Positions 1-64,000 of a stretch of 64,000 nucleotides of DNA are shown in pieces (the stretch's first letter is position 1; every line of letters starts with the position of its first letter). The position numbers were made by a program, and so were the translations under genes. The notes beneath the pieces are model-generated. The model made no database searches. It was not told where the DNA came from and was given only the letters and a program-made list of their open reading frames with translations. Origin of the DNA: an uncultured Gammaproteobacteria bacterium (GTDB lineage: Bacteria; Pseudomonadota; Gammaproteobacteria; UBA6429; Thiohalophilaceae); assembly GCA_913064945.1 (NCBI GenBank), contig CAJYAN010000001.1:124001-188000 (forward strand), written 5' to 3'.

Positions 1-1256
1 TAGGCAGCGTTGTCCTCGATTGAGCGCAAGACCAGGGCAGCAAGGTCGGTATCCAGAAACTGAAAGCCGAGCATACCGGACTCGATTTTATTGATGTCGA
101 GGATATCGTTGATTAAGAGTAACAGGCGGTCACTGTTATGCTGGGCAATAGTCAGTAGCTCCTGCTGTTTGCCTTCTACGTTGCCGACAGCACCTCCCAG
201 TATCAGCCCCAGGGAACCACGGATTGAGGTAAGCGGGGTGCGCAGCTCATGACTTACCGTCGAGACAAATTCATCCTTGATTTTATCGAGCCGCCTGCGT
301 TCGGTGATATCCCGCACAATGGCAACATAACGCGGTGGTTCATTTTGCGGATGAATGTATTGCAGAAAAATTTCAACCGGGATATGCCTCCCTGATTTAT
401 GTCGATGCTGTGTTTCGAAGGTCGTCGAGCTTAGCTCATCATTGATCAAGGGTTCCAGGAGCTGTCGGAATTCTGCTTCGGAGTATTCCGGTTTTATATC
501 ATAGGCATGCATCTGCAGGAGTTCGTCGCGGCGATAACCGATTTGATCGATGGCCCCCTGATTGACATAAAAAAACTGCAGGCTGTCGGGGTAAAACATA
601 AACACACAGTCGAGGGTTTGATCCAGTGTGGACTTAAAGTGCGCCAGTGCCTGTTCGTGCCGGACCGCTTCACGGCGTAATGTGATGTTTTGCAGGTTGT
701 TGAGATAGAAATTGCGTGTGCTTGACAGCAGTATGAGCAGATACAGGGTGACCATGATGCCCATGGCGTCGGCGAGCGGGTTATGTAGATGCAAATACTG
801 ATAAATGAGTGGGCCTAGCGCCGGTACAATAAAGACGACGGTATTGGGCCAGTAGCTTGAAAGCGTCGTGACCGCACCGGCCGTCATACCGGCGATGACA
901 AAGGCGATGAAGACCTGATGCGCAATGCTCTCGGCAGGGAACAGCACCAGCGCGGCACTGCCCCAGGCGCAGCCGGTAGCAAGACTGCCAAAGGTAAACA
1001 GGTTACTCCAGCGTTGAGTGCTATCACTATCAGTAGAAAATCTTGAGGACCGAAAACTGAGATAGAGCACCAGTCTTGCTATAGTGATGAGGACCAGCGC
1101 CATGAACCAGTACCGGGCCGTATTGCCGGTCGTGACGGGCTCAAGCAGATAGTAGAGTAAACCGGCATTCACCAGTGTAATGAGCAGCGCAAATGGCATG
1201 CCAGCAAAGGATTGCTGGACCTGTTCCTGTCGAATGAGAGATGGCGTTTGATACAT
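1..1256 (-). CDS. Membrane PAS sensor histidine kinase (3' end outside window)
   Basis: About 418 residues are visible; the C-terminal end, including the ATPase domain, lies beyond base 1. The start is the ATG at 1256-1254, just downstream of the preceding kinase gene. The first ~200 residues hold several hydrophobic segments that look like a multi-pass membrane sensor. A PAS domain follows (about 220-320, with YVAIVRDITERR at its end), then a HisKA domain with phospho-acceptor His in STVSHELRTPLTSIRGSLG. The HisKA sequence is nearly the same as in the next gene, so the two kinases are close relatives. It is the last visible gene of a minus-strand phosphorelay operon. The ligand is unknown. 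Confidence 0.85.
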   Translation of the reverse strand, partial: MYQTPSLIRQEQVQQSFAGMPFALLITLVNAGLLYYLLEPVTTGNTARYWFMALVLITIARLVLYLSFRSSRFSTDSDSTQRWSNLFTFGSLATGCAWGSAALVLFPAESIAHQVFIAFVIAGMTAGAVTTLSSYWPNTVVFIVPALGPLIYQYLHLHNPLADAMGIMVTLYLLILLSSTRNFYLNNLQNITLRREAVRHEQALAHFKSTLDQTLDCVFMFYPDSLQFFYVNQGAIDQIGYRRDELLQMHAYDIKPEYSEAEFRQLLEPLINDELSSTTFETQHRHKSGRHIPVEIFLQYIHPQNEPPRYVAIVRDITERRRLDKIKDEFVSTVSHELRTPLTSIRGSLGLILGGAVGNVEGKQQELLTIAQHNSDRLLLLINDILDINKIESGMLGFQFLDTDLAALVLRSIEDNAA

Positions 1257-1284
1257 TTTGAATGAGCTTGTCAGAGAAACGGTA

Positions 1285-4200
1285 TCAGTTGCCGAGTAGT
1301 TGCTTGAGTGTCGCTAACAACTCAGCATTAGTCGTTTGTGATTTCAGGAGAATGCTGTTGACATGCTCAATATCATCTCTGGAAACGGGATTAGCGGAAT
1401 AAATGACGACCTGAGGTTTCTTGGGGCAGCGTTTAATATCCGCCAGCAGGTCGAGACCGCTGCCATCAGGGAGTGCCACATCCAGCAGGACAAGATCAAA
1501 GGTGAATTTTTCCAGTACTTGTCTTGCTTCCGTCAGGCTTGAGGCGATAGTCAATTGGGCCTGATGCTGAATGATGTGCGCCACGACCTGTTGCAGGTCC
1601 GCGTCATCCTCGACATAGAGCATTTTGGGTAAGGCAGACGTCTGGGTTGCGCGTACAAGGGCACGCTGCAGGTCAGATTGATCGAAGGGTTTGGTTAACC
1701 AGTCGACGATCTCAACCGCGCCACCGCTTAATTCCTGTCGGGCTTCGTCGGCCCTGACGGAAATGACAATTATTGGCAGCGCAGCGTACTGCGGCTTCTG
1801 ACGTAGTTGCTTGAGAAAGCTGATGCCATCCTGTCCGGGCAGGGCAATATCCAGCGTGACGGCGGCAAAGGTCTGTACCTGTAGTATTTCCCAGGCGTGT
1901 TCAGCGCAGTCGGTGATCTGTGGGTAGTAGCCCATATGGGAGATTTGTAGTGCAAGCAGACTGGCAATATCCTTGTCGTCTTCAATGATCAGGATGTCAC
2001 GGGTATGTGCTGTCGATACCTGGTGCATGAGCGACTCGGAGATCATCAACGCCGGTAAGTGGATGAAAAAAGTCGTGCCCTGGCCCATGACGGTATCGTA
2101 GCTAATGGTACCGTTGTGTTTTTCGACAATGAGCCTGGCAATGGACAGGCCCAGTCCGGTGCCGCCGATATGGCGTGTATCCGAGGCGTCCGACTGTGTA
2201 AATTTATCGAAAAGCTTGTCACGAAACTCTTCCGGGATGCCAGGGCCCTGATCATGAATGGCAATGATAATGTCATGCTGATTAACGGTGATATCAACAT
2301 TGATGGTCGATGCCGCGGGTGAGAACTTGGCGGCATTCGACAGGAGGTTATTCATTACCTGGATCAGGCGGGAGTAGTCGGCAATAATTTCGACATCGCC
2401 TTCGAGGTGCGTATTCAGTACCAGCTCTACTTCCTGCTCATGGGCAAAGGGTCGGTTTGTCTCGATGGCATCGGAGATGAAGGCCAGCAGCGAAATGGTC
2501 TTGAACTCAAAAGGCATATTGCCAGATTCAATTTTTTGGAGGTCAAGAATGTCATTGATCAGCAGTAGCAGACGTTCGGTATTCTTGTGAGCGATGGCCA
2601 GCAGGCTGGCGGCGCGCGCCGGAATTTCACCGGCGGCTCCACCGTTGATGAGCCCTAGTGAGCCTCGAATCGAGGTAAGCGGTGTGCGAAGCTCATGACT
2701 AACCGTCGAGATAAATTCATTTTTCATTTTATCAATGAGCTTGCGTTCCGAGATATCCGTGTGGGTGCCGATCATGCGAACCGGGTTCTGGTATTGATCG
2801 CGTTCTACGACCATCCCTTGATCGAGTATCCACTTGTAGGTCCCATCTTTGCAAAGCACGCGATGTTCATTCTTGTAGAGGGCTGATTGACCGGATAGAT
2901 GGTTATCCATCTCCGTTTTGAGTGCCGCCATATCATCGGGATAAATTCGCTGATGCCACTCGTCGATATGATTCGAGATTTCTTCATCGGCGTAACCGAG
3001 CATGGCCTTCCACTGTCTCGAAAAATATATTTCATTCGTGACGATATTCCAGTCCCAGACGCCTTGTTGCGCGCCCTCCAGGGCAAATTGCCAGCGCTGC
3101 TCACTTTTCTGTAACTCGGCGGTGCGCTTTTCAATTTCACTTTCCAGGCTGGCATTGAGATCCTGAAGGGATTGCTGCGTGGTTGTGATGGTGTCAACCA
3201 GCTTGTGAAAGGCTCGCGCCAGAAAACCGATCTCATCTCGACGTGACTGAATTTTGGTTAGTGGTGAATATTCCTGTGTCTGACCGAAGGCATAAATCGA
3301 CTGCGCAATTTGTTGTAGCGGCTTGCTAAGCTGTCGGGAAATGAAGTAACTGAGTAGGGCAAAAACGGCCATGAGCAACAGCAGGATTCGGCCGGTGCTT
3401 AAGAGTGCCACCGATTCGGCGGAGATGATGTCGGCATAAGGTCGGGTTAACGCGATCACGACAAAACGGTGGCTGTTATGCGCAGGTTCAAGATAGATTT
3501 TTCTACTGACAATGGCATTATCATTGTCGTTCTCAGGGATGATGGTGCGGCTAATGTCATTATTGTTGGATAAAAAGAGACTGGCAAGACGGGGATAGTC
3601 TTCCTGGATGCGGTAGCGGTGGCCCAGATCATAACCAAAGCGTTTCGCCAGCTCAGGGTTCGTCAGGTAGCTGCCCTGTTCATTCATGATAAAAATGGAC
3701 TGATGCCGATTACTGAAGGCTGTTTCAAATCGGTTCAGGAGATGGGTCATATCCAGATTAATAATAACCATACCAAGTAATTTGCCATGGTTATAGATTG
3801 GTGTGGCGGCGCGCAACACTGGTGTGTACGGAACAGAGACCTTACCGTGTTCACGATTCAGGTTGATCTGGGAGAGATAGGTGCTCTTCGTGGGCAGGGC
3901 CAGCGTATCGCTGACGTATTGAGTGTCGGATTTATTCTGTAGTGCGGCTTCCGCTGTGCGCTGTATTATTCCATTAATGCGATTAACGCGAAGGATTTCC
4001 TGACCGTGCCTGTTCAGCAAGCGGATTTGTAAGTAATCGGGTTTGATTTTCATCAGTGTGGAAAAAATGATGGTAAGTCGTTTTTGCCACTGTCTCCGGG
4101 TGGGACGGTTCGGCAGATTCCTGCTACTGGAAGGTGCGTTGAAAATCCCCGGGATGGCTGGTAATTCGGCAAGAAAGTGCACGTCAGCGGTGAGGTTGTT

Positions 4201-4383
4201 TATCTGGTTGGTAAACACCACCTCTTCACGTTCGACCTGATTAGCGAGTTCTTCGAGGGCGTGTGACACCAGCAAATGGGTGCCAATATAATAGGCATAA
4301 TAGCCAATACTCAGGGCCGTCAGGCAGACCATGAGGACCGTGAGGAGAATACTTTTATGGGTCAGATTAAAATTTAACTGCAT
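1285..4383 (-). CDS. Hybrid sensor histidine kinase: Cache-like, HAMP, PAS, HisKA, HATPase, two receivers
   Basis: 1032 aa. I chose the ATG at 4383 (MQLNFNLTHKS) because it precedes a transmembrane helix (about 12-34) and lies 16 bases after the upstream gene; longer in-frame starts run into that gene. Order: TM1, a ~290-residue periplasmic region like double-Cache, TM2 (about 335-357), HAMP, PAS (about 430-550), HisKA with STVSHELRTPLTSIRG, HATPase with NNLLSNAAKFSP and GGTGLGLSIARL, then two receivers with DILIIEDD and KMLYVEDD acid pockets. Two tandem C-terminal receivers and no Hpt suggest it works in a multi-step relay. The Hpt may come from the large kinase upstream in the operon. The signal is unknown; the PhnD-like neighbour may help sense it. 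Confidence 0.9.
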   Translation of the reverse strand: MQLNFNLTHKSILLTVLMVCLTALSIGYYAYYIGTHLLVSHALEELANQVEREEVVFTNQINNLTADVHFLAELPAIPGIFNAPSSSRNLPNRPTRRQWQKRLTIIFSTLMKIKPDYLQIRLLNRHGQEILRVNRINGIIQRTAEAALQNKSDTQYVSDTLALPTKSTYLSQINLNREHGKVSVPYTPVLRAATPIYNHGKLLGMVIINLDMTHLLNRFETAFSNRHQSIFIMNEQGSYLTNPELAKRFGYDLGHRYRIQEDYPRLASLFLSNNNDISRTIIPENDNDNAIVSRKIYLEPAHNSHRFVVIALTRPYADIISAESVALLSTGRILLLLMAVFALLSYFISRQLSKPLQQIAQSIYAFGQTQEYSPLTKIQSRRDEIGFLARAFHKLVDTITTTQQSLQDLNASLESEIEKRTAELQKSEQRWQFALEGAQQGVWDWNIVTNEIYFSRQWKAMLGYADEEISNHIDEWHQRIYPDDMAALKTEMDNHLSGQSALYKNEHRVLCKDGTYKWILDQGMVVERDQYQNPVRMIGTHTDISERKLIDKMKNEFISTVSHELRTPLTSIRGSLGLINGGAAGEIPARAASLLAIAHKNTERLLLLINDILDLQKIESGNMPFEFKTISLLAFISDAIETNRPFAHEQEVELVLNTHLEGDVEIIADYSRLIQVMNNLLSNAAKFSPAASTINVDITVNQHDIIIAIHDQGPGIPEEFRDKLFDKFTQSDASDTRHIGGTGLGLSIARLIVEKHNGTISYDTVMGQGTTFFIHLPALMISESLMHQVSTAHTRDILIIEDDKDIASLLALQISHMGYYPQITDCAEHAWEILQVQTFAAVTLDIALPGQDGISFLKQLRQKPQYAALPIIVISVRADEARQELSGGAVEIVDWLTKPFDQSDLQRALVRATQTSALPKMLYVEDDADLQQVVAHIIQHQAQLTIASSLTEARQVLEKFTFDLVLLDVALPDGSGLDLLADIKRCPKKPQVVIYSANPVSRDDIEHVNSILLKSQTTNAELLATLKQLLGN

Positions 4384-4399
4384 GGGCCGAATGATAGCG

Positions 4400-5401
4400 T
4401 TATTTGAGGGATTTTTGACGGCGTGCTTTAAGAAAAAGCAGAACCAGGACAAGGCCGGCGAGACCGAATGCGAAAGGATATATCGGCACCGGTAAAGTGC
4501 GGGAGGGCTTTCGCTGATAAGGGCCGATGCCCAATGCCTGGTGTAGCTCATCGACCGGGGTATAATCTAGGGCCTCCGTCCAGCCCACGTACTGCCCGGC
4601 CCGCGCTGCAGGGTCAGTCATCTTTATTCGTAATAGTGCCGCCTTTACCTGTGCCGCCAGCGCATGGCTGGTCTCCGGCATTACGGCAAAGGGCCACTCG
4701 GGGTAAAGCGGTGTGCTATGGAAAAAGGGAAAGCCCGGTGTATGTATGTTATGCAGAATACGAAACTCCGTCAGCTGGATGTCTCCGGCGCTGGCCATAC
4801 GCTCCAGCATATCCGTACGTACCACGCCGGCATCGACTTTCCCCTCGCGGACATCCTTGACGACGGCCGTGTGACTACCCGCCGAGAAACTGAGTTTGCC
4901 AAGTTCTGTATAGGGATCAAAGTGCGCGCGTAACATTTCACGCCAGGCCACACGCCAGCCGCCAAAGGAGAGCGGTGAGACGGCTTCCAGGTGTTTGCCG
5001 CGCAGGTCCCGAAGTCGAATGATGTCGTCACGATCGGCGCGAGTAAAAATCACACTACCGAATCGAGCCTGTGCAGTATCCTGGCGTTTGTTGACGAGAG
5101 TCACCAGGGCATGGGCGCCGTTTAAGCGATTCAGCTCCACATAAATCGATGGATTGGTCAGGATAAAGTCAAACTTCCCCTGTTTTGCCTCGGTCAGCTG
5201 TTCCGTCAAATGTGTATATGGGACCATAACAAAAAGGTGTCCGGGAATCGACGCACTCAGGTAGTCAATGGTCGGGCTCCAGGCGTTTATACCCACGTCG
5301 CTATCGTGAAGTATGCGAACGCCAACCTGGTGTACCTGATCTGCCTGGACAGTGCTGACATCAAGACAGAGGAAAATGACGGCGAGGAAATATTTTGGCA
5401 T
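4400..5401 (-). CDS. PhnD-like periplasmic binding protein with C-terminal membrane anchor
   Basis: 333 aa. The start at 5401 (MPKYFLAVIFLC) gives a clean signal peptide and lies 10 bases after the response-regulator gene. The body matches the phosphate/phosphonate ABC-transporter substrate-binding fold (PhnD-like), with GKFDFILTNPSIYVEL and VREGKVDAGVVRTDML. There is no ABC permease or ATPase gene nearby. A transmembrane helix at about 303-322 is followed by a short basic tail (KARRQKSLK), so it is a membrane-anchored sensor rather than a soluble transporter component. The layout is that of the input half of TtrS-type kinases, but as a separate protein. It probably passes ligand binding to one of the adjacent kinases (inference). 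Confidence 0.85.
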   Translation of the reverse strand: MPKYFLAVIFLCLDVSTVQADQVHQVGVRILHDSDVGINAWSPTIDYLSASIPGHLFVMVPYTHLTEQLTEAKQGKFDFILTNPSIYVELNRLNGAHALVTLVNKRQDTAQARFGSVIFTRADRDDIIRLRDLRGKHLEAVSPLSFGGWRVAWREMLRAHFDPYTELGKLSFSAGSHTAVVKDVREGKVDAGVVRTDMLERMASAGDIQLTEFRILHNIHTPGFPFFHSTPLYPEWPFAVMPETSHALAAQVKAALLRIKMTDPAARAGQYVGWTEALDYTPVDELHQALGIGPYQRKPSRTLPVPIYPFAFGLAGLVLVLLFLKARRQKSLK

Positions 5402-5411
5402 GAAGCCACGT

Positions 5412-5798
5412 CTACAGATGATGTGTCTGCCAGATGTCACGCAGGGTCTGTGCGAGGCTCATCGGGTCAAAGGGTTTTGCGACGACGTCGATAGCACCAA
5501 TGGCTTTAAAATGGGCCACTTCGTGAGTTTGTACCTTGGCCGTCATAAAAATTGCCGGAGTCGTCTGGGTCTCCGGTAACTTGCGCAGTGCCTCCAGCGT
5601 GCTGGGGCCGTCCATGGTTGGCATCATCACATCCAGTAATAATAAATCCGGCTTAAAGTCGGCGGCTTTTGCCAGCGCCTCCTGACCAGAGCTACAGACC
5701 TCAAGAATAAAGCCACCGACATCGGCCAGGGCGATGCAGGCCACGGCCTGGATGTCAGGCTCATCTTCGACGTATAAAATCTTGTTAAGTACAGACAT
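5412..5798 (-). CDS. Single-domain response regulator (CheY-like)
   Basis: 128 aa, a receiver domain only. The acid pocket is EDE near residue 11, the phospho-acceptor is Asp56 (LLLLDVMMP), the Thr is in IFMTAK and the Lys is in VAKPFDP. There is no output domain, so it acts as a phosphoryl shuttle or by binding a partner. It sits between the 1293-residue hybrid kinase and the PhnD-like gene with gaps of about 10 bases, so the genes are one operon. In a relay with Hpt and receiver domains on the large kinases, a lone receiver is a natural intermediate carrier. Confidence 0.9.
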   Translation of the reverse strand: MSVLNKILYVEDEPDIQAVACIALADVGGFILEVCSSGQEALAKAADFKPDLLLLDVMMPTMDGPSTLEALRKLPETQTTPAIFMTAKVQTHEVAHFKAIGAIDVVAKPFDPMSLAQTLRDIWQTHHL

Positions 5799-5810
5799 GG
5801 TAATCGTTTC

Positions 5811-8800
5811 CTAGTGGGTTTTGATTTCTTCCGACGGTAAGTCCAGGATGTCGGCAATCGATGTCAGAAATTGTGTGACCTGAATCGGTTTGGTGATGTA
5901 GTCACTGAATCCAGCCTGTCGACCGCGTTCAATATCGCCCGACGTAGCATTGGCGCTGACAGCAATCACCGGGATAGTGCGAATCTCGGCCTCGGACTTT
6001 AACTGCTTTAAAAGATCATAGCCATCCAGCCCCGGCATGTTGATATCCAGAAGTATCAGATCAGGGCGATTTAATCGGGTTAACTCCAGGCCGAGGTGGG
6101 GTTCATGCGCGCTAATGAGGTGGATGTGGGGCCAGCGGGACAGGACCTGCTTTACCAGGCGCAGATTGGTCGGATTGTCCTCGATATAGAGAATGGTGTC
6201 TCGCTGGCTCCGCGAAGTCGGGGCCGAGGGAACACGCCCTGCCTCGATGTCCGGCATGCTTTGGCGTGAAGTTGTGGTCGCGCCTGTGAGTGGCAGGGTA
6301 AACCAGAAGGTACTTCCTACGCCGGGTTCACTCTCGACACCAATGTCTCCATGCATAAGCTGGAGCAGATTTTTGGTAATCACCAGGCCAATGCCGGTGC
6401 CCTCAATGGTGTTATTGTTGGCTTCGATGCGGGTAAAGGGGATGAATAATTGTTGCAGCGCCTCTGCCGAGATGCCAATTCCGGTGTCGGTGATAGCCAC
6501 CCGAGTCATACCTTCCTCCTGATCGGGTTCACAGGAAAGTTTTATCCGGCCCCCCGGACGATTGTATTTAATGGCATTGCTTAATAAGTTGATCAACACC
6601 TGTTTTAAACGAACGCTGTCGGCAGCAACGTGTATCTGATGGCAGGCGGCTTCATCAAAATCGAGACGCACCTGATATTTTTGCAGCATCGGCGCGAGGA
6701 GCGCGAGGCTCTCTGCCAGGGTCTCACTCAGGGAAACATCTTCTATAGTAAGTTTAACGTGACCGGATTCAATTTTGGCCAGGTCCAGTACTTCATTGAT
6801 CAGTTCCAGCAGGTGTTGACCGGCGTGGAGAATCTCCTGTACATGATCCTGCTGTTCAGGATTCAGGTCATCCAGTTCCAGTAATTGTCCAAATCCCAGT
6901 ATGGCATTCATGGGGGTGCGTAACTCATGGCTCATGCTGGAGAGAAACTGCGACTTGGCATGATTGGCCTGCTCGGCCTCGTCCCGCGCGGCGATCAGCG
7001 CCTGCTCGGCCTTAACCTGTTCGGTAATGTCCTGCACGGTACCCACCAGTCGGAGCAGGTGACCCTCCGCGTCGGTCTCGGCATGGGCCAGTTCATGCAC
7101 ATGACGTATGTTACCGTCCGGGCGCACGACTCGATGGATGACATCATGGTGTCCCGTTTGCGAGGATTTTTGCTCGCTTTCATTGACCCTGTCGAGATCA
7201 TCGGGATGTATGGCGGCATGAAAGGCCTCAAGACTGGGGGTAAAGCTGCCCGGCGCATAGCCAAAGATGCGGTAGATTTCATCGGACCAGGTGAGTTCAC
7301 CGCTGCTAAGGTTGGCATCCCAGCTTCCCAGGTGCGCCAGTGCCTGCGCCTCACGCAGCTGTCGCTCACGTTCGATCAGGGCGAACTCGGCGTGCTTGCG
7401 GTCGGTGATATCCTGCACCACGCCCAGCATGTGCTGGGGGGTGCCATCATCGGCGCGGACCACATCGCCCTGTTCCAGCATCCAGTGAGTGCTACCGTCC
7501 TGCCAGATAACCCGGTGTTCGAGGTTAAATTCCCTGCCATCGGAAATACACGCATTGGTCGCACTGACAAGCCTGTCACGATCGTCGGGGTGTACGGCAT
7601 TGAGAAAGACCTCGTAGGTCGTCTCCGGGATCGCCTGCTGATAACCAAACAGCGGGCCGATACGTTCGGACCAGAAGAGTTCACCGCTTTGAATATTCCA
7701 GTCCCAGGTGCCGATGTTGGCGAAGTTTTGTGAACGCTTCAGGCGTGCCTCACTTTCCTGCAGGGCCTGCTGTATTTTTTTGTTTTCGGTGATATCGCGT
7801 ACCGTACCTTCAATACCGATAACCTCACCATGTTCATCGCAGAAAAAATGTGAGTTGGTGGAGACCTCAACGAGCTGCCCATTTTTATGGCGCATGCTGA
7901 TGTCGTAATTGCTCACACGACCACCGTTGTCCTGCAACGCGCGAAGCAATCGATCCCGGTCGGCGGGGTCGGCATAGAATTGTGCCATCGACTGCCCCAT
8001 CACTTCAGAAACCTTATAGCCACAATAATTTTCCGCCGAGGGCGATAGCATGGTGACACGACCCTCAAGGTCGGTCTGATAAAAGATATCCTGGATGTTA
8101 TTGAAGATGGCGCGGAAGTTTTTCTCCGAGGCAGACAAAGCCTCCTGGGTCTCCATCAGATGGGTGATGTCCGTCATAATGGAAATGTATTTGTATGGCC
8201 GATTCTCATGACTGAGGAAGGGCACAATAGTCGACTTTACCCAGAACAGGGAACCGTCCCTGGCACGGTTGCAGACTTTGCCGTGCCAGACTTCACCTTT
8301 GATAATGGTCTTCCACAGTGTCTCAAAAAAGGCCTCGGGGTGTAGCCCTGAATTGAGGAGGCGATGATTCTTCCCGATGAGCTCGCCACGATGGTAGCCG
8401 CAAATTTCGCTAAATTTATGATTGACCTCGGTGATGTTTCCCTGGGTGTCGGTGACACTGACAATGCTATGCTGGTCGAGGGCGATCTGTTGATACTCGA
8501 TCTCCTGCAGGGCAAATTTGAAATTGGTATTCAGGCGGTTGACCCAGCGGGAACGCTTTAGTCTGGCCGTCACTGTGGCAATCAGGTATTCGGGTTCGAT
8601 GGGTTTACTGAGAAAATCATCCCCGCCGAGGTGCAGGGCGTCCGTTTGTTTTTCAATATTGGTTTCGGTTGACAAAAACACAATGGGGATGTGTGCAAAG
8701 CTATCGTCCTGACGAATAACCGAGGCTACTTCCAGCCCCGTAACCTGCGGCATGAAAATATCAAGCAGTACCAGCTCCGGCTGAAATTCCGCAAGCATTT

Positions 8801-9692
8801 TCAGTGCCTGCATAGGCTCACTACAGTACTGTGTGTGGATGCCGGCGATTTGCATCACCTCGCAAAAGTAGTTACCGAGGGTATCATCGTCATCAATGAT
8901 CAGGACGCGAAACGGGTCACTGTCGTGGTGAGTGGTCAGGCCATTGATGCAGCTATGTAGTTTTTTTAAATCCAGGGGTTTACTGCAGTAACGCGTGGCC
9001 CCGGCACGCATTGCCGCAAGACGGGCCTCCATATCATTGCGAATGGAAATAAAAATAATCGGTGGCATTGTGGTGTGGGTTTGCTTAATGGATTGCAGGA
9101 CTTCGGCCCCGCTGTATTCCCCTGCCTCGAAGACCATGTCCATCAAAATAATGCCGGGGATACGATCCCGATAGGCGCGTTGAAAGCTCTCGGTATCGTG
9201 AAAGTGCTGTAGCTCGTAGCCGTCACCCTCCAGTTCGGCAATAAGCTGTCGGGCCTGTAGCTCATCATCTTCAACGATATAGATGAGATTGTTACCGCGC
9301 TCGGCCTTTGGAGTAGGCTCACTGCAGAACAGCGAGTTCTGATTGTGGGGGTCCCAGTGGCTGGCAAGCTGTTGGGTGGTGGTGACGCGCTCGGCGAGGA
9401 TGTCGAGAATTTGTTGGCTGATGGGAGTCTGCTGTTCGAGCAGCGGTTTGAGGAGGCGATTCATTTGCATGGCCTCCGCTGCCACCTGCCGTGCACCAAA
9501 GGTACCGGCGGTGCCTGCCAGGTTGTGGATCAGACAATAAAAGTGGTTGAGGGCCTCGTGATCAGTGGGTGCCGCATAATAAACCTGAAAGGCCTGCTCA
9601 ATTTCATGCAGCTTGCCAGGCAGCTGTTCGTGAAACAGGAACTGGAGCTTTTGTAATTGTTGTCGGGCAGTTTTATTGGGCTTGGCACTCAT
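5811..9692 (-). CDS. Large hybrid histidine kinase: Hpt, two receivers, four PAS, HisKA, HATPase, receiver
   Basis: 1293 aa, with no obvious membrane segment, so probably cytoplasmic. Domains in order: N-terminal Hpt (about 10-115, His56 in HNLAGTAGTFGA); receiver 1 (135-250, Asp185); receiver 2 (262-380, Asp311); four PAS domains at about 395-510, 525-640, 645-768 and 775-895; HisKA (His922 in SSMSHELRTPMNAILG); HATPase (1025-1135, GTGIGLVITKNLL); receiver 3 (1166-1285, Asp1216). A whole phosphorelay is thus held in one chain, with the Hpt unusually at the N-terminus. It is the first gene of the minus-strand signalling operon. The output is not encoded here. Confidence 0.92.
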   Translation of the reverse strand: MSAKPNKTARQQLQKLQFLFHEQLPGKLHEIEQAFQVYYAAPTDHEALNHFYCLIHNLAGTAGTFGARQVAAEAMQMNRLLKPLLEQQTPISQQILDILAERVTTTQQLASHWDPHNQNSLFCSEPTPKAERGNNLIYIVEDDELQARQLIAELEGDGYELQHFHDTESFQRAYRDRIPGIILMDMVFEAGEYSGAEVLQSIKQTHTTMPPIIFISIRNDMEARLAAMRAGATRYCSKPLDLKKLHSCINGLTTHHDSDPFRVLIIDDDDTLGNYFCEVMQIAGIHTQYCSEPMQALKMLAEFQPELVLLDIFMPQVTGLEVASVIRQDDSFAHIPIVFLSTETNIEKQTDALHLGGDDFLSKPIEPEYLIATVTARLKRSRWVNRLNTNFKFALQEIEYQQIALDQHSIVSVTDTQGNITEVNHKFSEICGYHRGELIGKNHRLLNSGLHPEAFFETLWKTIIKGEVWHGKVCNRARDGSLFWVKSTIVPFLSHENRPYKYISIMTDITHLMETQEALSASEKNFRAIFNNIQDIFYQTDLEGRVTMLSPSAENYCGYKVSEVMGQSMAQFYADPADRDRLLRALQDNGGRVSNYDISMRHKNGQLVEVSTNSHFFCDEHGEVIGIEGTVRDITENKKIQQALQESEARLKRSQNFANIGTWDWNIQSGELFWSERIGPLFGYQQAIPETTYEVFLNAVHPDDRDRLVSATNACISDGREFNLEHRVIWQDGSTHWMLEQGDVVRADDGTPQHMLGVVQDITDRKHAEFALIERERQLREAQALAHLGSWDANLSSGELTWSDEIYRIFGYAPGSFTPSLEAFHAAIHPDDLDRVNESEQKSSQTGHHDVIHRVVRPDGNIRHVHELAHAETDAEGHLLRLVGTVQDITEQVKAEQALIAARDEAEQANHAKSQFLSSMSHELRTPMNAILGFGQLLELDDLNPEQQDHVQEILHAGQHLLELINEVLDLAKIESGHVKLTIEDVSLSETLAESLALLAPMLQKYQVRLDFDEAACHQIHVAADSVRLKQVLINLLSNAIKYNRPGGRIKLSCEPDQEEGMTRVAITDTGIGISAEALQQLFIPFTRIEANNNTIEGTGIGLVITKNLLQLMHGDIGVESEPGVGSTFWFTLPLTGATTTSRQSMPDIEAGRVPSAPTSRSQRDTILYIEDNPTNLRLVKQVLSRWPHIHLISAHEPHLGLELTRLNRPDLILLDINMPGLDGYDLLKQLKSEAEIRTIPVIAVSANATSGDIERGRQAGFSDYITKPIQVTQFLTSIADILDLPSEEIKTH

Positions 9693-9901
9693 AGGGGGAC
9701 TTTTTATGCGCTTATATCAGCACCTGGGATGTCTGTGTATTAACGTCCGCTGGCTGACCAAGCTTTAGAAATGTCATTATGATGCAGGGGCCATCGAACC
9801 CGATTTTAGAGAAAATCATCTTTAAAGATAGGTGAATAAATCGCCCGGGAATAGGCGGATTCGGAAGGTTTCACAAAATTTTACAATTGGCACACAGCGT
9901 C

Positions 9902-9924
9902 AGCCCCCCGGAGAAGGGGGCCGT
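9902..9924 (-). terminator. Possible weak terminator after degQ
   Basis: A GC-rich inverted repeat (GCCCCC ... GGGGGC) lies about 30 bases beyond the stop of degQ. On the minus strand it forms a strong short hairpin, but no run of T follows, so intrinsic termination is uncertain. Nothing else is recognisable in the 263-base gap. Confidence 0.35.
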
Positions 9925-9955
9925 CGTTGGTGTAGTAGATGGTCGTGGTGTTCGC

Positions 9956-11335
9956 TTATTGCAGGTAGAGGAACAGGGCGCCGTTACCGCGTCGGACATT
10001 AATCAGAAGCGACGGGCTCTGTCCCACGGCCTTGCCTAAGTCATCGATGTTATGAATCGAGTGCTGGTTGGCCGAGGTAATCACGTCGCCACGCCGAAGC
10101 CCCGCGCGCCACGCCGGGCTGTCCTGTTTCACGCCGCTAATGACAACACCAGACACCTTGCCAAACAACGGTGAGCCTTCTTCAATGTTGCTCAGCTGGG
10201 CACCGGCCAGGTGGGGACTCATTTTTTCGCCATTGGTGACATTACTGTGTGGCTCACCGACGTGGGCGGTAAGGACCCTGGCTTTACCCTCGCGGAGGAT
10301 CTCCAGCTTAATACTCTGTCCAACCCGTAGCAGGCCGATGGTGTTACGCAGGCTGGTGGCGTCACGTACCGTTTTATCATTGACGCGAGTCACGATGTCA
10401 CCGGCCTTCAGTCCGGCACGATCGGCCGCGGAGCCTTTATCCACTTCGGTAATGATCGCCGCATGGCGGTGTTTGATATTGAATGCCTGGGCCAGCTCCG
10501 GCGTCAGGTCCTGGGCCTGGGCACCGAGAGAACCGCGATGGACTTCACCGTGGCTGATTAATTGCTGCATGACGTTCTTTACCATATTGATAGGAATGGC
10601 AAAGCCAATACCGATGTTGCCGCCACTCTGGGAAAAAATGGCGGTATTAATGCCAATGATTTCACCCTTCAGGTTGACCAGCGCGCCACCGGAATTACCG
10701 GGATTAATCGAGGCATCGGTCTGGATAAAGTCTTCATAGCCCTCGATACCGAGGCCGCTTCGACCCTTGGCACTTATGATACCGGAGGTCACGGTCTGCC
10801 CCAGACCAAAGGGGTTACCAATGGCAACCACAAAGTCACCGACCCGCTGTTTATCGGAGTCGGCCAGCGGTACAGCGGTCAGGTCCTTTGCCGGCACCTG
10901 GATGACGGCGACATCGGTATCCGGGTCGGTGCCGATTAGCTTGGCCTTCAGGTTGCGGCCATCGCGCAGGGTGACACGGATTTCATCGGCCTTATCGATG
11001 ACATGATTATTGGTAATGATGTAGCCATGCTTGGCATCCACTACGACGCCGGAACCCAGACTCTGGGTGGTGCGTGTGCGGGGCTGTTGCTGATCGGGAA
11101 TTTGAAAAAAATGACGAAAGAAGGGGTCGGCAAACAGCGGATTTTCACGAATACGAACGGTACTGGTGGTTGCGATATTCACCACCGCGGGGGTGACGCG
11201 TCCCAGCATTGGTGCCAGTGACGGCAGGGTCTGTCCCTGACTGTCGGCAACGGGTAGTGAGGCATACACCCCCGGGGTAAACAGCACCATGGCCAGTAAA
11301 AAAACATAACGATTTAATAGCGGTAGTGATTTCAT
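9956..11335 (-). CDS. degQ: Periplasmic serine protease/chaperone DegQ (Do family)
   Basis: 459 aa. Signal peptide at residues 1-26. Trypsin-like catalytic triad His111 (TNNHV), Asp141 (DTDVAVI) and Ser215 (GNSGGAL), followed by two PDZ domains (about 265-355 and 375-455). The N-terminal block LPSLAPMLGRVTPAVVNI, the short LA loop, the length (~455 aa) and the C-terminal RRGNGALFLYLQ resemble DegQ more than DegP. It degrades or refolds misfolded envelope proteins. It lies 6 bases after the second Hsp20 gene on the same strand, so it may be read from the heat-shock promoter at 12.5 kb. Confidence 0.93.
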   Translation of the reverse strand: MKSLPLLNRYVFLLAMVLFTPGVYASLPVADSQGQTLPSLAPMLGRVTPAVVNIATTSTVRIRENPLFADPFFRHFFQIPDQQQPRTRTTQSLGSGVVVDAKHGYIITNNHVIDKADEIRVTLRDGRNLKAKLIGTDPDTDVAVIQVPAKDLTAVPLADSDKQRVGDFVVAIGNPFGLGQTVTSGIISAKGRSGLGIEGYEDFIQTDASINPGNSGGALVNLKGEIIGINTAIFSQSGGNIGIGFAIPINMVKNVMQQLISHGEVHRGSLGAQAQDLTPELAQAFNIKHRHAAIITEVDKGSAADRAGLKAGDIVTRVNDKTVRDATSLRNTIGLLRVGQSIKLEILREGKARVLTAHVGEPHSNVTNGEKMSPHLAGAQLSNIEEGSPLFGKVSGVVISGVKQDSPAWRAGLRRGDVITSANQHSIHNIDDLGKAVGQSPSLLINVRRGNGALFLYLQ

Positions 11336-11341
11336 ATTTTA

Positions 11342-11848
11342 TTATCCTGTCTGGACCTCAATGCGGTGCCGTTTGTCACCAGAGAGTTTCGGCAGACTTA
11401 GCATCAGCACACCATCCTGGTAACTGGCGCGGGCCTGGCTGTCATCGACTCCGGCGGGTAGCGGTAGGCTACGTTCAAAATGGCCGTAGGCACATTCTGT
11501 AATATGGTATTGACCTTCTTTATGTTGACGACGGGCGTACTTGTCACCACGGATGAGCAGATGATTCGACTCAATCGAAATGACAAAATCACTGGCCTCC
11601 ATGCCTGGGGCCTCAAGGCGTATGACCACTTCGCTATCATTTTCATGTACGTCGGCGGTCAACAGCCCCCAGCGGGAACCGCGCAATCTCATCTGCTCTG
11701 GCGTGGTTTCTACATCACGCTGTGAATCACGTATAGGCCTGAAACGTGTTATTGCCTGACTGGCGCGCTCACGTAATAGTTGCCAGCCTTCAACAATGCC
11801 GTCGCGGAAGTGATCGAGGCCGTGACGAAAGTGTTCCAGCGTACTCAT
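11342..11848 (-). CDS. Hsp20 family small heat-shock protein (second copy)
   Basis: 168 aa. The alpha-crystallin domain spans about 60-165, with GVLMLSLPK near the end and a C-terminal IEV that could serve as the I-x-I/V tail motif. The N-terminal ~55 residues are charged and helical. A good ribosome site (GGGAGGAA) precedes the ATG. It would hold unfolding proteins under stress for DnaK/ClpB. It is a diverged paralogue of the Hsp20 gene just upstream and abuts degQ, so three protein-quality genes are transcribed together. Confidence 0.9.
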   Translation of the reverse strand: MSTLEHFRHGLDHFRDGIVEGWQLLRERASQAITRFRPIRDSQRDVETTPEQMRLRGSRWGLLTADVHENDSEVVIRLEAPGMEASDFVISIESNHLLIRGDKYARRQHKEGQYHITECAYGHFERSLPLPAGVDDSQARASYQDGVLMLSLPKLSGDKRHRIEVQTG

Positions 11849-11933
11849 AAGAAAGTTCCTCCCAACAGGTAAACATAAAAATTGTTGGTTAAAGCAAAGA
11901 CTGCCACTCAGGGGAAAAGTTCCAACAAGACGA

Positions 11934-11960
11934 AACGGGCCAAGCTATGCTTAGCCCGTT
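11934..11960 (-). terminator. Hairpin between the two Hsp20 genes
   Basis: AACGGGC and GCCCGTT pair across a 13-base loop that itself contains AAGC/GCTT, giving a strong stem 20 bases after the first Hsp20 stop on the minus strand. The tail on that strand (TTCGTCTTGTT) is only moderately T-rich. It could be a partial terminator, or an RNA processing/stability hairpin that sets the ratio of the two Hsp20 proteins. Confidence 0.5.
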
Positions 11961-11979
11961 TGTGCCGTTACGACTATAT

Positions 11980-12420
11980 TTAATGTTCGACAGAGATCTT
12001 GCGCGGATTGGCCTTTTCCTGCTTCGGAATAGTGATCTCCAGCACACCGTGCCGGCTCTTGGCGCTGATCTTGTCGGCATTAGCGGTGTCCGGCAGGCTA
12101 AAGCGACGGTAAAAACTACCGCGTGAACGCTCCACACGTTTGTAGCCTTCTCCCTCCTCCTGTTTTTCGCTGTCCTTTTCACCGCGAATCGACAGCACAC
12201 CCTCTTCCATGTGGACTTCAATATCCTTGGGGTCCACACCGGGGACGTCCGCCTCAATAATAAAGGCCTCGCGGGTTTCTTTAATATCCACGGCCGGGGC
12301 CCAGTCGCTGGTGGCGACGCTGCTGCTGCCATCGCCGTTTTGTTGCAGGGATGAAATGTGGTCCATTTCCCGGCGCAGTTGGTCGAACATGCTCCAGGGT
12401 TGATAACGTGTTAGTGCCAT
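11980..12420 (-). CDS. Hsp20 family small heat-shock protein (first copy)
   Basis: 146 aa. The start at 12420 (MALTRYQPWSMFDQLRREMD) is preceded by AGGAGA at good spacing; the longer in-frame ATG lacks a site and overlaps the promoter. The alpha-crystallin domain spans about 40-140, with the family signature GVLEITIPK and a C-terminal KISVEH. The N-terminal block resembles the class found in many proteobacteria (HspA/IbpA-like). It is the first gene behind a near-perfect sigma-32 promoter, so it should be strongly heat-induced. Confidence 0.93.
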   Translation of the reverse strand: MALTRYQPWSMFDQLRREMDHISSLQQNGDGSSSVATSDWAPAVDIKETREAFIIEADVPGVDPKDIEVHMEEGVLSIRGEKDSEKQEEGEGYKRVERSRGSFYRRFSLPDTANADKISAKSRHGVLEITIPKQEKANPRKISVEH

Positions 12421-12484
12421 GGTCGTTCTCCTGTTCAATTCAGTATGGTTGGTGGTATGTAATGCAAACCGTTGCTGTAAATGA

Positions 12485-12513
12485 AAATGGGGATAGGCCA
12501 ATGGGAGATCAAG
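12485..12513 (-). promoter_or_regulatory. Sigma-32 (RpoH) heat-shock promoter for the Hsp20-degQ block
   Basis: Read on the minus strand there is CTTGATC (12513-12507), a 14-base spacer, then CCCCATTT (12492-12485). The known RpoH consensus is CTTGAAA, 13-14 bases, CCCCATNT. The -10 element matches fully and the -35 keeps CTTGA. It ends about 65 bases upstream of the Hsp20 ATG. Placement ahead of a small heat-shock gene makes a chance match unlikely. Confidence 0.85.
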
Positions 12514-12586
12514 ACTTGAAAATAGGGCGTTAGTACATAGTAGGGTCTAAGTGCCAAGCTGAGGATTTTGTGCTTTTAAGATTTTC

Positions 12587-12642
12587 CTCGACCCTCGCAC
12601 CTCGACCCTAGGTACTTTTTCCTAGGTACTAGATACTCGTGC
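12587..12642. repeat. Heptanucleotide tandem repeat (8 degenerate units)
   Basis: Eight consecutive 7-base units each begin with CT: CTCGACC, CTCGCAC, CTCGACC, CTAGGTA, CTTTTTC, CTAGGTA, CTAGATA, CTCGTGC. The 7-base phase is kept without slippage although the units diverge. It lies between the heat-shock promoter and the nrdJ control region and does not look coding. Confidence 0.7.
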
Positions 12643-12722
12643 CTGTTTTTATTTGATGAAAAAAACCTAAACGTAAGTAACCCCTAACCGTGGAACTACC
12701 GCCTATTTAGGTATATTAGCAA

Positions 12723-12738
12723 ACACAAGATGTTGTGT
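12723..12738. promoter_or_regulatory. NrdR box 1
   Basis: ACACAAGATGTTGTGT fits the NrdR operator consensus (acaCwAtATaTwGtgt) at all but two variable positions and is a near-perfect dyad. NrdR represses ribonucleotide reductase genes. The site lies about 100 bases upstream of the proposed nrdJ promoter. Confidence 0.75.
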
Positions 12739-12801
12739 TATTCCCTTCGAGATAGGAAATATTTTTTTCGATTAATAAGCCTATAAAAATAACACAAGCA
12801 T

Positions 12802-12830
12802 TTGAATTATATTAATTTATGGGCTATGTT
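12802..12830 (+). promoter_or_regulatory. Possible sigma-70 promoter of nrdJab
   Basis: TTGAAT (12802-12807), a 17-base spacer and TATGTT (12825-12830) in an AT-rich stretch form a reasonable sigma-70 promoter, with a start near 12837. A degenerate NrdR half-site (ACACAAG at 12792-12798, dyad running to 12807) overlaps the -35. Transcription would begin just before the foldable leader. Confidence 0.45.
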
Positions 12831-12853
12831 CTAAGCCTGTTCCGGGTTGTTGA

Positions 12854-12974
12854 CAGGGGATCGGCATGGGCCTATTCTTCTCCACCAACACTAGATGTAG
12901 TGTTGCTCGACGAGAGTCGATAGCGGTGCCCTTTCTATCCCCGGATCTGGGTCGGCTTTACAGGAGCCATGCCG
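12854..12974 (+). ncRNA. Candidate structured leader RNA upstream of nrdJa
   Basis: Several helices can be drawn by eye: CGGCATGG (12862) with CCATGCCG (12967); GGGGAT (12856) with ATCCCC (12937); GGGC (12868) with GCCC (12928); and CACC (12883) with GGTG (12925). The last pair encloses two hairpins, AACACTA-GATG-TAGTGTT (12887-12904) and TCGAC-GAGA-GTCGA (12907-12920). The first two helices interleave, so they form a pseudoknot or two alternative folds. No canonical cobalamin-riboswitch core is present, though CAGGAGCCATGCC loosely resembles the end of a B12 box. Confidence 0.45.
12888..12903. promoter_or_regulatory. NrdR box 2
   Basis: ACACTAGATGTAGTGT is a second NrdR-type dyad sharing the AGATGT core with box 1. 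The boxes start 165 bases apart, far more than the usual one or two helical turns between paired boxes. This one lies downstream of the proposed promoter and also forms the stem of a leader hairpin, so it could act as a DNA roadblock, as an RNA element, or both. Confidence 0.65.
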
Positions 12975-13029
12975 CGGTTAAGCAAAAACTCTTATAAAAA
13001 TCTATGCTTATTTGGAGGAATCGCAAAGC

Positions 13030-15183
13030 ATGAAAAGGGCACACTTGAAAGAAGTCAGCCACACCAACGCCAGTGATATTAAATACCAGGATGCCTCCCT
13101 CGATATCTGGGACAAGAAATACCGCCTCAAAGCCAAAGATGGCACGTTAATCGATAAAACCCTCGACGCGACCTACCAACGGGTCGCCCGAGCCCTGGCC
13201 GAAGTGGAACCCACCGAGAATCGTCAACACTGGTACGAGGAATTCCTGTGGGCGTTACGCCATGGAGCGATTCCTGCTGGCCGCATTACCTCCAATGCGG
13301 GTGCGCTGGAACACAAGCCGGCTACTTCCACTATTAACTGTACCGTCTCGGGCATCATTCGCGACTCCATGAATGACATCCTCGAGAAGGTCCACGAGGC
13401 AGGTCTTACGCTGAAGGCCGGTTGCGGTATCGGCTATGAATTTTCCACCCTGCGTCCCAAGGGTGCCTATGTCTCCGGCGCCGGTGCCTATACCTCCGGG
13501 CCACTGTCGTTCATGGATATCTACGACAAGATGTGTTTCACCGTGTCCTCCGCCGGTGGTCGTCGTGGTGCACAAATGGCGACCTTCGATGTCGGCCACC
13601 CCGATGTCATGGACTTTATCCGCGCCAAGCGCGAAGACGGTCGCCTGCGCCAGTTCAACCTGTCTCTATTAATAACAGACGAGTTTATGAAGGCCGTCGA
13701 AGAAAATGCCGACTGGCAGCTGGCCTTCCCGATTACTGAAAAAGAAGCGCAGGAAGATGGTCTCGATGTTAAAAACAGCGACGAGATCGTCTGGCGTGAA
13801 TGGCCGATCCACGAAGGCTATGTAACCAATGCCGAAGGCCTGGTGGCCTGCAAGGTCTACAAGACCATCAAGGCGCATCGCCTGTGGGACATGATCATGA
13901 CCTCCACCTATGACTTTGCCGAGCCGGGATTTATTCTCATCGACAAGGTCAACGAAATGAACAACAACTGGTTCTGCGAAAACATTCGCGCCACCAATCC
14001 CTGTGGTGAACAGCCGCTGCCACCGTATGGCTCCTGCCTGCTGGGTTCAGTGAACCTGACGCGCTTTGTGCATAACCCGTTTACCGAACAGGCCTTTTTT
14101 GACTGGGAGGCGTTCGACAAGACCGTCAGCATCTTTACCCGCATGCTCGACAATGTGGTCGAGATCAATGGTCTGCCGCTTGAAGGTCAGCGCGACGAGA
14201 TCCTTAGCAAGCGCCGTCACGGCATGGGTTTTCTCGGCCTTGGTTCCACTGTCACCATGCTACGCATGAAATACGGTTCCAAACAGTCGGTTGAGTTTAC
14301 CGAGCGCGTCTCCAAAGAACTGGCCATGACCGGCTGGCGCGCGGCGTTAGAACTGGCTAAAGAAAAAGGCCCGGCACCGATTATGGAGCAGGACTTTGAG
14401 GTCACCGCCGAGATGCTGCGCAAACGGCCCGAGATGAAGCGTGACGGTTATAAGCCGGGCGACCAGATCAAGGGCAAGCTGCTACACGCAAAATACAGCC
14501 GATACATGCAACAGGTCGCGGCCGAAGACCCGGCCCTGGGTGAGCAACTGGCCAAGATCGGCGCGCGTTTTACCCATCACAGCTCCATTGCACCGACCGG
14601 CACCATTTCACTGTCGCTGGCCAACAATGCCAGTAACGGCATTGAGCCGTCGTTCGCGCATCACTATGCACGCAACGTGATCCGTGAGGGTAAAAAATCC
14701 AAAGAGAAGGTCGATGTCTATTCCTTTGAACTGCTGGCCTATCGTCAGCTGGTCAATGAAAAGGCCATGCCCTATAGCCAGGAAGAGGGCGAAAAGCTGC
14801 CCGACTATTTTATTACTGCGGAAGACATCAAGCCAAAGGAACACGTCGACATCCAGGCCGCCTCACAGAAGTGGATCGATTCCTCCATTTCCAAGACCGC
14901 CAATGTACCGACCGAATTTCCGTTTGAAGACTTTAAGGATATCTATACGTACGCCTATCATCAGGGCCTCAAGGGTTGCACTACCTTTCGCTTTAATCCC
15001 GAGGCCTTCCAGGGCGTGCTGGTCAAAGACAGTGATCTGGTCAACACCACCTACAAGTTCACCCTCGAAAATGGTGAAACGGTTGAGTTAAAGGGTAACG
15101 AAGAGATCGAATACGACGGCGAGATTCACACCGCCGCCAATCTCTACGATGCCCTGAAAGAAGGCTATTACGGGAAATTCTGA
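13030..15183 (+). CDS. nrdJa: Adenosylcobalamin-dependent (class II) ribonucleotide reductase, catalytic subunit NrdJa
   Basis: 717 aa. It reduces ribonucleotides to deoxyribonucleotides with a radical made from coenzyme B12 and needs no oxygen. I chose the ATG at 13030; the in-frame TTG at 13012 overlaps the GGAGGA that serves as ribosome site. Class II signatures are visible: KAGCGIGYEFSTLRPKG, the active-site NPCGEQPLPPYGSCLLGSVNL, and HHSSIAPTGTISLSLANNASNGIEP-type substrate motifs. The chain ends without the usual Cys-rich C-terminal domain, which is encoded separately by the next gene, as in Pseudomonas aeruginosa NrdJa/NrdJb. Control probably involves NrdR and the leader RNA. Confidence 0.95.
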   Translation: MKRAHLKEVSHTNASDIKYQDASLDIWDKKYRLKAKDGTLIDKTLDATYQRVARALAEVEPTENRQHWYEEFLWALRHGAIPAGRITSNAGALEHKPATSTINCTVSGIIRDSMNDILEKVHEAGLTLKAGCGIGYEFSTLRPKGAYVSGAGAYTSGPLSFMDIYDKMCFTVSSAGGRRGAQMATFDVGHPDVMDFIRAKREDGRLRQFNLSLLITDEFMKAVEENADWQLAFPITEKEAQEDGLDVKNSDEIVWREWPIHEGYVTNAEGLVACKVYKTIKAHRLWDMIMTSTYDFAEPGFILIDKVNEMNNNWFCENIRATNPCGEQPLPPYGSCLLGSVNLTRFVHNPFTEQAFFDWEAFDKTVSIFTRMLDNVVEINGLPLEGQRDEILSKRRHGMGFLGLGSTVTMLRMKYGSKQSVEFTERVSKELAMTGWRAALELAKEKGPAPIMEQDFEVTAEMLRKRPEMKRDGYKPGDQIKGKLLHAKYSRYMQQVAAEDPALGEQLAKIGARFTHHSSIAPTGTISLSLANNASNGIEPSFAHHYARNVIREGKKSKEKVDVYSFELLAYRQLVNEKAMPYSQEEGEKLPDYFITAEDIKPKEHVDIQAASQKWIDSSISKTANVPTEFPFEDFKDIYTYAYHQGLKGCTTFRFNPEAFQGVLVKDSDLVNTTYKFTLENGETVELKGNEEIEYDGEIHTAANLYDALKEGYYGKF

Positions 15184-15338
15184 TGCGAACGACACAGAAC
15201 CTGCAATTCAGCCTGAACTTGGAACAGACAGAACCGGTCAGCAATGTACGCCGTCATGAGAGTCTGCAAAAACGCGTACGTTTAAAGGCCGCCAGTAAGA
15301 GGAGACAGCAATGGCTATTAAGATCGAAAAAAAGATAG
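15183..15338 (+). CDS. Possible 51-residue coupled ORF between nrdJa and nrdJb
   Basis: The ATG overlaps the nrdJa stop (TGATG) and the frame runs 51 codons, ending inside the start of nrdJb. The product is basic, with a C-terminal KKR tail. TGATG overlaps are common at coupled real genes, and the frame fills the whole 127-base spacer. I do not recognise the sequence. It could simply be a re-initiation relay that brings ribosomes to the nrdJb start. Confidence 0.35.
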   Translation: MRTTQNLQFSLNLEQTEPVSNVRRHESLQKRVRLKAASKRRQQWLLRSKKR

Positions 15339-16024
15339 TCGGCTACGAAGTCGCAAAAGAAGATGCGGATGACAAGGCCGCGGAAAAGGCCCTGGCAGTT
15401 GCCGAAGGCAAGTTAGAAGAAAGCAATGTCGTGCACATGCACGAACGCGTCGAACGCCCGGAAATGCTGCTCGGCTCGACCTATAAGATTAAAACACCAT
15501 TGAGTGAACACGCCCTGTACGTGACTATTAACGACATCATTCTCAATGCCGGTAGCAAGCAGCACGAACTGCGCCGTCCTTATGAAGTGTTTATTAACAG
15601 CAAGAACATGGACCACTTCCAGTGGATCGTCGCCCTGACACGCATCATCTCCGCCGTTTTCCGCAAGGGTGGCGACGTCACCTTCCTGGTTGAAGAGCTG
15701 CGCTCTGTATTCGACCCGCGTGGTGGTTACTTCAAGAAGGGTGGCAAGTACATGCCCTCACTGGTCGCCGAACTGGGTGACGCCATCGAATGTCACCTAC
15801 GCATGATCGGTATGCTCAAAGACGACGACCTCGACGAGCACCAGAAAAAACTCATCGAAGAAAAACGCGCCCAGTACGAAGGCACGGTTAAAAACGCCGA
15901 GGCCAATGCACCCAGCGAATTCCCCGACGGCGCGCAGTTGTGTATGAAGTGTAATACCAAGGCGATGATCAAAATGGATGGGTGTATGACCTGTTTGAAC
16001 TGCGGCGACAGTAAGTGCGGCTAG
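15311..16024 (+). CDS. nrdJb: Class II ribonucleotide reductase small subunit NrdJb (TSCPD/Cys-rich domain)
   Basis: 237 aa. Preceded by AGAGGAGA at good spacing. The middle (about 60-175) matches the TSCPD-type domain found at the C-terminus of single-chain NrdJ proteins. The C-terminus carries CMKCNTKAMIKMDGCMTCLNCG and ends in CG, the cysteine cluster expected to bind metal and to re-reduce the active-site cysteines. In pseudomonads the separate NrdJb is required for NrdJa activity. The lysine-rich N-terminus is extra. Co-transcribed with nrdJa. Confidence 0.92.
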   Translation: MAIKIEKKIVGYEVAKEDADDKAAEKALAVAEGKLEESNVVHMHERVERPEMLLGSTYKIKTPLSEHALYVTINDIILNAGSKQHELRRPYEVFINSKNMDHFQWIVALTRIISAVFRKGGDVTFLVEELRSVFDPRGGYFKKGGKYMPSLVAELGDAIECHLRMIGMLKDDDLDEHQKKLIEEKRAQYEGTVKNAEANAPSEFPDGAQLCMKCNTKAMIKMDGCMTCLNCGDSKCG

Positions 16025-16030
16025 TCTGCT

Positions 16031-16140
16031 GCGTATGAGGCACGATCACGGTGTTGCAACACGCTCTGAAAATGCTCACGTATTACCTATACGCACCGCT
16101 TTTCAGAACGCATTGCGCCTTGTACCTGCACCTCATGCTG
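16031..16140. repeat. Long imperfect inverted repeat (MITE-like)
   Basis: Two arms of about 55 bases meet near 16086. GCGTATGAGG...TCTGAAAATGC...CGTATTACC on the left matches the reverse complement of the right arm, with TTCTGAAAAGC and GCATGAGG. The left arm also contains the perfect dyad GTGTTGCAACAC. There is no coding capacity. Size and symmetry suggest a non-autonomous mobile element or repetitive extragenic hairpin directly after nrdJb. Confidence 0.6.
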
Positions 16141-16253
16141 TGCATCCCCTGCCCCGACATTCCCGTGGATGCCTTGACACGAAGGGTAAGGTAGTCAAGA
16201 TGAAATCCGAAGGGGTTCTTTGGGTAGGGAACTTATTAAAAATAAATCAGCAG

Positions 16254-16284
16254 CGTCATTGCGAGCGAAGCGCGGCAATCTCGC
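16254..16284. repeat. CGTCATTGCGAGCG-type intergenic repeat
   Basis: CGTCATTGCGAGCGAAGCGC followed by GGCAATCTCGCA is the very widespread bacterial intergenic palindromic repeat of this type. GCGAG and CTCGC are its pairing arms. Identified from memory of the family; only one copy is in the window. Confidence 0.65.
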
Positions 16285-16337
16285 AGACAAAACAACAGTA
16301 TCAAAATCAATCCTCCCAATTCATTCCTCATTCTTAT

Positions 16338-16376
16338 CTCCTCTCTCCCAGAGAGAGGGTTAAGGTGAGGGAGTCA
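16338..16376. repeat. CTCTCCC...GAGAGGGTTNNGGTGAGGG repeat, copy 1
   Basis: Contains CTCTCCCAGAGAGAGGGTTA followed by AGGTGAGGGAG. A second copy ending GAGAGGGTTGGGGTGAGGGG lies at about 16583-16618. This is a common dispersed intergenic repeat in gammaproteobacteria. ORFs drawn through this stretch are not believable genes. Confidence 0.6.
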
Positions 16377-16582
16377 CAGCTCTAACCTTATCCAAACGTA
16401 CAAAGGAGTGAACGTGCAAGAAACTACCAAACAAAACTTCCTGCGCTTCGTGTGTCAACACGTTGCCACCACTGCCTGTAATTATCTGAAAAAAATTGTC
16501 CAATACATGTCACTGCGTGCCAGGACAAAGCAGGAAAGGCGACGTTTCATACTCAAACAAATCAATCGCATCACCAAAACCT

Positions 16583-16618
16583 CCTTCGTCCTCAGGGAGA
16601 GGGTTGGGGTGAGGGGAT
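16583..16618. repeat. CTC...GAGAGGGTTGGGGTGAGGGG repeat, copy 2
   Basis: CGTCCTCAGGGAGAGGGTTG followed by GGGTGAGGGG, the second copy of the family at 16338. Both copies point the same way and lie 245 bases apart. Confidence 0.6.
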
Positions 16619-16725
16619 ACACACTAAAGAATTAATAACGTGCAGGGCAGAGAACTAAAATAACAAAGGGAAGTAAACAAACAGTAGTTCCATACGCATA
16701 TTTATTTTGTATAGAGGCTTTGTAA

Positions 16726-16742
16726 GGTGGGCATTGCCCACC
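16726..16742. repeat. 17-base palindromic repeat GGTGGGCATTGCCCACC
   Basis: A perfect 8+1+8 dyad. A second member, GGTGTGCATTGCACACC, lies at 16883-16899. The two differ by a compensated G/C to T/A change in both arms, so symmetry is conserved. This GGTGGGCAATGCCCACC-type repeat recurs in many bacterial genomes. Confidence 0.65.
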
Positions 16743-16760
16743 AAGATGCGGTGTGCAGTG

Positions 16761-16862
16761 GGTCGAAAGGGGTCGTAGTGCTTTTATTTTAACCAGATAG
16801 TCCATAACTTAGGTCGAAAGGGGTCGTAGTGCTTTTATTTTAACCAGATAGTCCATAACTTA
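16761..16862. repeat. Perfect 51-bp tandem duplication
   Basis: Bases 16761-16811 are repeated without a mismatch at 16812-16862. Each unit runs from GGTCGAAAGGGGTCGTAGTG to AGATAGTCCATAACTTA. A diverged third copy lies at about 16933-16977, just before the ATG at 16988. The identity of the two copies implies a recent duplication. Confidence 0.9.
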
Positions 16863-16882
16863 GGCTGGTGTTAGCCAGGTAC

Positions 16883-16899
16883 GGTGTGCATTGCACACC
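16883..16899. repeat. 17-base palindromic repeat GGTGTGCATTGCACACC
   Basis: Second member of the dyad family at 16726-16742, placed between the tandem 51-bp units and their diverged third copy. Confidence 0.65.
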
Positions 16900-16932
16900 C
16901 TACGAAGACAATAAAGGTAGAAGGAATTAAAG

Positions 16933-16977
16933 TCGTCGTAGTGAGTTTACTTTAGCCAGAATGCCGGTAACTTGGGC
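16933..16977. repeat. Diverged third copy of the 51-bp unit
   Basis: GTCGTAGTGAGTTTACTTTA aligns base for base with GTCGTAGTGCTTTTATTTTA of the tandem pair, and GGTAACTTGGGCT with CATAACTTAGGCT. It ends about 10 bases before the ATG of the next gene. The unit may carry an ancestral upstream signal for that gene. Confidence 0.65.
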
Positions 16978-16987
16978 TACGGAGAAG

Positions 16988-17209
16988 ATGGCTATAACCA
17001 TTGCTGAATTTGAGGCTATCGAGAATGCTACCCGTGAGCAGATTCTATCTGTCAGCGAGGTTGAGTTGTTTATCAAGCGCTATGTCAGCGAAGTTCGCGA
17101 GCATGGCGGCACAGTGGAAACCAGTGTGAATATTACAAATTCACAGGGCAAACACGAGTCGATTCATGTGAAAAGCCAGAATCATGAGCTTTTACCTCTG
17201 GATGACTAA
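16988..17209 (+). CDS. Hypothetical small protein (73 aa)
   Basis: I do not recognise the family. The start at 16988 (MAITIAEFEAIENATREQIL) has GGAG just upstream; the earlier in-frame ATG at 16961 lies inside the repeat and is not used here. The protein is acidic and soluble, with a helical first half (SVSEVELFIKRYVSEV) and a polar second half. Its stop is directly followed by the ATG of the next small ORF, suggesting a mini-operon of very small genes. Confidence 0.5.
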   Translation: MAITIAEFEAIENATREQILSVSEVELFIKRYVSEVREHGGTVETSVNITNSQGKHESIHVKSQNHELLPLDD

Positions 17210-17371
17210 ATGATCTCGTGTGGCGAGTTATCTAATTATTTAGGTCTCGCAGGTAGTGCAGCCCTCGCAATCCCCTCTGTCTATCTCAGTTATTACTTAC
17301 GTAAGATCCATAAGGTCAGGGAGTTGGCCGCAAAAACCCCCTGGGTGACAATGACCCGAGTCCGGATTTGA
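17210..17371 (+). CDS. Possible small membrane protein (53 aa)
   Basis: Starts on the base after the preceding stop (TAAATG). A hydrophobic stretch at about 9-30 (YLGLAGSAALAIPSVYLSYYL) would span the membrane once, followed by a basic segment. No family is recognised. Support is the spacing and the composition only. Confidence 0.35.
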   Translation: MISCGELSNYLGLAGSAALAIPSVYLSYYLRKIHKVRELAAKTPWVTMTRVRI

Positions 17372-17379
17372 TTCCAGCC

Positions 17380-17508
17380 ATGGCGTCGTGGATTCATCGC
17401 TGGTCAAAACACATTCATTTTACGCTGATATCTGGATTTATTGCGCTTATTACCTCATTTGGGATTGCCATTTTACAGCCTGCGTATCTTTGCATGCCTG
17501 CATATTAG
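17380..17508 (+). CDS. Possible small membrane protein (42 aa)
   Basis: Begins 8 bases after the preceding stop in another frame. The central hydrophobic stretch FTLISGFIALITSFGIAIL could be a membrane helix. No clear ribosome site. It could instead be the tail of a frameshifted longer protein that includes the previous ORF. Confidence 0.28.
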   Translation: MASWIHRWSKHIHFTLISGFIALITSFGIAILQPAYLCMPAY

Positions 17509-17624
17509 AATGATTGCCCAACTGAAAGTAAATAAAAGCTTAGAATCTGAAAACAGATCAAGCATAATTACTCAGCAATGAATTATCCGCAAAACGATTT
17601 AACAAAAAAATAAATTTTATACTT

Positions 17625-17933
17625 ATGCTGCCAAACAACTATTATTACCCTGTCGCTCTAACCATCATTATTGGTGGCGCGCTTTATTTTCTTTCTGGAT
17701 ACTTTTTTAGCGCCAGTAGCGTCGATATGTCGGCATACCAAAAGGTCTGTGATCAGTATCTTGCCGCCGCGCCGGGAAAAGTCCCGCAGGATGCAATGCA
17801 GTCGCTGGTGTATAAAGTCGACTACCTGCTACCGTCAGCCATAACTGAACTGACCGACCCAAGGGAAAAGTCAGTCAAAACCTGCTCGGAGAAGTTAAAG
17901 AGGCGACTCGCCAATAAGGCGAAGGAGGATTAG
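17625..17933 (+). CDS. Hypothetical membrane-anchored protein (102 aa)
   Basis: Family not recognised. One N-terminal membrane helix (about 10-30, VALTIIIGGALYFLSGYFF), then a ~70-residue domain with two cysteines (VCDQYL and KTCSEKL) that may pair outside the cytoplasm, ending in a basic tail. The stop TAG directly precedes the GTG of the next gene, whose AGGAGG lies inside the last codons here, so the two are translationally linked. Confidence 0.55.
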   Translation: MLPNNYYYPVALTIIIGGALYFLSGYFFSASSVDMSAYQKVCDQYLAAAPGKVPQDAMQSLVYKVDYLLPSAITELTDPREKSVKTCSEKLKRRLANKAKED

Positions 17934-18167
17934 GTGCGGAAGCACGAAACCAGGGCCTGTCCACGTTGTAACAGCCACTTCGAGTGCAAGTCCGGTTCGA
18001 TTCTGCTGTGCCACTGTCAGACGATTTTGATCAGCCCGGAACAGCTGGAGTACATCGCTGCGAAATACGACGACTGCCTTTGCCATGGCTGCCTGCTGGA
18101 AATGCGGGCAGAGTATAACTCGCAATCTCACGCCGAGCGGATTCGTAAGATCATCAAACGTCGTTAG
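17934..18167 (+). CDS. Cysteine-rich CWC-type small protein
   Basis: 77 aa, GTG start with a strong AGGAGG five bases upstream. Eight cysteines are arranged as CPRC, C, CHC and CLCHGCL, the spacing of the Cysteine-rich CWC family (PF14375-like; here CHC replaces CWC). This is probably a metal-binding module. The biochemical role of the family is not established. The C-terminal tail is basic (IRKIIKRR). Confidence 0.7.
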   Translation: MRKHETRACPRCNSHFECKSGSILLCHCQTILISPEQLEYIAAKYDDCLCHGCLLEMRAEYNSQSHAERIRKIIKRR

Positions 18168-18466
18168 GCTGAGTCAGGTTAGCCGTTATGTCTAAAATAA
18201 ATCGCAAGGACGCCTCACGTTTTTGCAGGTGCCGGATGCGGAATGGCACTCTGGCTATGATGGTAAAGGTCTGCGAAGAGTATCCTTTGCGGTACTGCAC
18301 ATTGTAAACGGGCAAGATGATGAGATTTTTGGCTGAAGCTACGGCGACATAGGACATGAGACTGAAAGTGTCCTACATTTAGGATAGCTAATATGGATAT
18401 TATGGCGGGAAATAAATAGCATTTTATTTTGTACGTATTTTTTGAGATGAAGATGAGAGCCACGCC

Positions 18467-19690
18467 ATGAAATCTGCGCCTTTTCCAGATAATGAAGAAG
18501 TTAGAATTCGTTTGCTCACCGAACTGGATATTCTCGATACACTTGAAGAACAAGCCTACGATGACTTGACGTATATCGCCGCGCAAATATGCAATGTGCC
18601 CATTGCACTCGTGAGCCTGGTGGATAGTGACCGACAATGGTTCAAGTCGCATTATGGTCTTGAGGCGCGCGAGACGCCGCGCGAAATCGCGTTTTGCGCG
18701 CATGCGATACTTACGGACGAAGTTCTTGTCGTTGAAGATTCAAGTAAGGACCAGCGTTTTCACGGCAACCCGTTAGCGACCGACAAACCGAATGTCATTT
18801 TCTATGCGGGTGCGCCTTTGATCATGAGGAATAATCTCAGGCTGGGCACACTTTGTGTGATAGGCAACGAACCGCGCACGATTTCCGAGGTGCAAAAGGC
18901 GTCACTCCAGGCCCTGGCGCGTCAGGTGGTCAGTCAATTTGAACTGCGTTTAAGGATCAAAGCATTGGAGCAGCTTGACTCGGCGAAAGACGAGTTTATT
19001 TCTATGGTAAGTCACGAGTTGCGGACACCGTTAACTTCGATTAACGGCTCTCTTTCCCTGTTGGCAAATAATAAAGTCGGTATATTGGACAATAAGCAGC
19101 ATAAAATGGTGCAGATCGCCTCGCGGAACAGTGAGCGATTGTTGGGTATCGTTAATGACATCCTGGTCAATGCTCAACTTGAAGCGGGTAAGCTTGAGAT
19201 TTCACGAAAACCTCAAGAGGTGATCCCCATCATCGAAAAAGCGGTTGAGCTAAATAGAGCTTACTGTGAAAAATGTAATTGTACTATCAGTTTCAAGTAT
19301 GATGAATGCGTACATCATACGATGATCGACTGTGACGAGAGCAGGATCATTCAGGTCTTGACGAACCTCATTTCAAATGCAGCAAAAGTCTCCCCTGTAA
19401 ATAGTGACATCGAGGTATGTTTTGTTGTAGAGAAAAATCATGCGCGGATTGAAGTCATAGATCATGGTCCCGGTATTCCTCAGGAACAACAACAATATAT
19501 CTTTCAAAAATTTAAACAGATTGAATCATCTGGTAACAAGAAACTACCGGGAACCGGTTTGGGGCTGAGAATTTGCAAACAAATCATCGAGCTGCATGAC
19601 GGTGTGATAGGTTTTGAGTCGAGACCAGAAGAATTCACAAAATTTTATATCACGATAGCGCTTAGTGATGAGCAACAGGAAAGTGTGTAA
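18467..19690 (+). CDS. GAF-domain sensor histidine kinase
   Basis: 407 aa, no membrane segment, so cytoplasmic. The GAF domain (about 20-165) contains FCAHAILTDEVLVVEDSSKD and FYAGAPL, typical of the GAF subgroup often fused to GGDEF or kinase domains. HisKA has His183 in ISMVSHELRTPLTSINGSLSLL and the HATPase runs from about 290 to 400 (NLISNAAKVSP, GTGLGLRICKQII). The HisKA block is closely related to the kinases at the start of the window. There is no adjacent response regulator, so it is an orphan. Confidence 0.9.
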   Translation: MKSAPFPDNEEVRIRLLTELDILDTLEEQAYDDLTYIAAQICNVPIALVSLVDSDRQWFKSHYGLEARETPREIAFCAHAILTDEVLVVEDSSKDQRFHGNPLATDKPNVIFYAGAPLIMRNNLRLGTLCVIGNEPRTISEVQKASLQALARQVVSQFELRLRIKALEQLDSAKDEFISMVSHELRTPLTSINGSLSLLANNKVGILDNKQHKMVQIASRNSERLLGIVNDILVNAQLEAGKLEISRKPQEVIPIIEKAVELNRAYCEKCNCTISFKYDECVHHTMIDCDESRIIQVLTNLISNAAKVSPVNSDIEVCFVVEKNHARIEVIDHGPGIPQEQQQYIFQKFKQIESSGNKKLPGTGLGLRICKQIIELHDGVIGFESRPEEFTKFYITIALSDEQQESV

Positions 19691-20018
19691 GCACGGGTAC
19701 TGGGGGGAAACAGTAAACCAGTAATTCGCGGTAGGCGTCGTACTGCCCTTGTCAGGTTCATGTAATTTTGCTTGTTAGTGGATGATCGTCTGCCATGAGT
19801 GTCGGCTAATCCTGTCACAGGTTGGCACCTTCGTTTGATCCGCGTCGAGAGTCCTTATCCCGACGTAGCGAAGTACATCTCACTGTGTCATTATAAAAAT
19901 TAATAACAGGATCTGTGGATTTTTTGAGTCTTTGTGAGCAAGACTGCCAGGATGAGATTGCTTTGACCAAGCGAGAGTCGATAGCAGCCGCAATTTCATG
20001 AACCAAAAAGGGGAGGGT
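19691..20018. other. 328-base spacer without recognised features
   Basis: A short inverted repeat (TACTGG...CCAGTA, 19699-19724) follows the kinase stop but has no T-run. I see no convincing gene or regulatory site in the rest. Confidence 0.5.
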
Positions 20019-20372
20019 ATGAGTGAGACCGTAGTTGAACATAGACGCTCCACGGAAGGCACAGCCAAGCTGGTCTACATACTTTATATCGTTAGCATGG
20101 TCTTTGCACTCACCGGCATCGTTGGGATCGTCGTGGCCTATGTTAATATCGATGACGCCCCGGACTGGTTGAAAAGCCACTATCGTTTTCAAATCAGGAC
20201 ATTCTGGATTGGTGGATTGTATCTGATAATCTCTGTCTTATTTCTACTTGTCGTAATCGGTTATTTTATGCTGCTGGTATGGGTTATCTGGCTGATTGTT
20301 CGATGTGCCAAAGGTTTGAAATACCTCGATCAAAAGCAGCCACATCCAAAGCCTACGGGGTGGTTTTTTTAA
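20019..20372 (+). CDS. DUF4870-like small membrane protein
   Basis: 117 aa. Start chosen at 20019 (MSETVVEHRR) because GGGAGG lies just upstream; the ATG at 19998 has no site. Three membrane segments (about 15-40, 65-85 and 90-105), with a hydrophilic linker containing WLKSHYRFQIRTFW, the pattern of the DUF4870/Tic20-like family. Function unknown. It stands alone between spacers. Confidence 0.75.
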   Translation: MSETVVEHRRSTEGTAKLVYILYIVSMVFALTGIVGIVVAYVNIDDAPDWLKSHYRFQIRTFWIGGLYLIISVLFLLVVIGYFMLLVWVIWLIVRCAKGLKYLDQKQPHPKPTGWFF

Positions 20373-20634
20373 CAAGGTTATTAAAGGTGTGAAATAAATC
20401 GCGGCGATAACGACGATGCCTGTCATGAGGGTTCATCGCAGAAGCCAGGGGGTAACCGAATGGTCCTTGGTCATTTTACCATGCAGGCCAGGTGTCGTCT
20501 CATTGAACTGTTGGCTTCAGGTCGTGTGAAATTGATAAAAGGCGGCGCTGCTTAAGTGACATATTTTCGATATTATCATGTGGGCGCACGCTTCGGTGTA
20601 ATCCCTTTTAGAAACATTGAACATAGGTAAGCAA

Positions 20635-21174
20635 ATGAAGTTTCTCGCAATCCCCGGGAGTATTCGGACAGGCTCTTACAACGTGGCACTATTGCAGGCG
20701 ATGTCAACACTGTCACCGGACGGCACCGACATTACGCTATTTGATGGCTTAAAGGATATCCCTATCTTTGACCCGGAGGTGAATGTGACCGACCTGCCCG
20801 AAGCGGTGGAAGCGTTACAGTCAAACATCAGGGCGACTGACGGCATCATCATCAGTACGCCGGAGTATGCCCATGGCATTACCGGTGTACTGAAGAATTT
20901 ACTGGACTGGTTTGTGTCTTCAGATACCCTGGTATTAAAGCCGGTCGTTGTCACCAGTGTTTCCACCAGTGGCCTGGGGGGTGTCAGGGCGCATAGTCCA
21001 CTGGTGATGAATCTAACGGCCATGAATGCGTATGTGGTGGTCGAGGGTTCGATGAATGTGCCCTATGCCAGGCAGAAGTTTGACGCTGAGCTCAATTTAA
21101 CCGATACGCTTACCCGGCAGGCGATGGCGGTTTCACTGGCGGCTCTGCAGCAGGCCGTTCGGCGTTCGACCTGA
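20635..21174 (+). CDS. NADPH-dependent FMN reductase (NAD(P)H:flavin/quinone type)
   Basis: 179 aa. The start MKFLAIPGSIRTGSYNVAL at 20635 gives the flavodoxin-like first strand and phosphate-binding loop GSIRTGSYN directly; a TTG 18 bases earlier is less likely. STPEYAHGITGVLKNLLDW is the second FMN-binding motif of the family (cf. ArsH/ChrR/YieF-type). It would reduce flavin, quinone or metal-oxyanion substrates; which one cannot be told from sequence. Soluble. Confidence 0.88.
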   Translation: MKFLAIPGSIRTGSYNVALLQAMSTLSPDGTDITLFDGLKDIPIFDPEVNVTDLPEAVEALQSNIRATDGIIISTPEYAHGITGVLKNLLDWFVSSDTLVLKPVVVTSVSTSGLGGVRAHSPLVMNLTAMNAYVVVEGSMNVPYARQKFDAELNLTDTLTRQAMAVSLAALQQAVRRST

Positions 21175-21558
21175 GGGCAAGTGCCAGTAACAAACAGGCT
21201 AACGACTTATCGATAAGCAGATCCGTCATTTGACGCAACGTTAAAGCCTTTGCGCTGACATGCGGACTTGTCTGGGGTCTGGGAGTGTACATTCTAGCCC
21301 GTGTGAAGTGTTAGTGGTCTGATTGGTGGGGCGGCCCTTACCCGGCGGTATAAGCTGACGGCACGGAGCCTTCAAAATCATAATCGATATCGCCTTGCGG
21401 CCAGCTTGGTGCGGACCAGCGTGGTATATCGTGCGAATGTCAGTTGACAGAATGATGTCTGGCGAAGGCTGGGGTAGACGCTGGATTTATCCGTTGTCAC
21501 GCCTGGATGACATCGATAGTATCTAGCATCAGCAGGCGAATAACAGGAGCACGTCGAG
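21175..21558. other. 384-base spacer without recognised features
   Basis: No gene, repeat or clear terminator seen. The last bases hold an AGGAG that serves the next gene. Confidence 0.5.
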
Positions 21559-23511
21559 ATGCCATGGAAGACCACGCTTTTATTATTATCCGTACTTCTC
21601 GCCGGATGCGCGATTGAACCGACACATGAGAGCCTCAAGGCCAGTCCGTTACCGCGACTGATCCCGGTGCACGATTTTGTCGCCAATACCGATTATAACG
21701 GTTTTTATCGCCTCTCTCCCGATGGCAGGAAGCTGGCCTGGAAAGCGGTCGCGGGGACACGTGAGGAAATCTTTGTCCGCACCCTTGGCAAGCAGGATAC
21801 CCATAGCCTCGGTTTTGGCGTGCAGGGTTATCCCTTTGTCTGGGCGCAGGATAGTCGCCGCTTGCTGTTTATTAAGGACGCTGGCGGTAATGAAAACTTT
21901 CATCTGTTTCTGGCCGATACAACGCAAAGTAATCAGACGCCGGTCGACATCACGCCGCTAAAGAATACCCGCGTCGGCATTCAGCAGCTTATTGAAAACG
22001 ACCCGATGCATATTCTGATTATTCATAATGGTCGTGATAAGGCGGTGTTTGACCTGTATCGCCTGAATATCGATACCGGTAAACAGACTCTACTCTATAA
22101 GAATACCGAAGAGGTGGTTCGTTTACTAACGGATCGCCAGGGACACCTGCGGGCGCGCGTGCGACAGCATGGGGACCAGCGCTTTCTCGAATTACCCAAT
22201 GCCGATCAGAGTCACTGGTCAGTGGTGCTTAACTGGGCGCAGAATGATGATGTGATTCCACTGGACTTCGATGCCAGTGGCGAGGGTATCTGGCTTATCT
22301 CCAATCGTGGTCGGGATAAGCGTGCCCTGGTGAGACTTGATATTGCCACGAAGCAAGAGTCTGTGGTCTATGCGAACCCCAGCGTGGATGTCGGCTATGC
22401 CCTGATTAGCCAGATGAGCCATACACCAATGCTGGCTTATACACAGCCGGATTATCAACATGTCGAGGTGCTGGATCACAGCTTAACATCGGTCGTCAAT
22501 TCATTTCGTCAGGCTGGCCCTGTGGGGCTGTATATCAATAGTACAGACAACGCCGAACAACACTTTACGGTGGATGTGAATACCGATCGTGGGGTGAGGT
22601 TCTATCTATATGATCGTCGTACGGGCGAGAAGACTTTGCTGGGCAGGAGTGCGACGCATGCCTTTGCCGATGCCCTGTCTGAGGTCAAGCCCATTCATTT
22701 CCAGGCCCGTGATGGTTTGAGGCTGCATGGTTATCTAACCCTGCCACGAGGTGCGAGTAAGCGACCACTACCGATGGTCGTGCTGGTTCATGGTGGCCCA
22801 TTCCTGCGTTATATCTGGAATTACAATCGCGAGGTACAGTTTCTGGCCAATCGCGGTTATGCCGTATTGCAGGTGAACTACCGTGGTTCCAGTGGTTATG
22901 GTCGTCGCTTTATGGAGAGTGCGATACATGAATTTGCCGGTAAAATGCACAGCGACCTGATCGATGGAGTGCACTGGGCGGTGCAACAGGGGGTTGCCGA
23001 CCCGCATCACGTCGCCATTATGGGGACCAGCTATGGCGGTTACGCAACCCTGGTGGGTATGACTATGACACCGAAGACGTTTGCCTGTGGTGTCGATATC
23101 GTCGGCCCGGCGGACCTGGTGAGTCTGACGCGCCACTTCCCCGCCTACTGGAAACCATTTAATTATCGCTGGCGGAAATATGTGGGTGACCCTGACAAGC
23201 CTGGTGATGTAATACGTATGCACCGACAATCGCCGCTGTTTTTTGCTGACCGTGTGTCACGACCACTGTTAATTGTACAGGGCGCGAATGATGTCCGTGT
23301 CAAACAGCAGCAGTCCGATCGCATGGTCGAGGCGCTGCGTCAGGCGGGCAAGCCCGTGGAGTATATGGTGATTGCCGGTGAAGGACATCATATCCATCAC
23401 TGGAAGAATCGCCTCAAGCTTTATCGTGCGACAGAAGATTTCCTCGCCGAGTGTCTGGGCGGGCGTAGTTCGGGGTTTGATTATTTTCAGTTAGGCAGCT
23501 GGTTGTTTTAG
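21559..23511 (+). CDS. Lipoprotein S9-family serine peptidase (prolyl oligopeptidase type)
   Basis: 650 aa. The N-terminus has a lipoprotein signal with lipobox LLAGC (Cys17), so it is anchored to an envelope membrane. Residues ~35-380 resemble the WD40-like beta-propeller of acylaminoacyl-peptidase/DPP-IV relatives. The C-terminal alpha/beta-hydrolase domain carries Ser491 (GTSYGGYA), Asp578 (QGANDVRV) and His610 (GEGHH). It probably clips peptides outside the cytoplasm. Preceded by AGGAG; no operon partner. Confidence 0.92.
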   Translation: MPWKTTLLLLSVLLAGCAIEPTHESLKASPLPRLIPVHDFVANTDYNGFYRLSPDGRKLAWKAVAGTREEIFVRTLGKQDTHSLGFGVQGYPFVWAQDSRRLLFIKDAGGNENFHLFLADTTQSNQTPVDITPLKNTRVGIQQLIENDPMHILIIHNGRDKAVFDLYRLNIDTGKQTLLYKNTEEVVRLLTDRQGHLRARVRQHGDQRFLELPNADQSHWSVVLNWAQNDDVIPLDFDASGEGIWLISNRGRDKRALVRLDIATKQESVVYANPSVDVGYALISQMSHTPMLAYTQPDYQHVEVLDHSLTSVVNSFRQAGPVGLYINSTDNAEQHFTVDVNTDRGVRFYLYDRRTGEKTLLGRSATHAFADALSEVKPIHFQARDGLRLHGYLTLPRGASKRPLPMVVLVHGGPFLRYIWNYNREVQFLANRGYAVLQVNYRGSSGYGRRFMESAIHEFAGKMHSDLIDGVHWAVQQGVADPHHVAIMGTSYGGYATLVGMTMTPKTFACGVDIVGPADLVSLTRHFPAYWKPFNYRWRKYVGDPDKPGDVIRMHRQSPLFFADRVSRPLLIVQGANDVRVKQQQSDRMVEALRQAGKPVEYMVIAGEGHHIHHWKNRLKLYRATEDFLAECLGGRSSGFDYFQLGSWLF

Positions 23512-23570
23512 ACAGTTAAATGGCCTGATACAGTATTATCAATACTTAATTGAATTGGGAATTAAAAAGT

Positions 23571-24011
23571 ATGGCCAGCATCAAAATCGTGACAAGCGAC
23601 AAAGACATTAACAACTGCCATAGCGTCATGTGTCAGCTCCGCCCCCACATTGCGGTGGAGGATTTTCTGTCATTAGTAAAAACGCAAATGCAACAAGGCT
23701 ATCGACTGGCCTATGTAGAACAGGGTGGCGCCCCGGTAGCCTGCGCCGGTTATCGTTGTAGTCAGAACCTGGCCTGGGGTAAGTTTCTCTATGTTGATGA
23801 TCTCATTACTGACGAAGGCCAGCGTTCGAAAGGTTATGGTAAATTACTTCTGGAATGGCTCAGGCAACAGGCGAGAGAGAATGATTGTGCGCAACTGGAG
23901 CTGGACTCCGGTTTACAGCGGAAAGATGCTCATCGTTTTTACGAACGGGAAGCGATGGCAATGACGAGTTATCATTTCTCAAGCAAACTCTACACTGCTG
24001 CGTGGTTATAA
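23571..24011 (+). CDS. GNAT family N-acetyltransferase
   Basis: 146 aa. ATG at 23571 (MASIKIVTSDKD) preferred over a TTG 21 bases earlier. The GNAT core is clear: FLYVDDLITDEGQRSKGYGKLLLEWL contains the acetyl-CoA pyrophosphate loop (Q/R-x-x-G-x-G/A pattern as QRSKGYG), followed by the alpha4 region AHRFYEREAM. Substrate unknown. Confidence 0.88.
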   Translation: MASIKIVTSDKDINNCHSVMCQLRPHIAVEDFLSLVKTQMQQGYRLAYVEQGGAPVACAGYRCSQNLAWGKFLYVDDLITDEGQRSKGYGKLLLEWLRQQARENDCAQLELDSGLQRKDAHRFYEREAMAMTSYHFSSKLYTAAWL

Positions 24012-24126
24012 ATTCACCACATTGAAACAATAAAAAAGTTATAAAAAATACTAAGGAGGTCGCATTAATCGTCATAAATTTATGGCACTTTCGGTTTATT
24101 AAAAATCAAAAATGAAAGGAATCGTT

Positions 24127-24423
24127 ATGCCCGAGTATAAAGCGGTTGTGGTTGGGGAAAATTTTGAATTTGTCATTGATGAGGAGTCACAATACCTGGA
24201 TTTTACGCGTACGGTCTATGTCGATGCACCAGATGAACAGGGTGCGCAGGAATCAGCCCTGGCCATCGTCCGTGAGGACTTGCTGGCACAGTCGATGATG
24301 GATGAATGGGACGACCCCGTGATCGTGATTGACGAGATTAAACAGGTTGATGTACTGGCCCGGCATGACGACGGCGATGACTTTATCTGGCATTTTCCAG
24401 AAGATGACTTATCGTTAGCCTGA
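24127..24423 (+). CDS. Uncharacterised small protein, WHFP-motif family (copy 1)
   Basis: 98 aa. AAAGGA precedes the ATG at 24127. Not recognised as a named family, but it is a clear paralogue of the protein at 31347. Shared pattern: MP-x-Y-[KR]-A near the start, N-F, L-D-F-x-R-x-V, a central helix with several Ala, an I-x-x-[IV]-D-x-L motif and a C-terminal D-x-F-[IV]-W-H-F-P. Very acidic, soluble. The fold may be a small alpha/beta sandwich. Function unknown. Confidence 0.7.
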   Translation: MPEYKAVVVGENFEFVIDEESQYLDFTRTVYVDAPDEQGAQESALAIVREDLLAQSMMDEWDDPVIVIDEIKQVDVLARHDDGDDFIWHFPEDDLSLA

Positions 24424-24525
24424 AATACCAGGCAACTCTATGACTTATTATCAGCTCGAAAAGTCACCAACGGCATTCTGCAAGGCACAAAATATTCTGT
24501 TGAGTGCAAGGAGTCTAATCATTAT

Positions 24526-24741
24526 ATGAAAGTACAGGTCGTGAATTTTTCACTCAAGCTAATGCTATTCGCAGGATTGACACTTCAGGTTGCCTGTAGT
24601 CATGAGCAGCTGAAGGCCAATACTTACGAGGCATTGCAGAGGCATGAACAGATTAAATGTCGTGAAGGGGGGCGTCCTGATTGCCCCGGCTATGAGCGCT
24701 ACCCGGAATATGAACAAAGGCGTAAAGCCGCACAGCAGTAA
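24526..24741 (+). CDS. Small putative lipoprotein (71 aa)
   Basis: Signal sequence with a lipobox-like end (LQVACSHEQ, Cys24), then a short charged domain rich in Glu, Arg and Gln with one Cys pair (KCREGGRPDCPGYERYPEY). It resembles the many small entericidin/lipoprotein-like orphans. Ribosome site AAGGAG is about 15 bases upstream. No family assigned. Confidence 0.6.
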   Translation: MKVQVVNFSLKLMLFAGLTLQVACSHEQLKANTYEALQRHEQIKCREGGRPDCPGYERYPEYEQRRKAAQQ

Positions 24742-24895
24742 CTGAAATAGCGGCCAATCCACGCCGCATGCCGACGCGCAAGAGATTATTTGTGTTGATC
24801 ATCTCGGGGATGCAGCCCACTGGAAGTCTGCTCGTCTGCCCCGACCAGGTGAACGATCGATTAATCGGTAGAATCATTGAGTAAGCGCCATACCG

Positions 24896-25234
24896 TCAGT
24901 GTCGTGTGACGGTCGAGAGTTGTGAACTGACCTCGATCGTGTGTTTTAAGATCGAGTTGATCATGTTGGGTTTGGTAAGGGTAAATACGACGCCGGTTTC
25001 ATTTGCGGAATTACGTACGACAATCCCCTTGATGAAATTGCTATCAACCGTGGAGTTGAAATCAATCAACCTAAGTTTGATTTCTGAATTTCTAAAAAAG
25101 GTCAACGGACCGGTCTGTAGACCGGCGCCACAGAGACTAATATCCTTGAGGTGACAACTTACCAGAAGGTTACCATGATAATAAATTTCTGCATTCATCA
25201 GCACCGGCCTTCTTTTACAGGATCTTTTTTCCAT
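24896..25234 (-). CDS. PilZ domain protein (possible c-di-GMP binder)
   Basis: 112 aa, a single PilZ domain. The c-di-GMP contact motifs are visible: KRR near residue 8 (the RxxxR region) and DISLCGAG (D/N-x-S-x-x-G). The start is preceded by AAGGAGAAAGG. It stands alone on the minus strand. Two further PilZ proteins lie at 30.3-31.2 kb. Confidence 0.85.
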   Translation of the reverse strand: MEKRSCKRRPVLMNAEIYYHGNLLVSCHLKDISLCGAGLQTGPLTFFRNSEIKLRLIDFNSTVDSNFIKGIVVRNSANETGVVFTLTKPNMINSILKHTIEVSSQLSTVTRH

Positions 25235-25542
25235 TGCCTTTCTCCTTGATGTTGGGAGCTTGCAGTAAAAAGAATATTGATGCGTCTGTCAGCGAGCGGA
25301 TATGGTGTCTCAGATGCCTCTCAAATATTAAGCTTAAAGTTAAGCGCGAAGGCGTGATTGATTATTTTATCGAAATTTAATGCAATTTAAAATGCGTAAT
25401 TCTACCTGTTTTCGGCTCAATGCTAGAGCGTATAGCTGGAAAGCACTTGGTCCATTACCGTATAAATTAAAGAACTTTATGCAGGTAAGTGAGGCAAGAA
25501 GCGTTAGACTGTCCTTAAGGTGTAAATGGACAGGAGGATGTG
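25235..25542. other. 308-base spacer between divergent genes
   Basis: AT-rich, and must hold promoters for the PilZ gene (leftward) and the gene at 25543 (rightward). I see no confident -10/-35 pair and no repeat. Confidence 0.4.
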
Positions 25543-25899
25543 ATGGGTCCCATCATGGTCATTGAATTCAGCGCCAGGACCGGCGGAGTCAGCTTTGAGG
25601 AAGAGAGTATTACGATCCATAGCCCGAAGGAGCTGCTCGCTTTTGTGGCACCGGACGGGGGCTGCGACAGGATCCCCGACGAGGTGGATGAAATTCAGTT
25701 TGTTTTGATGCACCCGGCATCCGTTAGTTCGAATCCTCTGGCCAATGCCAATGCCAATGCCACGCTGGAGCTCGGCATGGTGTTTATCAGCGGACCCATT
25801 GCCGAGGTTGCCCAAACGATTGAGCTATTGCTCGATGGTGCCGAGCGAGGGCAGCTGTCCAGCAGTTTTCTTAAAGTCATTGGAGTGACACCAGCATAA
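25543..25899 (+). CDS. Hypothetical protein (118 aa)
   Basis: The start is the ATG at 25543, five bases after AGGAGG; a GTG one codon earlier is too close. Family not recognised. The middle holds a short NANANANA run encoded by repeats of AATGCC (about 25743-25762), a possible slippage site. No signal peptide or membrane helix. Ends with SSSFLKVIGVTPA. Confidence 0.6.
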   Translation: MGPIMVIEFSARTGGVSFEEESITIHSPKELLAFVAPDGGCDRIPDEVDEIQFVLMHPASVSSNPLANANANATLELGMVFISGPIAEVAQTIELLLDGAERGQLSSSFLKVIGVTPA

Positions 25900-26006
25900 A
25901 CCTGAGCAGGCGTTTGTTACCGGGGGATGCTGTTATGGGTATAAAGTAGGATATCGAATACGATATAATTGACAGTGTTGTTCATCATAAGTGAAAGAAA
26001 ATAAAT

Positions 26007-26777
26007 ATGCTGATTGTTGTTTCCCCTGCCAAGACTCTGGATTACGAAACCCCATCAAAAACCAAGGTCTTTACCACGCCGGATTTCCTGGACCATTCCC
26101 AGACCCTCATTCATCGTTTGCGTCGCATGTCATCTCTGGATATTGCCGAACTGATGAAGGTGAGCAAAAAGATTGCCGAGCTTAATTTTGATCGCTACGA
26201 GGCATGGGACAAAAAGTTCACCGTGAAAAATGCCAAGCAAGCCGTACTGGCGTTCAAGGGGGATGTCTATACGGGACTGGATGCCGAATCGTTTGCGGGC
26301 AAAGATTTCAAGTTTGCCCAGCAACACCTGCGCGTGTTGTCGGGTCTCTATGGTTTATTACGACCACTGGACCTGATGCAGCCCTATCGTCTGGAAATGG
26401 GTACTCGCCTGGACACAGACCGGGGTAAGAATCTTTATGAATTCTGGGGTACGACGATTACCGATGGCCTCAATCAGCAGCTTAAAAAAATTAATTCCGA
26501 TGTCCTGATTAACCTGGCTTCTAATGAATATTTTAAGTCGGTGAAACCCAAAGACTTGAATGCCGAGATTATTACCCCCACGTTTAAAGAATATAAAGAT
26601 GGCGATTACAAGATGATCGGTATTTATGCCAAAAAGGCACGAGGGATGCTCAGTCGCTATATTATTCAACATCAGTTGTCCGACCCACAGGACCTGAAAG
26701 AATTTAATGCCGATGGCTATAAATTCAGCAAGCGTATGTCGAAAGGCAATACCTGGGTATTTAGTCGCCGCCAGTAG
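26007..26777 (+). CDS. yaaA: Peroxide stress protein YaaA
   Basis: 256 aa, the usual family length. The N-terminus MLIVVSPAKTLDYETP and the block AVLAFKGDVYTGLDAESF followed by LRVLSGLYGLLRPLDLMQPYRLEMGT are diagnostic of the YaaA/DUF328 family. In E. coli YaaA lowers free intracellular iron during hydrogen peroxide stress and has a DNA-binding fold. Single gene. Confidence 0.95.
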   Translation: MLIVVSPAKTLDYETPSKTKVFTTPDFLDHSQTLIHRLRRMSSLDIAELMKVSKKIAELNFDRYEAWDKKFTVKNAKQAVLAFKGDVYTGLDAESFAGKDFKFAQQHLRVLSGLYGLLRPLDLMQPYRLEMGTRLDTDRGKNLYEFWGTTITDGLNQQLKKINSDVLINLASNEYFKSVKPKDLNAEIITPTFKEYKDGDYKMIGIYAKKARGMLSRYIIQHQLSDPQDLKEFNADGYKFSKRMSKGNTWVFSRRQ

Positions 26778-26910
26778 CAACGAGCGTGTACGGTAGCGCG
26801 GCTGGAGATCGACGGCGATACTGGTACTGCCCGTCATGCATTTGTTGCATAACAGGTGCTGGAAGATTGCTATAGTTAAAGGACATCAGTCTGAAGCTGC
26901 AGTCTGTCGC

Positions 26911-27045
26911 ATGGTCGTCGGGGTGGTGGGCCTGTTGGCGTTGGCATTACTCGTCATTATGTCGTTGTTGGTGTCCGCGAAAGTGAATAATGATTCCGGG
27001 CAGGGACTTCGCAGTGGTGATCATCAGCAACCGTTGTTGTTGTAA
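26911..27045 (+). CDS. Doubtful small hydrophobic ORF (44 aa)
   Basis: MVVGVVGLLALALLVIMSLL would make one membrane helix with a polar tail. No ribosome site is visible. It lies in the 298-base gap between yaaA and the DsrC-like gene, which otherwise shows nothing. Confidence 0.2.
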   Translation: MVVGVVGLLALALLVIMSLLVSAKVNNDSGQGLRSGDHQQPLLL

Positions 27046-27075
27046 ATTGAACTGATTAATCCAAGGAGGCACTTC

Positions 27076-27444
27076 ATGAGTACTGATTTAACAAACGATG
27101 AAAAAGAAGACCTGGTGCTGGGTATCCATGACACGGACGCCGATGAGCTGTTTAAGTCCTGGACCGAGGCGCAGGCCTCGGCAACGGCCAAAGCGCTGGG
27201 GATCGCACTAACCGATGCCCACTGGCGCGTGATCAAGTTTATCCGTACCCATTATGCCAATGTTGGCCTCGCGCGACATGCCCGGGAATACTCCGAGGTA
27301 CTGAATGAACGCTTTGCCGAGGAAGGTGGTTCTCGTTATTTATATCAGTTATTCCCGGGTGGGCCGGTAAAACAGGCAGGTATGATTGCCGGTGTCGCCA
27401 CGCCTGGCGATGTCAGTAATAAGGCCTTTGGTACGTCGGTTTAA
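27076..27444 (+). CDS. DsrC/TusE-family protein lacking the catalytic cysteines
   Basis: 122 aa, with a strong ribosome site (AAGGAGG). The DsrC/TusE fold is clear: LTDAHWRVIKFIRTHY and GGSRYLYQLFPGGPVKQAG. In DsrC the C-terminal arm carries two conserved Cys that transfer sulfur; here the matching stretch reads AGMIAGVATPGDVSNKAFGTSV with neither Cys. Cys-less family members (called RspA-like) are thought to be regulatory. It is followed 63 bases later by a DUF4389 gene, an association I recall from sulfur-oxidising gammaproteobacteria. Confidence 0.85.
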   Translation: MSTDLTNDEKEDLVLGIHDTDADELFKSWTEAQASATAKALGIALTDAHWRVIKFIRTHYANVGLARHAREYSEVLNERFAEEGGSRYLYQLFPGGPVKQAGMIAGVATPGDVSNKAFGTSV

Positions 27445-27507
27445 TGGATGACTTGAATCGTCAGGCAATTGCCCGCCTGGCAGGAAATCGCTCGGGGGAG
27501 ATTAATC

Positions 27508-27822
27508 ATGGATAGTGAGATCAAGGATAATTTAAAGAATAAAACCACCTGGACACGTGGCCTCTATATGCTGTTGTTTATCTTCTGTAATGGCGTCGCC
27601 AAGGTGGTGATTTATGCGGTGGTAATTCTACAATTTTTGCTTAGCCTTTTTACCCGCCAACCCAATACCCGGCTGCTAAATTTAGGTCAGAGCCTGAGCA
27701 GTTATGTCTATCAGATACTGCAATTTTTAACCTATAACACGGAAGACCACCCCTATCCACTGGGTGCGTGGCCAAAATCTGACCCCAGGGATGTGGTAAA
27801 ACCAGAGACTACCGAGAGCTGA
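27508..27822 (+). CDS. DUF4389 membrane protein
   Basis: 104 aa. The ATG at 27508 follows GGGGAG. One long hydrophobic region (about 20-45), then LLNLGQSLSSYVYQILQFLTYNTEDHPYPLGAWP, which matches the conserved C-terminal signature of DUF4389. Function unknown. Its pairing with the DsrC-like gene suggests a joint role near the membrane (inference). Confidence 0.82.
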   Translation: MDSEIKDNLKNKTTWTRGLYMLLFIFCNGVAKVVIYAVVILQFLLSLFTRQPNTRLLNLGQSLSSYVYQILQFLTYNTEDHPYPLGAWPKSDPRDVVKPETTES

Positions 27823-28704
27823 CTCTACTCGGGGGTAGCTGACCATGGATGGGCAATGCTCCACTGTCCGTCAGGTAAGCCACCTTTGTGGGGTCGGCTC
27901 AGTTTCACGCGGGGAGTGTGACGCGACGGTCGACGGCTAGTATCGCGGTGGACACGCGGACATTCAATATGGACGTAAGCGAGGCATTTTCTGTGGTGCC
28001 GCCAGACCGTACTTGCGAAATGGCGCTGGTGAACAGGGATAATGCCCTTCGTAAAGTCAGGATTTTTATGACTTTGAGTGAAAGTCAGTTATACTAGGCC
28101 CTGTCGCAGGGAGGCTTGAACTGTACTCATCACAACAGGTTGATGTAGGTGAAAGCAATAGAGGGCTCACTAATACTGGCGGCCGTGGCATTTCTAGCGC
28201 TCATCGGCTGCGCTACACCGGCGGAGGTGTTGTCATACACGCTCCTGGGACTCCTACCCACTACGATTTTGCATCGGTCCCATGTCTTGCCTATCGATAC
28301 CGCTGCTAAGCGAATTCTCAGTGTTTTGTCTCTTTTGTCCGTTAGATTGACCCCCAATGTCCTGCAGTGTATCGATCGCCTCAAAAATCGTAGACAAATC
28401 ATCGCTGCCTCAACACCTGCAGCCGATAGCCCACGCACGGATGGCGGCTGGGGGTATCTCGACGGAGAGGTGTGTCGGTTATGACGGCAATTTATAGGTT
28501 TTAGACTCAGCAAGATCCGGCAGCTCTGGACGGCAGCTAGAGCAGGAACCGGGCAGGTCGTGAGGCGAGACTGGGCGATGGCCTGGCCGCGTTGTTCGCT
28601 GGGGATATAGTAGCATCAGAAATAGAATGAGGCCTAGCAGGCAGAGACCTGCAGGCGGTGACCTTAATAGAGTGTAAAGGGCCGTGTGCCCAGGGGCTGT
28701 AGCA
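27823..28704. other. Gene-poor stretch of about 880 bases
   Basis: Only weak ORFs are present. The best is a GTG-started frame at 28149-28484, listed separately. I find no RNA gene or clear repeat; it may hold decayed sequence. Confidence 0.4.
28149..28484 (+). CDS. Doubtful lipoprotein-like ORF (111 aa)
   Basis: The N-terminus looks like a lipoprotein signal (LAAVAFLALIGC), but the start is GTG without a good ribosome site and the rest has no recognisable domain. It may be a real but fast-evolving lipoprotein or chance. Confidence 0.28.
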   Translation: MKAIEGSLILAAVAFLALIGCATPAEVLSYTLLGLLPTTILHRSHVLPIDTAAKRILSVLSLLSVRLTPNVLQCIDRLKNRRQIIAASTPAADSPRTDGGWGYLDGEVCRL

Positions 28705-29979
28705 ATGTACCGTCAGTTTATGCAACTGAGTGATTATCCATTCCGCCTGACAGCGGATGCGCGTTATTTTTTTATGGGGGGCGACCACCTGCGCGCGAAA
28801 TCCTATTTGTTGTACAGTCTGCACGTCCGTGATGGCCTGGCGGTGGTGACGGGAGAGCCGGGCGTCGGCAAGACACTGGTGATCGAACAGGCTATCAAGG
28901 AACTGGGTGCCGAGACCAGGGTGGCAAGAATACGTCAGCCGCGCTTAATGGTAACGGAATTTTTATTTGCTGTATGCCAGCAGTTTGCCTGCCTGCCGGA
29001 ACACCTCAACAAGGCGGCCCTGATACAGGCAATTTATGATTTTGCAACCCGCTCGCATCTGGATAAAAAAAATATTATTCTGATTGTTGATGAGGCGCAC
29101 CTGCTAAGCACCAACATCCTGGAAGAGATCCGTATGTTGGCAAATTATGAGTTACATGGTCGTAAGGTGATTCAGGTCATGCTTGTAGGCCAACCGGCGT
29201 TAAACACGATGCTCTCGTCGCGCAATAAGGATTCACTGTCACAAATGGTGCGCTTGAGTTGCCATATCAATCCCTTGAGCATTTATGAAGTAAAGAAATA
29301 CATTAGCTATCGTTTACTCGTCGCCGAATCGGCGCGCCATGTCGTCTTTCCAGATAATTTATTACCCGGGATTATGTGCTACACAGGCGGGGTGCCACGC
29401 CTGGTGAACGTGCTTTGCGATATGATGCTGATTGCCGCCTATGTCAAAAAACAGACGATCATTGATTCTGTCTGTCTGCATGCAGCAGTCAAGAAGCTTG
29501 ACTGGCCATTTTATCTGCAGCGCGTTAGCGCCAGCCCGAAATTGATGTCGGTGCAGAGTTTCTCACAGCGGCTGATGCCGGCCAAGCATTACCCGGTGCT
29601 AAAAATTTATCGAAACGGCAGGCTGGTTGGCGAACGTGTCATAGACAAGGAAAGGATGTTAATTGGCCGCAAGGTCGGGGTTGATATTCGAATCAATGCG
29701 GAAAACACCAGCAAGGTGCATGCCCAGATTATCAATGTTGATGGTGAATATATATTACAGGATCTAAATAGCAAGAATGGCACGCGGGTAGGCGAAGAAT
29801 TGATTCAGTGGCATTACCTGAAAGAGCATGACCATATTTACATTGGCGGATTCGATTTCGAGTTTTTTGCCGAGGCACAACGAAAAAACAAGACACCACA
29901 ATCGAAGACAGACCCGGTGGGTTCGGCAGCGGTGAAAGAACGAGCAGATATGGTACGTCTTCTGGAATCGGTTAGCTGA
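28705..29979 (+). CDS. ExeA/GspA-type AAA+ ATPase with C-terminal FHA domain
   Basis: 424 aa. The start MYRQFMQLSDYPFRLTAD at 28705 matches the N-terminal signature of ExeA-like ATPases. Walker A is GEPGVGKT, Walker B is IILIVDEAH, with sensor-type GGVPRLVN. Residues ~320-405 form an FHA domain (LIGRKVG, SKVHAQI, LNSKNGTRV) with the phospho-threonine-binding residues in place. ExeA proteins drive secretion-pore or exopolysaccharide assembly. A fused FHA domain suggests regulation by a Ser/Thr kinase, which is not in the window. Lacks the C-terminal peptidoglycan-binding region of classic ExeA. Confidence 0.9.
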   Translation: MYRQFMQLSDYPFRLTADARYFFMGGDHLRAKSYLLYSLHVRDGLAVVTGEPGVGKTLVIEQAIKELGAETRVARIRQPRLMVTEFLFAVCQQFACLPEHLNKAALIQAIYDFATRSHLDKKNIILIVDEAHLLSTNILEEIRMLANYELHGRKVIQVMLVGQPALNTMLSSRNKDSLSQMVRLSCHINPLSIYEVKKYISYRLLVAESARHVVFPDNLLPGIMCYTGGVPRLVNVLCDMMLIAAYVKKQTIIDSVCLHAAVKKLDWPFYLQRVSASPKLMSVQSFSQRLMPAKHYPVLKIYRNGRLVGERVIDKERMLIGRKVGVDIRINAENTSKVHAQIINVDGEYILQDLNSKNGTRVGEELIQWHYLKEHDHIYIGGFDFEFFAEAQRKNKTPQSKTDPVGSAAVKERADMVRLLESVS

Positions 29980-30011
29980 AGTTCAGTCAATAATTCTCAA
30001 ACACTAATATA

Positions 30012-30248
30012 ATGATGAGCGCAGTGAAAATCCTCAACTTTGACCTGGAAGGGCATGAGTTTATTGAACTGCATAACCTGTTAAAAGTTACTGGCTTGTG
30101 CCATAGTGGTGCTATGGCCAAGCATGTAATTGCCGATGGTCAGGTCAAAGTTGATAAAAAGACTGAGTTGCGTAAACGCTGTAAAATAAGAAATGGGCAA
30201 CAGGTTCAATTTGATGGACAGAATATTACGGTAAGTGCCAAATCATAG
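30012..30248 (+). CDS. ybcJ: S4-domain RNA-binding protein, YbcJ family
   Basis: 78 aa. Almost the whole protein is an S4 domain: FIELHNLLKVTGLCHSGAMAKHVIADGQVKVDKKTELRKRCKI, the YbcJ type linked to ribosome or RNA binding. The spacing to neighbours is loose, so membership of the surrounding PilZ/FHA group may be accidental. Gene name by family resemblance. Confidence 0.85.
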   Translation: MMSAVKILNFDLEGHEFIELHNLLKVTGLCHSGAMAKHVIADGQVKVDKKTELRKRCKIRNGQQVQFDGQNITVSAKS

Positions 30249-30291
30249 TCATCTGCCAGTAGATGCCTTGATGATTTAAAGGGGGCGGTAG

Positions 30292-30546
30292 ATGGAAAAT
30301 CGTAATCATGTGCGTCTGGTCGCTACGACACCAGTGCTTTTATATGTTGATGGCCACGGACGCGTCAAAGGCATATTGCAGGATGTTTCACAAAGCGGTG
30401 TTGCCGTGCAGTTAGCGGAACAGAGCGATCATCTCTTTGCAGAAGGTGATGAAATATTTATGCTGGCAAGTAATATGGATGAGGCCTTTGCCATGAAAAT
30501 TATTCGCATTAATTGCGGGCTTATTGGACTAACCTTTATTGAGTAA
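30292..30546 (+). CDS. Short PilZ domain protein
   Basis: 84 aa, a PilZ domain with DVSQSGVAVQL (D/N-x-S-x-x-G) and an N-terminal MENRNHVRLVATTP in place of a strict RxxxR motif, so c-di-GMP binding is possible but weakened. Ribosome site GGGGGCGG. It overlaps or abuts the next gene, another PilZ protein, so the two are one unit. Confidence 0.78.
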   Translation: MENRNHVRLVATTPVLLYVDGHGRVKGILQDVSQSGVAVQLAEQSDHLFAEGDEIFMLASNMDEAFAMKIIRINCGLIGLTFIE

Positions 30547-30565
30547 TATCCTCGGAGTAATTGGC

Positions 30566-31207
30566 TTGGCAAAAAATAGCACAGCAGGTTTTCGACTTAA
30601 TTTAGATATTGGCACTCCCCTACATATTAATATTCAGGGCCTTGAGATCAAAATTAAAACCAAACTCATCGGGATGGAATCCTGGGAGTATTTGATTATA
30701 AAGGCACCGGTTGGATATGCCGGTATTCGCAATAAAATGGTTGAAGGCAACAAAGTAGTTGTTCGCTATCTCCGGGAAGGCAGTATTTTCGGTTTTGAAG
30801 CCTATATTCTAACGGTTATTGATAAACCGACCAGTCTGTTAATCATCGACTACCCCCGCAATATTGAAGAGAAATCTATCCGCAAGGCGGAACGCAAGGA
30901 TTGCTATATTCCCTGTACGATCATTATCGATAATGAAGAGTCTGATGGGACCCTGGTCGATATCAGCACAGGGGGATGCCAATGTGTAGCGCCTAATCAT
31001 AAGTCGGATGAATACTCTGGGCCAGAAAACGGAAGTAGTGTGAAGATCAGTTTTGAACTGCCAACTGAAGACGAGCAGATTGTTCTGGAGGGATTGATTG
31101 TTAATACTGCGGAATATCATGCTGCCGCTCGCTTAGGAATTAAATTTAGTGAGGGGATTGATGCAGCGCAGGAGCCTATCAAAAAATTTCTGGAGCAACT
31201 CAATTAG
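30566..31207 (+). CDS. YcgR-like flagellar-brake/PilZ two-domain protein
   Basis: 213 aa. I favour the TTG at 30566 (preceded by CGGAG) over a TTG at 30539 that overlaps the previous gene. An N-terminal YcgR-N-like beta domain (to about 100) is followed by a PilZ domain with RKAERKDCYIPC (RxxxR region) and DISTGGC. This type binds c-di-GMP and acts on motility or polysaccharide export. Both PilZ genes and the FHA-ATPase are likely co-regulated. Confidence 0.82.
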   Translation: MAKNSTAGFRLNLDIGTPLHINIQGLEIKIKTKLIGMESWEYLIIKAPVGYAGIRNKMVEGNKVVVRYLREGSIFGFEAYILTVIDKPTSLLIIDYPRNIEEKSIRKAERKDCYIPCTIIIDNEESDGTLVDISTGGCQCVAPNHKSDEYSGPENGSSVKISFELPTEDEQIVLEGLIVNTAEYHAAARLGIKFSEGIDAAQEPIKKFLEQLN

Positions 31208-31210
31208 CGA

Positions 31211-31253
31211 TGAAGTTCGAACTTCAAACCGATAGTTGATGTCAAGTTTGAAG
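31211..31253 (+). terminator. Inverted repeats after the YcgR-like gene
   Basis: A perfect 16-base dyad TGAAGTTCGAACTTCA (31211-31226) overlaps a second inverted repeat, CTTCAAAC (31222) with GTTTGAAG (31246). The two stems share bases and exclude each other. No U-run follows, so the role (terminator or operator for the next gene) is unclear. Confidence 0.35.
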
Positions 31254-31346
31254 AATGCTTCTGTCTTTCGTTGATGAGAGGGTATTCACAAAATCGCAAT
31301 ATATTTAGTGCTATGATTCCCACTGTTCAAAAACAGGGAAGTGTAA

Positions 31347-31703
31347 GTGCCATTATATCGCGCGATTATTGAAGGGCAAAATTTTCTTCTGCAGCAGGAT
31401 ACTATCTTGCAACATCTCGACTTTCATCGAGTTGTATGTCTTGACGCTGCTTGTATTGAGTCGGCTCGACATCAGGCGCTTGATCAGGTAATCACAGAGC
31501 TTGCCTTACATGCACAGATTATCTCGAATGCAGCCGCCGAGAAACCCCGCATTAGCCTCGCCCATATTGAACGAATTGATAGCCTGGGTGTAGATTGCCG
31601 TGAGGATGAGTTTGTCTGGCACTTTCCCGGTGACGCACTATTTTCTCACAAACTTAAGGCAAGAAACCAACTACCCCTGAGGCCAGAAGAACAATCGGGA
31701 TGA
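31347..31703 (+). CDS. Uncharacterised small protein, WHFP-motif family (copy 2)
   Basis: 118 aa, GTG start behind AGGGAAG. A paralogue of the protein at 24127: MPLYRAIIEGQNF against MPEYKAVVVGENF, LDFHRVVCLDA against LDFTRTVYVDA, and DEFVWHFPGDAL against DDFIWHFPEDDL. It has an extra ~15-residue polar tail. The acidic/Trp-His-Phe-Pro end is the most conserved part. Function unknown; two copies 7 kb apart suggest a lineage-specific family. Confidence 0.7.
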   Translation: MPLYRAIIEGQNFLLQQDTILQHLDFHRVVCLDAACIESARHQALDQVITELALHAQIISNAAAEKPRISLAHIERIDSLGVDCREDEFVWHFPGDALFSHKLKARNQLPLRPEEQSG

Positions 31704-31837
31704 GGGTCAAATTTTCTCGGTGACAATGAGAAGGACAGTAAGCACTGTCTTACGCCTGTACACAGTCACAGTAGACGATCCTTGTGTGTCTGCCTCTCCA
31801 GCTAGAATAAAGCGTCGCATGCCGCTGCTTCGGAAAA

Positions 31838-33115
31838 TTAAAAGTTGTAATTCAGGTAAACCTGAAAATCATTCCTGGTATATTGCTCAATAGCAACGTT
31901 AGATAGATTGTTGGTATGACTGTAGCGAAGACCTGCCAGCCAGGCTGTTTGCAGGTGTCTTTCAGCCACCAGGGTAAATTGACGACGATCGTCTTTGCGG
32001 GTGACTCCTGCGATGGAATCGTAATGACTGAGGCGATACTGCACTTCCTCCGAAATCATCCAGCCATGTGACAATCGCTGAGAGAGTTTGGCCTGCAGGC
32101 CATGACGTGTCGGAGAATAATTAGCCGTAGCGGTGTTCTGGCGATGATTTAACTCAAACACATAACGCAGGCGTAATTTCCCTGCAGACGTAGGGGCATA
32201 ATAGTCCGCCCTGATCTGTTGACGGTCTCCCTGCAGGTAATCATATAAGTGATTAAGTGAGTCGATTTTGGTATAACGAAAACGTAACTTCAGGTAGCGT
32301 TTATTGTCCAGAGTACGCTGGCCCGAAACTTTAAAATCAAATTGTTGCTGGAAGTCACCACTGCTCAAACGGCTCCGTCCAGCCTGGAAATGTGGTGTCA
32401 GCCGCCATGCGTTATAGCGAAATGAGCGACGAATACCTGCACTGAGCTGGCTGAAATTTCCGGTATGAATGTTGGCGTATTTTAATTGCAGAAAATAGGC
32501 ATCAAGTACATAGTTATCCAGGCCATACCAGTCTGTATATGCAAAGAGCTGAGTGTAGTGGTCGCCTCGCAGGCTGGGTGTTGTATTGGTGGCGGATGTC
32601 ACATTGTCGTCATAACCCAGAGCCAGATTGATACCGCTATTCCATGTTATCGCCGCTGAGTCGGTTTTTTTGCCGCTATTCTTTTTCAGCATGCGGCGGG
32701 CCAGTTCATTAATTTTGAGATTACCCGTAGCTGAAATGGCATTTTTAAAATATTTGTTGGCGGCTTGTTTGCGCCTCTGCTTGAGGGCGATTAAACCGAG
32801 ATTGTAACTGGTTAGTTGTCGATAACGTCTGTCCCTGGCCGCAATGTTGAAGAAGTTGTTGGCTTTATCATATTTCTCCAGTTTGTAGTAGCAGACCCCG
32901 ATATTATAATAGAGTTTGGTTTCTTTCATGCCGGCTTTCTGTGCGAGGGCAAAGTCAGTGAGTGCCCCGTGATAGTCTTTTCTATTAAAGGCATTTATAC
33001 CGTTCTGGAAAAATTTCTGCTGGCTACTGGCATGTGCGCCGCATGAACTTAATAAAAGACCAAGTGAGATTATCAGATAAAGAAAGACCTTCATATTATT
33101 CACGGAGTAGTTCAT
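31838..33115 (-). CDS. TPR protein with C-terminal outer-membrane beta-barrel
   Basis: 425 aa. Signal peptide, or lipobox LLLSSC, at residues ~9-30. Three TPR-like helical repeats (about 35-150: FQNGINAFNRKDYHGALTDF, LYYNIGVCYYKLEKYDKA, TSYNLGLIALKQRRKQA). Then ~260 residues of alternating polar/aromatic strands ending in NDFQVYLNYNF, a typical barrel C-terminal Phe. It probably sits in the outer membrane as an export or anchoring pore. The ATG at 33115 has AAGG upstream; a second ATG at 33094 gives a shorter signal peptide. Confidence 0.8.
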   Translation of the reverse strand: MNYSVNNMKVFLYLIISLGLLLSSCGAHASSQQKFFQNGINAFNRKDYHGALTDFALAQKAGMKETKLYYNIGVCYYKLEKYDKANNFFNIAARDRRYRQLTSYNLGLIALKQRRKQAANKYFKNAISATGNLKINELARRMLKKNSGKKTDSAAITWNSGINLALGYDDNVTSATNTTPSLRGDHYTQLFAYTDWYGLDNYVLDAYFLQLKYANIHTGNFSQLSAGIRRSFRYNAWRLTPHFQAGRSRLSSGDFQQQFDFKVSGQRTLDNKRYLKLRFRYTKIDSLNHLYDYLQGDRQQIRADYYAPTSAGKLRLRYVFELNHRQNTATANYSPTRHGLQAKLSQRLSHGWMISEEVQYRLSHYDSIAGVTRKDDRRQFTLVAERHLQTAWLAGLRYSHTNNLSNVAIEQYTRNDFQVYLNYNF

Positions 33116-33152
33116 GTGTCAGCCTTGACGTAACGATGAGTTATTCTGGAGC

Positions 33153-33182
33153 ATAACAAAATACCGCCCGGGGGGGCGGTAC
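33153..33182 (-). terminator. Rho-independent terminator after the Ala-rich protein gene
   Basis: On the minus strand TACCGCCC and GGGCGGTA form an 8-bp GC-rich stem with a short loop, followed by TTTTGTT. It lies about 45 bases after the stop of the gene at 33227 and separates it from the TPR/barrel gene. Confidence 0.8.
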
Positions 33183-33226
33183 TCGAACACAAAATATGTG
33201 CTTACAATGTAACGAGGGGCCGTTTA

Positions 33227-33667
33227 TTAGTTGGCACTGTCGTGGCTTTCTCCCACGGATTCCTGGGCAGATTCTTTAGCTTCAGTCGTGGCCTCGTGTG
33301 CGGCTTCTTTAACATCGGCAGAGGTCTCTGCCGCATCATGAGCGGCTTCCTTTATATCTTGAGCGGCGTTGTGTGCTGCTTCTTTTACGGCCTGTGCTGA
33401 ATTGTGGTCTGTATCATCATTTTTTTCATTCAGGCCGTCACCGAGGTGGTCATCCTTTTCAGGGTGCTGTTTGGCAACATTTTCGCGAGCGACATCGCTG
33501 GCCTGTTCGGGCAGTTCGATCATGTGTGTGATCTCCGCGGGGTCATCTTTCTGCATGACTCCCATGGTGATGTCATCAATGCTTGGGCCGGTGGTGGAAT
33601 CTGCATAGGTGAGGCTGAAGGGGATGGTGCCGATCGCAAGTGCAATAAGTAGTTTATGTAGTTTCAT
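33227..33667 (-). CDS. Exported Ala-rich repeat protein (LEA-like)
   Basis: 146 aa. Signal peptide at 1-22 (cleavage after TYA). The second half is made of KEAAH-type repeats: AVKEAAHNAAQ, DIKEAAHDAAE, DVKEAAHEATT, EAKESAQES, roughly 11-residue periods as in LEA/apolipoprotein-like amphipathic helices. Acidic, His-containing and probably disordered until bound to a surface. It sits just downstream of the anti-sigma/ECF pair on the same strand and could be one of their targets (inference). Confidence 0.75.
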   Translation of the reverse strand: MKLHKLLIALAIGTIPFSLTYADSTTGPSIDDITMGVMQKDDPAEITHMIELPEQASDVARENVAKQHPEKDDHLGDGLNEKNDDTDHNSAQAVKEAAHNAAQDIKEAAHDAAETSADVKEAAHEATTEAKESAQESVGESHDSAN

Positions 33668-33715
33668 GGCTGGGTACCTCTTGGTTGTGTTATCAGGGGT
33701 TGGGAGCGAGAAGAC

Positions 33716-34357
33716 TTAAAGCCGAACAGCCGATTTTTTCATCGCCGCAACATTTAGGTAGAACGTTTTAGCCTTGTCTCGATGACGAATCCTGGTAACA
33801 ACACGGCCCGTATGCTGCCCACGTAATATTAATGGTAGCTGTAACCGGTTGTTGCCCTGTTGCAGCGTCGTTGTCCAGGACAGTGTGCGCTTTCCAGGAT
33901 AGCCCGCCAGCTCGATATTGCGGGGGAGTTCAATGCTGATGGTGGCCTGTGGTACTGCCGCGGGTGAATTAAATATCAGGCTAACCTTCTGTAATTCATT
34001 AGGTGAGACGTGTACTGTTGCCAGCGTGACATCGTGAGCGGGTTTAAGCAGTATGACGGAGACAATAATCACCATGACAAGGCTGGCGGCAATGGCGCTA
34101 CTGAATCCGTTAACAAAACCCCGGCGCTGGTTCCTGTCGGCAGCATCGAGTGAGGCAGAAACACGCGCAACAAACTCGGGACGGAGTGGGGGGACTGAGA
34201 TGTCTTTGAGTTGTTGATGCAGTTGCTGACGCTGTTGGTAATCGTACCGACAGTCAGGACACCGTTGCAGGTGTGCCGCTATCTGGTATTGTTCATCGAG
34301 AGTAAGCGCACTATCGATGTAATCATCCAGCTTCGATTGTGTCTGTGTGCATTGCAT
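33716..34357 (-). CDS. Anti-sigma factor with zinc-finger (zf-HC2) domain
   Basis: 213 aa. The N-terminal HxxxCxxC site is AAHLQRCPDC, the zinc-binding anti-sigma motif. One membrane helix (about 88-108, IAASLVMVIIVSVILL) puts the C-terminal ~105 residues in the periplasm as a beta-rich sensor region. It lies 11 bases after the ECF sigma gene, so it is co-translated with and probably inhibits that sigma factor. Confidence 0.88.
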   Translation of the reverse strand: MQCTQTQSKLDDYIDSALTLDEQYQIAAHLQRCPDCRYDYQQRQQLHQQLKDISVPPLRPEFVARVSASLDAADRNQRRGFVNGFSSAIAASLVMVIIVSVILLKPAHDVTLATVHVSPNELQKVSLIFNSPAAVPQATISIELPRNIELAGYPGKRTLSWTTTLQQGNNRLQLPLILRGQHTGRVVTRIRHRDKAKTFYLNVAAMKKSAVRL

Positions 34358-34368
34358 GTTTATGTCCT

Positions 34369-34941
34369 CTATCCGTGTACACGACGGATCTCGGTAAATG
34401 GTTCCTGTAATTGCTCACGCAGCACCTGGCGGGCGCGATGTAGACGTGATTTGAGCGTTCCCAGGGGGGTGCCGGTGATGACTTCTATCTCCTGTAAGGT
34501 ATGACCTTCGATGTCATGCATGGCAATGAGTGCGCGCTGTTCAGGGTTGAGTTTGGCTAAGGCCTGTTGGAGCCGTCGTTTGTCGCTGCGCTGACTCGCC
34601 AATTCTTCCGGGCTGGCAGTCTGGCTAGCGAGCTGTTCCAGCTCGACGCCGGCATCGTTGTAACTATCAACGACGTTGAGGTGGCGCTGTTCCTGCCGAT
34701 ACTGATCAACAAACAGGTTATAAAGGCTGCGTAGCAACCAGGTCGCCCGGTTTTCCAGTGCAGCGAGGTCAACCTGCCTGGCATGCAGGCGGGTGATTAG
34801 CTCCTGTACCAGATCCTCGGCACTGGCCTGCTGTCCGGTGAGGCGATAGGCGTAGCGATACAGATTATCCAGTAAGGGCAGGATATGCTGCTCAAACTCG
34901 CGCGTGAAACGACTTTTTGGTCTGTGAAGTAGATTTAGCAT
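34369..34941 (-). CDS. ECF-type RNA polymerase sigma factor
   Basis: 190 aa. The start at 34941 (MLNLLHRPKSRF) follows AAGAGA; a longer frame upstream is unlikely. Region 2 is LYRYAYRLTGQQASAEDLVQELITRL with WLLRSLYNLFVDQYR. Region 4 is LNPEQRALIAMHDIEGHTLQEIEVITGTPLGTLKSRLHRARQVLRE. It directs transcription of an unknown regulon, with the anti-sigma gene downstream. The two PilZ/barrel groups nearby are possible targets. Confidence 0.93.
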   Translation of the reverse strand: MLNLLHRPKSRFTREFEQHILPLLDNLYRYAYRLTGQQASAEDLVQELITRLHARQVDLAALENRATWLLRSLYNLFVDQYRQEQRHLNVVDSYNDAGVELEQLASQTASPEELASQRSDKRRLQQALAKLNPEQRALIAMHDIEGHTLQEIEVITGTPLGTLKSRLHRARQVLREQLQEPFTEIRRVHG

Positions 34942-35065
34942 CTTTCTCTTACACGTCCAGGTCGCTGAAAAGGTTCCATGTATCGACATAAAAGTGCTTA
35001 CCTGACCTTCTGTTTGGTTGTATTATTAATGACCTTTATTACATAAGTATTTACTTATTATTGTT

Positions 35066-35980
35066 ATGAACGTCACCTTTCGTCAGTTAAAAGTCTTTGC
35101 CGCCGTGGCCCGGCACCTGAGTTTTACCCGTGCGGCTCAGGAGTTACACCTGAGCCAGCCAGCGGTGTCCATGCAGATCAAGCAGCTGGAAGACTCGGCC
35201 GGGATTAGCCTGTTTGAGCAGATCGGCAAAAAGATCTACCTGACCGAGGCGGGTCGGGAGATGTTTCATTATAGCCGTAGCATTGCCCAGCAGCTGGTTG
35301 AGATCGAAGAGGTCCTGGAGCAATTAAAAGGCGTCAGTCGCGGCCACCTGACGATTGCGGTCGCCAGTACGGCGAATTATTTTGCAACTCGTCTGCTGGC
35401 GGCATTTGCCAAGGCCCATGACGGGATTACTTTTAGCCTGGATGTGACCAATCGTGAATCCCTGTTATGGCAGCTGGAACATAATGAATGCGATTTGGTG
35501 ATCATGGGTAAGCCCCCAGAGACGATGGAACTGGTCACCGAGGCCTTTATGGAAAATCCATTGGTGGTCATCGCCCCGCCGGACCATCCGCTGGCAGGTA
35601 AAAAGGAGATTCTCATGCAGCGCCTGCAGGAAGAAACTTTTGTGGTGCGTGAACCCGGTTCCGGGACACGAATCGCCATGGAGCGTTTTTTTGACGAGCA
35701 GGGTTTTCAACTCAAAACCGGCATGGAAATGACCAGTAATGAGGCCATTAAACAGGCAGTCGCCGCTGGTCTTGGGCTTGGGATTGTCTCGATCCATACC
35801 ATGGCGCTGGAACTGGAGACACAACACCTGGTAGTCTTGGCGGCGGAAAAATTCCCTATACTGCGTCACTGGTATGTCGTGCATCGACAGGGCAAACGAC
35901 TATCGCCAATCGCCGAGGCCTTTCGACAGTTTGTTTTGGGCCAGGCAGGTGAGGTACTGACTGCCCTGACTCGGCGGTAA
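35066..35980 (+). CDS. cbbR: LysR-type regulator, CbbR-like
   Basis: 304 aa. N-terminal winged helix (FRQLKVFAAVARHLSFTRAAQELHLSQPAVSMQIKQLE) followed by the LysR co-inducer domain. The N-terminal block, LFEQIGKKIYLTEAG and the C-terminal RHWYVVHRQGK are those of CbbR, the activator of Calvin-cycle genes. No cbb genes are in the window, so the target is inferred only. It is divergent from the ECF sigma gene. No clear ribosome site. Confidence 0.8.
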   Translation: MNVTFRQLKVFAAVARHLSFTRAAQELHLSQPAVSMQIKQLEDSAGISLFEQIGKKIYLTEAGREMFHYSRSIAQQLVEIEEVLEQLKGVSRGHLTIAVASTANYFATRLLAAFAKAHDGITFSLDVTNRESLLWQLEHNECDLVIMGKPPETMELVTEAFMENPLVVIAPPDHPLAGKKEILMQRLQEETFVVREPGSGTRIAMERFFDEQGFQLKTGMEMTSNEAIKQAVAAGLGLGIVSIHTMALELETQHLVVLAAEKFPILRHWYVVHRQGKRLSPIAEAFRQFVLGQAGEVLTALTRR

Positions 35981-36316
35981 TCCTATGTGCCTACAGTGTC
36001 ACTGGCATCGACCAATGCGAAGTCTTTGTAAATAAGCCAGGTACAATGTTGATGAAAATGCCATCCACCAATAGACGGCTTTATGTGGCAGTATATCATT
36101 ACATCAGAACAAGCGGTCTCTACCCCACCGCGGGCACTATTTTCCTCTGACTTTGGTCACTATTATGTAAAAGGCGGTTATCTGTTTCTGGAGATAGTTA
36201 TGGTTAGAGGATAGTATTTTATGTAAGCACGGTTAAAAGCAGGGGACAATAATATTATTAGGGTACTGTGAGAAAGCACATTGCATAGTTTCTGGTAAAC
36301 AGATAATCTTGCTGAC
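35981..36316. other. 336-base spacer before the copper operon
   Basis: Contains a small inverted repeat (TATCT...AGATA, about 36179-36196) and AT-rich runs that likely hold the promoter of the efflux operon. I could not identify a CueR or CusR box with confidence. Confidence 0.4.
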
Positions 36317-36685
36317 ATGAATCAGTCCGGCCTTAAATTGCTGACCCTTGTCCTGCTCCTGATGCATCTAATTGCACCGGCGCAGGCAGTACTTGCGTCT
36401 ACGCCTACTGTCGCGCAGGTTAAAGAAAGTTATTGTATGCAATTAATGGCTAATCCGACTGATTGCAAGATGTATCATGGTGAAAATTGCTGCCAGAAAG
36501 ATAAATCATGCGTTAAAGATAGCTGTAAACAGTGTCAAACCTGTGCAGCATTGGCGATGTTGATAAACCTACATCAGCAGACTGTAGTTTCCCCGTTATT
36601 CTCTAACATACTCAGCCCCGTCGCTGAATATTGTCAAAGTATCCCTATCAAGAATCTTTACCGACCCCCGATTACTTCTCTCTAG
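36317..36685 (+). CDS. Small exported Cys-rich protein of the copper island
   Basis: 122 aa with signal peptide (cleavage near AQA, residue 24). Ten cysteines cluster in the central region, around CKMYHGENCCQKDKSCVKD and CKQCQTC, with a Met/His contribution. This looks like a periplasmic Cu(I)/Ag(I) sponge. I know no fixed name for the family, but similar short Cys-rich proteins lead heavy-metal efflux operons. A weak hairpin follows before cusC. Confidence 0.7.
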   Translation: MNQSGLKLLTLVLLLMHLIAPAQAVLASTPTVAQVKESYCMQLMANPTDCKMYHGENCCQKDKSCVKDSCKQCQTCAALAMLINLHQQTVVSPLFSNILSPVAEYCQSIPIKNLYRPPITSL

Positions 36686-36710
36686 GAGCATCCATCCGGG
36701 TGCTTGCCTC

Positions 36711-36736
36711 ATGATCAGATCAACCTGATCATTTTT
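36711..36736 (+). terminator. Intra-operon terminator-like hairpin
   Basis: ATGATCAG and CTGATCAT form an 8-bp stem with a 6-base loop, followed by TTTT. It lies between the Cys-rich gene and cusC, so it may attenuate expression of the pump relative to the leading gene. The stem is AT-rich, so efficiency is uncertain. Confidence 0.55.
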
Positions 36737-36807
36737 ACTTAGGATTAATTTATTATTTTTAGGTCTTTTGCTGCGTGCGAAATGACTTCGTGAAACGGGA
36801 GAGGGCG

Positions 36808-38070
36808 ATGAAGCACTCAATGACTTGTCGGGTTGTAATACTGATAACAGGTATTTGCATGCTATCAATAAAGGCCAGTGCGAGTGAGGTATTAACGTTA
36901 CGTCAAGCTGAGGCGACCGCCGTGGCAAATGACCCATTGATAAAGACTTATCTATCAAGCACCAGTGCCTATCAAGACAAGGCTGTGGCAGCAGACACAC
37001 TACCAGATCCTAAACTGAAGCTAGGATTGATGAATTTTCCAACGGATAGCTTCAGACGTGATCAAGAACCGATGACACAGATTCAGATAGGCATTCAACA
37101 AGCCTTTCCTCGTGGAGATAGTCTTGCGATTAAATCGCGTCGAATGCGTTTTATGGCAGATAAACAGGCCGCAAGTGGCATAGACCAGTCGCTTAAAATA
37201 CGGCGGCAGGTACGTCATGCCTGGCTGGAGATGGTGTACTGGTTACAGGCCAGGAAGGTGGTTAATCAAAACCGCGATTTTTTTAAACAAGTCGTCAATA
37301 TTACACGCTCACAATATGCGTCCGGGCGGCATCGCCAACAAGATGTGGTTCGGGCTCAGCTTGAACTAGGTATGCTTGATGACCGTATATACCGTATTGA
37401 AACAAACATAGATCAGGCGAAGATAAGGTTAGGTCGTCTCGTTGGTCGAGATATATCTCATATACTCATAGAAAAAAGCTTACCTGATTTACCCACCGTT
37501 AAAAGTAGAGAATTGATCCTTCGATCTCTTAACGCGCACCCGGTCTTACGGATACAGCAGGCGATGTTGTCAGCAAGTGAAGAGGGAGTAGCACTGGCAA
37601 GACAGAACTATAAACCTGCGTGGATGCTCGACCTGACCTATGGCGCAAGAGAAGGTTTAAATCCCAATGGCAGTGAGCGTGCGAACTTTATTTCTGCAAT
37701 GGTCGTGATGGATATCCCGCTCTTTACCAGTCATCGGCAGGATAAATATTTGACTGCGAGCCAGGCACAACGACAGGCCGTATTGCACTCACGAGAAGAT
37801 CGTATACGAGACCTGGAACAACAACTGGATGATTCTTATTCAAGCTGGCGACACTTGCTGGAACGCCAGTCACATTATCAATCATATCTTGTGCCTGCGG
37901 CAAAAGAGAATGCTGATGACGCACTGCAGGCATATCAAAATAGTAGAGGTGACTTCACATCACTGATGCAGGCAAAGATTACTGAAATTGAAATGATGTT
38001 AAATGCATTACGTATACGGATTGACTCAATGAAAATCCAAGCCAACCTGCTCTATCTCAGTGGAGAGTAA
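36808..38070 (+). CDS. cusC: Outer-membrane efflux protein (CusC/CzcC family)
   Basis: 420 aa. ATG at 36808 behind GGAGAGGG; the in-frame GTG at 36775 is rejected. Signal peptide to about residue 26. It resembles the TolC-type outer-membrane factors of heavy-metal pumps, with LTLRQAEATAVANDPLI at the start and two coiled-coil repeats (RRQVRHAWLEMVYW, QAKITEIEMMLN). It forms the exit channel for the CusBA pump. The stop is 1 base before the cusB ATG, whose ribosome site lies inside this gene, so translation is coupled. Confidence 0.88.
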   Translation: MKHSMTCRVVILITGICMLSIKASASEVLTLRQAEATAVANDPLIKTYLSSTSAYQDKAVAADTLPDPKLKLGLMNFPTDSFRRDQEPMTQIQIGIQQAFPRGDSLAIKSRRMRFMADKQAASGIDQSLKIRRQVRHAWLEMVYWLQARKVVNQNRDFFKQVVNITRSQYASGRHRQQDVVRAQLELGMLDDRIYRIETNIDQAKIRLGRLVGRDISHILIEKSLPDLPTVKSRELILRSLNAHPVLRIQQAMLSASEEGVALARQNYKPAWMLDLTYGAREGLNPNGSERANFISAMVVMDIPLFTSHRQDKYLTASQAQRQAVLHSREDRIRDLEQQLDDSYSSWRHLLERQSHYQSYLVPAAKENADDALQAYQNSRGDFTSLMQAKITEIEMMLNALRIRIDSMKIQANLLYLSGE

Positions 38071-38071
38071 C

Positions 38072-39568
38072 ATGAAAAATGGTAAAAAAATTCTTCTTAT
38101 AAGTTCGATTATGATGTTGTTAATAGCGTATGGCCAAGCGAGAAGCGAGTCGCCCGAAACTGCTGGTAATATGGATAAAGCAGCAGCTCATGAAGAAAAA
38201 GAAAGCAAGGTTAGCAAGAAAATACTGTATTGGGTGGCACCTATGGACCCTTCGTTTCGACGCGAGGCACCAGGGAAGTCCCCCATGGGCATGGATCTTG
38301 TGCCGGTGTACGATGAAGGTGATGGGTCAGATGTCAGAATTTCACCAGCAGTTGAAAACAATATGGGAGTGCGTACCGCAAAGGTCACGCGTGATGACTT
38401 ACCGAGACGTATTAATACAGTAGGCTATGTCGATTTTGATGAAAATAAAATTTCACACATTCATGTGCGTAGTACAGGCTGGATTGAGAATCTTCGAGTC
38501 AAGTCTGAAGGCGTGCGTGTCAAAAAAGGCGATTTGTTATTTGATTATTACTCGCCTGACCTGGTAAACGCACAGGAAGAATATATACAGTCGCTGAAAT
38601 CAAAGAACCGGGGTTTGATTCGCGCATCAGTTGAACGTCTCCTGGCTCTGGATATCTCGCGGAGGCAGGTTGATGAACTGACACAGACACGTCAAGTAAA
38701 ACAATATATTCAAGTCTATGCGCCGCAGAATGGCATTGTGGCGAAGCTTAATGTTCGTCAGGGCACTTACATCGATCCTAAACAGGAAATCATGAGTTTG
38801 GCTGATCTTTCGAGTATCTGGTTATTGGCCGAGGTATTTGAGAGCCAGGCAAGCTGGGTGAAAATGGGTCAATCGGCAAATGTCCATTTATCTTTTCTGC
38901 CCGGTAAAGTCTGGAAAGGCACAGTGGATTATATATATCCAAGACTTGATGCCATGACGAGAACGCTTAAGGCACGATTACGCTTCGATAATCCAGGCGA
39001 AATGTTAAAACCTAATATGTATGCGAATGTAGTGATCTATGGCGGTGATAAAAAATCTGTACTGGTCGTTCCACGCGAGGCGTTGATTCATGCTGGGAGC
39101 GTCACTCGTGTCATTTTGTCTGAGGGTAAAGGGCGCTATCAGGCACGAGAGGTCGACGCGGGGATTGAGTCGGGTGACAGTGTTGAGATTATCTCGGGTC
39201 TGCAGGCAGGGGATATGGTGGTCACCTCGGGTCAATTTTTGATTGACTCTGAGGCCAGTTTGAAAGCAAGTATTGCCCGTATGAGTACACCGGGAGTGCG
39301 GGCATCAGGACAAAAGCCGCAAGGAATGAAAAGTATGGAGAAGAAGATTGTTGGGCATGGCGTTATCAATAAACTCATGCCCGCCATGCACATGATTAAT
39401 TTGACCCATGAGCCAATCCCTCAGATTGGCTGGCCTGGAATGACGATGGATTTTTCTGTCAAAGAGAATGTTGCACTGGATCAATTTAAACCTGGTGACA
39501 ATATTGAATTTGAACTGGAAAAAGTTGATAGCGCTTATGTTATTAACGCCGTTCACAGCAATCACTAA
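38072..39568 (+). CDS. cusB: Membrane-fusion protein CusB with fused C-terminal CusF domain
   Basis: 498 aa, start at 38072 (MKNGKKILLISS) behind GGAGAG. Signal peptide, then a heavy-metal-binding stretch (PMDPSFRREAPGKSPMGMDLVPVY, where the usual Cys/His positions are partly replaced), a biotinyl-lipoyl/barrel-sandwich core (VNAQEEYIQSLK, QVYAPQNGIVAKL) and beta-barrel domains. Residues ~425-498 form a CusF-like copper chaperone: the metal ligands are the His in NLTHEPIP and Trp, Met, Met in GWPGMTMDF. Fusion of CusF to CusB puts chaperone and adaptor in one chain. Confidence 0.9.
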   Translation: MKNGKKILLISSIMMLLIAYGQARSESPETAGNMDKAAAHEEKESKVSKKILYWVAPMDPSFRREAPGKSPMGMDLVPVYDEGDGSDVRISPAVENNMGVRTAKVTRDDLPRRINTVGYVDFDENKISHIHVRSTGWIENLRVKSEGVRVKKGDLLFDYYSPDLVNAQEEYIQSLKSKNRGLIRASVERLLALDISRRQVDELTQTRQVKQYIQVYAPQNGIVAKLNVRQGTYIDPKQEIMSLADLSSIWLLAEVFESQASWVKMGQSANVHLSFLPGKVWKGTVDYIYPRLDAMTRTLKARLRFDNPGEMLKPNMYANVVIYGGDKKSVLVVPREALIHAGSVTRVILSEGKGRYQAREVDAGIESGDSVEIISGLQAGDMVVTSGQFLIDSEASLKASIARMSTPGVRASGQKPQGMKSMEKKIVGHGVINKLMPAMHMINLTHEPIPQIGWPGMTMDFSVKENVALDQFKPGDNIEFELEKVDSAYVINAVHSNH

Positions 39569-39582
39569 CGAGGAAGATACTC

Positions 39583-42500
39583 ATGATTAAGGCAATAATT
39601 GAGTGGTCACTGCATAATCGTTTTCTAGTGTTGTTGCTGACTGCTATTCTGATTGGCTGGGGCATTTATGCGCTGAAGCACACACCACTTGATGCGATCC
39701 CTGATCTGTCAGATGTTCAGGTAATTATCAAGACCACGTACCCGGGACAGGCACCCCAGGTAGTGGAGGATCAAGTTACTTACCCGCTTACCACCGCAAT
39801 GCTTTCTGTGCCCGGTGCAGTTAATGTTCGTGGATATTCATTTTTTAATGATTCATATGTTTATGTCATTTTTAAAGACGGTACTGATCCCTACTGGGCG
39901 CGCTCTCGTGTGCTTGAGTACTTAAGTCAGGTTACCAGTCGTTTACCCGCTGAGGCACGACCTTCACTGGGGCCGGATGCTACCGGGGTTGGCTGGGTGT
40001 ATGAGTATGCCTTAGTTGACCACACTGGTAAGCATGACTTGTCTCAACTGCGTTCAATACAAGACTGGTTTCTGAAATACGAATTGCAGACTGTGGCCGG
40101 TGTCTCAGAGGTTGCGACCATTGGAGGGATGGTTAAACAGTATCAGGTCATACTAAATCCAGATAAGTTACGCGCGTATAATATTCCATTAAAAAAAATA
40201 CGAATGGCCATTCAACATGCAAATCAGGAGGTCGGTGGTTCGGTGATTGAAATGGCCGAGGCTGAGTACATGGTCAGGGCGACGGGTTATATACGCGGTC
40301 TGAAAGACTTGCGGCAGATTCCTCTTGGCGTTAATGCCCAGGGCACACCGATACTTTTAAAAGATGTAGCAGATATTCGCTTAGGCCCACAAATGCGCCG
40401 TGGGATTGCAGAACTTAATGGCAAGGGTGAAGTGGTTGGCGGTGTTGTCATTATGCGTTTTGGTGAAAATGCATTGAAGACTATTAAGGCGATTAAACAA
40501 AAAATAAAAATTTTGAAAAATGGCTTGCCGAAGGGTGTTGAGGTTGTTGAGACCTACGACCGCTCGACCTTGATTAATAATGCGGTTGGGAACCTTAATC
40601 ACAAACTACTTGAAGAATTTCTGGTAGTTGCGATTGTCTGTGCGATATTCTTATTTCATTTGCGTTCGGCACTCGTGGCTATTGTGAGTCTGCCGGTAGG
40701 TATTCTGACGGCCTTTATTATCATGCATTATCAGGGCATCAATGCCAATATTATGTCTCTCGGTGGTATTGCGATAGCGATAGGGGCCATGGTGGATGCT
40801 GCCATTGTCATGATTGAAAATGTGCATAAACATATTGAGCGGGAACCGCTGACAGATGAAAATCGTTGGCGCATCATAGGCGAGGCTACTAAAGAGGTTG
40901 GCCCACCACTTTTCTTTTCATTAATCATTATTACTTTGAGTTTCTTGCCAGTATTTACTCTGGAAGCGCAAGAAGGGCGGCTATTTGCACCATTGGCCTT
41001 TACAAAAACCTACGCGATGGCGGCGGCTGCTGGACTATCGATCACCCTGGTGCCGGTCTTGATGGGTTATTTTATCCGTGGTCATATCAAACCGGAACAT
41101 GAAAATCCTGTAAATCGATTTCTCATTAAAATATATCGCCCTTTTATTCACTATGTGTTGAACAAACCAAAAACGGTTTTATGGATTGCCCTACTGGCTG
41201 TATTCACCGGGTTGTGGCCAATGCTCCATGTGGGTTCTGAATTTATGCCGGACCTCGATGAAGGTGATCTGATGTACATGCCGACCACTTTTCCGGGAGT
41301 TTCGGTTGGTAAGGCACAGGAGATATTACAACAGACAGATAAATTGTTGCGTACCGTGCCGGAAGTGAAAAGCGTGTTTGGAAAAATTGGTCGGGCGGAT
41401 ACCGCGACTGACCCGGCACCACTTACAATGATTGAAACAACAATTCAGTTTAAACCAAGGGAACAATGGCGAAAGGGGATGACGCCAGAGAAATTAAAAA
41501 AGGAAATGAATAGTCTTGTTAAATTTCCAGGTTTAACTAATGCCTGGGTGATGCCTATTAAAACGCGTATCGATATGCTTGCTACAGGTATCAAGACACC
41601 CGTGGGTATAAAAGTTGCCGGTCCTGATCTGAATGTCATACAGAGTATCGGTCAACAAATTGAGGAAGTAATACGTACCGTCCCTGGCACTGTCTCGGCA
41701 TATTCAGAGCGAGTCGCTGGGGGTCGCTATGTAACGATTGATATTGATCGTGTCGCTGCCTCACGCTTTGGTTTAAATATTGCCGATGTTCAGGATGTGG
41801 TACGTACTGCTGTGGGCGGAATAAATGTCGCGCAAACCGTAGAAGGGCTTGAACGCTATCCTATCAATGTTCGCTACCCACGTAATGTGCGTGACTCTGT
41901 AGAGAAACTGCGTAATTTGCCAATTGTGACTCAGGCCGGTGCACGAATACCTCTGGGTGAAGTTGCTGATATTCGCATCGAAATGGGGCCAGCGATGATC
42001 AAGAGTGAAAATGCTCGACCCAATGGCTGGACATATGTCGATATTAACCAGTCAGATTTAGGTTCTTATGTCGAGGCCGCACAGAAGGCGGTCAATACCC
42101 AGGTTAAGTTACCTGCCGGATATTCTATTAGTTGGTCTGGGCAGTATGAGTATATGGTGCGTGCCAAGGAACGCTTGAGTATTGTAGTGCCGTTAACGCT
42201 GGTAATAATTGTGTTATTACTCTACCTCAATTTTCGTAACCTGACCGAGGTGTTCATAATCATGGGGACACTGCCGCTGGCGCTTGTGGGTAGTTATTGG
42301 TTGCTATACCTGTTGGGCTACAATATGTCGGTGGCAGTTGGTGTCGGTTTTATCGCCTTGGCTGGGGTTACTGTTGAAATTGGCGTTGTAATGCTAGTCT
42401 ATCTGAACCAGGCCTATAAGCAGCATATCGAGCAGCATGGGCGTGTACATACCCTAAGCCTTGATGAGCTACGCACAGCAGTGATAGAAGGTGCGCTGTT

Positions 42501-42717
42501 GCGCGTGCGACCTATTATGATGACGGTAGCGGCAATTATTGCCGGTTTACTACCTATTATGCTGGGTAGTGGTACTGGTTCAGAAGTCATGCGGCGCATC
42601 GCGGCACCTATGGTTGGTGGCATGATTAGTGCGACCTTGCTGACATTGGTTGTGATACCGGCGGTGTTTTTTTTGTGGAAATCCACTAACTGTACTAAGA
42701 GAGCTTCGTTGACATAA
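39583..42717 (+). CDS. cusA: Heavy-metal RND pump CusA/SilA-type
   Basis: 1044 aa, twelve-helix RND transporter of the heavy-metal (HME) family. APLTMIETT and RIDMLATGIK place methionines where the Cu(I)/Ag(I) site of CusA lies, and GRADTATDPAPLTMIE is characteristic of the monovalent-metal group rather than CzcA. The proton-relay acidic residues lie in the fourth helix region (GGIAIAIGAMVDAAIVMIEN). It draws metal from the periplasm or cytoplasm and exports it with CusB and CusC. Followed closely by the cytochrome gene. Confidence 0.93.
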   Translation: MIKAIIEWSLHNRFLVLLLTAILIGWGIYALKHTPLDAIPDLSDVQVIIKTTYPGQAPQVVEDQVTYPLTTAMLSVPGAVNVRGYSFFNDSYVYVIFKDGTDPYWARSRVLEYLSQVTSRLPAEARPSLGPDATGVGWVYEYALVDHTGKHDLSQLRSIQDWFLKYELQTVAGVSEVATIGGMVKQYQVILNPDKLRAYNIPLKKIRMAIQHANQEVGGSVIEMAEAEYMVRATGYIRGLKDLRQIPLGVNAQGTPILLKDVADIRLGPQMRRGIAELNGKGEVVGGVVIMRFGENALKTIKAIKQKIKILKNGLPKGVEVVETYDRSTLINNAVGNLNHKLLEEFLVVAIVCAIFLFHLRSALVAIVSLPVGILTAFIIMHYQGINANIMSLGGIAIAIGAMVDAAIVMIENVHKHIEREPLTDENRWRIIGEATKEVGPPLFFSLIIITLSFLPVFTLEAQEGRLFAPLAFTKTYAMAAAAGLSITLVPVLMGYFIRGHIKPEHENPVNRFLIKIYRPFIHYVLNKPKTVLWIALLAVFTGLWPMLHVGSEFMPDLDEGDLMYMPTTFPGVSVGKAQEILQQTDKLLRTVPEVKSVFGKIGRADTATDPAPLTMIETTIQFKPREQWRKGMTPEKLKKEMNSLVKFPGLTNAWVMPIKTRIDMLATGIKTPVGIKVAGPDLNVIQSIGQQIEEVIRTVPGTVSAYSERVAGGRYVTIDIDRVAASRFGLNIADVQDVVRTAVGGINVAQTVEGLERYPINVRYPRNVRDSVEKLRNLPIVTQAGARIPLGEVADIRIEMGPAMIKSENARPNGWTYVDINQSDLGSYVEAAQKAVNTQVKLPAGYSISWSGQYEYMVRAKERLSIVVPLTLVIIVLLLYLNFRNLTEVFIIMGTLPLALVGSYWLLYLLGYNMSVAVGVGFIALAGVTVEIGVVMLVYLNQAYKQHIEQHGRVHTLSLDELRTAVIEGALLRVRPIMMTVAAIIAGLLPIMLGSGTGSEVMRRIAAPMVGGMISATLLTLVVIPAVFFLWKSTNCTKRASLT

Positions 42718-42818
42718 ATTTACGAAACTGCCTGCGATAGTTGTGGCAAGTTTTCTGTTTCGAGTCGGGTGCGGCGAGCATGAGGTTAATTGTTATGATG
42801 TTTATCCAGGAGGTGTTT

Positions 42819-43280
42819 ATGAAGATTGCCATTTTGTCAGTATTATCCTTAATCTTGATGGCCTGCAGTGATGATAATAAACAAGTTGGTAAAGTTCAGC
42901 AGCAATCGGGTGAAGTTAAGGTTGCAAGAAGCTTCGATTTTGCCCAGATCAATCACGGTGGTCAGTTATTTCAAAAAAATTGTGCGGTGTGTCACGGCGC
43001 GGAGGCTCAGGGGACGGTGAACTGGCGTCAACCGGATGCCGAAGGCAAGTTCCCACCGCCTCCGTTAAATGGCACCGCACATACCTGGCATCACTCTCTC
43101 AAAGTGTTAAAAGACACGATAAAAAAAGGTACTCTTCGTCTCGGAGGAAACATGCCGCCCTGGCAGGACAAACTATCTGATAAGGATATCGAAGATATTA
43201 TTGCCTGGATCCAGTCGAAATGGTCGGATGAAATTTACGCGGCCTGGTATCAACGTCAACAGCAATCTCCCGCTCAATAA
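42819..43280 (+). CDS. Lipoprotein c-type cytochrome
   Basis: 153 aa. ATG at 42819 has an excellent AGGAGG; a longer upstream frame is not used. Lipobox LMAC at about residue 15 anchors it in the membrane. One heme site (CAVCH) near residue 58, with a distal Met in NMPPWQ. Cytochromes of this type sit next to copper-handling genes and may carry electrons for periplasmic oxidation. It follows cusA by about 100 bases. Confidence 0.88.
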   Translation: MKIAILSVLSLILMACSDDNKQVGKVQQQSGEVKVARSFDFAQINHGGQLFQKNCAVCHGAEAQGTVNWRQPDAEGKFPPPPLNGTAHTWHHSLKVLKDTIKKGTLRLGGNMPPWQDKLSDKDIEDIIAWIQSKWSDEIYAAWYQRQQQSPAQ

Positions 43281-43668
43281 TTTGCCACAAGATGGGTAAG
43301 GGAAGGCATCCACAGGGTTTGACCTAGCGGATTGTTGTAACCGCTTAGGGCATAGCGCAACATTTAAGCTGATGAATTGAAGTATCTTTATTCAGGAAGT
43401 ATGGAAATGAAGGTTGCGGTATTTACCAAACAAATTGGTGTAACACCATGAGTGGTAAGGTATTAGCCACGATTGGGCTTGGTGAAGGTAGACAAGCTGG
43501 AAAATGACTGCCATAGCTATCATCATAAAGATCACCGAACCATGCGTTTTACCGCTAAAGCCAGCGATATTTATAACTGAAACGTCTGCAGGGGCATTTA
43601 GTCGTAATTATAATTTCATCAAGTGACTGAAGCCGGTACATGGTATTTGTATAACTAAGGAGGGGTAA
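43281..43668. other. 388-base spacer with gene fragments
   Basis: Short frames here (MEMKVAVFTKQIGVTP from about 43401; a GTG frame at 43482-43580) look like pieces of an interrupted gene, but I cannot name it. Confidence 0.35.
43482..43580 (+). pseudogene. Possible gene fragment (32 codons)
   Basis: GTG-started frame reading MKVDKLENDCHSYHHKDHRT and ending AKASDIYN. His/Asp/Lys-rich and lies between cytochrome c and the copper ATPase. It is preceded in other frames by MKVAVFTKQIGVT- and GKVLATIGLGEGRQ-like pieces, so this may be a frameshifted remnant. It could also be an intact tiny gene. Confidence 0.25.
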
Positions 43669-46218
43669 ATGGAAATTGATCCCGTATGCGGTATGAGCGT
43701 TGAACTGGAACAGGCAGCCGCCAAGGACGACTATGACGGTAAGACCTGGTATTTTTGTTCAACGCATTGCCAGAATAAATTTCACGCGGCACCTGAGCAG
43801 TACTCCAGCCCGGCCAAAGCGATTGACCCTGTCTGTGGTATGCAGGTCTCTGCCAGCGCCAGGTTTCATCTGATCCACAAAAATAAGACGTACCATTTTT
43901 GTTCTGAAAATTGTCTGGAAAAATTTAGCCGTAAACCGGAAGCCTATCTCAGCAAAGCGAGTCCTGCGGTTGTTGAAAAGACGCAGCAAAAACCGGCAGT
44001 TTATACCTGCCCCATGCATCCGGAGATCCAACAGCAAGGCCCTGGGAGCTGTCCCAAGTGTGGTATGGCGCTGGAGCCTATGGGGGCACCGGCGTCTGCC
44101 AGCAAAACGGAATATATCTGCCCCATGCACCCGGACATCGTGCAGGACCACCCCGGTAACTGTCCCAAGTGTGGTATGGCACTGGAACCGCGCACGATTA
44201 GCGTCGAGGAAAACAGTGAAGAGTTGACCGATATGAGTCGGCGTTTTTGGGCCAGTACAGTACTCGCCCTGCCGGTGTTTATCCTGGCCATGATGGCGGA
44301 CCTGGCTCCGCAATGGTTACCCAGGGTCCTTTCCATGCCGATGGTGCAGTGGATCGAATTTGCCCTGGCAACCCCCGTGGTACTGTGGGGTGGCTGGCCG
44401 TTTTTTGTGCGTGGCTGGCAGTCGATACAGACCTGGAACCTGAATATGTTTACACTGATCGGTCTGGGTGTTTCGGTTGCCTGGCTGTACAGTGTCGTCG
44501 CCTTATTACGGCCACAAATTTTCCCGCCAACCATGCAAATGCAGGGTGGTTTGGTACATGTGTACTTTGAAGCTGCCGCTATGATTACAGCGCTAGTGTT
44601 ATTAGGTCAGGTGCTGGAGTTACGCGCCCGTTCGCGTACCAATGCTGCCATTCAGATGTTGCTCAGTCTCTCACCCAACACTGCGCGTATTATTCGCGAT
44701 GACAGTAGCGAGGAAGATATTCCCCTGCAAGATGTCCAGGTGGGCGATACGCTACGCGTGCGGCCCGGTGACAAGATACCGGTTGATGGTAGCGTGGTTT
44801 CGGGTAACAGCAATGTGGACGAGTCCATGGTGACAGGCGAATCGATTCCCGTTGAAAAGGTTGCTGGCGACAGGCTGATCGGTGCAACAGTGAATGCCAC
44901 CGGTAGTTTGTTAATGCGTGCCGAGAAGATTGGCGCCGATACCTTGTTGGCGCAGATTGTAAATATGGTGGCAGACGCGCAGCGCTCGCGCGCACCGATC
45001 CAGAAACTCGCCGACCAGGTCTCCGGCTATTTTGTCCCTGCCGTGGTGCTGGCGGCCGTTATGACCTTTGTTGTCTGGTTGAGTGTTGGCCCGGAACCAC
45101 GCCTCGCCCATGCTATCGTCAATGCGGTTGCCGTACTGATTATTGCCTGTCCCTGTGCGCTGGGTCTGGCAACCCCTATCTCCATCATGGTTGGCACCGG
45201 ACGCGGCGCGGCGGCGGGGGTGCTGATTAAAAATGCCGAGGCACTGGAGATCATGGAAACGGTCGATACCCTGGTGGTGGATAAGACAGGCACCTTGACA
45301 GAAGGTAAGCCTAAATTGATCTCCGTAACGGCGATGGCAGAATTTAGCGAGCAGGACATATTGAAATTCGCCGCCAGCCTGGAACGGGGCAGCGAGCATC
45401 CCCTGGCCGAGGCGATTGTTCATGGTGCGGAAGATAAAGGTATCAGCCTGAGTGAGACCAGTAATTTTCAATCGATTACCGGTAAGGGTGTCCACGGTGA
45501 GGTAGGTGGCCGGAAAGTTGCCCTGGGGAACCTCAAGTTATTTGAAAGTCTTGAGATTGATGCGAAGAATTTACCGCAACAGGCAGAGCGTTTACGCAGT
45601 GACGGTCAAACAGTCATGTTACTTGCCATAGATGAAAAGGCAGTGGGGCTGCTCGGTGTCGCCGACCCGATTAAAACATCCACCTCGGAGGCGATTCATG
45701 ACTTACACAAAGAAGGTATTACTGTGGTGATGTTGACTGGTGACAATTTGACAACCGCCAGGGCAGTAGCTGATAGGCTCGACATCGACCGGGTTGAAGC
45801 GGATGTCCTTCCGGATCGGAAGGCCACTATCATTAAAGAGTTGCAGGCGATGGGTAAGATTGTCGCTATGGCCGGTGATGGCATCAATGATGCCCCGGCT
45901 TTGGCACAGGCCCATGTCGGTATCGCCATGGGTACCGGTACCGATGTGGCCATGGAGAGTGCCGGAGTCACCTTAGTCAAAGGTGATCTGCGTGGCATCG
46001 TGCGTGCGCGCCGCCTCAGTCGCGCCACCATGCGTAATATTCGACAAAACCTGTTCTTCGCTTTTGTCTATAACATGCTTGGTGTGCCGGTAGCCGCGGG
46101 TGTTTTATACCCGGCATTTGGCATCTTGTTGTCGCCGATCATCGCGGCGGCAGCAATGAGTTTTAGTTCCGTCTCAGTGATTAGTAATGCACTGCGTTTG
46201 CGACGAACAAGCCTGTAG
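43669..46218 (+). CDS. copA: Copper/silver P1B-type ATPase with two YHS and two heavy-metal-binding N-terminal modules
   Basis: 849 aa. Residues ~1-90: two YHS domains (DPVCGMSVE with [17 protein letters not shown] with [12 protein letters not shown]). Residues ~105-180: two CPMHP...[13 protein letters not shown] modules. Then a P1B ATPase core with CPC metal-transport motif ([13 protein letters not shown]), phosphorylation [24 protein letters not shown] and [10 protein letters not shown]. It pumps Cu(I) or Ag(I) from the cytoplasm. The four N-terminal sites are unlike the simple HMA domain of the second CopA at 49161, suggesting acceptance from periplasmic or CusF-like carriers, or regulation. 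Confidence 0.93.
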
Positions 46219-46246
46219 CACAACAGCAAGGATGATGAGGTGGTGC

Positions 46247-46618
46247 GTGATTGAGAAGTTAGATAAAAATGAAAATGCATTTCTGGTGCGACGTCGACTG
46301 GTGATACCGGCAATACAGTCTGATACGGCTGTGCAGGCAATATATTCGTTGCTTGGAGATCTACCCGGAATGCAGCGAGTGGGTATTGAGCTAAAGAAAA
46401 AGCGGCTTAGCGTGAGTTACGATACATCACAACTGGGTTTTGCCGATATTGAGGCCGCACTTGTTTCGGCAAGTTTTCCGCCCGTGAACAATTGGTGGGC
46501 GCGTTTTAAGTCTGCTTGGTACTGTTATCAGGATGAGAATGACCGTATCACGGCGACTTCAAAGGGCGGGGCCTGCTGTAGTAATCCCGGCGATATCTAT
46601 GCAAAACGGCACAAATAG
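46247..46618 (+). CDS. Small HMA-like protein without CxxC
   Basis: 123 aa. GTG at 46247 behind GAGG; other starts overlap the ATPase gene. The middle (about 20-85, with LVIPAIQSDTAVQAIYSLLGDLPGMQRVGIELKKKRLSVSYD) has the beta-alpha-beta pattern of HMA metallochaperones, but the CxxC metal loop is missing. A Cys pair (GGACCSNPGD) lies near the C-terminus instead. It is probably an accessory of the preceding ATPase. Family not named. Confidence 0.6.
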   Translation: MIEKLDKNENAFLVRRRLVIPAIQSDTAVQAIYSLLGDLPGMQRVGIELKKKRLSVSYDTSQLGFADIEAALVSASFPPVNNWWARFKSAWYCYQDENDRITATSKGGACCSNPGDIYAKRHK

Positions 46619-46675
46619 TTCAGTAATCAATATAAATGTAGTGATAAAACAGTACTAGAATGAGGTGAGCATGTG

Positions 46676-46897
46676 ATGAATGGCAATGGTATGTTTTTTG
46701 GTGGAGGTTTTATGTGGATTTTCTGGATACTGGTGATTGTGGTGCTACTAGTAGTCATTAAAGCGGTCATAGGAACTGGTTTACAGGATAAGAACGGAGG
46801 ACAAGAGAGTCCCCTGGATATTTTGAAAAAACGCTATGCGAAGGGAGAGATAAACGAGGATGAGTTTGAACGTCGACGCAAAGATCTTGAGAAATGA
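46676..46897 (+). CDS. SHOCT-domain small membrane protein
   Basis: 73 aa. One membrane helix (about 10-32, FMWIFWILVIVVLLVVIKAV), then a SHOCT motif near the end (ILKKRYAKGEINEDEFERRRKDLE). Gly-rich N-terminus. Such proteins are common next to copper genes and may bring membrane and soluble parts together by oligomerising; the role is not established. GAGGTGAG lies upstream. Confidence 0.8.
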   Translation: MNGNGMFFGGGFMWIFWILVIVVLLVVIKAVIGTGLQDKNGGQESPLDILKKRYAKGEINEDEFERRRKDLEK

Positions 46898-46955
46898 TTT
46901 AAGCGCTAACGTATCTGTACAAAGATGACATTCTTGCGACAACCATAAAAAAATC

Positions 46956-47601
46956 ATGTCGAGCTCATAGGAAATCAAACAAATCTACTCACGTCGCTCA
47001 CGTTGGTATAATCTCACAGCGAACCTGTATAAAGTGATTGGTTTTCGAGAATAGACTGATCGTCAAATGGCTATTCAGAAGCTGGCTTTACAGCCTGGTG
47101 GCTGCGCGGTAGAGCTGGGTTGCGCTTCCGGGCTGAATTTTTCAGCTCTTGCAGGATGCCCTGGGCCCTGATGGTCATATTATTGGTGTAGATTTGACCG
47201 AGGCATGCTTACTGAGGCAAAGCATGTCAAATTGATGCCAAAGGCTGGTTGAATGTGGAGCTAATCCAGTGTGATGCGAACCGCTTTGCATTTCCGCCGC
47301 ATGTAAATGCCGTTCTATCCACGTTTGCCTATACACTAATTCCTGAACACGAGATTCTCACCAGACGAATTGCTCGATACTCACCTCGGGTAACAGGATG
47401 GTTGTCCTGGACTTAAGGCAGGCGGAGAATTGGCCGAGGTGGTTATTTCGTTTTGCTGCATTCATCACCAGTCCCTTTGGTGTTACCGAGGAGTATGCCG
47501 AACAACATCCCTGGTTTGAGATACAGATATCGTTGAAGAATTTTGTTATAAAAGAACTGTTTTTTGGTGGTGCATATATCGCCTCAGGTAATGTACTCTG
47601 A
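46956..47601 (+). pseudogene. Decayed SAM-dependent methyltransferase
   Basis: Pieces of a class I methyltransferase can be read across changing frames: RRSRWYNLTANLYKVIGFRE, then a stop, MAIQKLALQPGGCAVELGCASGLNFS (the SAM-binding motif), GPDGHIIGVDLTEA, GWLNVELIQCDANRFAFPPH and finally VVLDLRQAENWPRWLFRFAA to the end. At least four frameshifts and one or two stops separate them. The last piece is still open for 67 codons but is not a full gene. It lies inside the copper island and has no intact partner here. Confidence 0.88.
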
Positions 47602-47629
47602 TTTAACTTATCAATAAGGAATACTAACA

Positions 47630-48022
47630 ATGAGTAATTATGGTTTTAATATCACAGTCGCCGGAACGATGGAAACAGTGGAACCTAAGGTCGTGGCTGC
47701 CTTACAGGAAGAGGGTTTTGGTGTCCTTACCGAGATTGACGTCAAGGCGGTTTTGAAGAAGAAGCTGGACCTGGAAAAAAGCCCTTACAAGATTCTGGGC
47801 GCCTGTAATCCGGTCCTGGCCAATCAGGCGTTGACGGCGGAGCCGGATATTGGCCTGTTGCTGCCCTGTAACGTTGTTATCCGTGAAGCGGATAATGGTC
47901 ATATGACAGTGGCCTTTATGGATCCGGCGGCGGTATTGCAACTGGTAGACCGTCCAGAGATTGCCGAGTTGGCGGCTGAGGTGCGCGCTCGCCTGGATCG
48001 TGTGAGTAAGGCGATTAAATAA
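47630..48022 (+). CDS. DUF302 protein
   Basis: 130 aa. MSNYGFNITVAGTMETVEPKVVAALQEEGFGVLTEIDVKAVLKKKL and the central YKILGACNPVLANQALTAEPDIGLLLPCNVVIRE are the DUF302 signature (two conserved Cys in ACNP and PCNV). AAGGA lies upstream. Often found beside metal or thiol genes; biochemical role unknown. Fits with redox or metal handling in the island. Confidence 0.9.
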   Translation: MSNYGFNITVAGTMETVEPKVVAALQEEGFGVLTEIDVKAVLKKKLDLEKSPYKILGACNPVLANQALTAEPDIGLLLPCNVVIREADNGHMTVAFMDPAAVLQLVDRPEIAELAAEVRARLDRVSKAIK

Positions 48023-48024
48023 TT

Positions 48025-48888
48025 TTACGCGGCATTGGTGTAGTAAAAGATATTCAGGACCTCATCCAGCTGTTGATAGACTTCTTCGTGGAGTCTTTCT
48101 AACAGCGAAGGATCCAGTTCAAGCAATTTCCAGGCAAATGGGTCCGCCATGTCATCATCATCGATGGAGATCGAGGGTTGAATATCATTGGCGATGACAT
48201 TGGCCAGGTGGACGATGGCCGTTTCCTGTAAGTAGACTTTCGCCGCCATGGGTTCATGGTGATAACTCACGGGCTCAATCAGCGATTCCGGTAATTTCCA
48301 CTGGCGTAATAACTCAGCACCCACGTCGGCGTGTGTAAAACCGAAAATCGCCTGTTCAGCCTGTCGACTGTCGATACCTGGCTCTGTGGCGATCTCAACG
48401 ACCTGGCGTGATGGATCCGGTAAGGTGATATACATCACCAGTTTGCCAATATCATGTAATAGTCCGGCGACAAACAGACGTTCGCTGTTGCTGATTTTAA
48501 GGTATTGGGCAAAATTTCGTGCGGCGATGGCGGTGGTCAGGCTATGACACCAGAAGTTTTCCATATCGACAACACTCGCCGGGATATCGCGGAAGCGGTT
48601 GATAACGCTGGTCGTCATAATCAGGTCGCGCAGTTGGCGAGTACCTAAGACCGTAATGGCCATAGAAATTGTGTCAATTTGGGAGGGAAAGCCATAAAAG
48701 GCACTGTTGACGACGCGCAGGAGTCGTGACGTAAGTGCCGGGTCCTGACTGACTATATCCCCGATGTCGGCAGCCGTACTATTCGGGTCACTGACCATGG
48801 TATTAATCCGCATGGCCGTTTCAGGCAAGGAGAGCAAGTTGATATTTTTCTGGACAAGTTCTTGTGACGTCAGCGTGGAACTCATCAT
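48025..48888 (-). CDS. HDOD domain protein
   Basis: 287 aa on the opposite strand to its neighbours. The HDOD domain runs from about 15 to 215, with LLRVVNSAFYGFPSQIDTISMAITVLGTRQL and FVAGLLHDIGKLVMYI. These are HD-superfamily proteins without full catalytic residues that act as signalling adaptors (chemotaxis, c-di-GMP or stress). No output domain. The start is followed upstream by a 270-base AT-rich spacer. Confidence 0.9.
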   Translation of the reverse strand: MMSSTLTSQELVQKNINLLSLPETAMRINTMVSDPNSTAADIGDIVSQDPALTSRLLRVVNSAFYGFPSQIDTISMAITVLGTRQLRDLIMTTSVINRFRDIPASVVDMENFWCHSLTTAIAARNFAQYLKISNSERLFVAGLLHDIGKLVMYITLPDPSRQVVEIATEPGIDSRQAEQAIFGFTHADVGAELLRQWKLPESLIEPVSYHHEPMAAKVYLQETAIVHLANVIANDIQPSISIDDDDMADPFAWKLLELDPSLLERLHEEVYQQLDEVLNIFYYTNAA

Positions 48889-49160
48889 TACTTACCTCAT
48901 CAAAGTGTACTACCGGGAATGATTAATGGTCTTTTCGTGCTGGTTATTTTTAAATGATAATTTTTGTTTTAAATGGCGATTGCACTTTTTTGTAAATGTT
49001 ATCATGACTCTATCGTACAAAAGCCGGAACTGGTTAACATATAGAATTTAGAATAAATTTTAAATATTTCAATCAAATGAATCATTTTATTGATTTATGA
49101 CCTTAAGATAAGTTTATAACATTTTTTTTATTAACAGGAAAACATCATTATGGTGAAAAA

Positions 49161-51398
49161 TTGACCAAAACAGATTCGCACCGTTTCTCAATTGCCGGTA
49201 TGAGTTGCGCTGGTTGCGTTGCTGCCGTGGAGACGGCATTGCAGTCCGTTCCCGGGGTGGCAGCCGCGGCGGTAAATTTTGCCGAACATACCGCCGTGGT
49301 CAAGGGCGTCTACGATGTCGCGACCGTGATTAGCACGGTTAAAAAGGCCGGTTACGATGCCGCCGAATTGAAAAGTCTTGCCGATGAATCTGAAAAAGAG
49401 GCGGCAGAGATGGCGTATTACCGCGCCCTGCTGCGTAAGGCGACGGTGGCGGCCGTCGTCGGTGTACCCCTGTTCATTGGTGGTATGACGGGCCTGTTCC
49501 CGGTGATCAATAGTCAGGCCGGGTTCTGGGTCTGGTTGGTGGCGGGGCTGGCGACGCTCGCCGTAATGGCCTATTCCGGTGGTCACTTTTTTACCGGGGC
49601 GTGGAAGTCCTTTCAGGCACACAATGCCAATATGGATACGCTGATCGCCCTTGGTACGGGTACCGCCTGGTGCTATTCCATGATCGTGACCCTTTTCCCG
49701 CAGGTAATGCCAGCGCTGGCGCAGCATGCCTATTTTGAGGCGGCGGTGATTATCATCGCGCTGATCAATTTTGGCGCCGCCCTGGAGATGCGCGCACGCG
49801 GCAAAACCTCCGAGGCCATTAAGCGACTCATCGGCCTGCAACCCAAAACCGCTCGCGTGGTGCGTGACGGTCAGGAACAGGATATCCCCATCGAAGACAT
49901 TGGCCTGGATGAAACCCTGCGGGTCAGGCCGGGCGAACGAATCGCCGTTGATGGGGTGATCATCGAAGGCCATTCCAATATTGATGAGTCCATGCTGACC
50001 GGTGAGCCGCTGCCGGTGGCGAAGACGGTGGCTGATGAAGTGGTTGCCGGGACCATGAATACGCAGGGCACTTTTTTATTCCAGGCCAAACGTATTGGAG
50101 CAGATACTGTCCTCGCACAGATAATCGATATGGTGCGCCAGGCACAGTCCAGCAAACCGGCTATTGGTCGTCTGGTAGATAAAGTCGCTGCCGTATTTGT
50201 GCCAGCGGTATTGATCGTGGCCGTCGTGACTTTCTTAATCTGGTTTAACTTCGGTGGCGTCAGCCATCCCGGTTTTGCCGTGGTGACCACCATGACCGTG
50301 CTGATTATAGCCTGTCCCTGCGCCCTCGGTTTAGCAACGCCGATCTCATTAATGGTGGGTGTCGGCAAGGCCGCCGAAATGGGGATCCTGATTCGCAATG
50401 GCGAGGCGCTGCAGCAGGCGGGCCGCTTAACGACTGTGTTGCTGGATAAAACCGGCACCATTACTGAGGGACGTCCGCAGGTCACGGATGTCCTGCCAAT
50501 GGACGGATTTGATCGACAGCAGCTCCTGCAATGGGCCGCCAGTGTCGAGGCCGGGTCTGAGCATCCGCTGGCCAGTGCTATCCTGGCCGCCGCCAAAGCG
50601 GCACAGCTTGAGGCACTCAAGGTTGATCACTTTACCGCCGTTGCAGGCCATGGCATCCGGGCGGAGTTGATGGGCAAAGCGCTGGTATTTGGCAATGCGG
50701 CCTTAATGCGGGAACAGAAAATTCCTGTCGAGGCCATGTCCGAGCAGGTCGCCGAGCTGGCGAGGCAGGGCCGTACCCCCATGTATCTGGCCTATGACAC
50801 CCGGCTTGCAGGGGTGGTTGCCGTGGCGGATCCGATTAAGGCCGATTCAAAGACGGCCATCCAACGTCTGCAGCGGCAAGGTATTAAAGTGGTGATGCTA
50901 ACCGGCGATAACCGGGTCACCGCCCAGGCAGTGGCAGAACAGGTTGGCGTGGATGCGTTTTTTGCCGAGGTCCTGCCACAGGACAAAGACAAAAAAGTCG
51001 CAGACTTTCAGGCAGCCAAGGCGATCGTTGCCATGGTCGGCGATGGTATCAACGATGCCCCGGCGCTGGCGCGTGCCGATGTCGGTTTTGCGATTGGAAC
51101 GGGTACCGATGTGGCGATTGAGAGCGCCGATATTACCTTGATGCGTGGCTCACTACATGGTGTCGTGGATGCTATTGCGATCTCACGCGCCACGCTACGC
51201 AATATCAAACAGAACCTGTTAGGGGCCTTTATCTATAACAGTCTGGGGATACCAATCGCGGCGGGTGTGCTGTATCCGATCATGGGCGTCTTACTGAATC
51301 CCATGCTCGCCGGTGCGGCCATGGCCATGTCATCACTCACGGTAGTGAGTAATGCCAACCGCCTGCGCCTGTTTAAAGCAGAGCGAGAAATATCATGA
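49161..51398 (+). CDS. copA: Cu(I)-exporting P1B ATPase CopA
   Basis: 745 aa, TTG start (no ATG in frame; GGTGA lies upstream). N-terminal HMA domain with [12 protein letters not shown], then the eight-helix P1B core: CPC in [38 protein letters not shown] and [10 protein letters not shown]. It removes Cu(I) from the cytoplasm. This is the conventional form, unlike the four-module ATPase at 43669, so the island has two ATPases with different metal-entry modules. A 24-codon ORF overlaps the stop. Confidence 0.93.
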
Positions 51399-51469
51399 TC
51401 CTGTTAACCAATGTTACTGGTCTGTTGCTGATTGGCCTGATTGTCTGGTGGTTCTGGATTAAGAAATAG
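51395..51469 (+). CDS. Tiny membrane ORF (24 aa) coupled to copA
   Basis: The ATG overlaps the copA stop by [24 protein letters not shown] plus WIKK is one hydrophobic helix with a basic end. It resembles in size and place the small helper proteins (such as CcoS/FixS) found after CcoI/CopA ATPases, though it is shorter. An overlap of this type makes translation likely. Confidence 0.45.
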
Positions 51470-51644
51470 GTTCCAGATACGAGAGTAACTGCGCTGATTA
51501 GACGAATCCCGCTTTTTACTAAAATGTATTATTTGTGTAATCTAATCATTCATTTGAACATTAGCTTTTAATAAGGAGAACAAGGTAACGAAGTTGTTTG
51601 GTGATGTTACCTCGCCACTCATCCCTCGTTCCTCGAAACTATCT

Positions 51645-52469
51645 ATGTCCTGGTGGGGAAAATTAGTTGGTGGCGCTTTTGGTTATATGTTCTGGGGCCC
51701 CATTGGCGCATTATTAGGTGTCGCCTTTGGCCACCAGTTTGATCGCGGTATTTCGCAGTACGGTACCTGGGAGGGCTATGTCAGTCAGGGTGGGCGTGAG
51801 CGTACCCAGACGGCGTTTTTCACCGCGCTGTTTTCTGTTATGGGTCACCTGGCCAAGAGCGATGGTCGTGTCAGTGAAGATGAAATTGCCATGGCGCGTG
51901 CCATGATGCAGCAAATGCAACTGACGGAAGAACAGGCGCAGGTCGCGATGCGACTCTTTAATGAAGGCAAGGCGGAAGGCTTTGACCTCGATGGGGTGTT
52001 GGCACAGTTTCGTGAGGAGTGTCATCGTCGCCGTACCCTCGTACAGATGTTCATGGAGCTGTTGATCCATGCCGCCTATGCCGATGGCAATATGCATCCC
52101 AATGAGAGACATCTGCTGGAGCACATCAGTGATGCGCTGGGTTTTAATCGTCTGCAATTTGAACAGCTGGAGACAATGGTCAAGGCGCAGCGGACCTTTC
52201 AGCAGCGTGGCCGTAGCGGCGGCTATCAACAGTCACGCACGGAGTCACCCCGCGATGTTCTGGTCGAGGCGTATCAGGTAATGGGAGTGCCTGCCTCGGC
52301 GACAGACGCCGAAGTTAAAAAGGCCTACCGTCGCTTAATGAATCAACACCACCCGGATAAACTGGTGTCAAAGGGTATGCCGGAGGAAATGATTAAACTG
52401 GCGACTGAAAAGTCACAGGAAATTCGTGCGGCCTATGATGCGATACGCGACGCCCGCGGCATAAAGTAA
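51645..52469 (+). CDS. djlA: Co-chaperone DjlA (TerB plus J domain)
   Basis: 274 aa. MSWWGKLVGGAFGYMFWGPIGALLGVAFGHQFD is the DjlA N-terminal membrane anchor, so I start at 51645; a TTG 51 bases earlier has a slightly better ribosome site. A TerB-like helical domain (about 55-175) and a C-terminal J domain (about 205-270) with HHPDK follow. It recruits DnaK at the inner membrane. Confidence 0.9.
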   Translation: MSWWGKLVGGAFGYMFWGPIGALLGVAFGHQFDRGISQYGTWEGYVSQGGRERTQTAFFTALFSVMGHLAKSDGRVSEDEIAMARAMMQQMQLTEEQAQVAMRLFNEGKAEGFDLDGVLAQFREECHRRRTLVQMFMELLIHAAYADGNMHPNERHLLEHISDALGFNRLQFEQLETMVKAQRTFQQRGRSGGYQQSRTESPRDVLVEAYQVMGVPASATDAEVKKAYRRLMNQHHPDKLVSKGMPEEMIKLATEKSQEIRAAYDAIRDARGIK

Positions 52470-52724
52470 TAAAACAAGGATAAGATAGAACTATTGCTGA
52501 AGGTGACAATGATTACGGTGCAGGATCTGGTCGGCAATAGTCACGATAGTCTGCATCTGATTTTATTGAACTAGAATCAGGCAATATCCTGGAAGCGAAA
52601 ATCCTGTGGCAGATTGAGAAAATGCTGATCGCGGCTAACACCAATTTAAAAAAACTGATCACTATCACAGAAGTCATTGAGGTGGAAAAGGTCAGCGGCC
52701 TGCTGACCTGATACACCTCAAAAT
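52470..52724. other. Spacer with a probable gene remnant
   Basis: Frames MITVQDLVGNSHDSLHLILLN (52509) and, in another frame, FIELESGNILEAKILWQIEK to EVEKVSGLLT (ends 52711) read as two parts of a small coding region split by a frameshift. Not identified. Confidence 0.3.
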
Positions 52725-53195
52725 TTAGCCAAGTAGTGCGCGACCCATGGTTGCGGCCAGTATCACAATAATTCCGATACTCAGGTTAATCCCGATCAGA
52801 AGCCGAATTTGGGCCAGTTTTTTTGCACCAGCGGGCCAGTCCTGAATCGCGACGGCTTCACGCAGGCGTTTGTAGGCGGCAAAAAAGACGTGCATAAAGA
52901 TCAGCATCATGACAATGCCGAGGCCATTCATAATGTGAACATAGACCGGTGCCTTGGCAAAACCACCCCAGAGTGTAAAAAGCATCAGATAGCCACTAAA
53001 GAGAATAAAAATAATCGCCAGCCAGACAAAAGGGAAAAAGCGTGCAAAGGTCTGCGCCCATAACGTCAGGCGTTGTGGTGGCTCCAATACGGTCGCGGCT
53101 GCGGGTCGCAGGCAGACGTAGGCGAAGAACATGCCGCCCACCCAAACCACGACAGAAAGAACATGAAGCGCAATGCTGACAGACATGATATTCAT
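52725..53195 (-). CDS. CopD-like four-helix membrane protein
   Basis: 156 aa. ATG at 53195 behind AAGGA. Four membrane helices; the N-terminal [27 protein letters not shown] and the HIMNGLG and HVFFAAYKRLREA stretches match the CopD/DUF-type copper resistance membrane domain, with His residues that may bind heme or copper. Membership of the copper theme is plausible but not proven. Confidence 0.8.
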   Translation of the reverse strand: MNIMSVSIALHVLSVVVWVGGMFFAYVCLRPAAATVLEPPQRLTLWAQTFARFFPFVWLAIIFILFSGYLMLFTLWGGFAKAPVYVHIMNGLGIVMMLIFMHVFFAAYKRLREAVAIQDWPAGAKKLAQIRLLIGINLSIGIIVILAATMGRALLG

Positions 53196-53211
53196 TAGAG
53201 ATTCCTTAGAG

Positions 53212-54012
53212 TTATTTTTTAATTTCCGTGCCGGCGGCATGTTTCGCTAACCAGCCACGTACGCGCTTGACCAGAGTAGCACTTTGGTCGGTAAAAAAGT
53301 GAGTCGCCTCGAGAACTTCCAGCTGGCTGTAGTCGGGATTACCGGCGCGAGCGGCAGCCTTGGCACGCTGTGCCCGGGTGTTGCGTACGACATTCAGGTC
53401 GTCACCACCAAATATGTCCAGCATGGGTACTTTAATCTTTTCCAGGGATTTGATGTTATTCATGGCCGTAATGGTCGTCGCCTGACCTGGCATACCCACG
53501 GCCACGAAGGCGCGTATCGGACTGTCGGGGTGGGTCGCCAGGTAATTGGCCGCCATGGTAGTACCCAGGCTGTGGGCAATAATCACAATGTTCTGAATAC
53601 CTTTGCTTTGCAGGAATTTGATACCGGCCTCGATACGCGGTGCGACTTCGGGAAATAGCGGGGCATAGGCTTCATAGCTGGCATTGTTGGCCAGTATCGG
53701 CATCTGGATAGACAGGGTATGCCAGCCGTAGTCTGGTAGTCGGGTACGTAGTGGATAGACCACATCAGGCCAGTTGGGGTGGGCACCACTGCCGTGCAGG
53801 ATCAGTGCCCCGCCCATCACTTTGGGAACGGTCGGGGCAGTGTAGATGCTGAGAATTTTCTGCTTGTTGACGTCCAGCCACTGAATCTGGCCTATTAAAA
53901 TAGAGTCTGTGATCTGCTCTGCCCAGCGTTTTTCCTTCGCCATGTCACTGGCCTGTGCCGTGGCACTGAGAGTCATCAGGCAGAAAAATAGGTATAAAAG
54001 ACGTTTTGGCAT
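53212..54012 (-). CDS. DUF3530 alpha/beta-hydrolase-like protein
   Basis: 266 aa. ATG at 54012 (MPKRLLYLFFCLMTLSATAQA) gives a signal peptide and has AAGGA upstream. GGALILHGSGAHPNWPDVVYPLRTRLPDYGWHTLSIQMP is the DUF3530 block, an alpha/beta-hydrolase relative; the nucleophile region IIAHSLGTTMAANYL is present. Secreted, substrate unknown. Likely in one transcript with the CopD-like gene. Confidence 0.85.
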   Translation of the reverse strand: MPKRLLYLFFCLMTLSATAQASDMAKEKRWAEQITDSILIGQIQWLDVNKQKILSIYTAPTVPKVMGGALILHGSGAHPNWPDVVYPLRTRLPDYGWHTLSIQMPILANNASYEAYAPLFPEVAPRIEAGIKFLQSKGIQNIVIIAHSLGTTMAANYLATHPDSPIRAFVAVGMPGQATTITAMNNIKSLEKIKVPMLDIFGGDDLNVVRNTRAQRAKAAARAGNPDYSQLEVLEATHFFTDQSATLVKRVRGWLAKHAAGTEIKK

Positions 54013-54200
54013 CAGGGGGTTCCTTGTCGTCCAGCACTCATTAAGAGGCATTATTTATCACTGGCCAGAAAAATCAAGGGCTTAAGCATAACCGTGTTGC
54101 GCAAAGGGCTGCAAATTTGAATTTTTTCCGGTAGAGTGTGCGGCTCAAATTTGGTATGCCCGACAGGGCATGAATATAACTGTTTCTAGAGGCGAATATC

Positions 54201-54908
54201 ATGGCGGATTATGCAATTGCCCCCTCCATTTTGTCAGCGGATTTTGCCCGTCTGGGTGAAGAAGTCGATAACGTTTTAAAAGCGGGTGCGGACATTGTGC
54301 ACTTTGATGTCATGGACAATCACTACGTCCCCAACCTGACCATTGGTCCTCTGGTCTGCGAAGCCCTGCGTAAGCACGGCGTGACGGCCGAGATCGATGT
54401 ACACCTGATGGTCAAGCCGGTCGATCGCATTATTCCCGATTTTGCCAAGGCGGGTGCCAGTTATATTACCTTCCACCCCGAGGCCTCGGAGCATATCGAT
54501 CGCTCTCTGCAGCTCATCAAGGGCGAGGGCTGCAAGGCCGGACTGGTCTTCAATCCGGCGACCCCACTGGATGTGCTGAAGTATGTCATCGACAAGGTTG
54601 ATATGGTCCTGCTGATGTCCGTCAACCCCGGTTTCGGCGGCCAGTCCTTTATCCCGGCGACGCTCGATAAGCTGCGTGAAGCGCGCAAGATCATCGATGC
54701 CAGTGGCCGTGATATACGGCTGGAAATCGACGGCGGCGTCAAGGTAGATAATATCCGTGAAATCGCCGAAGCGGGTGCCGACACCTTTGTTGCGGGTTCA
54801 GCGATTTTTAATGCCAAGAATGACAAGGATGCCAATATCTACGACACCGTCATTCAAAAAATGCGTGATGAACTGGCCATGGCCAGCACGACCGAAATGG
54901 GCATGTGA
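54201..54908 (+). CDS. rpe: Ribulose-phosphate 3-epimerase
   Basis: 235 aa. TIM-barrel epimerase with [35 protein letters not shown] (Asp and metal His), [14 protein letters not shown] and the closing EIDGGV and GSAIF. It interconverts ribulose-5-P and xylulose-5-P in the pentose-phosphate pathway and Calvin cycle. First gene of the rpe-gph-trp run. A repeat hairpin follows. Confidence 0.96.
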
Positions 54909-54922
54909 TAAAAAATTAAGAC

Positions 54923-55003
54923 TTAACGCAAAGGTGCCGTGGCGCTAAGCAAAACAAGTTATTAGTCTTGTCATGACTTAGCAGCACGACGTCTTCGCGT
55001 TAC
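54923..55003. repeat. Operon repeat element A (rpe/gph spacer)
   Basis: Inverted repeat of about 81 bases. TAACGCAAAGGTGCCGTGGC followed by GCTAAG pairs with CTTAGC then CACGACGTCTTCGCGTTA read back; an inner stem ACAAG/CTTGT closes it. Nearly fills the gap between rpe and gph. Shares the AACGC-AAG-CG end motif with elements B-E. Confidence 0.8.
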
Positions 55004-55018
55004 TAATGGTATATATAA

Positions 55019-55708
55019 ATGCTTAAGAAACCTGAAATGATCCTGATTGATGTGGATGGCACGCTGGTCGACAGCGTACCAGACCTGGCCTATTGCGCCG
55101 ACGAAATGCTGAAGGCCCTTGGCATGCCGGCGCATGGTGAGGACAGGGTGCGTGAATGGGTTGGCAACGGCGTAGAGCGCCTGGCCCGGCGTGCCCTGAT
55201 CGGTCAGCTCGACGGTGAGCCTGACGATGCCCTGTTTGCCAGGGCCTACCCGATCTACCTGGAGTTGTATGCCGAAAATACCAGCAAGCGCAGTACCCTG
55301 TATCCGGGTGTGCGTGAAGGCCTGAACTATCTCAAGGCGCAGGGTTACCGGCTGGGTTGCGTCACCAATAAGGCCGAGCAGTTTACCCTGCCCCTGTTGA
55401 ACGACCTGGGCGTGGCGGACTATTTCGAGATCATTATTAGTGGCGACACGCTGCCGGTGAAAAAGCCGGATCCGGGTCCCCTGCTACACGCGGCCCAATT
55501 CTTCGGCGTTGCCCCGGAAAATGCGCTGATGATTGGCGACTCGGTGAGCGACGTAACAGCAGCGCGTGCCGCCGGGTTTCAGATTCTCTGCATGAGTTAT
55601 GGATACAACCACGGTGTGGATATTCGTGAAGCCAATCCCGATGTAGTCATTGACTCCATGGCGGAGTTGCCTGCACTATTAGATGCGGCACAACAAGGTG
55701 CGGCGTAA
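55019..55708 (+). CDS. gph: Phosphoglycolate phosphatase
   Basis: 229 aa, HAD family. DVDGTLVDS (nucleophile Asp), the middle Thr/Ser motif in VTNKAEQF and motif IV GDSVSDVTAARAAGF, with the cap domain between. It recycles 2-phosphoglycolate from DNA repair or Rubisco oxygenation. The gene order rpe-gph-trpE is usual in gammaproteobacteria. Confidence 0.94.
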   Translation: MLKKPEMILIDVDGTLVDSVPDLAYCADEMLKALGMPAHGEDRVREWVGNGVERLARRALIGQLDGEPDDALFARAYPIYLELYAENTSKRSTLYPGVREGLNYLKAQGYRLGCVTNKAEQFTLPLLNDLGVADYFEIIISGDTLPVKKPDPGPLLHAAQFFGVAPENALMIGDSVSDVTAARAAGFQILCMSYGYNHGVDIREANPDVVIDSMAELPALLDAAQQGAA

Positions 55709-55837
55709 GTACGGACCAGCGAACAAAAGACCTGAAGAAATGCAAAGTCACTTTTATACAGATAATCGATGGTGCAGCTAGTGGCGTAACTGGCTGTGAT
55801 TTTCTGTGTGTGACAAATTTTTCTTTGGGTAAAAAAA

Positions 55838-57322
55838 ATGAACGAATCAACTTTCAAGGCTCTGGCCGGGCAGGGGTACAACCGCATTCCATTAATGCGG
55901 GAAGTGCTTGCCGACCTGGATACACCGCTTAGTACCTACCTCAAACTGGCCAATGGGCCCTATTCCTATTTGTTTGAATCCGTCCAGGGCGGTGAAAAAT
56001 GGGGCCGCTATTCCATGATTGGCCTGCCCTGTCGCAAAATCATTCGTATCAGCGGCCATGAGGTGACCATTTTACAGGAAGGCGATGCGCCGGAGACACT
56101 GACGGTCGACGACCCGCTGGCCTGGGTAGAGCTGCTGCAAGAGCAATACAAAGTACCGGAAGTCGAAGGCATGCCACGCTTCACCGGCGGTCTGGTGGGT
56201 TATTTCGGTTATGACACGATTCGCTATATCGAGCCACGCCTGGCAACCTGCCCCAATGACGACCCGCTAAAGGTCCCGGATATCCTGTTGATGGTCTCTG
56301 AAGAAGTCGTGGTGTTTGATAATCTTGGCGGCAAGTTGTACGTCATAGTGCATGCCGATACGGTGGGTGAACATGCCTATACTGTAGCTGAGGCACGCCT
56401 GGACCAGCTGGCTCAACAGTTAACGCGGCAGGTGCATCACGAGGCCAAGCCGAGTTCGGTCAAGGTGAGTGAGGCAGATTTTATCTCGGGGTTTACCCAG
56501 GAGGGTTTTGAAGACGCCGTCAACAAGGCCAAGGAGTATATTGTCGAGGGGGATGTTATGCAGGTTGTTCTGTCGCAGCGCCTGTCGATCCCCTTTAGCG
56601 CCAAACCCCTCGACCTGTATCGCGCCCTGCGCAGCTTAAATCCATCGCCTTACATGTTTTATCTAGACCTGGGTGACTTCCATGTCGTGGGTTCCTCGCC
56701 GGAGATCCTGACCCGCCTCGAAGATGGTGAGGTCACCGTCAGACCCATCGCCGGTACACGGCCGCGGGGTAAAAACGAGGCAGACGATATCGCGCTGGAA
56801 AAAGACTTGCTGTCCGATCCAAAAGAACTGGCGGAACACCTGATGCTGATCGACCTGGGACGTAACGATGTCGGCCGCATTGCCAATACCGGCAGCGTTG
56901 AGCTGACGGAAAGAATGATTATTGAACGCTACTCTCACGTCATGCATATCGTCTCCAACGTCACGGGTAAATTAAAAGCAGGCATGAGTGCCATGGATGT
57001 ATTGCGTGCCACCTTTCCCGCCGGTACCGTCAGTGGTGCCCCAAAAATTCGTGCCATGGAAATTATTGATGAACTGGAACCGGTAAAGCGTGGTGTCTAT
57101 GCCGGTGCAGTAGGTTATCTGGCGTGGAATGGCAACATGGATACGGCCATCGCCATTCGCACTGCGGTCATCAAGGATAAGACCTTACACATCCAGGCGG
57201 GGGCTGGCATCGTGCATGACTCCATACCAAGAAATGAATGGGATGAGACGATGAACAAGGGTCGGGCAGTATTTCGCGCCGTTACCATGGCCGAGGCCGG
57301 GCTTGACGGCGCACACCGGTAA
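55838..57322 (+). CDS. trpE: Anthranilate synthase component I
   Basis: 494 aa. N-terminal regulatory motif [21 protein letters not shown], then the chorismate-binding catalytic domain with [40 protein letters not shown] and GTVSGAPK. It makes anthranilate from chorismate with NH3 from TrpG. Feedback inhibition by tryptophan is expected. Followed directly by element B, so trpG is 480 bases away. Confidence 0.97.
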
Positions 57323-57330
57323 ATGTTGAC

Positions 57331-57792
57331 AACGCAGAGACGCCGCGACGCAGAGTTCACAGAGGAAAATGTATTTAATGTGCAAGGGAATGCATATATG
57401 GATGAGAATGTAATTTCTGTACAGGTTATTGCTGCCGCGATTGAAGTCCATAGGAGTTTAGGACCGGGTCTGTTGGAATCGGTATATCAGCAATGTATGA
57501 AATATGAATTAGAGGCAACTGGCCTGGACTGTCAGATTGAGTTGCCGGTTACTGCCGCCTATAAAGGTAATGTTTTGATTCTGCATTTCGTATTGATATG
57601 TTAGTTGCAGGAAAAGTTGTTGTTGAGTTGAAAGTGGTCGAAAGGATTTTATCGTTGCATGAAGCCCAGTTTCTGTCATATCTACGTTTGACAGGAAATA
57701 AATTAGGACTGTTAATCAATTTTCATGCGCTAACAATCAAACAAGGATTGAAGCGGATAGTAAATAATTTATAACTTTTGCGCCTTTGCGTT
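57331..57792 (+). mobile_element. Operon repeat element B (trpE/trpG) carrying a broken GxxExxY gene
   Basis: About 460 bases. The left end AACGCAGAGACGCCGCGACG (57331) matches the reverse complement of the right end (AACGCAAAGGCGCAAAAG, from 57792 back). The pair of ends encloses one GxxExxY-type gene with a frameshift. The right end stops 10 bases before the trpG ATG. Such AACGCAGAGACGC ends recur around GxxExxY genes in other genomes (from memory). This is the only long, gene-bearing member of the family in the window. Confidence 0.75.
57398..57774 (+). pseudogene. GxxExxY protein gene, frameshifted
   Basis: MDENVISVQVIAAAIEVHRS followed by LGPGLLESVY gives the family motif G-x-x-E-x-x-Y. 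One base is missing after 57577; restoring it yields VLDSAFRIDMLVAGKVVVELKVVERI, the PDDEXK-like D...E-x-K part, and an end at 57774 for about 125 aa, the usual length. The annotated frame without correction stops at 57604. Decay may be real or a homopolymer sequencing error (GTTTTG). Confidence 0.85.
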
Positions 57793-57802
57793 GAGAAAAT
57801 AT

Positions 57803-58381
57803 ATGTTAGTAATGATCGACAACTATGACTCCTTTACCTATAACCTCGTGCAGTACTTTGGCGAGCTGGGCGCTGAGGTCAGTGTCTATCGCAACGACCA
57901 GATTACAGTAAAAGAAATTGAGGCATTAGAGCCTAAGTATCTGGTCATCTCACCAGGGCCCTGCACACCGAATGAGGCGGGGATATCGGTCGAGGCGATT
58001 AAATATTTTGCCGGTAAATTACCGGTTCTTGGTGTCTGTCTTGGACATCAGGGTATTGGCCAGGCCTTTGGCGGTAAAGTCGTACACGCCAAACAGATCA
58101 TGCATGGCAAGACTTCCATGGTGCATCACAATAACACCGGTATTTTCAGGAACATTGAAAATCCCTTTGAGGCGACGCGTTACCACTCGCTGGTGATTGA
58201 ACAGCAGAGTCTGCCGGGCTGCCTCGAGGTTACTGCCTGGACCGCCAATGACGATGGCAGTATCGATGAGATCATGGGCGTGCGTCATAAAGAGTATGCG
58301 ATTGAAGGTATGCAATTTCATCCCGAGTCGATACTGACGGCGCAGGGACATGCCCTGTTGAAAAATTTTCTGGAGTATTGA
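57803..58381 (+). CDS. trpG: Anthranilate synthase component II (glutamine amidotransferase)
   Basis: 192 aa. ATG at 57803 ([19 protein letters not shown]). Class I glutamine amidotransferase with nucleophile Cys in [15 protein letters not shown] and the His/Glu pair in MQFHPESIL. It supplies ammonia to TrpE. The only purine-rich stretch before the start is GAGAAAA (57793-57799), at the junction with element B, so insertion has shaped its translation signal. Confidence 0.95.
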
Positions 58382-58385
58382 TTCA

Positions 58386-58562
58386 TCGCTAAGACGCGGA
58401 GTAATTCGACACTATCGGCCGGTAACCGCATGATTTTCTGTTTGTTATGAAGTTGTTTCCCGGTATATTTTTTAATACCTGGAATTGCCATGTATTGACG
58501 AAACGTATTCCGGCAACTTAGGTTAACTACATTAACATTCGTTATCAGCGTCTTTACGGTGA
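58386..58562. repeat. Operon repeat element C (trpG/trpD spacer)
   Basis: Left CGCTAAGACGCGGAG matches the reverse complement of the right end (CACCGTAAAGACGCTGA read back from 58562). It fills nearly all of the 203-base spacer. No ORF. The middle is unlike the other copies. Confidence 0.65.
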
Positions 58563-58584
58563 AAAAAATCAGGGGACATAGATT

Positions 58585-59604
58585 ATGGACATGCAAACTG
58601 CGATTAAGGCCGTCACGGAAAAGAAAGATCTGACGACGGATGAAATGACCGCGGTCATGCGGACAATTATGACTGGTGAGGCCACCCCGGCGCAGACAGG
58701 TGGTTTTTTGATCGGCCTGCGTATGAAGGGTGAGACGGTAGATGAAATTGCCGCCGCCGCTGGCGTAATGCGTGAGCTGGCGACAAAGGTCAACGTCAAT
58801 ATTGCGCCGCTGGTGGATACCTGTGGTACGGGCGGTGATGGCTCGAATACCTTTAATATTTCAACAACAACAGCCTTTGTGGCGGCGGCCGCAGGTGCTT
58901 ATGTTGCAAAACACGGTAATCGTTCCGTCTCGAGTAAATCCGGCAGTGCCGACGTACTGGAAGCCGCGGGGGTTAATTTACAGTTAACGCCAGAGCAGGT
59001 TGCCGAGTGCGTTGAAAAGGTGGGTGTCGGTTTTATGTTCGCGCCGGCGCATCATAGTGCTATGAAGCATGCTATCGGGCCTCGCAAGGAAATGGGTGTA
59101 CGCACGATTTTCAATCTGCTGGGGCCGCTAACCAATCCTGCCGGGGCACCGAATCAGGTTATGGGAGTCTACGGTGAACAATGGCTGGAGCCTCTGGCCA
59201 ATGTCTTACAGAAACTTGGTAGCCGCCATGTTATGGTCGTCCACAGTGATGATGGTATGGACGAAATCAGTATCAGCGCGCCGACACAGGTTGCTGAGCT
59301 TAAGGATGGGCAGGTAAGTCGTTATCGAATCGAACCAGAACAATTCGGTATGGCCCGGCAGGATATAAAAACTCTGGCGGTAACGGATGTCGCACAGTCA
59401 CTGAAAGTAATGCGTGCCGTACTGAACGGTGAGTCTGGTTCGGCAAGTGATATTGTCGCTTTAAATGCCGGGGCCGCCATCTATACTTCGGGTCTGGCAG
59501 ACGATCTCAAGTCTGGCGTCGCCCGGGCGCAGGAAATAATCAATAGCGGTACAGCCACGTCAAAACTGGATGCACTGGTTAGCTTGACCAGGTCTTTTGC
59601 ATAA
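58585..59604 (+). CDS. trpD: Anthranilate phosphoribosyltransferase
   Basis: 339 aa. ATG at 58585 with GGGGA upstream. Signature [28 protein letters not shown], then [20 protein letters not shown] and the phosphoribosyl pocket [18 protein letters not shown]. It transfers phosphoribose to anthranilate in the second step of tryptophan synthesis. Confidence 0.97.
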
Positions 59605-59612
59605 AAATTTAT

Positions 59613-59750
59613 TGCAAAGGCGTAGCGAGCGGCAGGGGATTTAAATTTATATTGTGACTGTGATGTTATGCAAAATATAAAATATAGTTTAGTGCATCAA
59701 CATAATTGATAATGGTCTTAACTTTGCGTTCTCCGCATCTTGGCGGTGAG
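59613..59750. repeat. Operon repeat element D (trpD/trpC spacer)
   Basis: The right end ACTTTGCGTTCTCCGCATCT then TGGCGGTGAG is a clear family end (reverse: CACCGCCAAGATGCGGAG then AACGCAAAGT). The left end, GCAAAGGCGTAGCG at 59614, is weaker. No ORF. Confidence 0.6.
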
Positions 59751-59773
59751 GTCAGTAACTTGAGTATGTAAAA

Positions 59774-60568
59774 ATGAATACCCCCGATATATTAAAAAAG
59801 ATTGTTAAACGTAAACAGACAGAGGTTTCGGAACGCCTCTCCGAGATCCCGTTGGCGGAACAAATTGATCGGGCCATGGCGGATTCACCCGTGCGTGGCT
59901 TTGTGCAGCATATTGAGCAAACCATCCAGGCAGGCAAGGCGGCGGTGATCGCCGAAATTAAAAAAGCTTCACCGAGTAAAGGGGTGATGCGAGAGAATTT
60001 TATTCCCGCCGAGATTGCCCGGTCTTATGAAAAGGCTGGTGCCACCTGTTTATCGGTGTTGACCGATGTCGATTTTTTTCAGGGTAGTGATGCCTATTTA
60101 CAACAGGCCCGTAATGCCTGTTCACTGCCGGTCATCCGTAAAGATTTTATCATTGACCCGTATCAGGTTTACGAGGCCCGTGCCATTGGCGCCGACTGTA
60201 TTTTACTTATCGTCGCCTGTCTGGAGGATAGCAAGCTGATTGAACTCAATACCCTGGCGCACGAACTGGGCATGGATGTGCTGGTGGAAGTGCATGATGT
60301 CGAAGAGCTGCAAAAGGCACTGTCATTACCCAATCGATTGATCGGTATTAACAACCGCAACTTGCGTAGCTTTGAAACCTCCTTGCAGACCACGATAGAT
60401 TTATTGGCCCGAATCCCGGCGGGGCGTATTGTGGTTACAGAAAGCGGCATTCACAACCCGGAAGATGTGAGTCTGATGCGGCAGCACGATGTCAATACTT
60501 TTCTGGTGGGAGAGGCTTTTATGAAAGCTGCTGATCCTGGCGTAAAGCTTAAGGAGTTATTTTCTTAG
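59774..60568 (+). CDS. trpC: Indole-3-glycerol phosphate synthase
   Basis: 264 aa, single-function TIM barrel. [67 protein letters not shown] and [12 protein letters not shown] are the family blocks, including the catalytic Glu/Lys/Asn sites. It closes carboxyphenylaminodeoxyribulose-phosphate to indole-glycerol phosphate. The trp genes B, A and F are not next to it. Weak GAG site upstream. Confidence 0.96.
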
Positions 60569-60571
60569 CTA

Positions 60572-60694
60572 GACGCAAAGACGCCAGGCACGCAAAGAAA
60601 AAATCTGCCCGGCTGAGCGGACTCTGAGTTTTGTTACAGGGTGTGAAGGTTATTAATCGTTGTCTCTCTGGGTACTTCGCGCCTTGGCAGTGAA
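60572..60694. repeat. Operon repeat element E (after trpC)
   Basis: The left end GACGCAAAGACGCCAGGCAC then GCAAAGAA is a clean family end; the right end reads back as TTCACTGCCAAGGCGCGAAG. It spans almost the whole gap between trpC and the convergent crp gene. Best-preserved of the short copies. Confidence 0.75.
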
Positions 60695-60702
60695 ACGTTC
60701 GT

Positions 60703-61344
60703 TTAGCGTGTACCAAAGACTACAATCGTCTTACCCTTGACGTAAATCAGCTCCTGTTCCTCCATGCTCTTGAGGACACGCCCCACCATTTCACGTGAGC
60801 AACCGACAATGCGGCCAATCTCCTGGCGGGTGATGCGAATCTGCATGCCATCGGGGTGTGTCATGGCATCCGGTTGCTTGCACAGGTCCAGCAGGGTGCG
60901 GGCCACGCGGCCTGTGACGTCCATAAAGGCCAGGTCAGAGACCTTGCGACTGGTGACGCGCAGGCGGGCCGCCATTTGTGAGGCCATGGCGAACAGGACA
61001 TCCGGGTGGTCTTCGTAGAGCTGGCGAAATTTGCTGTAACTGATCTCGGCCACTTCACAGGCCGTCTTGGCACGTACCCAGGCACTACGGTTGGCTTCAT
61101 CGCCGAATAGCCCCATTTCGCCGAAAAAATCGCCCTTGTTCAGATAGGCGAGGACAATCTCACGTCCCTCTTCATCCTCAATAAGGACCGTTACGGAGCC
61201 TTCAACGATAAAATACAGGACATCAGGCTTATCACCGGCATAGATAATGACGCTCTTGGCCGGGTAATGGCGGCGGTGACAGTGTTCGATGAAGCGATCC
61301 AGAGAAGCAATGCCGGTTGACTGTGATGTTGGCATTTGTGCCAT
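60703..61344 (-). CDS. crp: cAMP receptor protein (Crp/Vfr)
   Basis: 213 aa. ATG at 61344 behind AAGGA; a longer frame upstream is rejected. cAMP-binding domain with [20 protein letters not shown], very close to E. coli CRP, then a helix-turn-helix with [24 protein letters not shown]. It regulates catabolite, motility or virulence genes. Convergent with trpC, as in pseudomonads, where vfr sits at this place. Confidence 0.95.
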
Positions 61345-61524
61345 AGTTGTCCTTGTTTTTCTTCGGGTATTCCAATATTTGCCCAATGATATACCAATGC
61401 GGTGGCCAGTGTGCAAGGATAAATGGCCAAACTGCGATGGTGATCACTTCTGCTTATCGGCAGACAGGCATTTGAGTTAAATTATTCTGCAATACGTATT
61501 TTTTTGACAGGAGGGCGGTATTTC

Positions 61525-61950
61525 ATGAAGGCGCGGGTCAAGTGGGTGGAAGCAGCTACGTTTATCGGGGAATCAGGGAGTGGGCATGCCGTGGTGATGG
61601 ATGGCCCCGAGGAGTTTGGTGGCCGTAATTTGGGGGTACGGCCCATGGAAATGCTGTTACTGGGCATGGGGGGATGCACGGCCTTTGATGTGGTGCATAT
61701 TCTCAAAAAACTGCGCCAGCCGATTCAGGATTGTGTGGTGGAATTATCGGCAGAGCGGGCAGAGACTGAGCCGAAGGTCTTCACTAAAATGCATGTCCAT
61801 TTCATTGTCTATGGTGATGGGCTAACAGAAGATAAAGTGGCGCGGGCAGTGAATTTGTCGGCCGAGAAGTATTGTTCGGCATCCATTATGTTTAGTCAGG
61901 TGGCCGAGGTGACTCACGATTTTGAGGTCCGCCCGACGAATGCCGGGTAA
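61525..61950 (+). CDS. OsmC/Ohr family peroxidase-like protein
   Basis: 141 aa. ATG at 61525 (MKARVKWVEAATFIGE) behind AGGAGG; a TTG at 61504 is rejected. The two peroxidatic cysteines are in GMGGCTAFDVV and EKYCSASIMF, as in the YhfA/OsmC branch. It may detoxify organic peroxides or act in sulfur metabolism. Adjacent to crp, as in many gammaproteobacteria. Confidence 0.92.
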   Translation: MKARVKWVEAATFIGESGSGHAVVMDGPEEFGGRNLGVRPMEMLLLGMGGCTAFDVVHILKKLRQPIQDCVVELSAERAETEPKVFTKMHVHFIVYGDGLTEDKVARAVNLSAEKYCSASIMFSQVAEVTHDFEVRPTNAG

Positions 61951-61953
61951 TCC

Positions 61954-63588
61954 ATGCCAGAACTAACCCATATTATCGACAGTTACTATCGCGCCCTGTT
62001 TCGGTTTTATCCGGAAATGGCGGTCGAGGTGGGTGTTCCCGGCTATGCCGCGTTATTACCGCTCTATGACGACGATGATATCGGCGCACTGACGGTCTTG
62101 CATGAAAAATTGCTCGATGCCCTGGAAGAAACCAGTACCAGCGAATGCACTACAGATCAGTGTATCGACATGGCGCTGTTGCGCGGACAGGCACTGATTG
62201 CCTTAAAGCAACATGCCAGCTCGGACTGGCGTCAGCGCGACCCATTGCGTTTTGTGCCGGTGAACGTCATTTATCAGCTCATGGTTCGGCCGGTAGCAGA
62301 TTTCGACACGGCCATACAGAAACGCCTTCAGGCCATTCCGGCCTATCTACGAGGAGCGCGCCGTCACCTGCAAACTGAGCCGGAGCAGATCCCCGCCGTC
62401 TGGCTGGAATCCGCCATACTGGAAGCGGAACACGGTGCGGAATATTTTCGTCAAATACGCACGGAGCCGAGGATAGCCCGCGCCAGGGCCGAACAGGGTT
62501 TAACCGAGGCTGCCGAGGCGCTCGAGGCCTTCGCCCACTTCCTGCAAACCGAGATAGGTCCCCGTGCGCAGGGGGAATTTGCCTGCGGTCGGGAATTGTT
62601 TGACCTGATGCTACAGCAGCGCCACTTTCTGGATGTGACGGCGGATGACCTGCATAGCCTTGGTGAGCGTTTGTATACTGACACCGAGCGTCAGCTTAAA
62701 GCCGTTACACAGCAGCTGCGTGGTGATACCGATATCGCGGCCATGACGGCCCAGTTGCATCAGCATAAACTCAAGGCGGCAGACCTGTTAGGACAGTATC
62801 GACAAGGTATGCAAGGTGCGTATGCCTTCCTGCAGCAGCATGACCTGGTGACGTTACCCGAAAGACAGCAACTGGAAGTCGTGGCAACACCGGAATTTCT
62901 CCGCCATCAGATTCCCTTCGCCGCCTATATGGAACCCGTGCCGACCGACCCGCGTCAAAAGGGTTTGTATTACGTCACGCTCCCGGACAATGCCGAAGAC
63001 CTGCTGGAACACTACCCGCAAAGCATCGCCCATACCTGTGTGCATGAGGCCTGGCCCGGGCATCACCTGCAGTTTGTCACGGCCAATCATTCAGCGACCT
63101 CCAGGGCATTACCACGCCTGTTAAACGCCTCGGCTACTCTGTACGAAGGCTGGGCCCTGTATTGTGAACAGTTAATGCAGGAACAGGGATTTCTCCACAG
63201 TCCCGAATCGAACTTTGTCTTATTAAAGGACCGGCTCTGGCGTGCACTGCGTATCATGCTCGATGTGGAGCTGCATACCTGGGGCCTGTCGCTGGATGCC
63301 GCCGCCGCCAGGATGCAGGCGACACTTGGTATGTCGCGTCAGCAGGCCATGGCCGATCTGCGCTGGTATAGCCACGCTCCGACCGTCCCTATGGGGTATG
63401 CCACTGGCTGGTCGCTGATCAATGCCAGTCGTTCACGGTTACAGGCATCACAGCAGGACTTCAGCCTGAAGGCCTTTCACGATGCGCTGATGGCCAGTGG
63501 TTCCATCGCCCTGCCGCTGGTATTGCGGCAGCGTTTTGGTGAACCGCTCTGGCATAGTGTTCATCGTGAAGTCTTCAAAAATTCGTGA
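61954..63588 (+). CDS. DUF885 metallopeptidase-like protein
   Basis: 544 aa, starting 3 bases after OsmC. The zinc-type motif is HEAWPGHHLQF with a downstream glutamate in EGWALYCEQL; these are the DUF885 (HEAxPGH...EGWA) signatures, a family of likely carboxypeptidases. No signal peptide, so cytoplasmic. Ends with PLWHSVHREVF. Probably in one transcript with OsmC. Confidence 0.9.
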   Translation: MPELTHIIDSYYRALFRFYPEMAVEVGVPGYAALLPLYDDDDIGALTVLHEKLLDALEETSTSECTTDQCIDMALLRGQALIALKQHASSDWRQRDPLRFVPVNVIYQLMVRPVADFDTAIQKRLQAIPAYLRGARRHLQTEPEQIPAVWLESAILEAEHGAEYFRQIRTEPRIARARAEQGLTEAAEALEAFAHFLQTEIGPRAQGEFACGRELFDLMLQQRHFLDVTADDLHSLGERLYTDTERQLKAVTQQLRGDTDIAAMTAQLHQHKLKAADLLGQYRQGMQGAYAFLQQHDLVTLPERQQLEVVATPEFLRHQIPFAAYMEPVPTDPRQKGLYYVTLPDNAEDLLEHYPQSIAHTCVHEAWPGHHLQFVTANHSATSRALPRLLNASATLYEGWALYCEQLMQEQGFLHSPESNFVLLKDRLWRALRIMLDVELHTWGLSLDAAAARMQATLGMSRQQAMADLRWYSHAPTVPMGYATGWSLINASRSRLQASQQDFSLKAFHDALMASGSIALPLVLRQRFGEPLWHSVHREVFKNS

Positions 63589-63672
63589 TGGCGGTGGTTT
63601 TCAGCTACAATGTGCCCCCGCCGGGTACTGGCGGAAGAGTCGAACCCCGAGCTACGCAGGAGGCCATCAGGC

Positions 63673-64000
63673 GTGACACGTCCCCCCCCCACCGCAGGCA
63701 TGCGCCATGTGGCGCTGTATGTACAGCACTTTGATGCTTGTGAACACTTCTATGTCGAATTACTGGGCATGAAAGTCGAGTGGCGACCTGATGCAGATAA
63801 TGTCTATCTGACGTCGGGTACTGACAATGTTGCCCTGCATCGAGCGACGCAAACCTTTGCCGGCTATCAGCACCTGGACCATATTGGTTTCATGCTGAAT
63901 CAGCCTGAGCATGTTGATGCCTGGCATGAATTTTTATTAAGTCACCAAATTGAAATGCGCACCAAACCCAAGACTCACCGCGATGGGGCGCGTAGTTTTT
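63673..64000 (+). CDS. VOC-family (glyoxalase/dioxygenase-like) protein, 3' end outside window
   Basis: The visible 109 residues start at GTG 63673, preceded by AGGAGG. MRHVALYVQHFDACEHFYVELLGMKVEW is the first beta-alpha-beta-beta-beta module of the VOC superfamily, with a metal-type His, and HLDHIGFML opens the second. The N-terminus begins TRPPPTAG, from a run of ten Cs that could slip. Enzyme type cannot be set without the rest. Confidence 0.8.
   Translation, partial: MTRPPPTAGMRHVALYVQHFDACEHFYVELLGMKVEWRPDADNVYLTSGTDNVALHRATQTFAGYQHLDHIGFMLNQPEHVDAWHEFLLSHQIEMRTKPKTHRDGARSF

What the first reader, a model, noticed from the sequence alone, without database searches (positions are those of the whole stretch)
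54923..60694. One inverted-repeat family occupies five spacers of the rpe-gph-trpEGDC operon
The spacers after rpe, trpE, trpG, trpD and trpC each hold a diverged inverted repeat with ends like AACGCAAAGACGC. Only gph/trpE lacks one. The genes themselves are intact. Five copies of one family within 6 kb of a single operon, and none that I can find elsewhere in the window, suggest repeated local insertion or spread, with spacers as the only tolerated targets. Copies differ in length (about 80 to 460 bases) and only one carries a gene. Whether the hairpins now tune expression along the operon (RNA processing, partial termination) is open.
Basis: partly seen in the sequence, partly recalled or inferred. 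Interest (0 to 1): 0.85.

Follow-up and report, generated by a model that had tools for sequence, protein, structure and literature searches.

The report
Word-armed nuclease elements in operon spacers
The gaps between this bacterium's tryptophan genes hold mostly decayed copies of a widespread, apparently mobile kind of element: a small nuclease gene, or nothing, between two mirrored arms built from a repeated 8-letter word, where the word differs between genomes, matches that of the resident nuclease gene, and keeps turning up in the same gene gaps across species.

Summary
In detail: five spacers of rpe-gph-trpEGDC contain inverted repeats with AACGCAAAGRCGC-like ends, and no others occur in the window. 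They are not local. The arm occurs dozens of times across this genome, 17 of 18 mapped copies intergenic and none between divergent genes. The gene in the trpE-trpG copy is GxxExxY (TIGR04256, PD-(D/E)XK nuclease) and is frame-broken here. It occupies the same spacer, on the same strand, in at least 15 other species; related species have a clean 2-50 bp spacer. Nearly every inspected GxxExxY region elsewhere shows inverted arms made of short repeated words. The word differs between elements but is shared by both arms (0 of 20,000 permutations, twice). Genome-wide word abundance follows the resident's word: two congeners hold CGCAGAG 227 to CACGGAG 33, and 26 to 352. Where the word differs at one site the interior is unrelated, so the element was replaced. 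Best reading: a REPIN/RAYT-like family maintained by an unrelated nuclease, decaying here (copies C-E no longer fold better than shuffles). The exception, gph-trpE, carries a trp leader peptide. That the nuclease acts on the arms is inferred. I found no description of this in the papers searched.

The parts
54923..54949 (+). Element A (rpe-gph), left arm TTAACGCAAAGGTGCCGTGGCGCTAAG
   Evidence: (E 4.3e-4), coordinates
54977..55003 (-). Element A right arm; the two arms share the variant ...GTGNNGCTAAG inner unit; RNA hairpin z -4.5
57329..57355 (+). Element B (trpE-trpG), left arm ACAACGCAGAGACGCCGCGACGCAGAG
57398..57771 (+). GxxExxY gene (TIGR04256 / PF13366 PDDEXK_3) inside element B; reading frame breaks near 57586, so the D and E-x-K catalytic residues lie in another frame than the start: pseudogene; only GxxExxY in this genome
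57775..57794 (-). Element B right arm
58382..58401 (+). Element C (trpG-trpD), degenerate left arm
58540..58562 (-). Element C, degenerate right arm
59608..59629 (+). Element D (trpD-trpC), degenerate left arm
59722..59750 (-). Element D, degenerate right arm
60569..60597 (+). Element E (trpC-crp, convergent genes), left arm
60675..60695 (-). Element E, degenerate right arm
55740..55781 (+). Probable trp leader peptide MQSHFYTDNRWCS* in the gph-trpE spacer, the one spacer without an element; followed by a hairpin

Best explanation
The five repeats are one damaged GxxExxY element (B) and four gene-less relatives (A, C, D, E) of a dispersed family. An element is two inverted arms, each a short array of one 8-9 nt word (here mainly RCGCNNAG), around either a GxxExxY PD-(D/E)XK nuclease gene or unrelated filler. 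It sits just after the stop codon of a transcribed gene; the GxxExxY gene lies in the operon's own direction and has no obvious promoter of its own. I propose that the GxxExxY protein recognises the arms (as DNA hairpin or duplex) and moves or copies arm-bounded DNA, as RAYT is thought to do for REPINs, with operon spacers as repeated landing sites because the arms pair in the transcript and do little harm there. Shown: anatomy, genome-wide dispersal, arm coupling, same-spacer recurrence, replacement between congeners, agreement of resident word with genome-wide word, purifying selection in one species pair. Inferred: that GxxExxY is an active nuclease, that it acts on the arms, that the RNA stem is what makes insertion tolerable. 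In this genome the system is decaying: the only GxxExxY is broken.
For: Own genome: 29 exact core arms against 1 for the reversed pattern, 41 arms at E<=0.014, 17 of 18 mapped elements intergenic, 13 codirectional, 5 convergent, 0 divergent. GxxExxY in trpE-trpG of 15 of 37 comparable loci incl. the window, always in operon direction, plus L151; these form essentially one lineage of the GxxExxY tree, the one 'other' row inside it (L151) being a trp copy too. Other lineages sit in other recurrent gene pairs: cbbS-cbbQ, thiG-trmB, cusB-cusA, pth-ychF; in another family of the phylum many sit in trpD-trpC. Arms of the same element match each other better than arms of other elements, 0 of 20000 permutations in 33 and again in 29 elements. 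Trp-GxxExxY genomes have far more word dimers than empty ones (MWU p 2.5e-7). Resident word tracks genome word: G007 227 CGCAGAG / 33 CACGGAG, G021 26 / 352; Spearman 0.72 over 14 genomes. G028 against G033: trpE/G/D 95/94/97% identical yet GxxExxY 50% and different arm word; trpG-trpD interiors unrelated (z -0.1), while the more distant pair G022/G033 with the same word has homologous interiors (z 9.5). dN 0.036 / dS 0.38 for GxxExxY in G001/G018.
Against: No target-site duplication was seen; excision or transposition was not observed. Gene-less copies share only arms, not interiors, which is odd for simple deletion derivatives. GxxExxY is rare on plasmids (8 of 72,556, none mobilizable) and in viral contigs (1 locus). 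Phylogenetically independent pairs support the GxxExxY-arm-count link in direction only (about 4 of 6 agree, 0 oppose, p 0.125). G033 breaks the word rule (resident CGCAAAG, genome 13 against 24). In the own genome the resident element's arms are among the worst matched to each other. S23 elements show the same arm architecture with an unrelated protein, so the arms may not need GxxExxY at all.
Confidence: 0.6

Rival explanations
1. Intergenic homing endonuclease: GxxExxY is a free-standing PD-(D/E)XK homing enzyme that copies itself into one gene junction (such as trpE-trpG) in strains lacking it; the arms are a by-product.
For: Filled and empty versions of the same gene junction in related species, lineages tied to particular gene pairs, replacement at one site.
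Against: Does not explain dozens to hundreds of gene-less arm pairs with the same word, nor five spacers of one operon, nor that one gene pair (cbbS-cbbQ) was entered by two separate GxxExxY lineages.
Confidence: 0.15
2. RNA-level insertion elements like 23S rRNA intervening sequences: the arms are selected for pairing in the transcript so that RNase III cuts the insert out; the carried gene (GxxExxY or S23) is a passenger and spread uses host processes.
For: S23/four-helix-bundle genes in the same genomes have the same word-armed architecture, one of them (L220) inside what reads as 23S rRNA; all copies lie in transcribed positions, none between divergent genes; arm pairing is maintained while words change; IVS excision by RNase III is established in Coxiella (PMC4990558).
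Against: Does not by itself explain genome-specific words that follow the resident element, nor GxxExxY conservation. RNase III processing of these elements was not tested.
Confidence: 0.2
3. Host regulatory hairpins, kept to tune expression along the trp operon.
For: Hairpin A folds well; position in an operon.
Against: C, D, E have decayed; the same spacers are empty in many relatives; sequence and interior are not conserved between congeners.
Confidence: 0.05

Closest known systems
REPIN/RAYT (REP-associated tyrosine transposase) systems
   Same: Dispersed extragenic inverted doublets without a gene, plus one or few non-multiplying gene copies per genome; the repeat type agrees with the resident gene; tolerated 3' of genes (PMC3116915).
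   Different: The gene is a PD-(D/E)XK protein, not an HUH (Y1) transposase; arms are arrays of 8-9 nt words, not REP palindromes; the words change coherently on both arms; recurrent use of the same operon spacer across genera.
23S rRNA intervening sequences with S23 (four-helix bundle) protein
   Same: A small gene between long inverted arms in a transcribed region; gene-less and degraded forms occur; S23 copies in the same genomes have word-built arms.
   Different: Different protein family; here in mRNA spacers, not rRNA; RNase III excision not shown.
MITEs (non-autonomous DNA transposon derivatives)
   Same: Short, gene-less, terminal inverted repeats, intergenic.
   Different: No known parent insertion sequence and no target-site duplication found.
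GxxExxY protein family TIGR04256 / Pfam PF13366 (PDDEXK_3)
   Same: The element B gene matches at 126 bits (cut-off 35).
   Different: The family is annotated only as a protein; I found no description of its arms or of associated dispersed repeats in the papers searched.

Membership tests
GxxExxY / PDDEXK_3 | Profile match over the curated cut-off | tested here: met
   TIGR04256 8.3e-37, 126 bits against 35; PF13366 3e-36, for the two frames joined across the break with X
GxxExxY / PDDEXK_3 | Intact open reading frame in this genome | tested here: not met
   Frame break near 57586; two half matches
REPIN/RAYT | HUH (Y1) transposase as the associated gene | tested here: not met
   The gene in the element is PDDEXK_3; a RAYT elsewhere in this genome was not searched for
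REPIN/RAYT | Dispersed extragenic inverted doublets | tested here: met
REPIN/RAYT | Gene as one or few copies, with repeat type matching the resident gene | tested here: met
   1-5 GxxExxY per genome; words follow the resident
REPIN/RAYT | REP unit itself palindromic, GTAG-type end | tested here: not met
   Arm consensus TYAACGCAAAGRCGCNNWGRCGCAAAG is not a palindrome
23S rRNA IVS | Located in 23S rRNA and cut out by RNase III | tested here: not met
   In mRNA spacers; cutting not testable
23S rRNA IVS | S23 four-helix-bundle protein | tested here: not met
   Gene is PDDEXK_3; S23 elements occur separately
MITE | Target-site duplication | tested here: inconclusive
   None seen by eye at own-genome sites or at trpE-trpG against empty relatives; AT-rich flanks extend the arms, so ends are not sharp
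MITE | Parent insertion sequence with the same ends | not tested
   No transposase search around arms beyond GxxExxY and S23

The most novel reading that the evidence does not exclude
A new kind of bacterial mobile element: a PD-(D/E)XK nuclease that maintains and spreads arm-bounded DNA whose ends are arrays of a short word; the word can change, the changed word then re-populates the genome, and operon spacers such as trpE-trpG are refilled repeatedly by new variants. S23/intervening-sequence elements would be a second protein using the same arm architecture.
Probability: 0.35. Interest if true: 0.9.

Novelty: new variant of a known kind. Interest (0 to 1): 0.78.

Why it matters
If right, it gives a widely distributed but functionally blank nuclease family (GxxExxY) a role and a substrate, explains a class of CGCAAAG / CACAGAG / CACGAAG-type inverted repeats seen in many genomes, and offers a natural experiment in which recognition sequence and enzyme change together between congeners (G007/G021). 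It also ties mRNA-spacer elements to 23S intervening sequences by shared architecture and makes both directly testable.

Tried and rejected
Local burst in one operon: rejected by the genome scan. Expression tuning for C-E: not supported. In-place conversion of arm words: at sites where the word differs the interiors are unrelated (z -0.1 to 1.6 at the two g12 and two g8 comparisons), while most same-word orthologues are alignable, so replacement fits better; but interiors can diverge under a kept word too (site 1 z 2.7; rpe-gph G013/G036 z -0.2), so this rests on few sites. Rfam: no family matches the window or the gph-trpE spacer. Structure prediction of a viral-contig GxxExxY from one sequence: pLDDT 39.5, unusable; no fold search done. 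PDB profile search: no significant relative. The genome contigs protein scan gave only partial Chlamydiae matches whose flanks held no such arms. Paper searches for the arm words gave no relevant paper; for GxxExxY / PF13366 they gave incidental mentions only; that library lacks most subscription journals.

Full report
WHAT IS THERE. The five inverted repeats exist at the stated places. Left and right ends are in inverted orientation in each spacer. A and B are strong; C, D and E are degenerate. Sister species carry word-armed inverted repeats in the same spacers, so C-E are most likely relics. The window holds no other pair.

NOT LOCAL. In the whole genome (3.21 Mb) ACGCARAGRCGC occurs 29 times exactly, against 1 for the reversed control. 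A sequence-only model of the 27-nt arm, built from 33 arms, finds 50 matches at E<=1, 41 of them at E<=0.014, over many contigs. The arm consensus is TYAACGCAAAG-RCGCNNWG-RCGCAAAG, that is three units of 8-9 nt. Of 18 elements examined in context, 17 are intergenic against 12% of random positions in the same loci; 13 lie between codirectional genes, 5 between convergent and none between divergent genes, often 3-30 bp after a stop codon. From the flanking sequence I read the gene pairs as hisA/hisF, pheS-pheT and gatA-gatB among others (gene names from my reading of the translation, not searched).

THE GENE. The 57398-57771 frame of element B is GxxExxY (TIGR04256, PF13366, for the two frames joined across the break). 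The frame breaks near 57586; this is the only GxxExxY in the genome. The family has invariant E27, D67, E77-x-K79 and Q91/Y95, in the order of a PD-(D/E)XK nuclease with a QxxxY motif (plus established knowledge of that superfamily).

SAME SPACER, MANY SPECIES. The trp region of 40 related genomes was fetched. TrpE-trpG is 467-677 bp with GxxExxY in 15 of the 37 loci where both genes are present (window included), and mostly 2-50 bp otherwise. L151, fetched by protein, is one more. The trp copies form essentially one lineage of the GxxExxY tree; filled/empty needs 10 changes on the TrpEGD tree, no more clustered than shuffled labels. Other GxxExxY lineages sit in other gene pairs seen repeatedly (cbbS-cbbQ, thiG-trmB, cusB-cusA, pth-ychF, leuD-leuB), and in another family of the phylum many sit in trpD-trpC. 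Gene pairs were named from the flanking peptide ends.

ARMS. Nearly every GxxExxY locus inspected has inverted arms of repeated 8-11 nt words (CGCAAAG, CGCAGAG, CACGGAG, CACAGAG, CACGAAG, CACCAAG, CGCCAAG and others). The word differs between elements and is the same on both arms: own-partner arm scores exceed those of swapped partners in 0 of 20000 permutations, for 33 elements and for 29 further ones. Not all loci score well: L117, L119, L134, L161, L199 and the window's own B do not.

RESIDENT AND DISPERSED COPIES AGREE. A generic word-dimer pattern has a median of 76 hits in genomes with a filled trpE-trpG and 0 in empty ones (Mann-Whitney p 2.5e-7; independent phylogenetic pairs agree in direction but are too few, p 0.125). 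For specific words, CACGGAG dimers number 352 in G021 (resident word CACGGAG), 33 in G007 and at most 2 in 18 others; CGCAGAG dimers number 227 in G007 (resident CGCAGAG) and 26 in G021. Over 14 genomes the resident's CGCAGAG:CGCAAAG ratio correlates with the genome's (Spearman 0.72, 10 of 5000 permutations); the counts include the resident itself, and G033 goes the other way.

REPLACEMENT. G028 and G033 (one genus) have TrpE/G/D 95/94/97% identical but GxxExxY 50% identical with different arms; trpG-trpD interiors do not align (z -0.1), whereas the more distant pair G022/G033 with the same word aligns (z 9.5). G011 of the same genus has a 2-bp trpE-trpG spacer. So the same spacers have been emptied and refilled. 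In G001/G018, where the element is shared, GxxExxY has dN 0.036 and dS 0.38, near trpG (0.037 and 0.60): it is under purifying selection there. At other orthologous sites of G007 and G021 one site has a full element in G021 and an arm remnant in G007, and one has different element types in the two species.

WHY ONE SPACER IS FREE. Gph-trpE contains a short ORF with Trp codons (MQSHFYTDNRWCS*, 55740-55781); a comparable leader occurs in 27 of 30 relatives, 25 with Arg-Trp, and the region folds (z -3.65). A trp leader/attenuator there would make insertion costly. This is inference from anatomy; no Rfam match.

LINK TO INTERVENING SEQUENCES. S23 four-helix-bundle genes (TIGR02436) in these genomes have the same architecture with other words (GACGAGG, CAACTGA, TTCAAAA); one (L220) is in sequence I read as 23S rRNA. 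One lies 6 kb beyond the window (C1:194016). This suggests the arm architecture is not tied to one protein.

MECHANISM, WITH STATUS. Shown by sequence: family, dispersal, arm coupling, recurrent sites, replacement, word agreement. Inferred: GxxExxY acts on arms; insertion just behind stop codons is tolerated because the transcript stem is harmless or cut by RNase III. Not shown: activity, transposition, target duplications. In this genome the family appears to be decaying.

LIMITS.

Noticed in passing
window 55740-55781: Probable trp leader peptide MQSHFYTDNRWCS* before trpE; Arg-Trp conserved in 25 of 30 relatives; not matched by Rfam.
   Followed up: partly
G000:C1:194016-194327 (L214), about 6 kb right of the window: S23 / four-helix-bundle gene after rpsI and before a tRNA, flanked by inverted arms of another word (GACGAGG); the same rpsI-tRNA site is filled in nine other loci.
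   Followed up: partly
L261 9650-9965: Nested inverted repeats of three families, one inside another (CGCAAAG arms, then GTAGGAGCGGCGCC, then GACGAGG words); the orthologous G007 site keeps only a remnant of one arm.
   Followed up: no
L018 and several g8 loci: Another dispersed inverted repeat, TGTAGGAGCGGCGCC...GGCGCCGCTCCTACA, beside or inside these elements.
   Followed up: no
L220 (G007:C90): S23 element inside what reads as a 23S rRNA gene, i.e. a classical intervening sequence with word-built arms.
   Followed up: no
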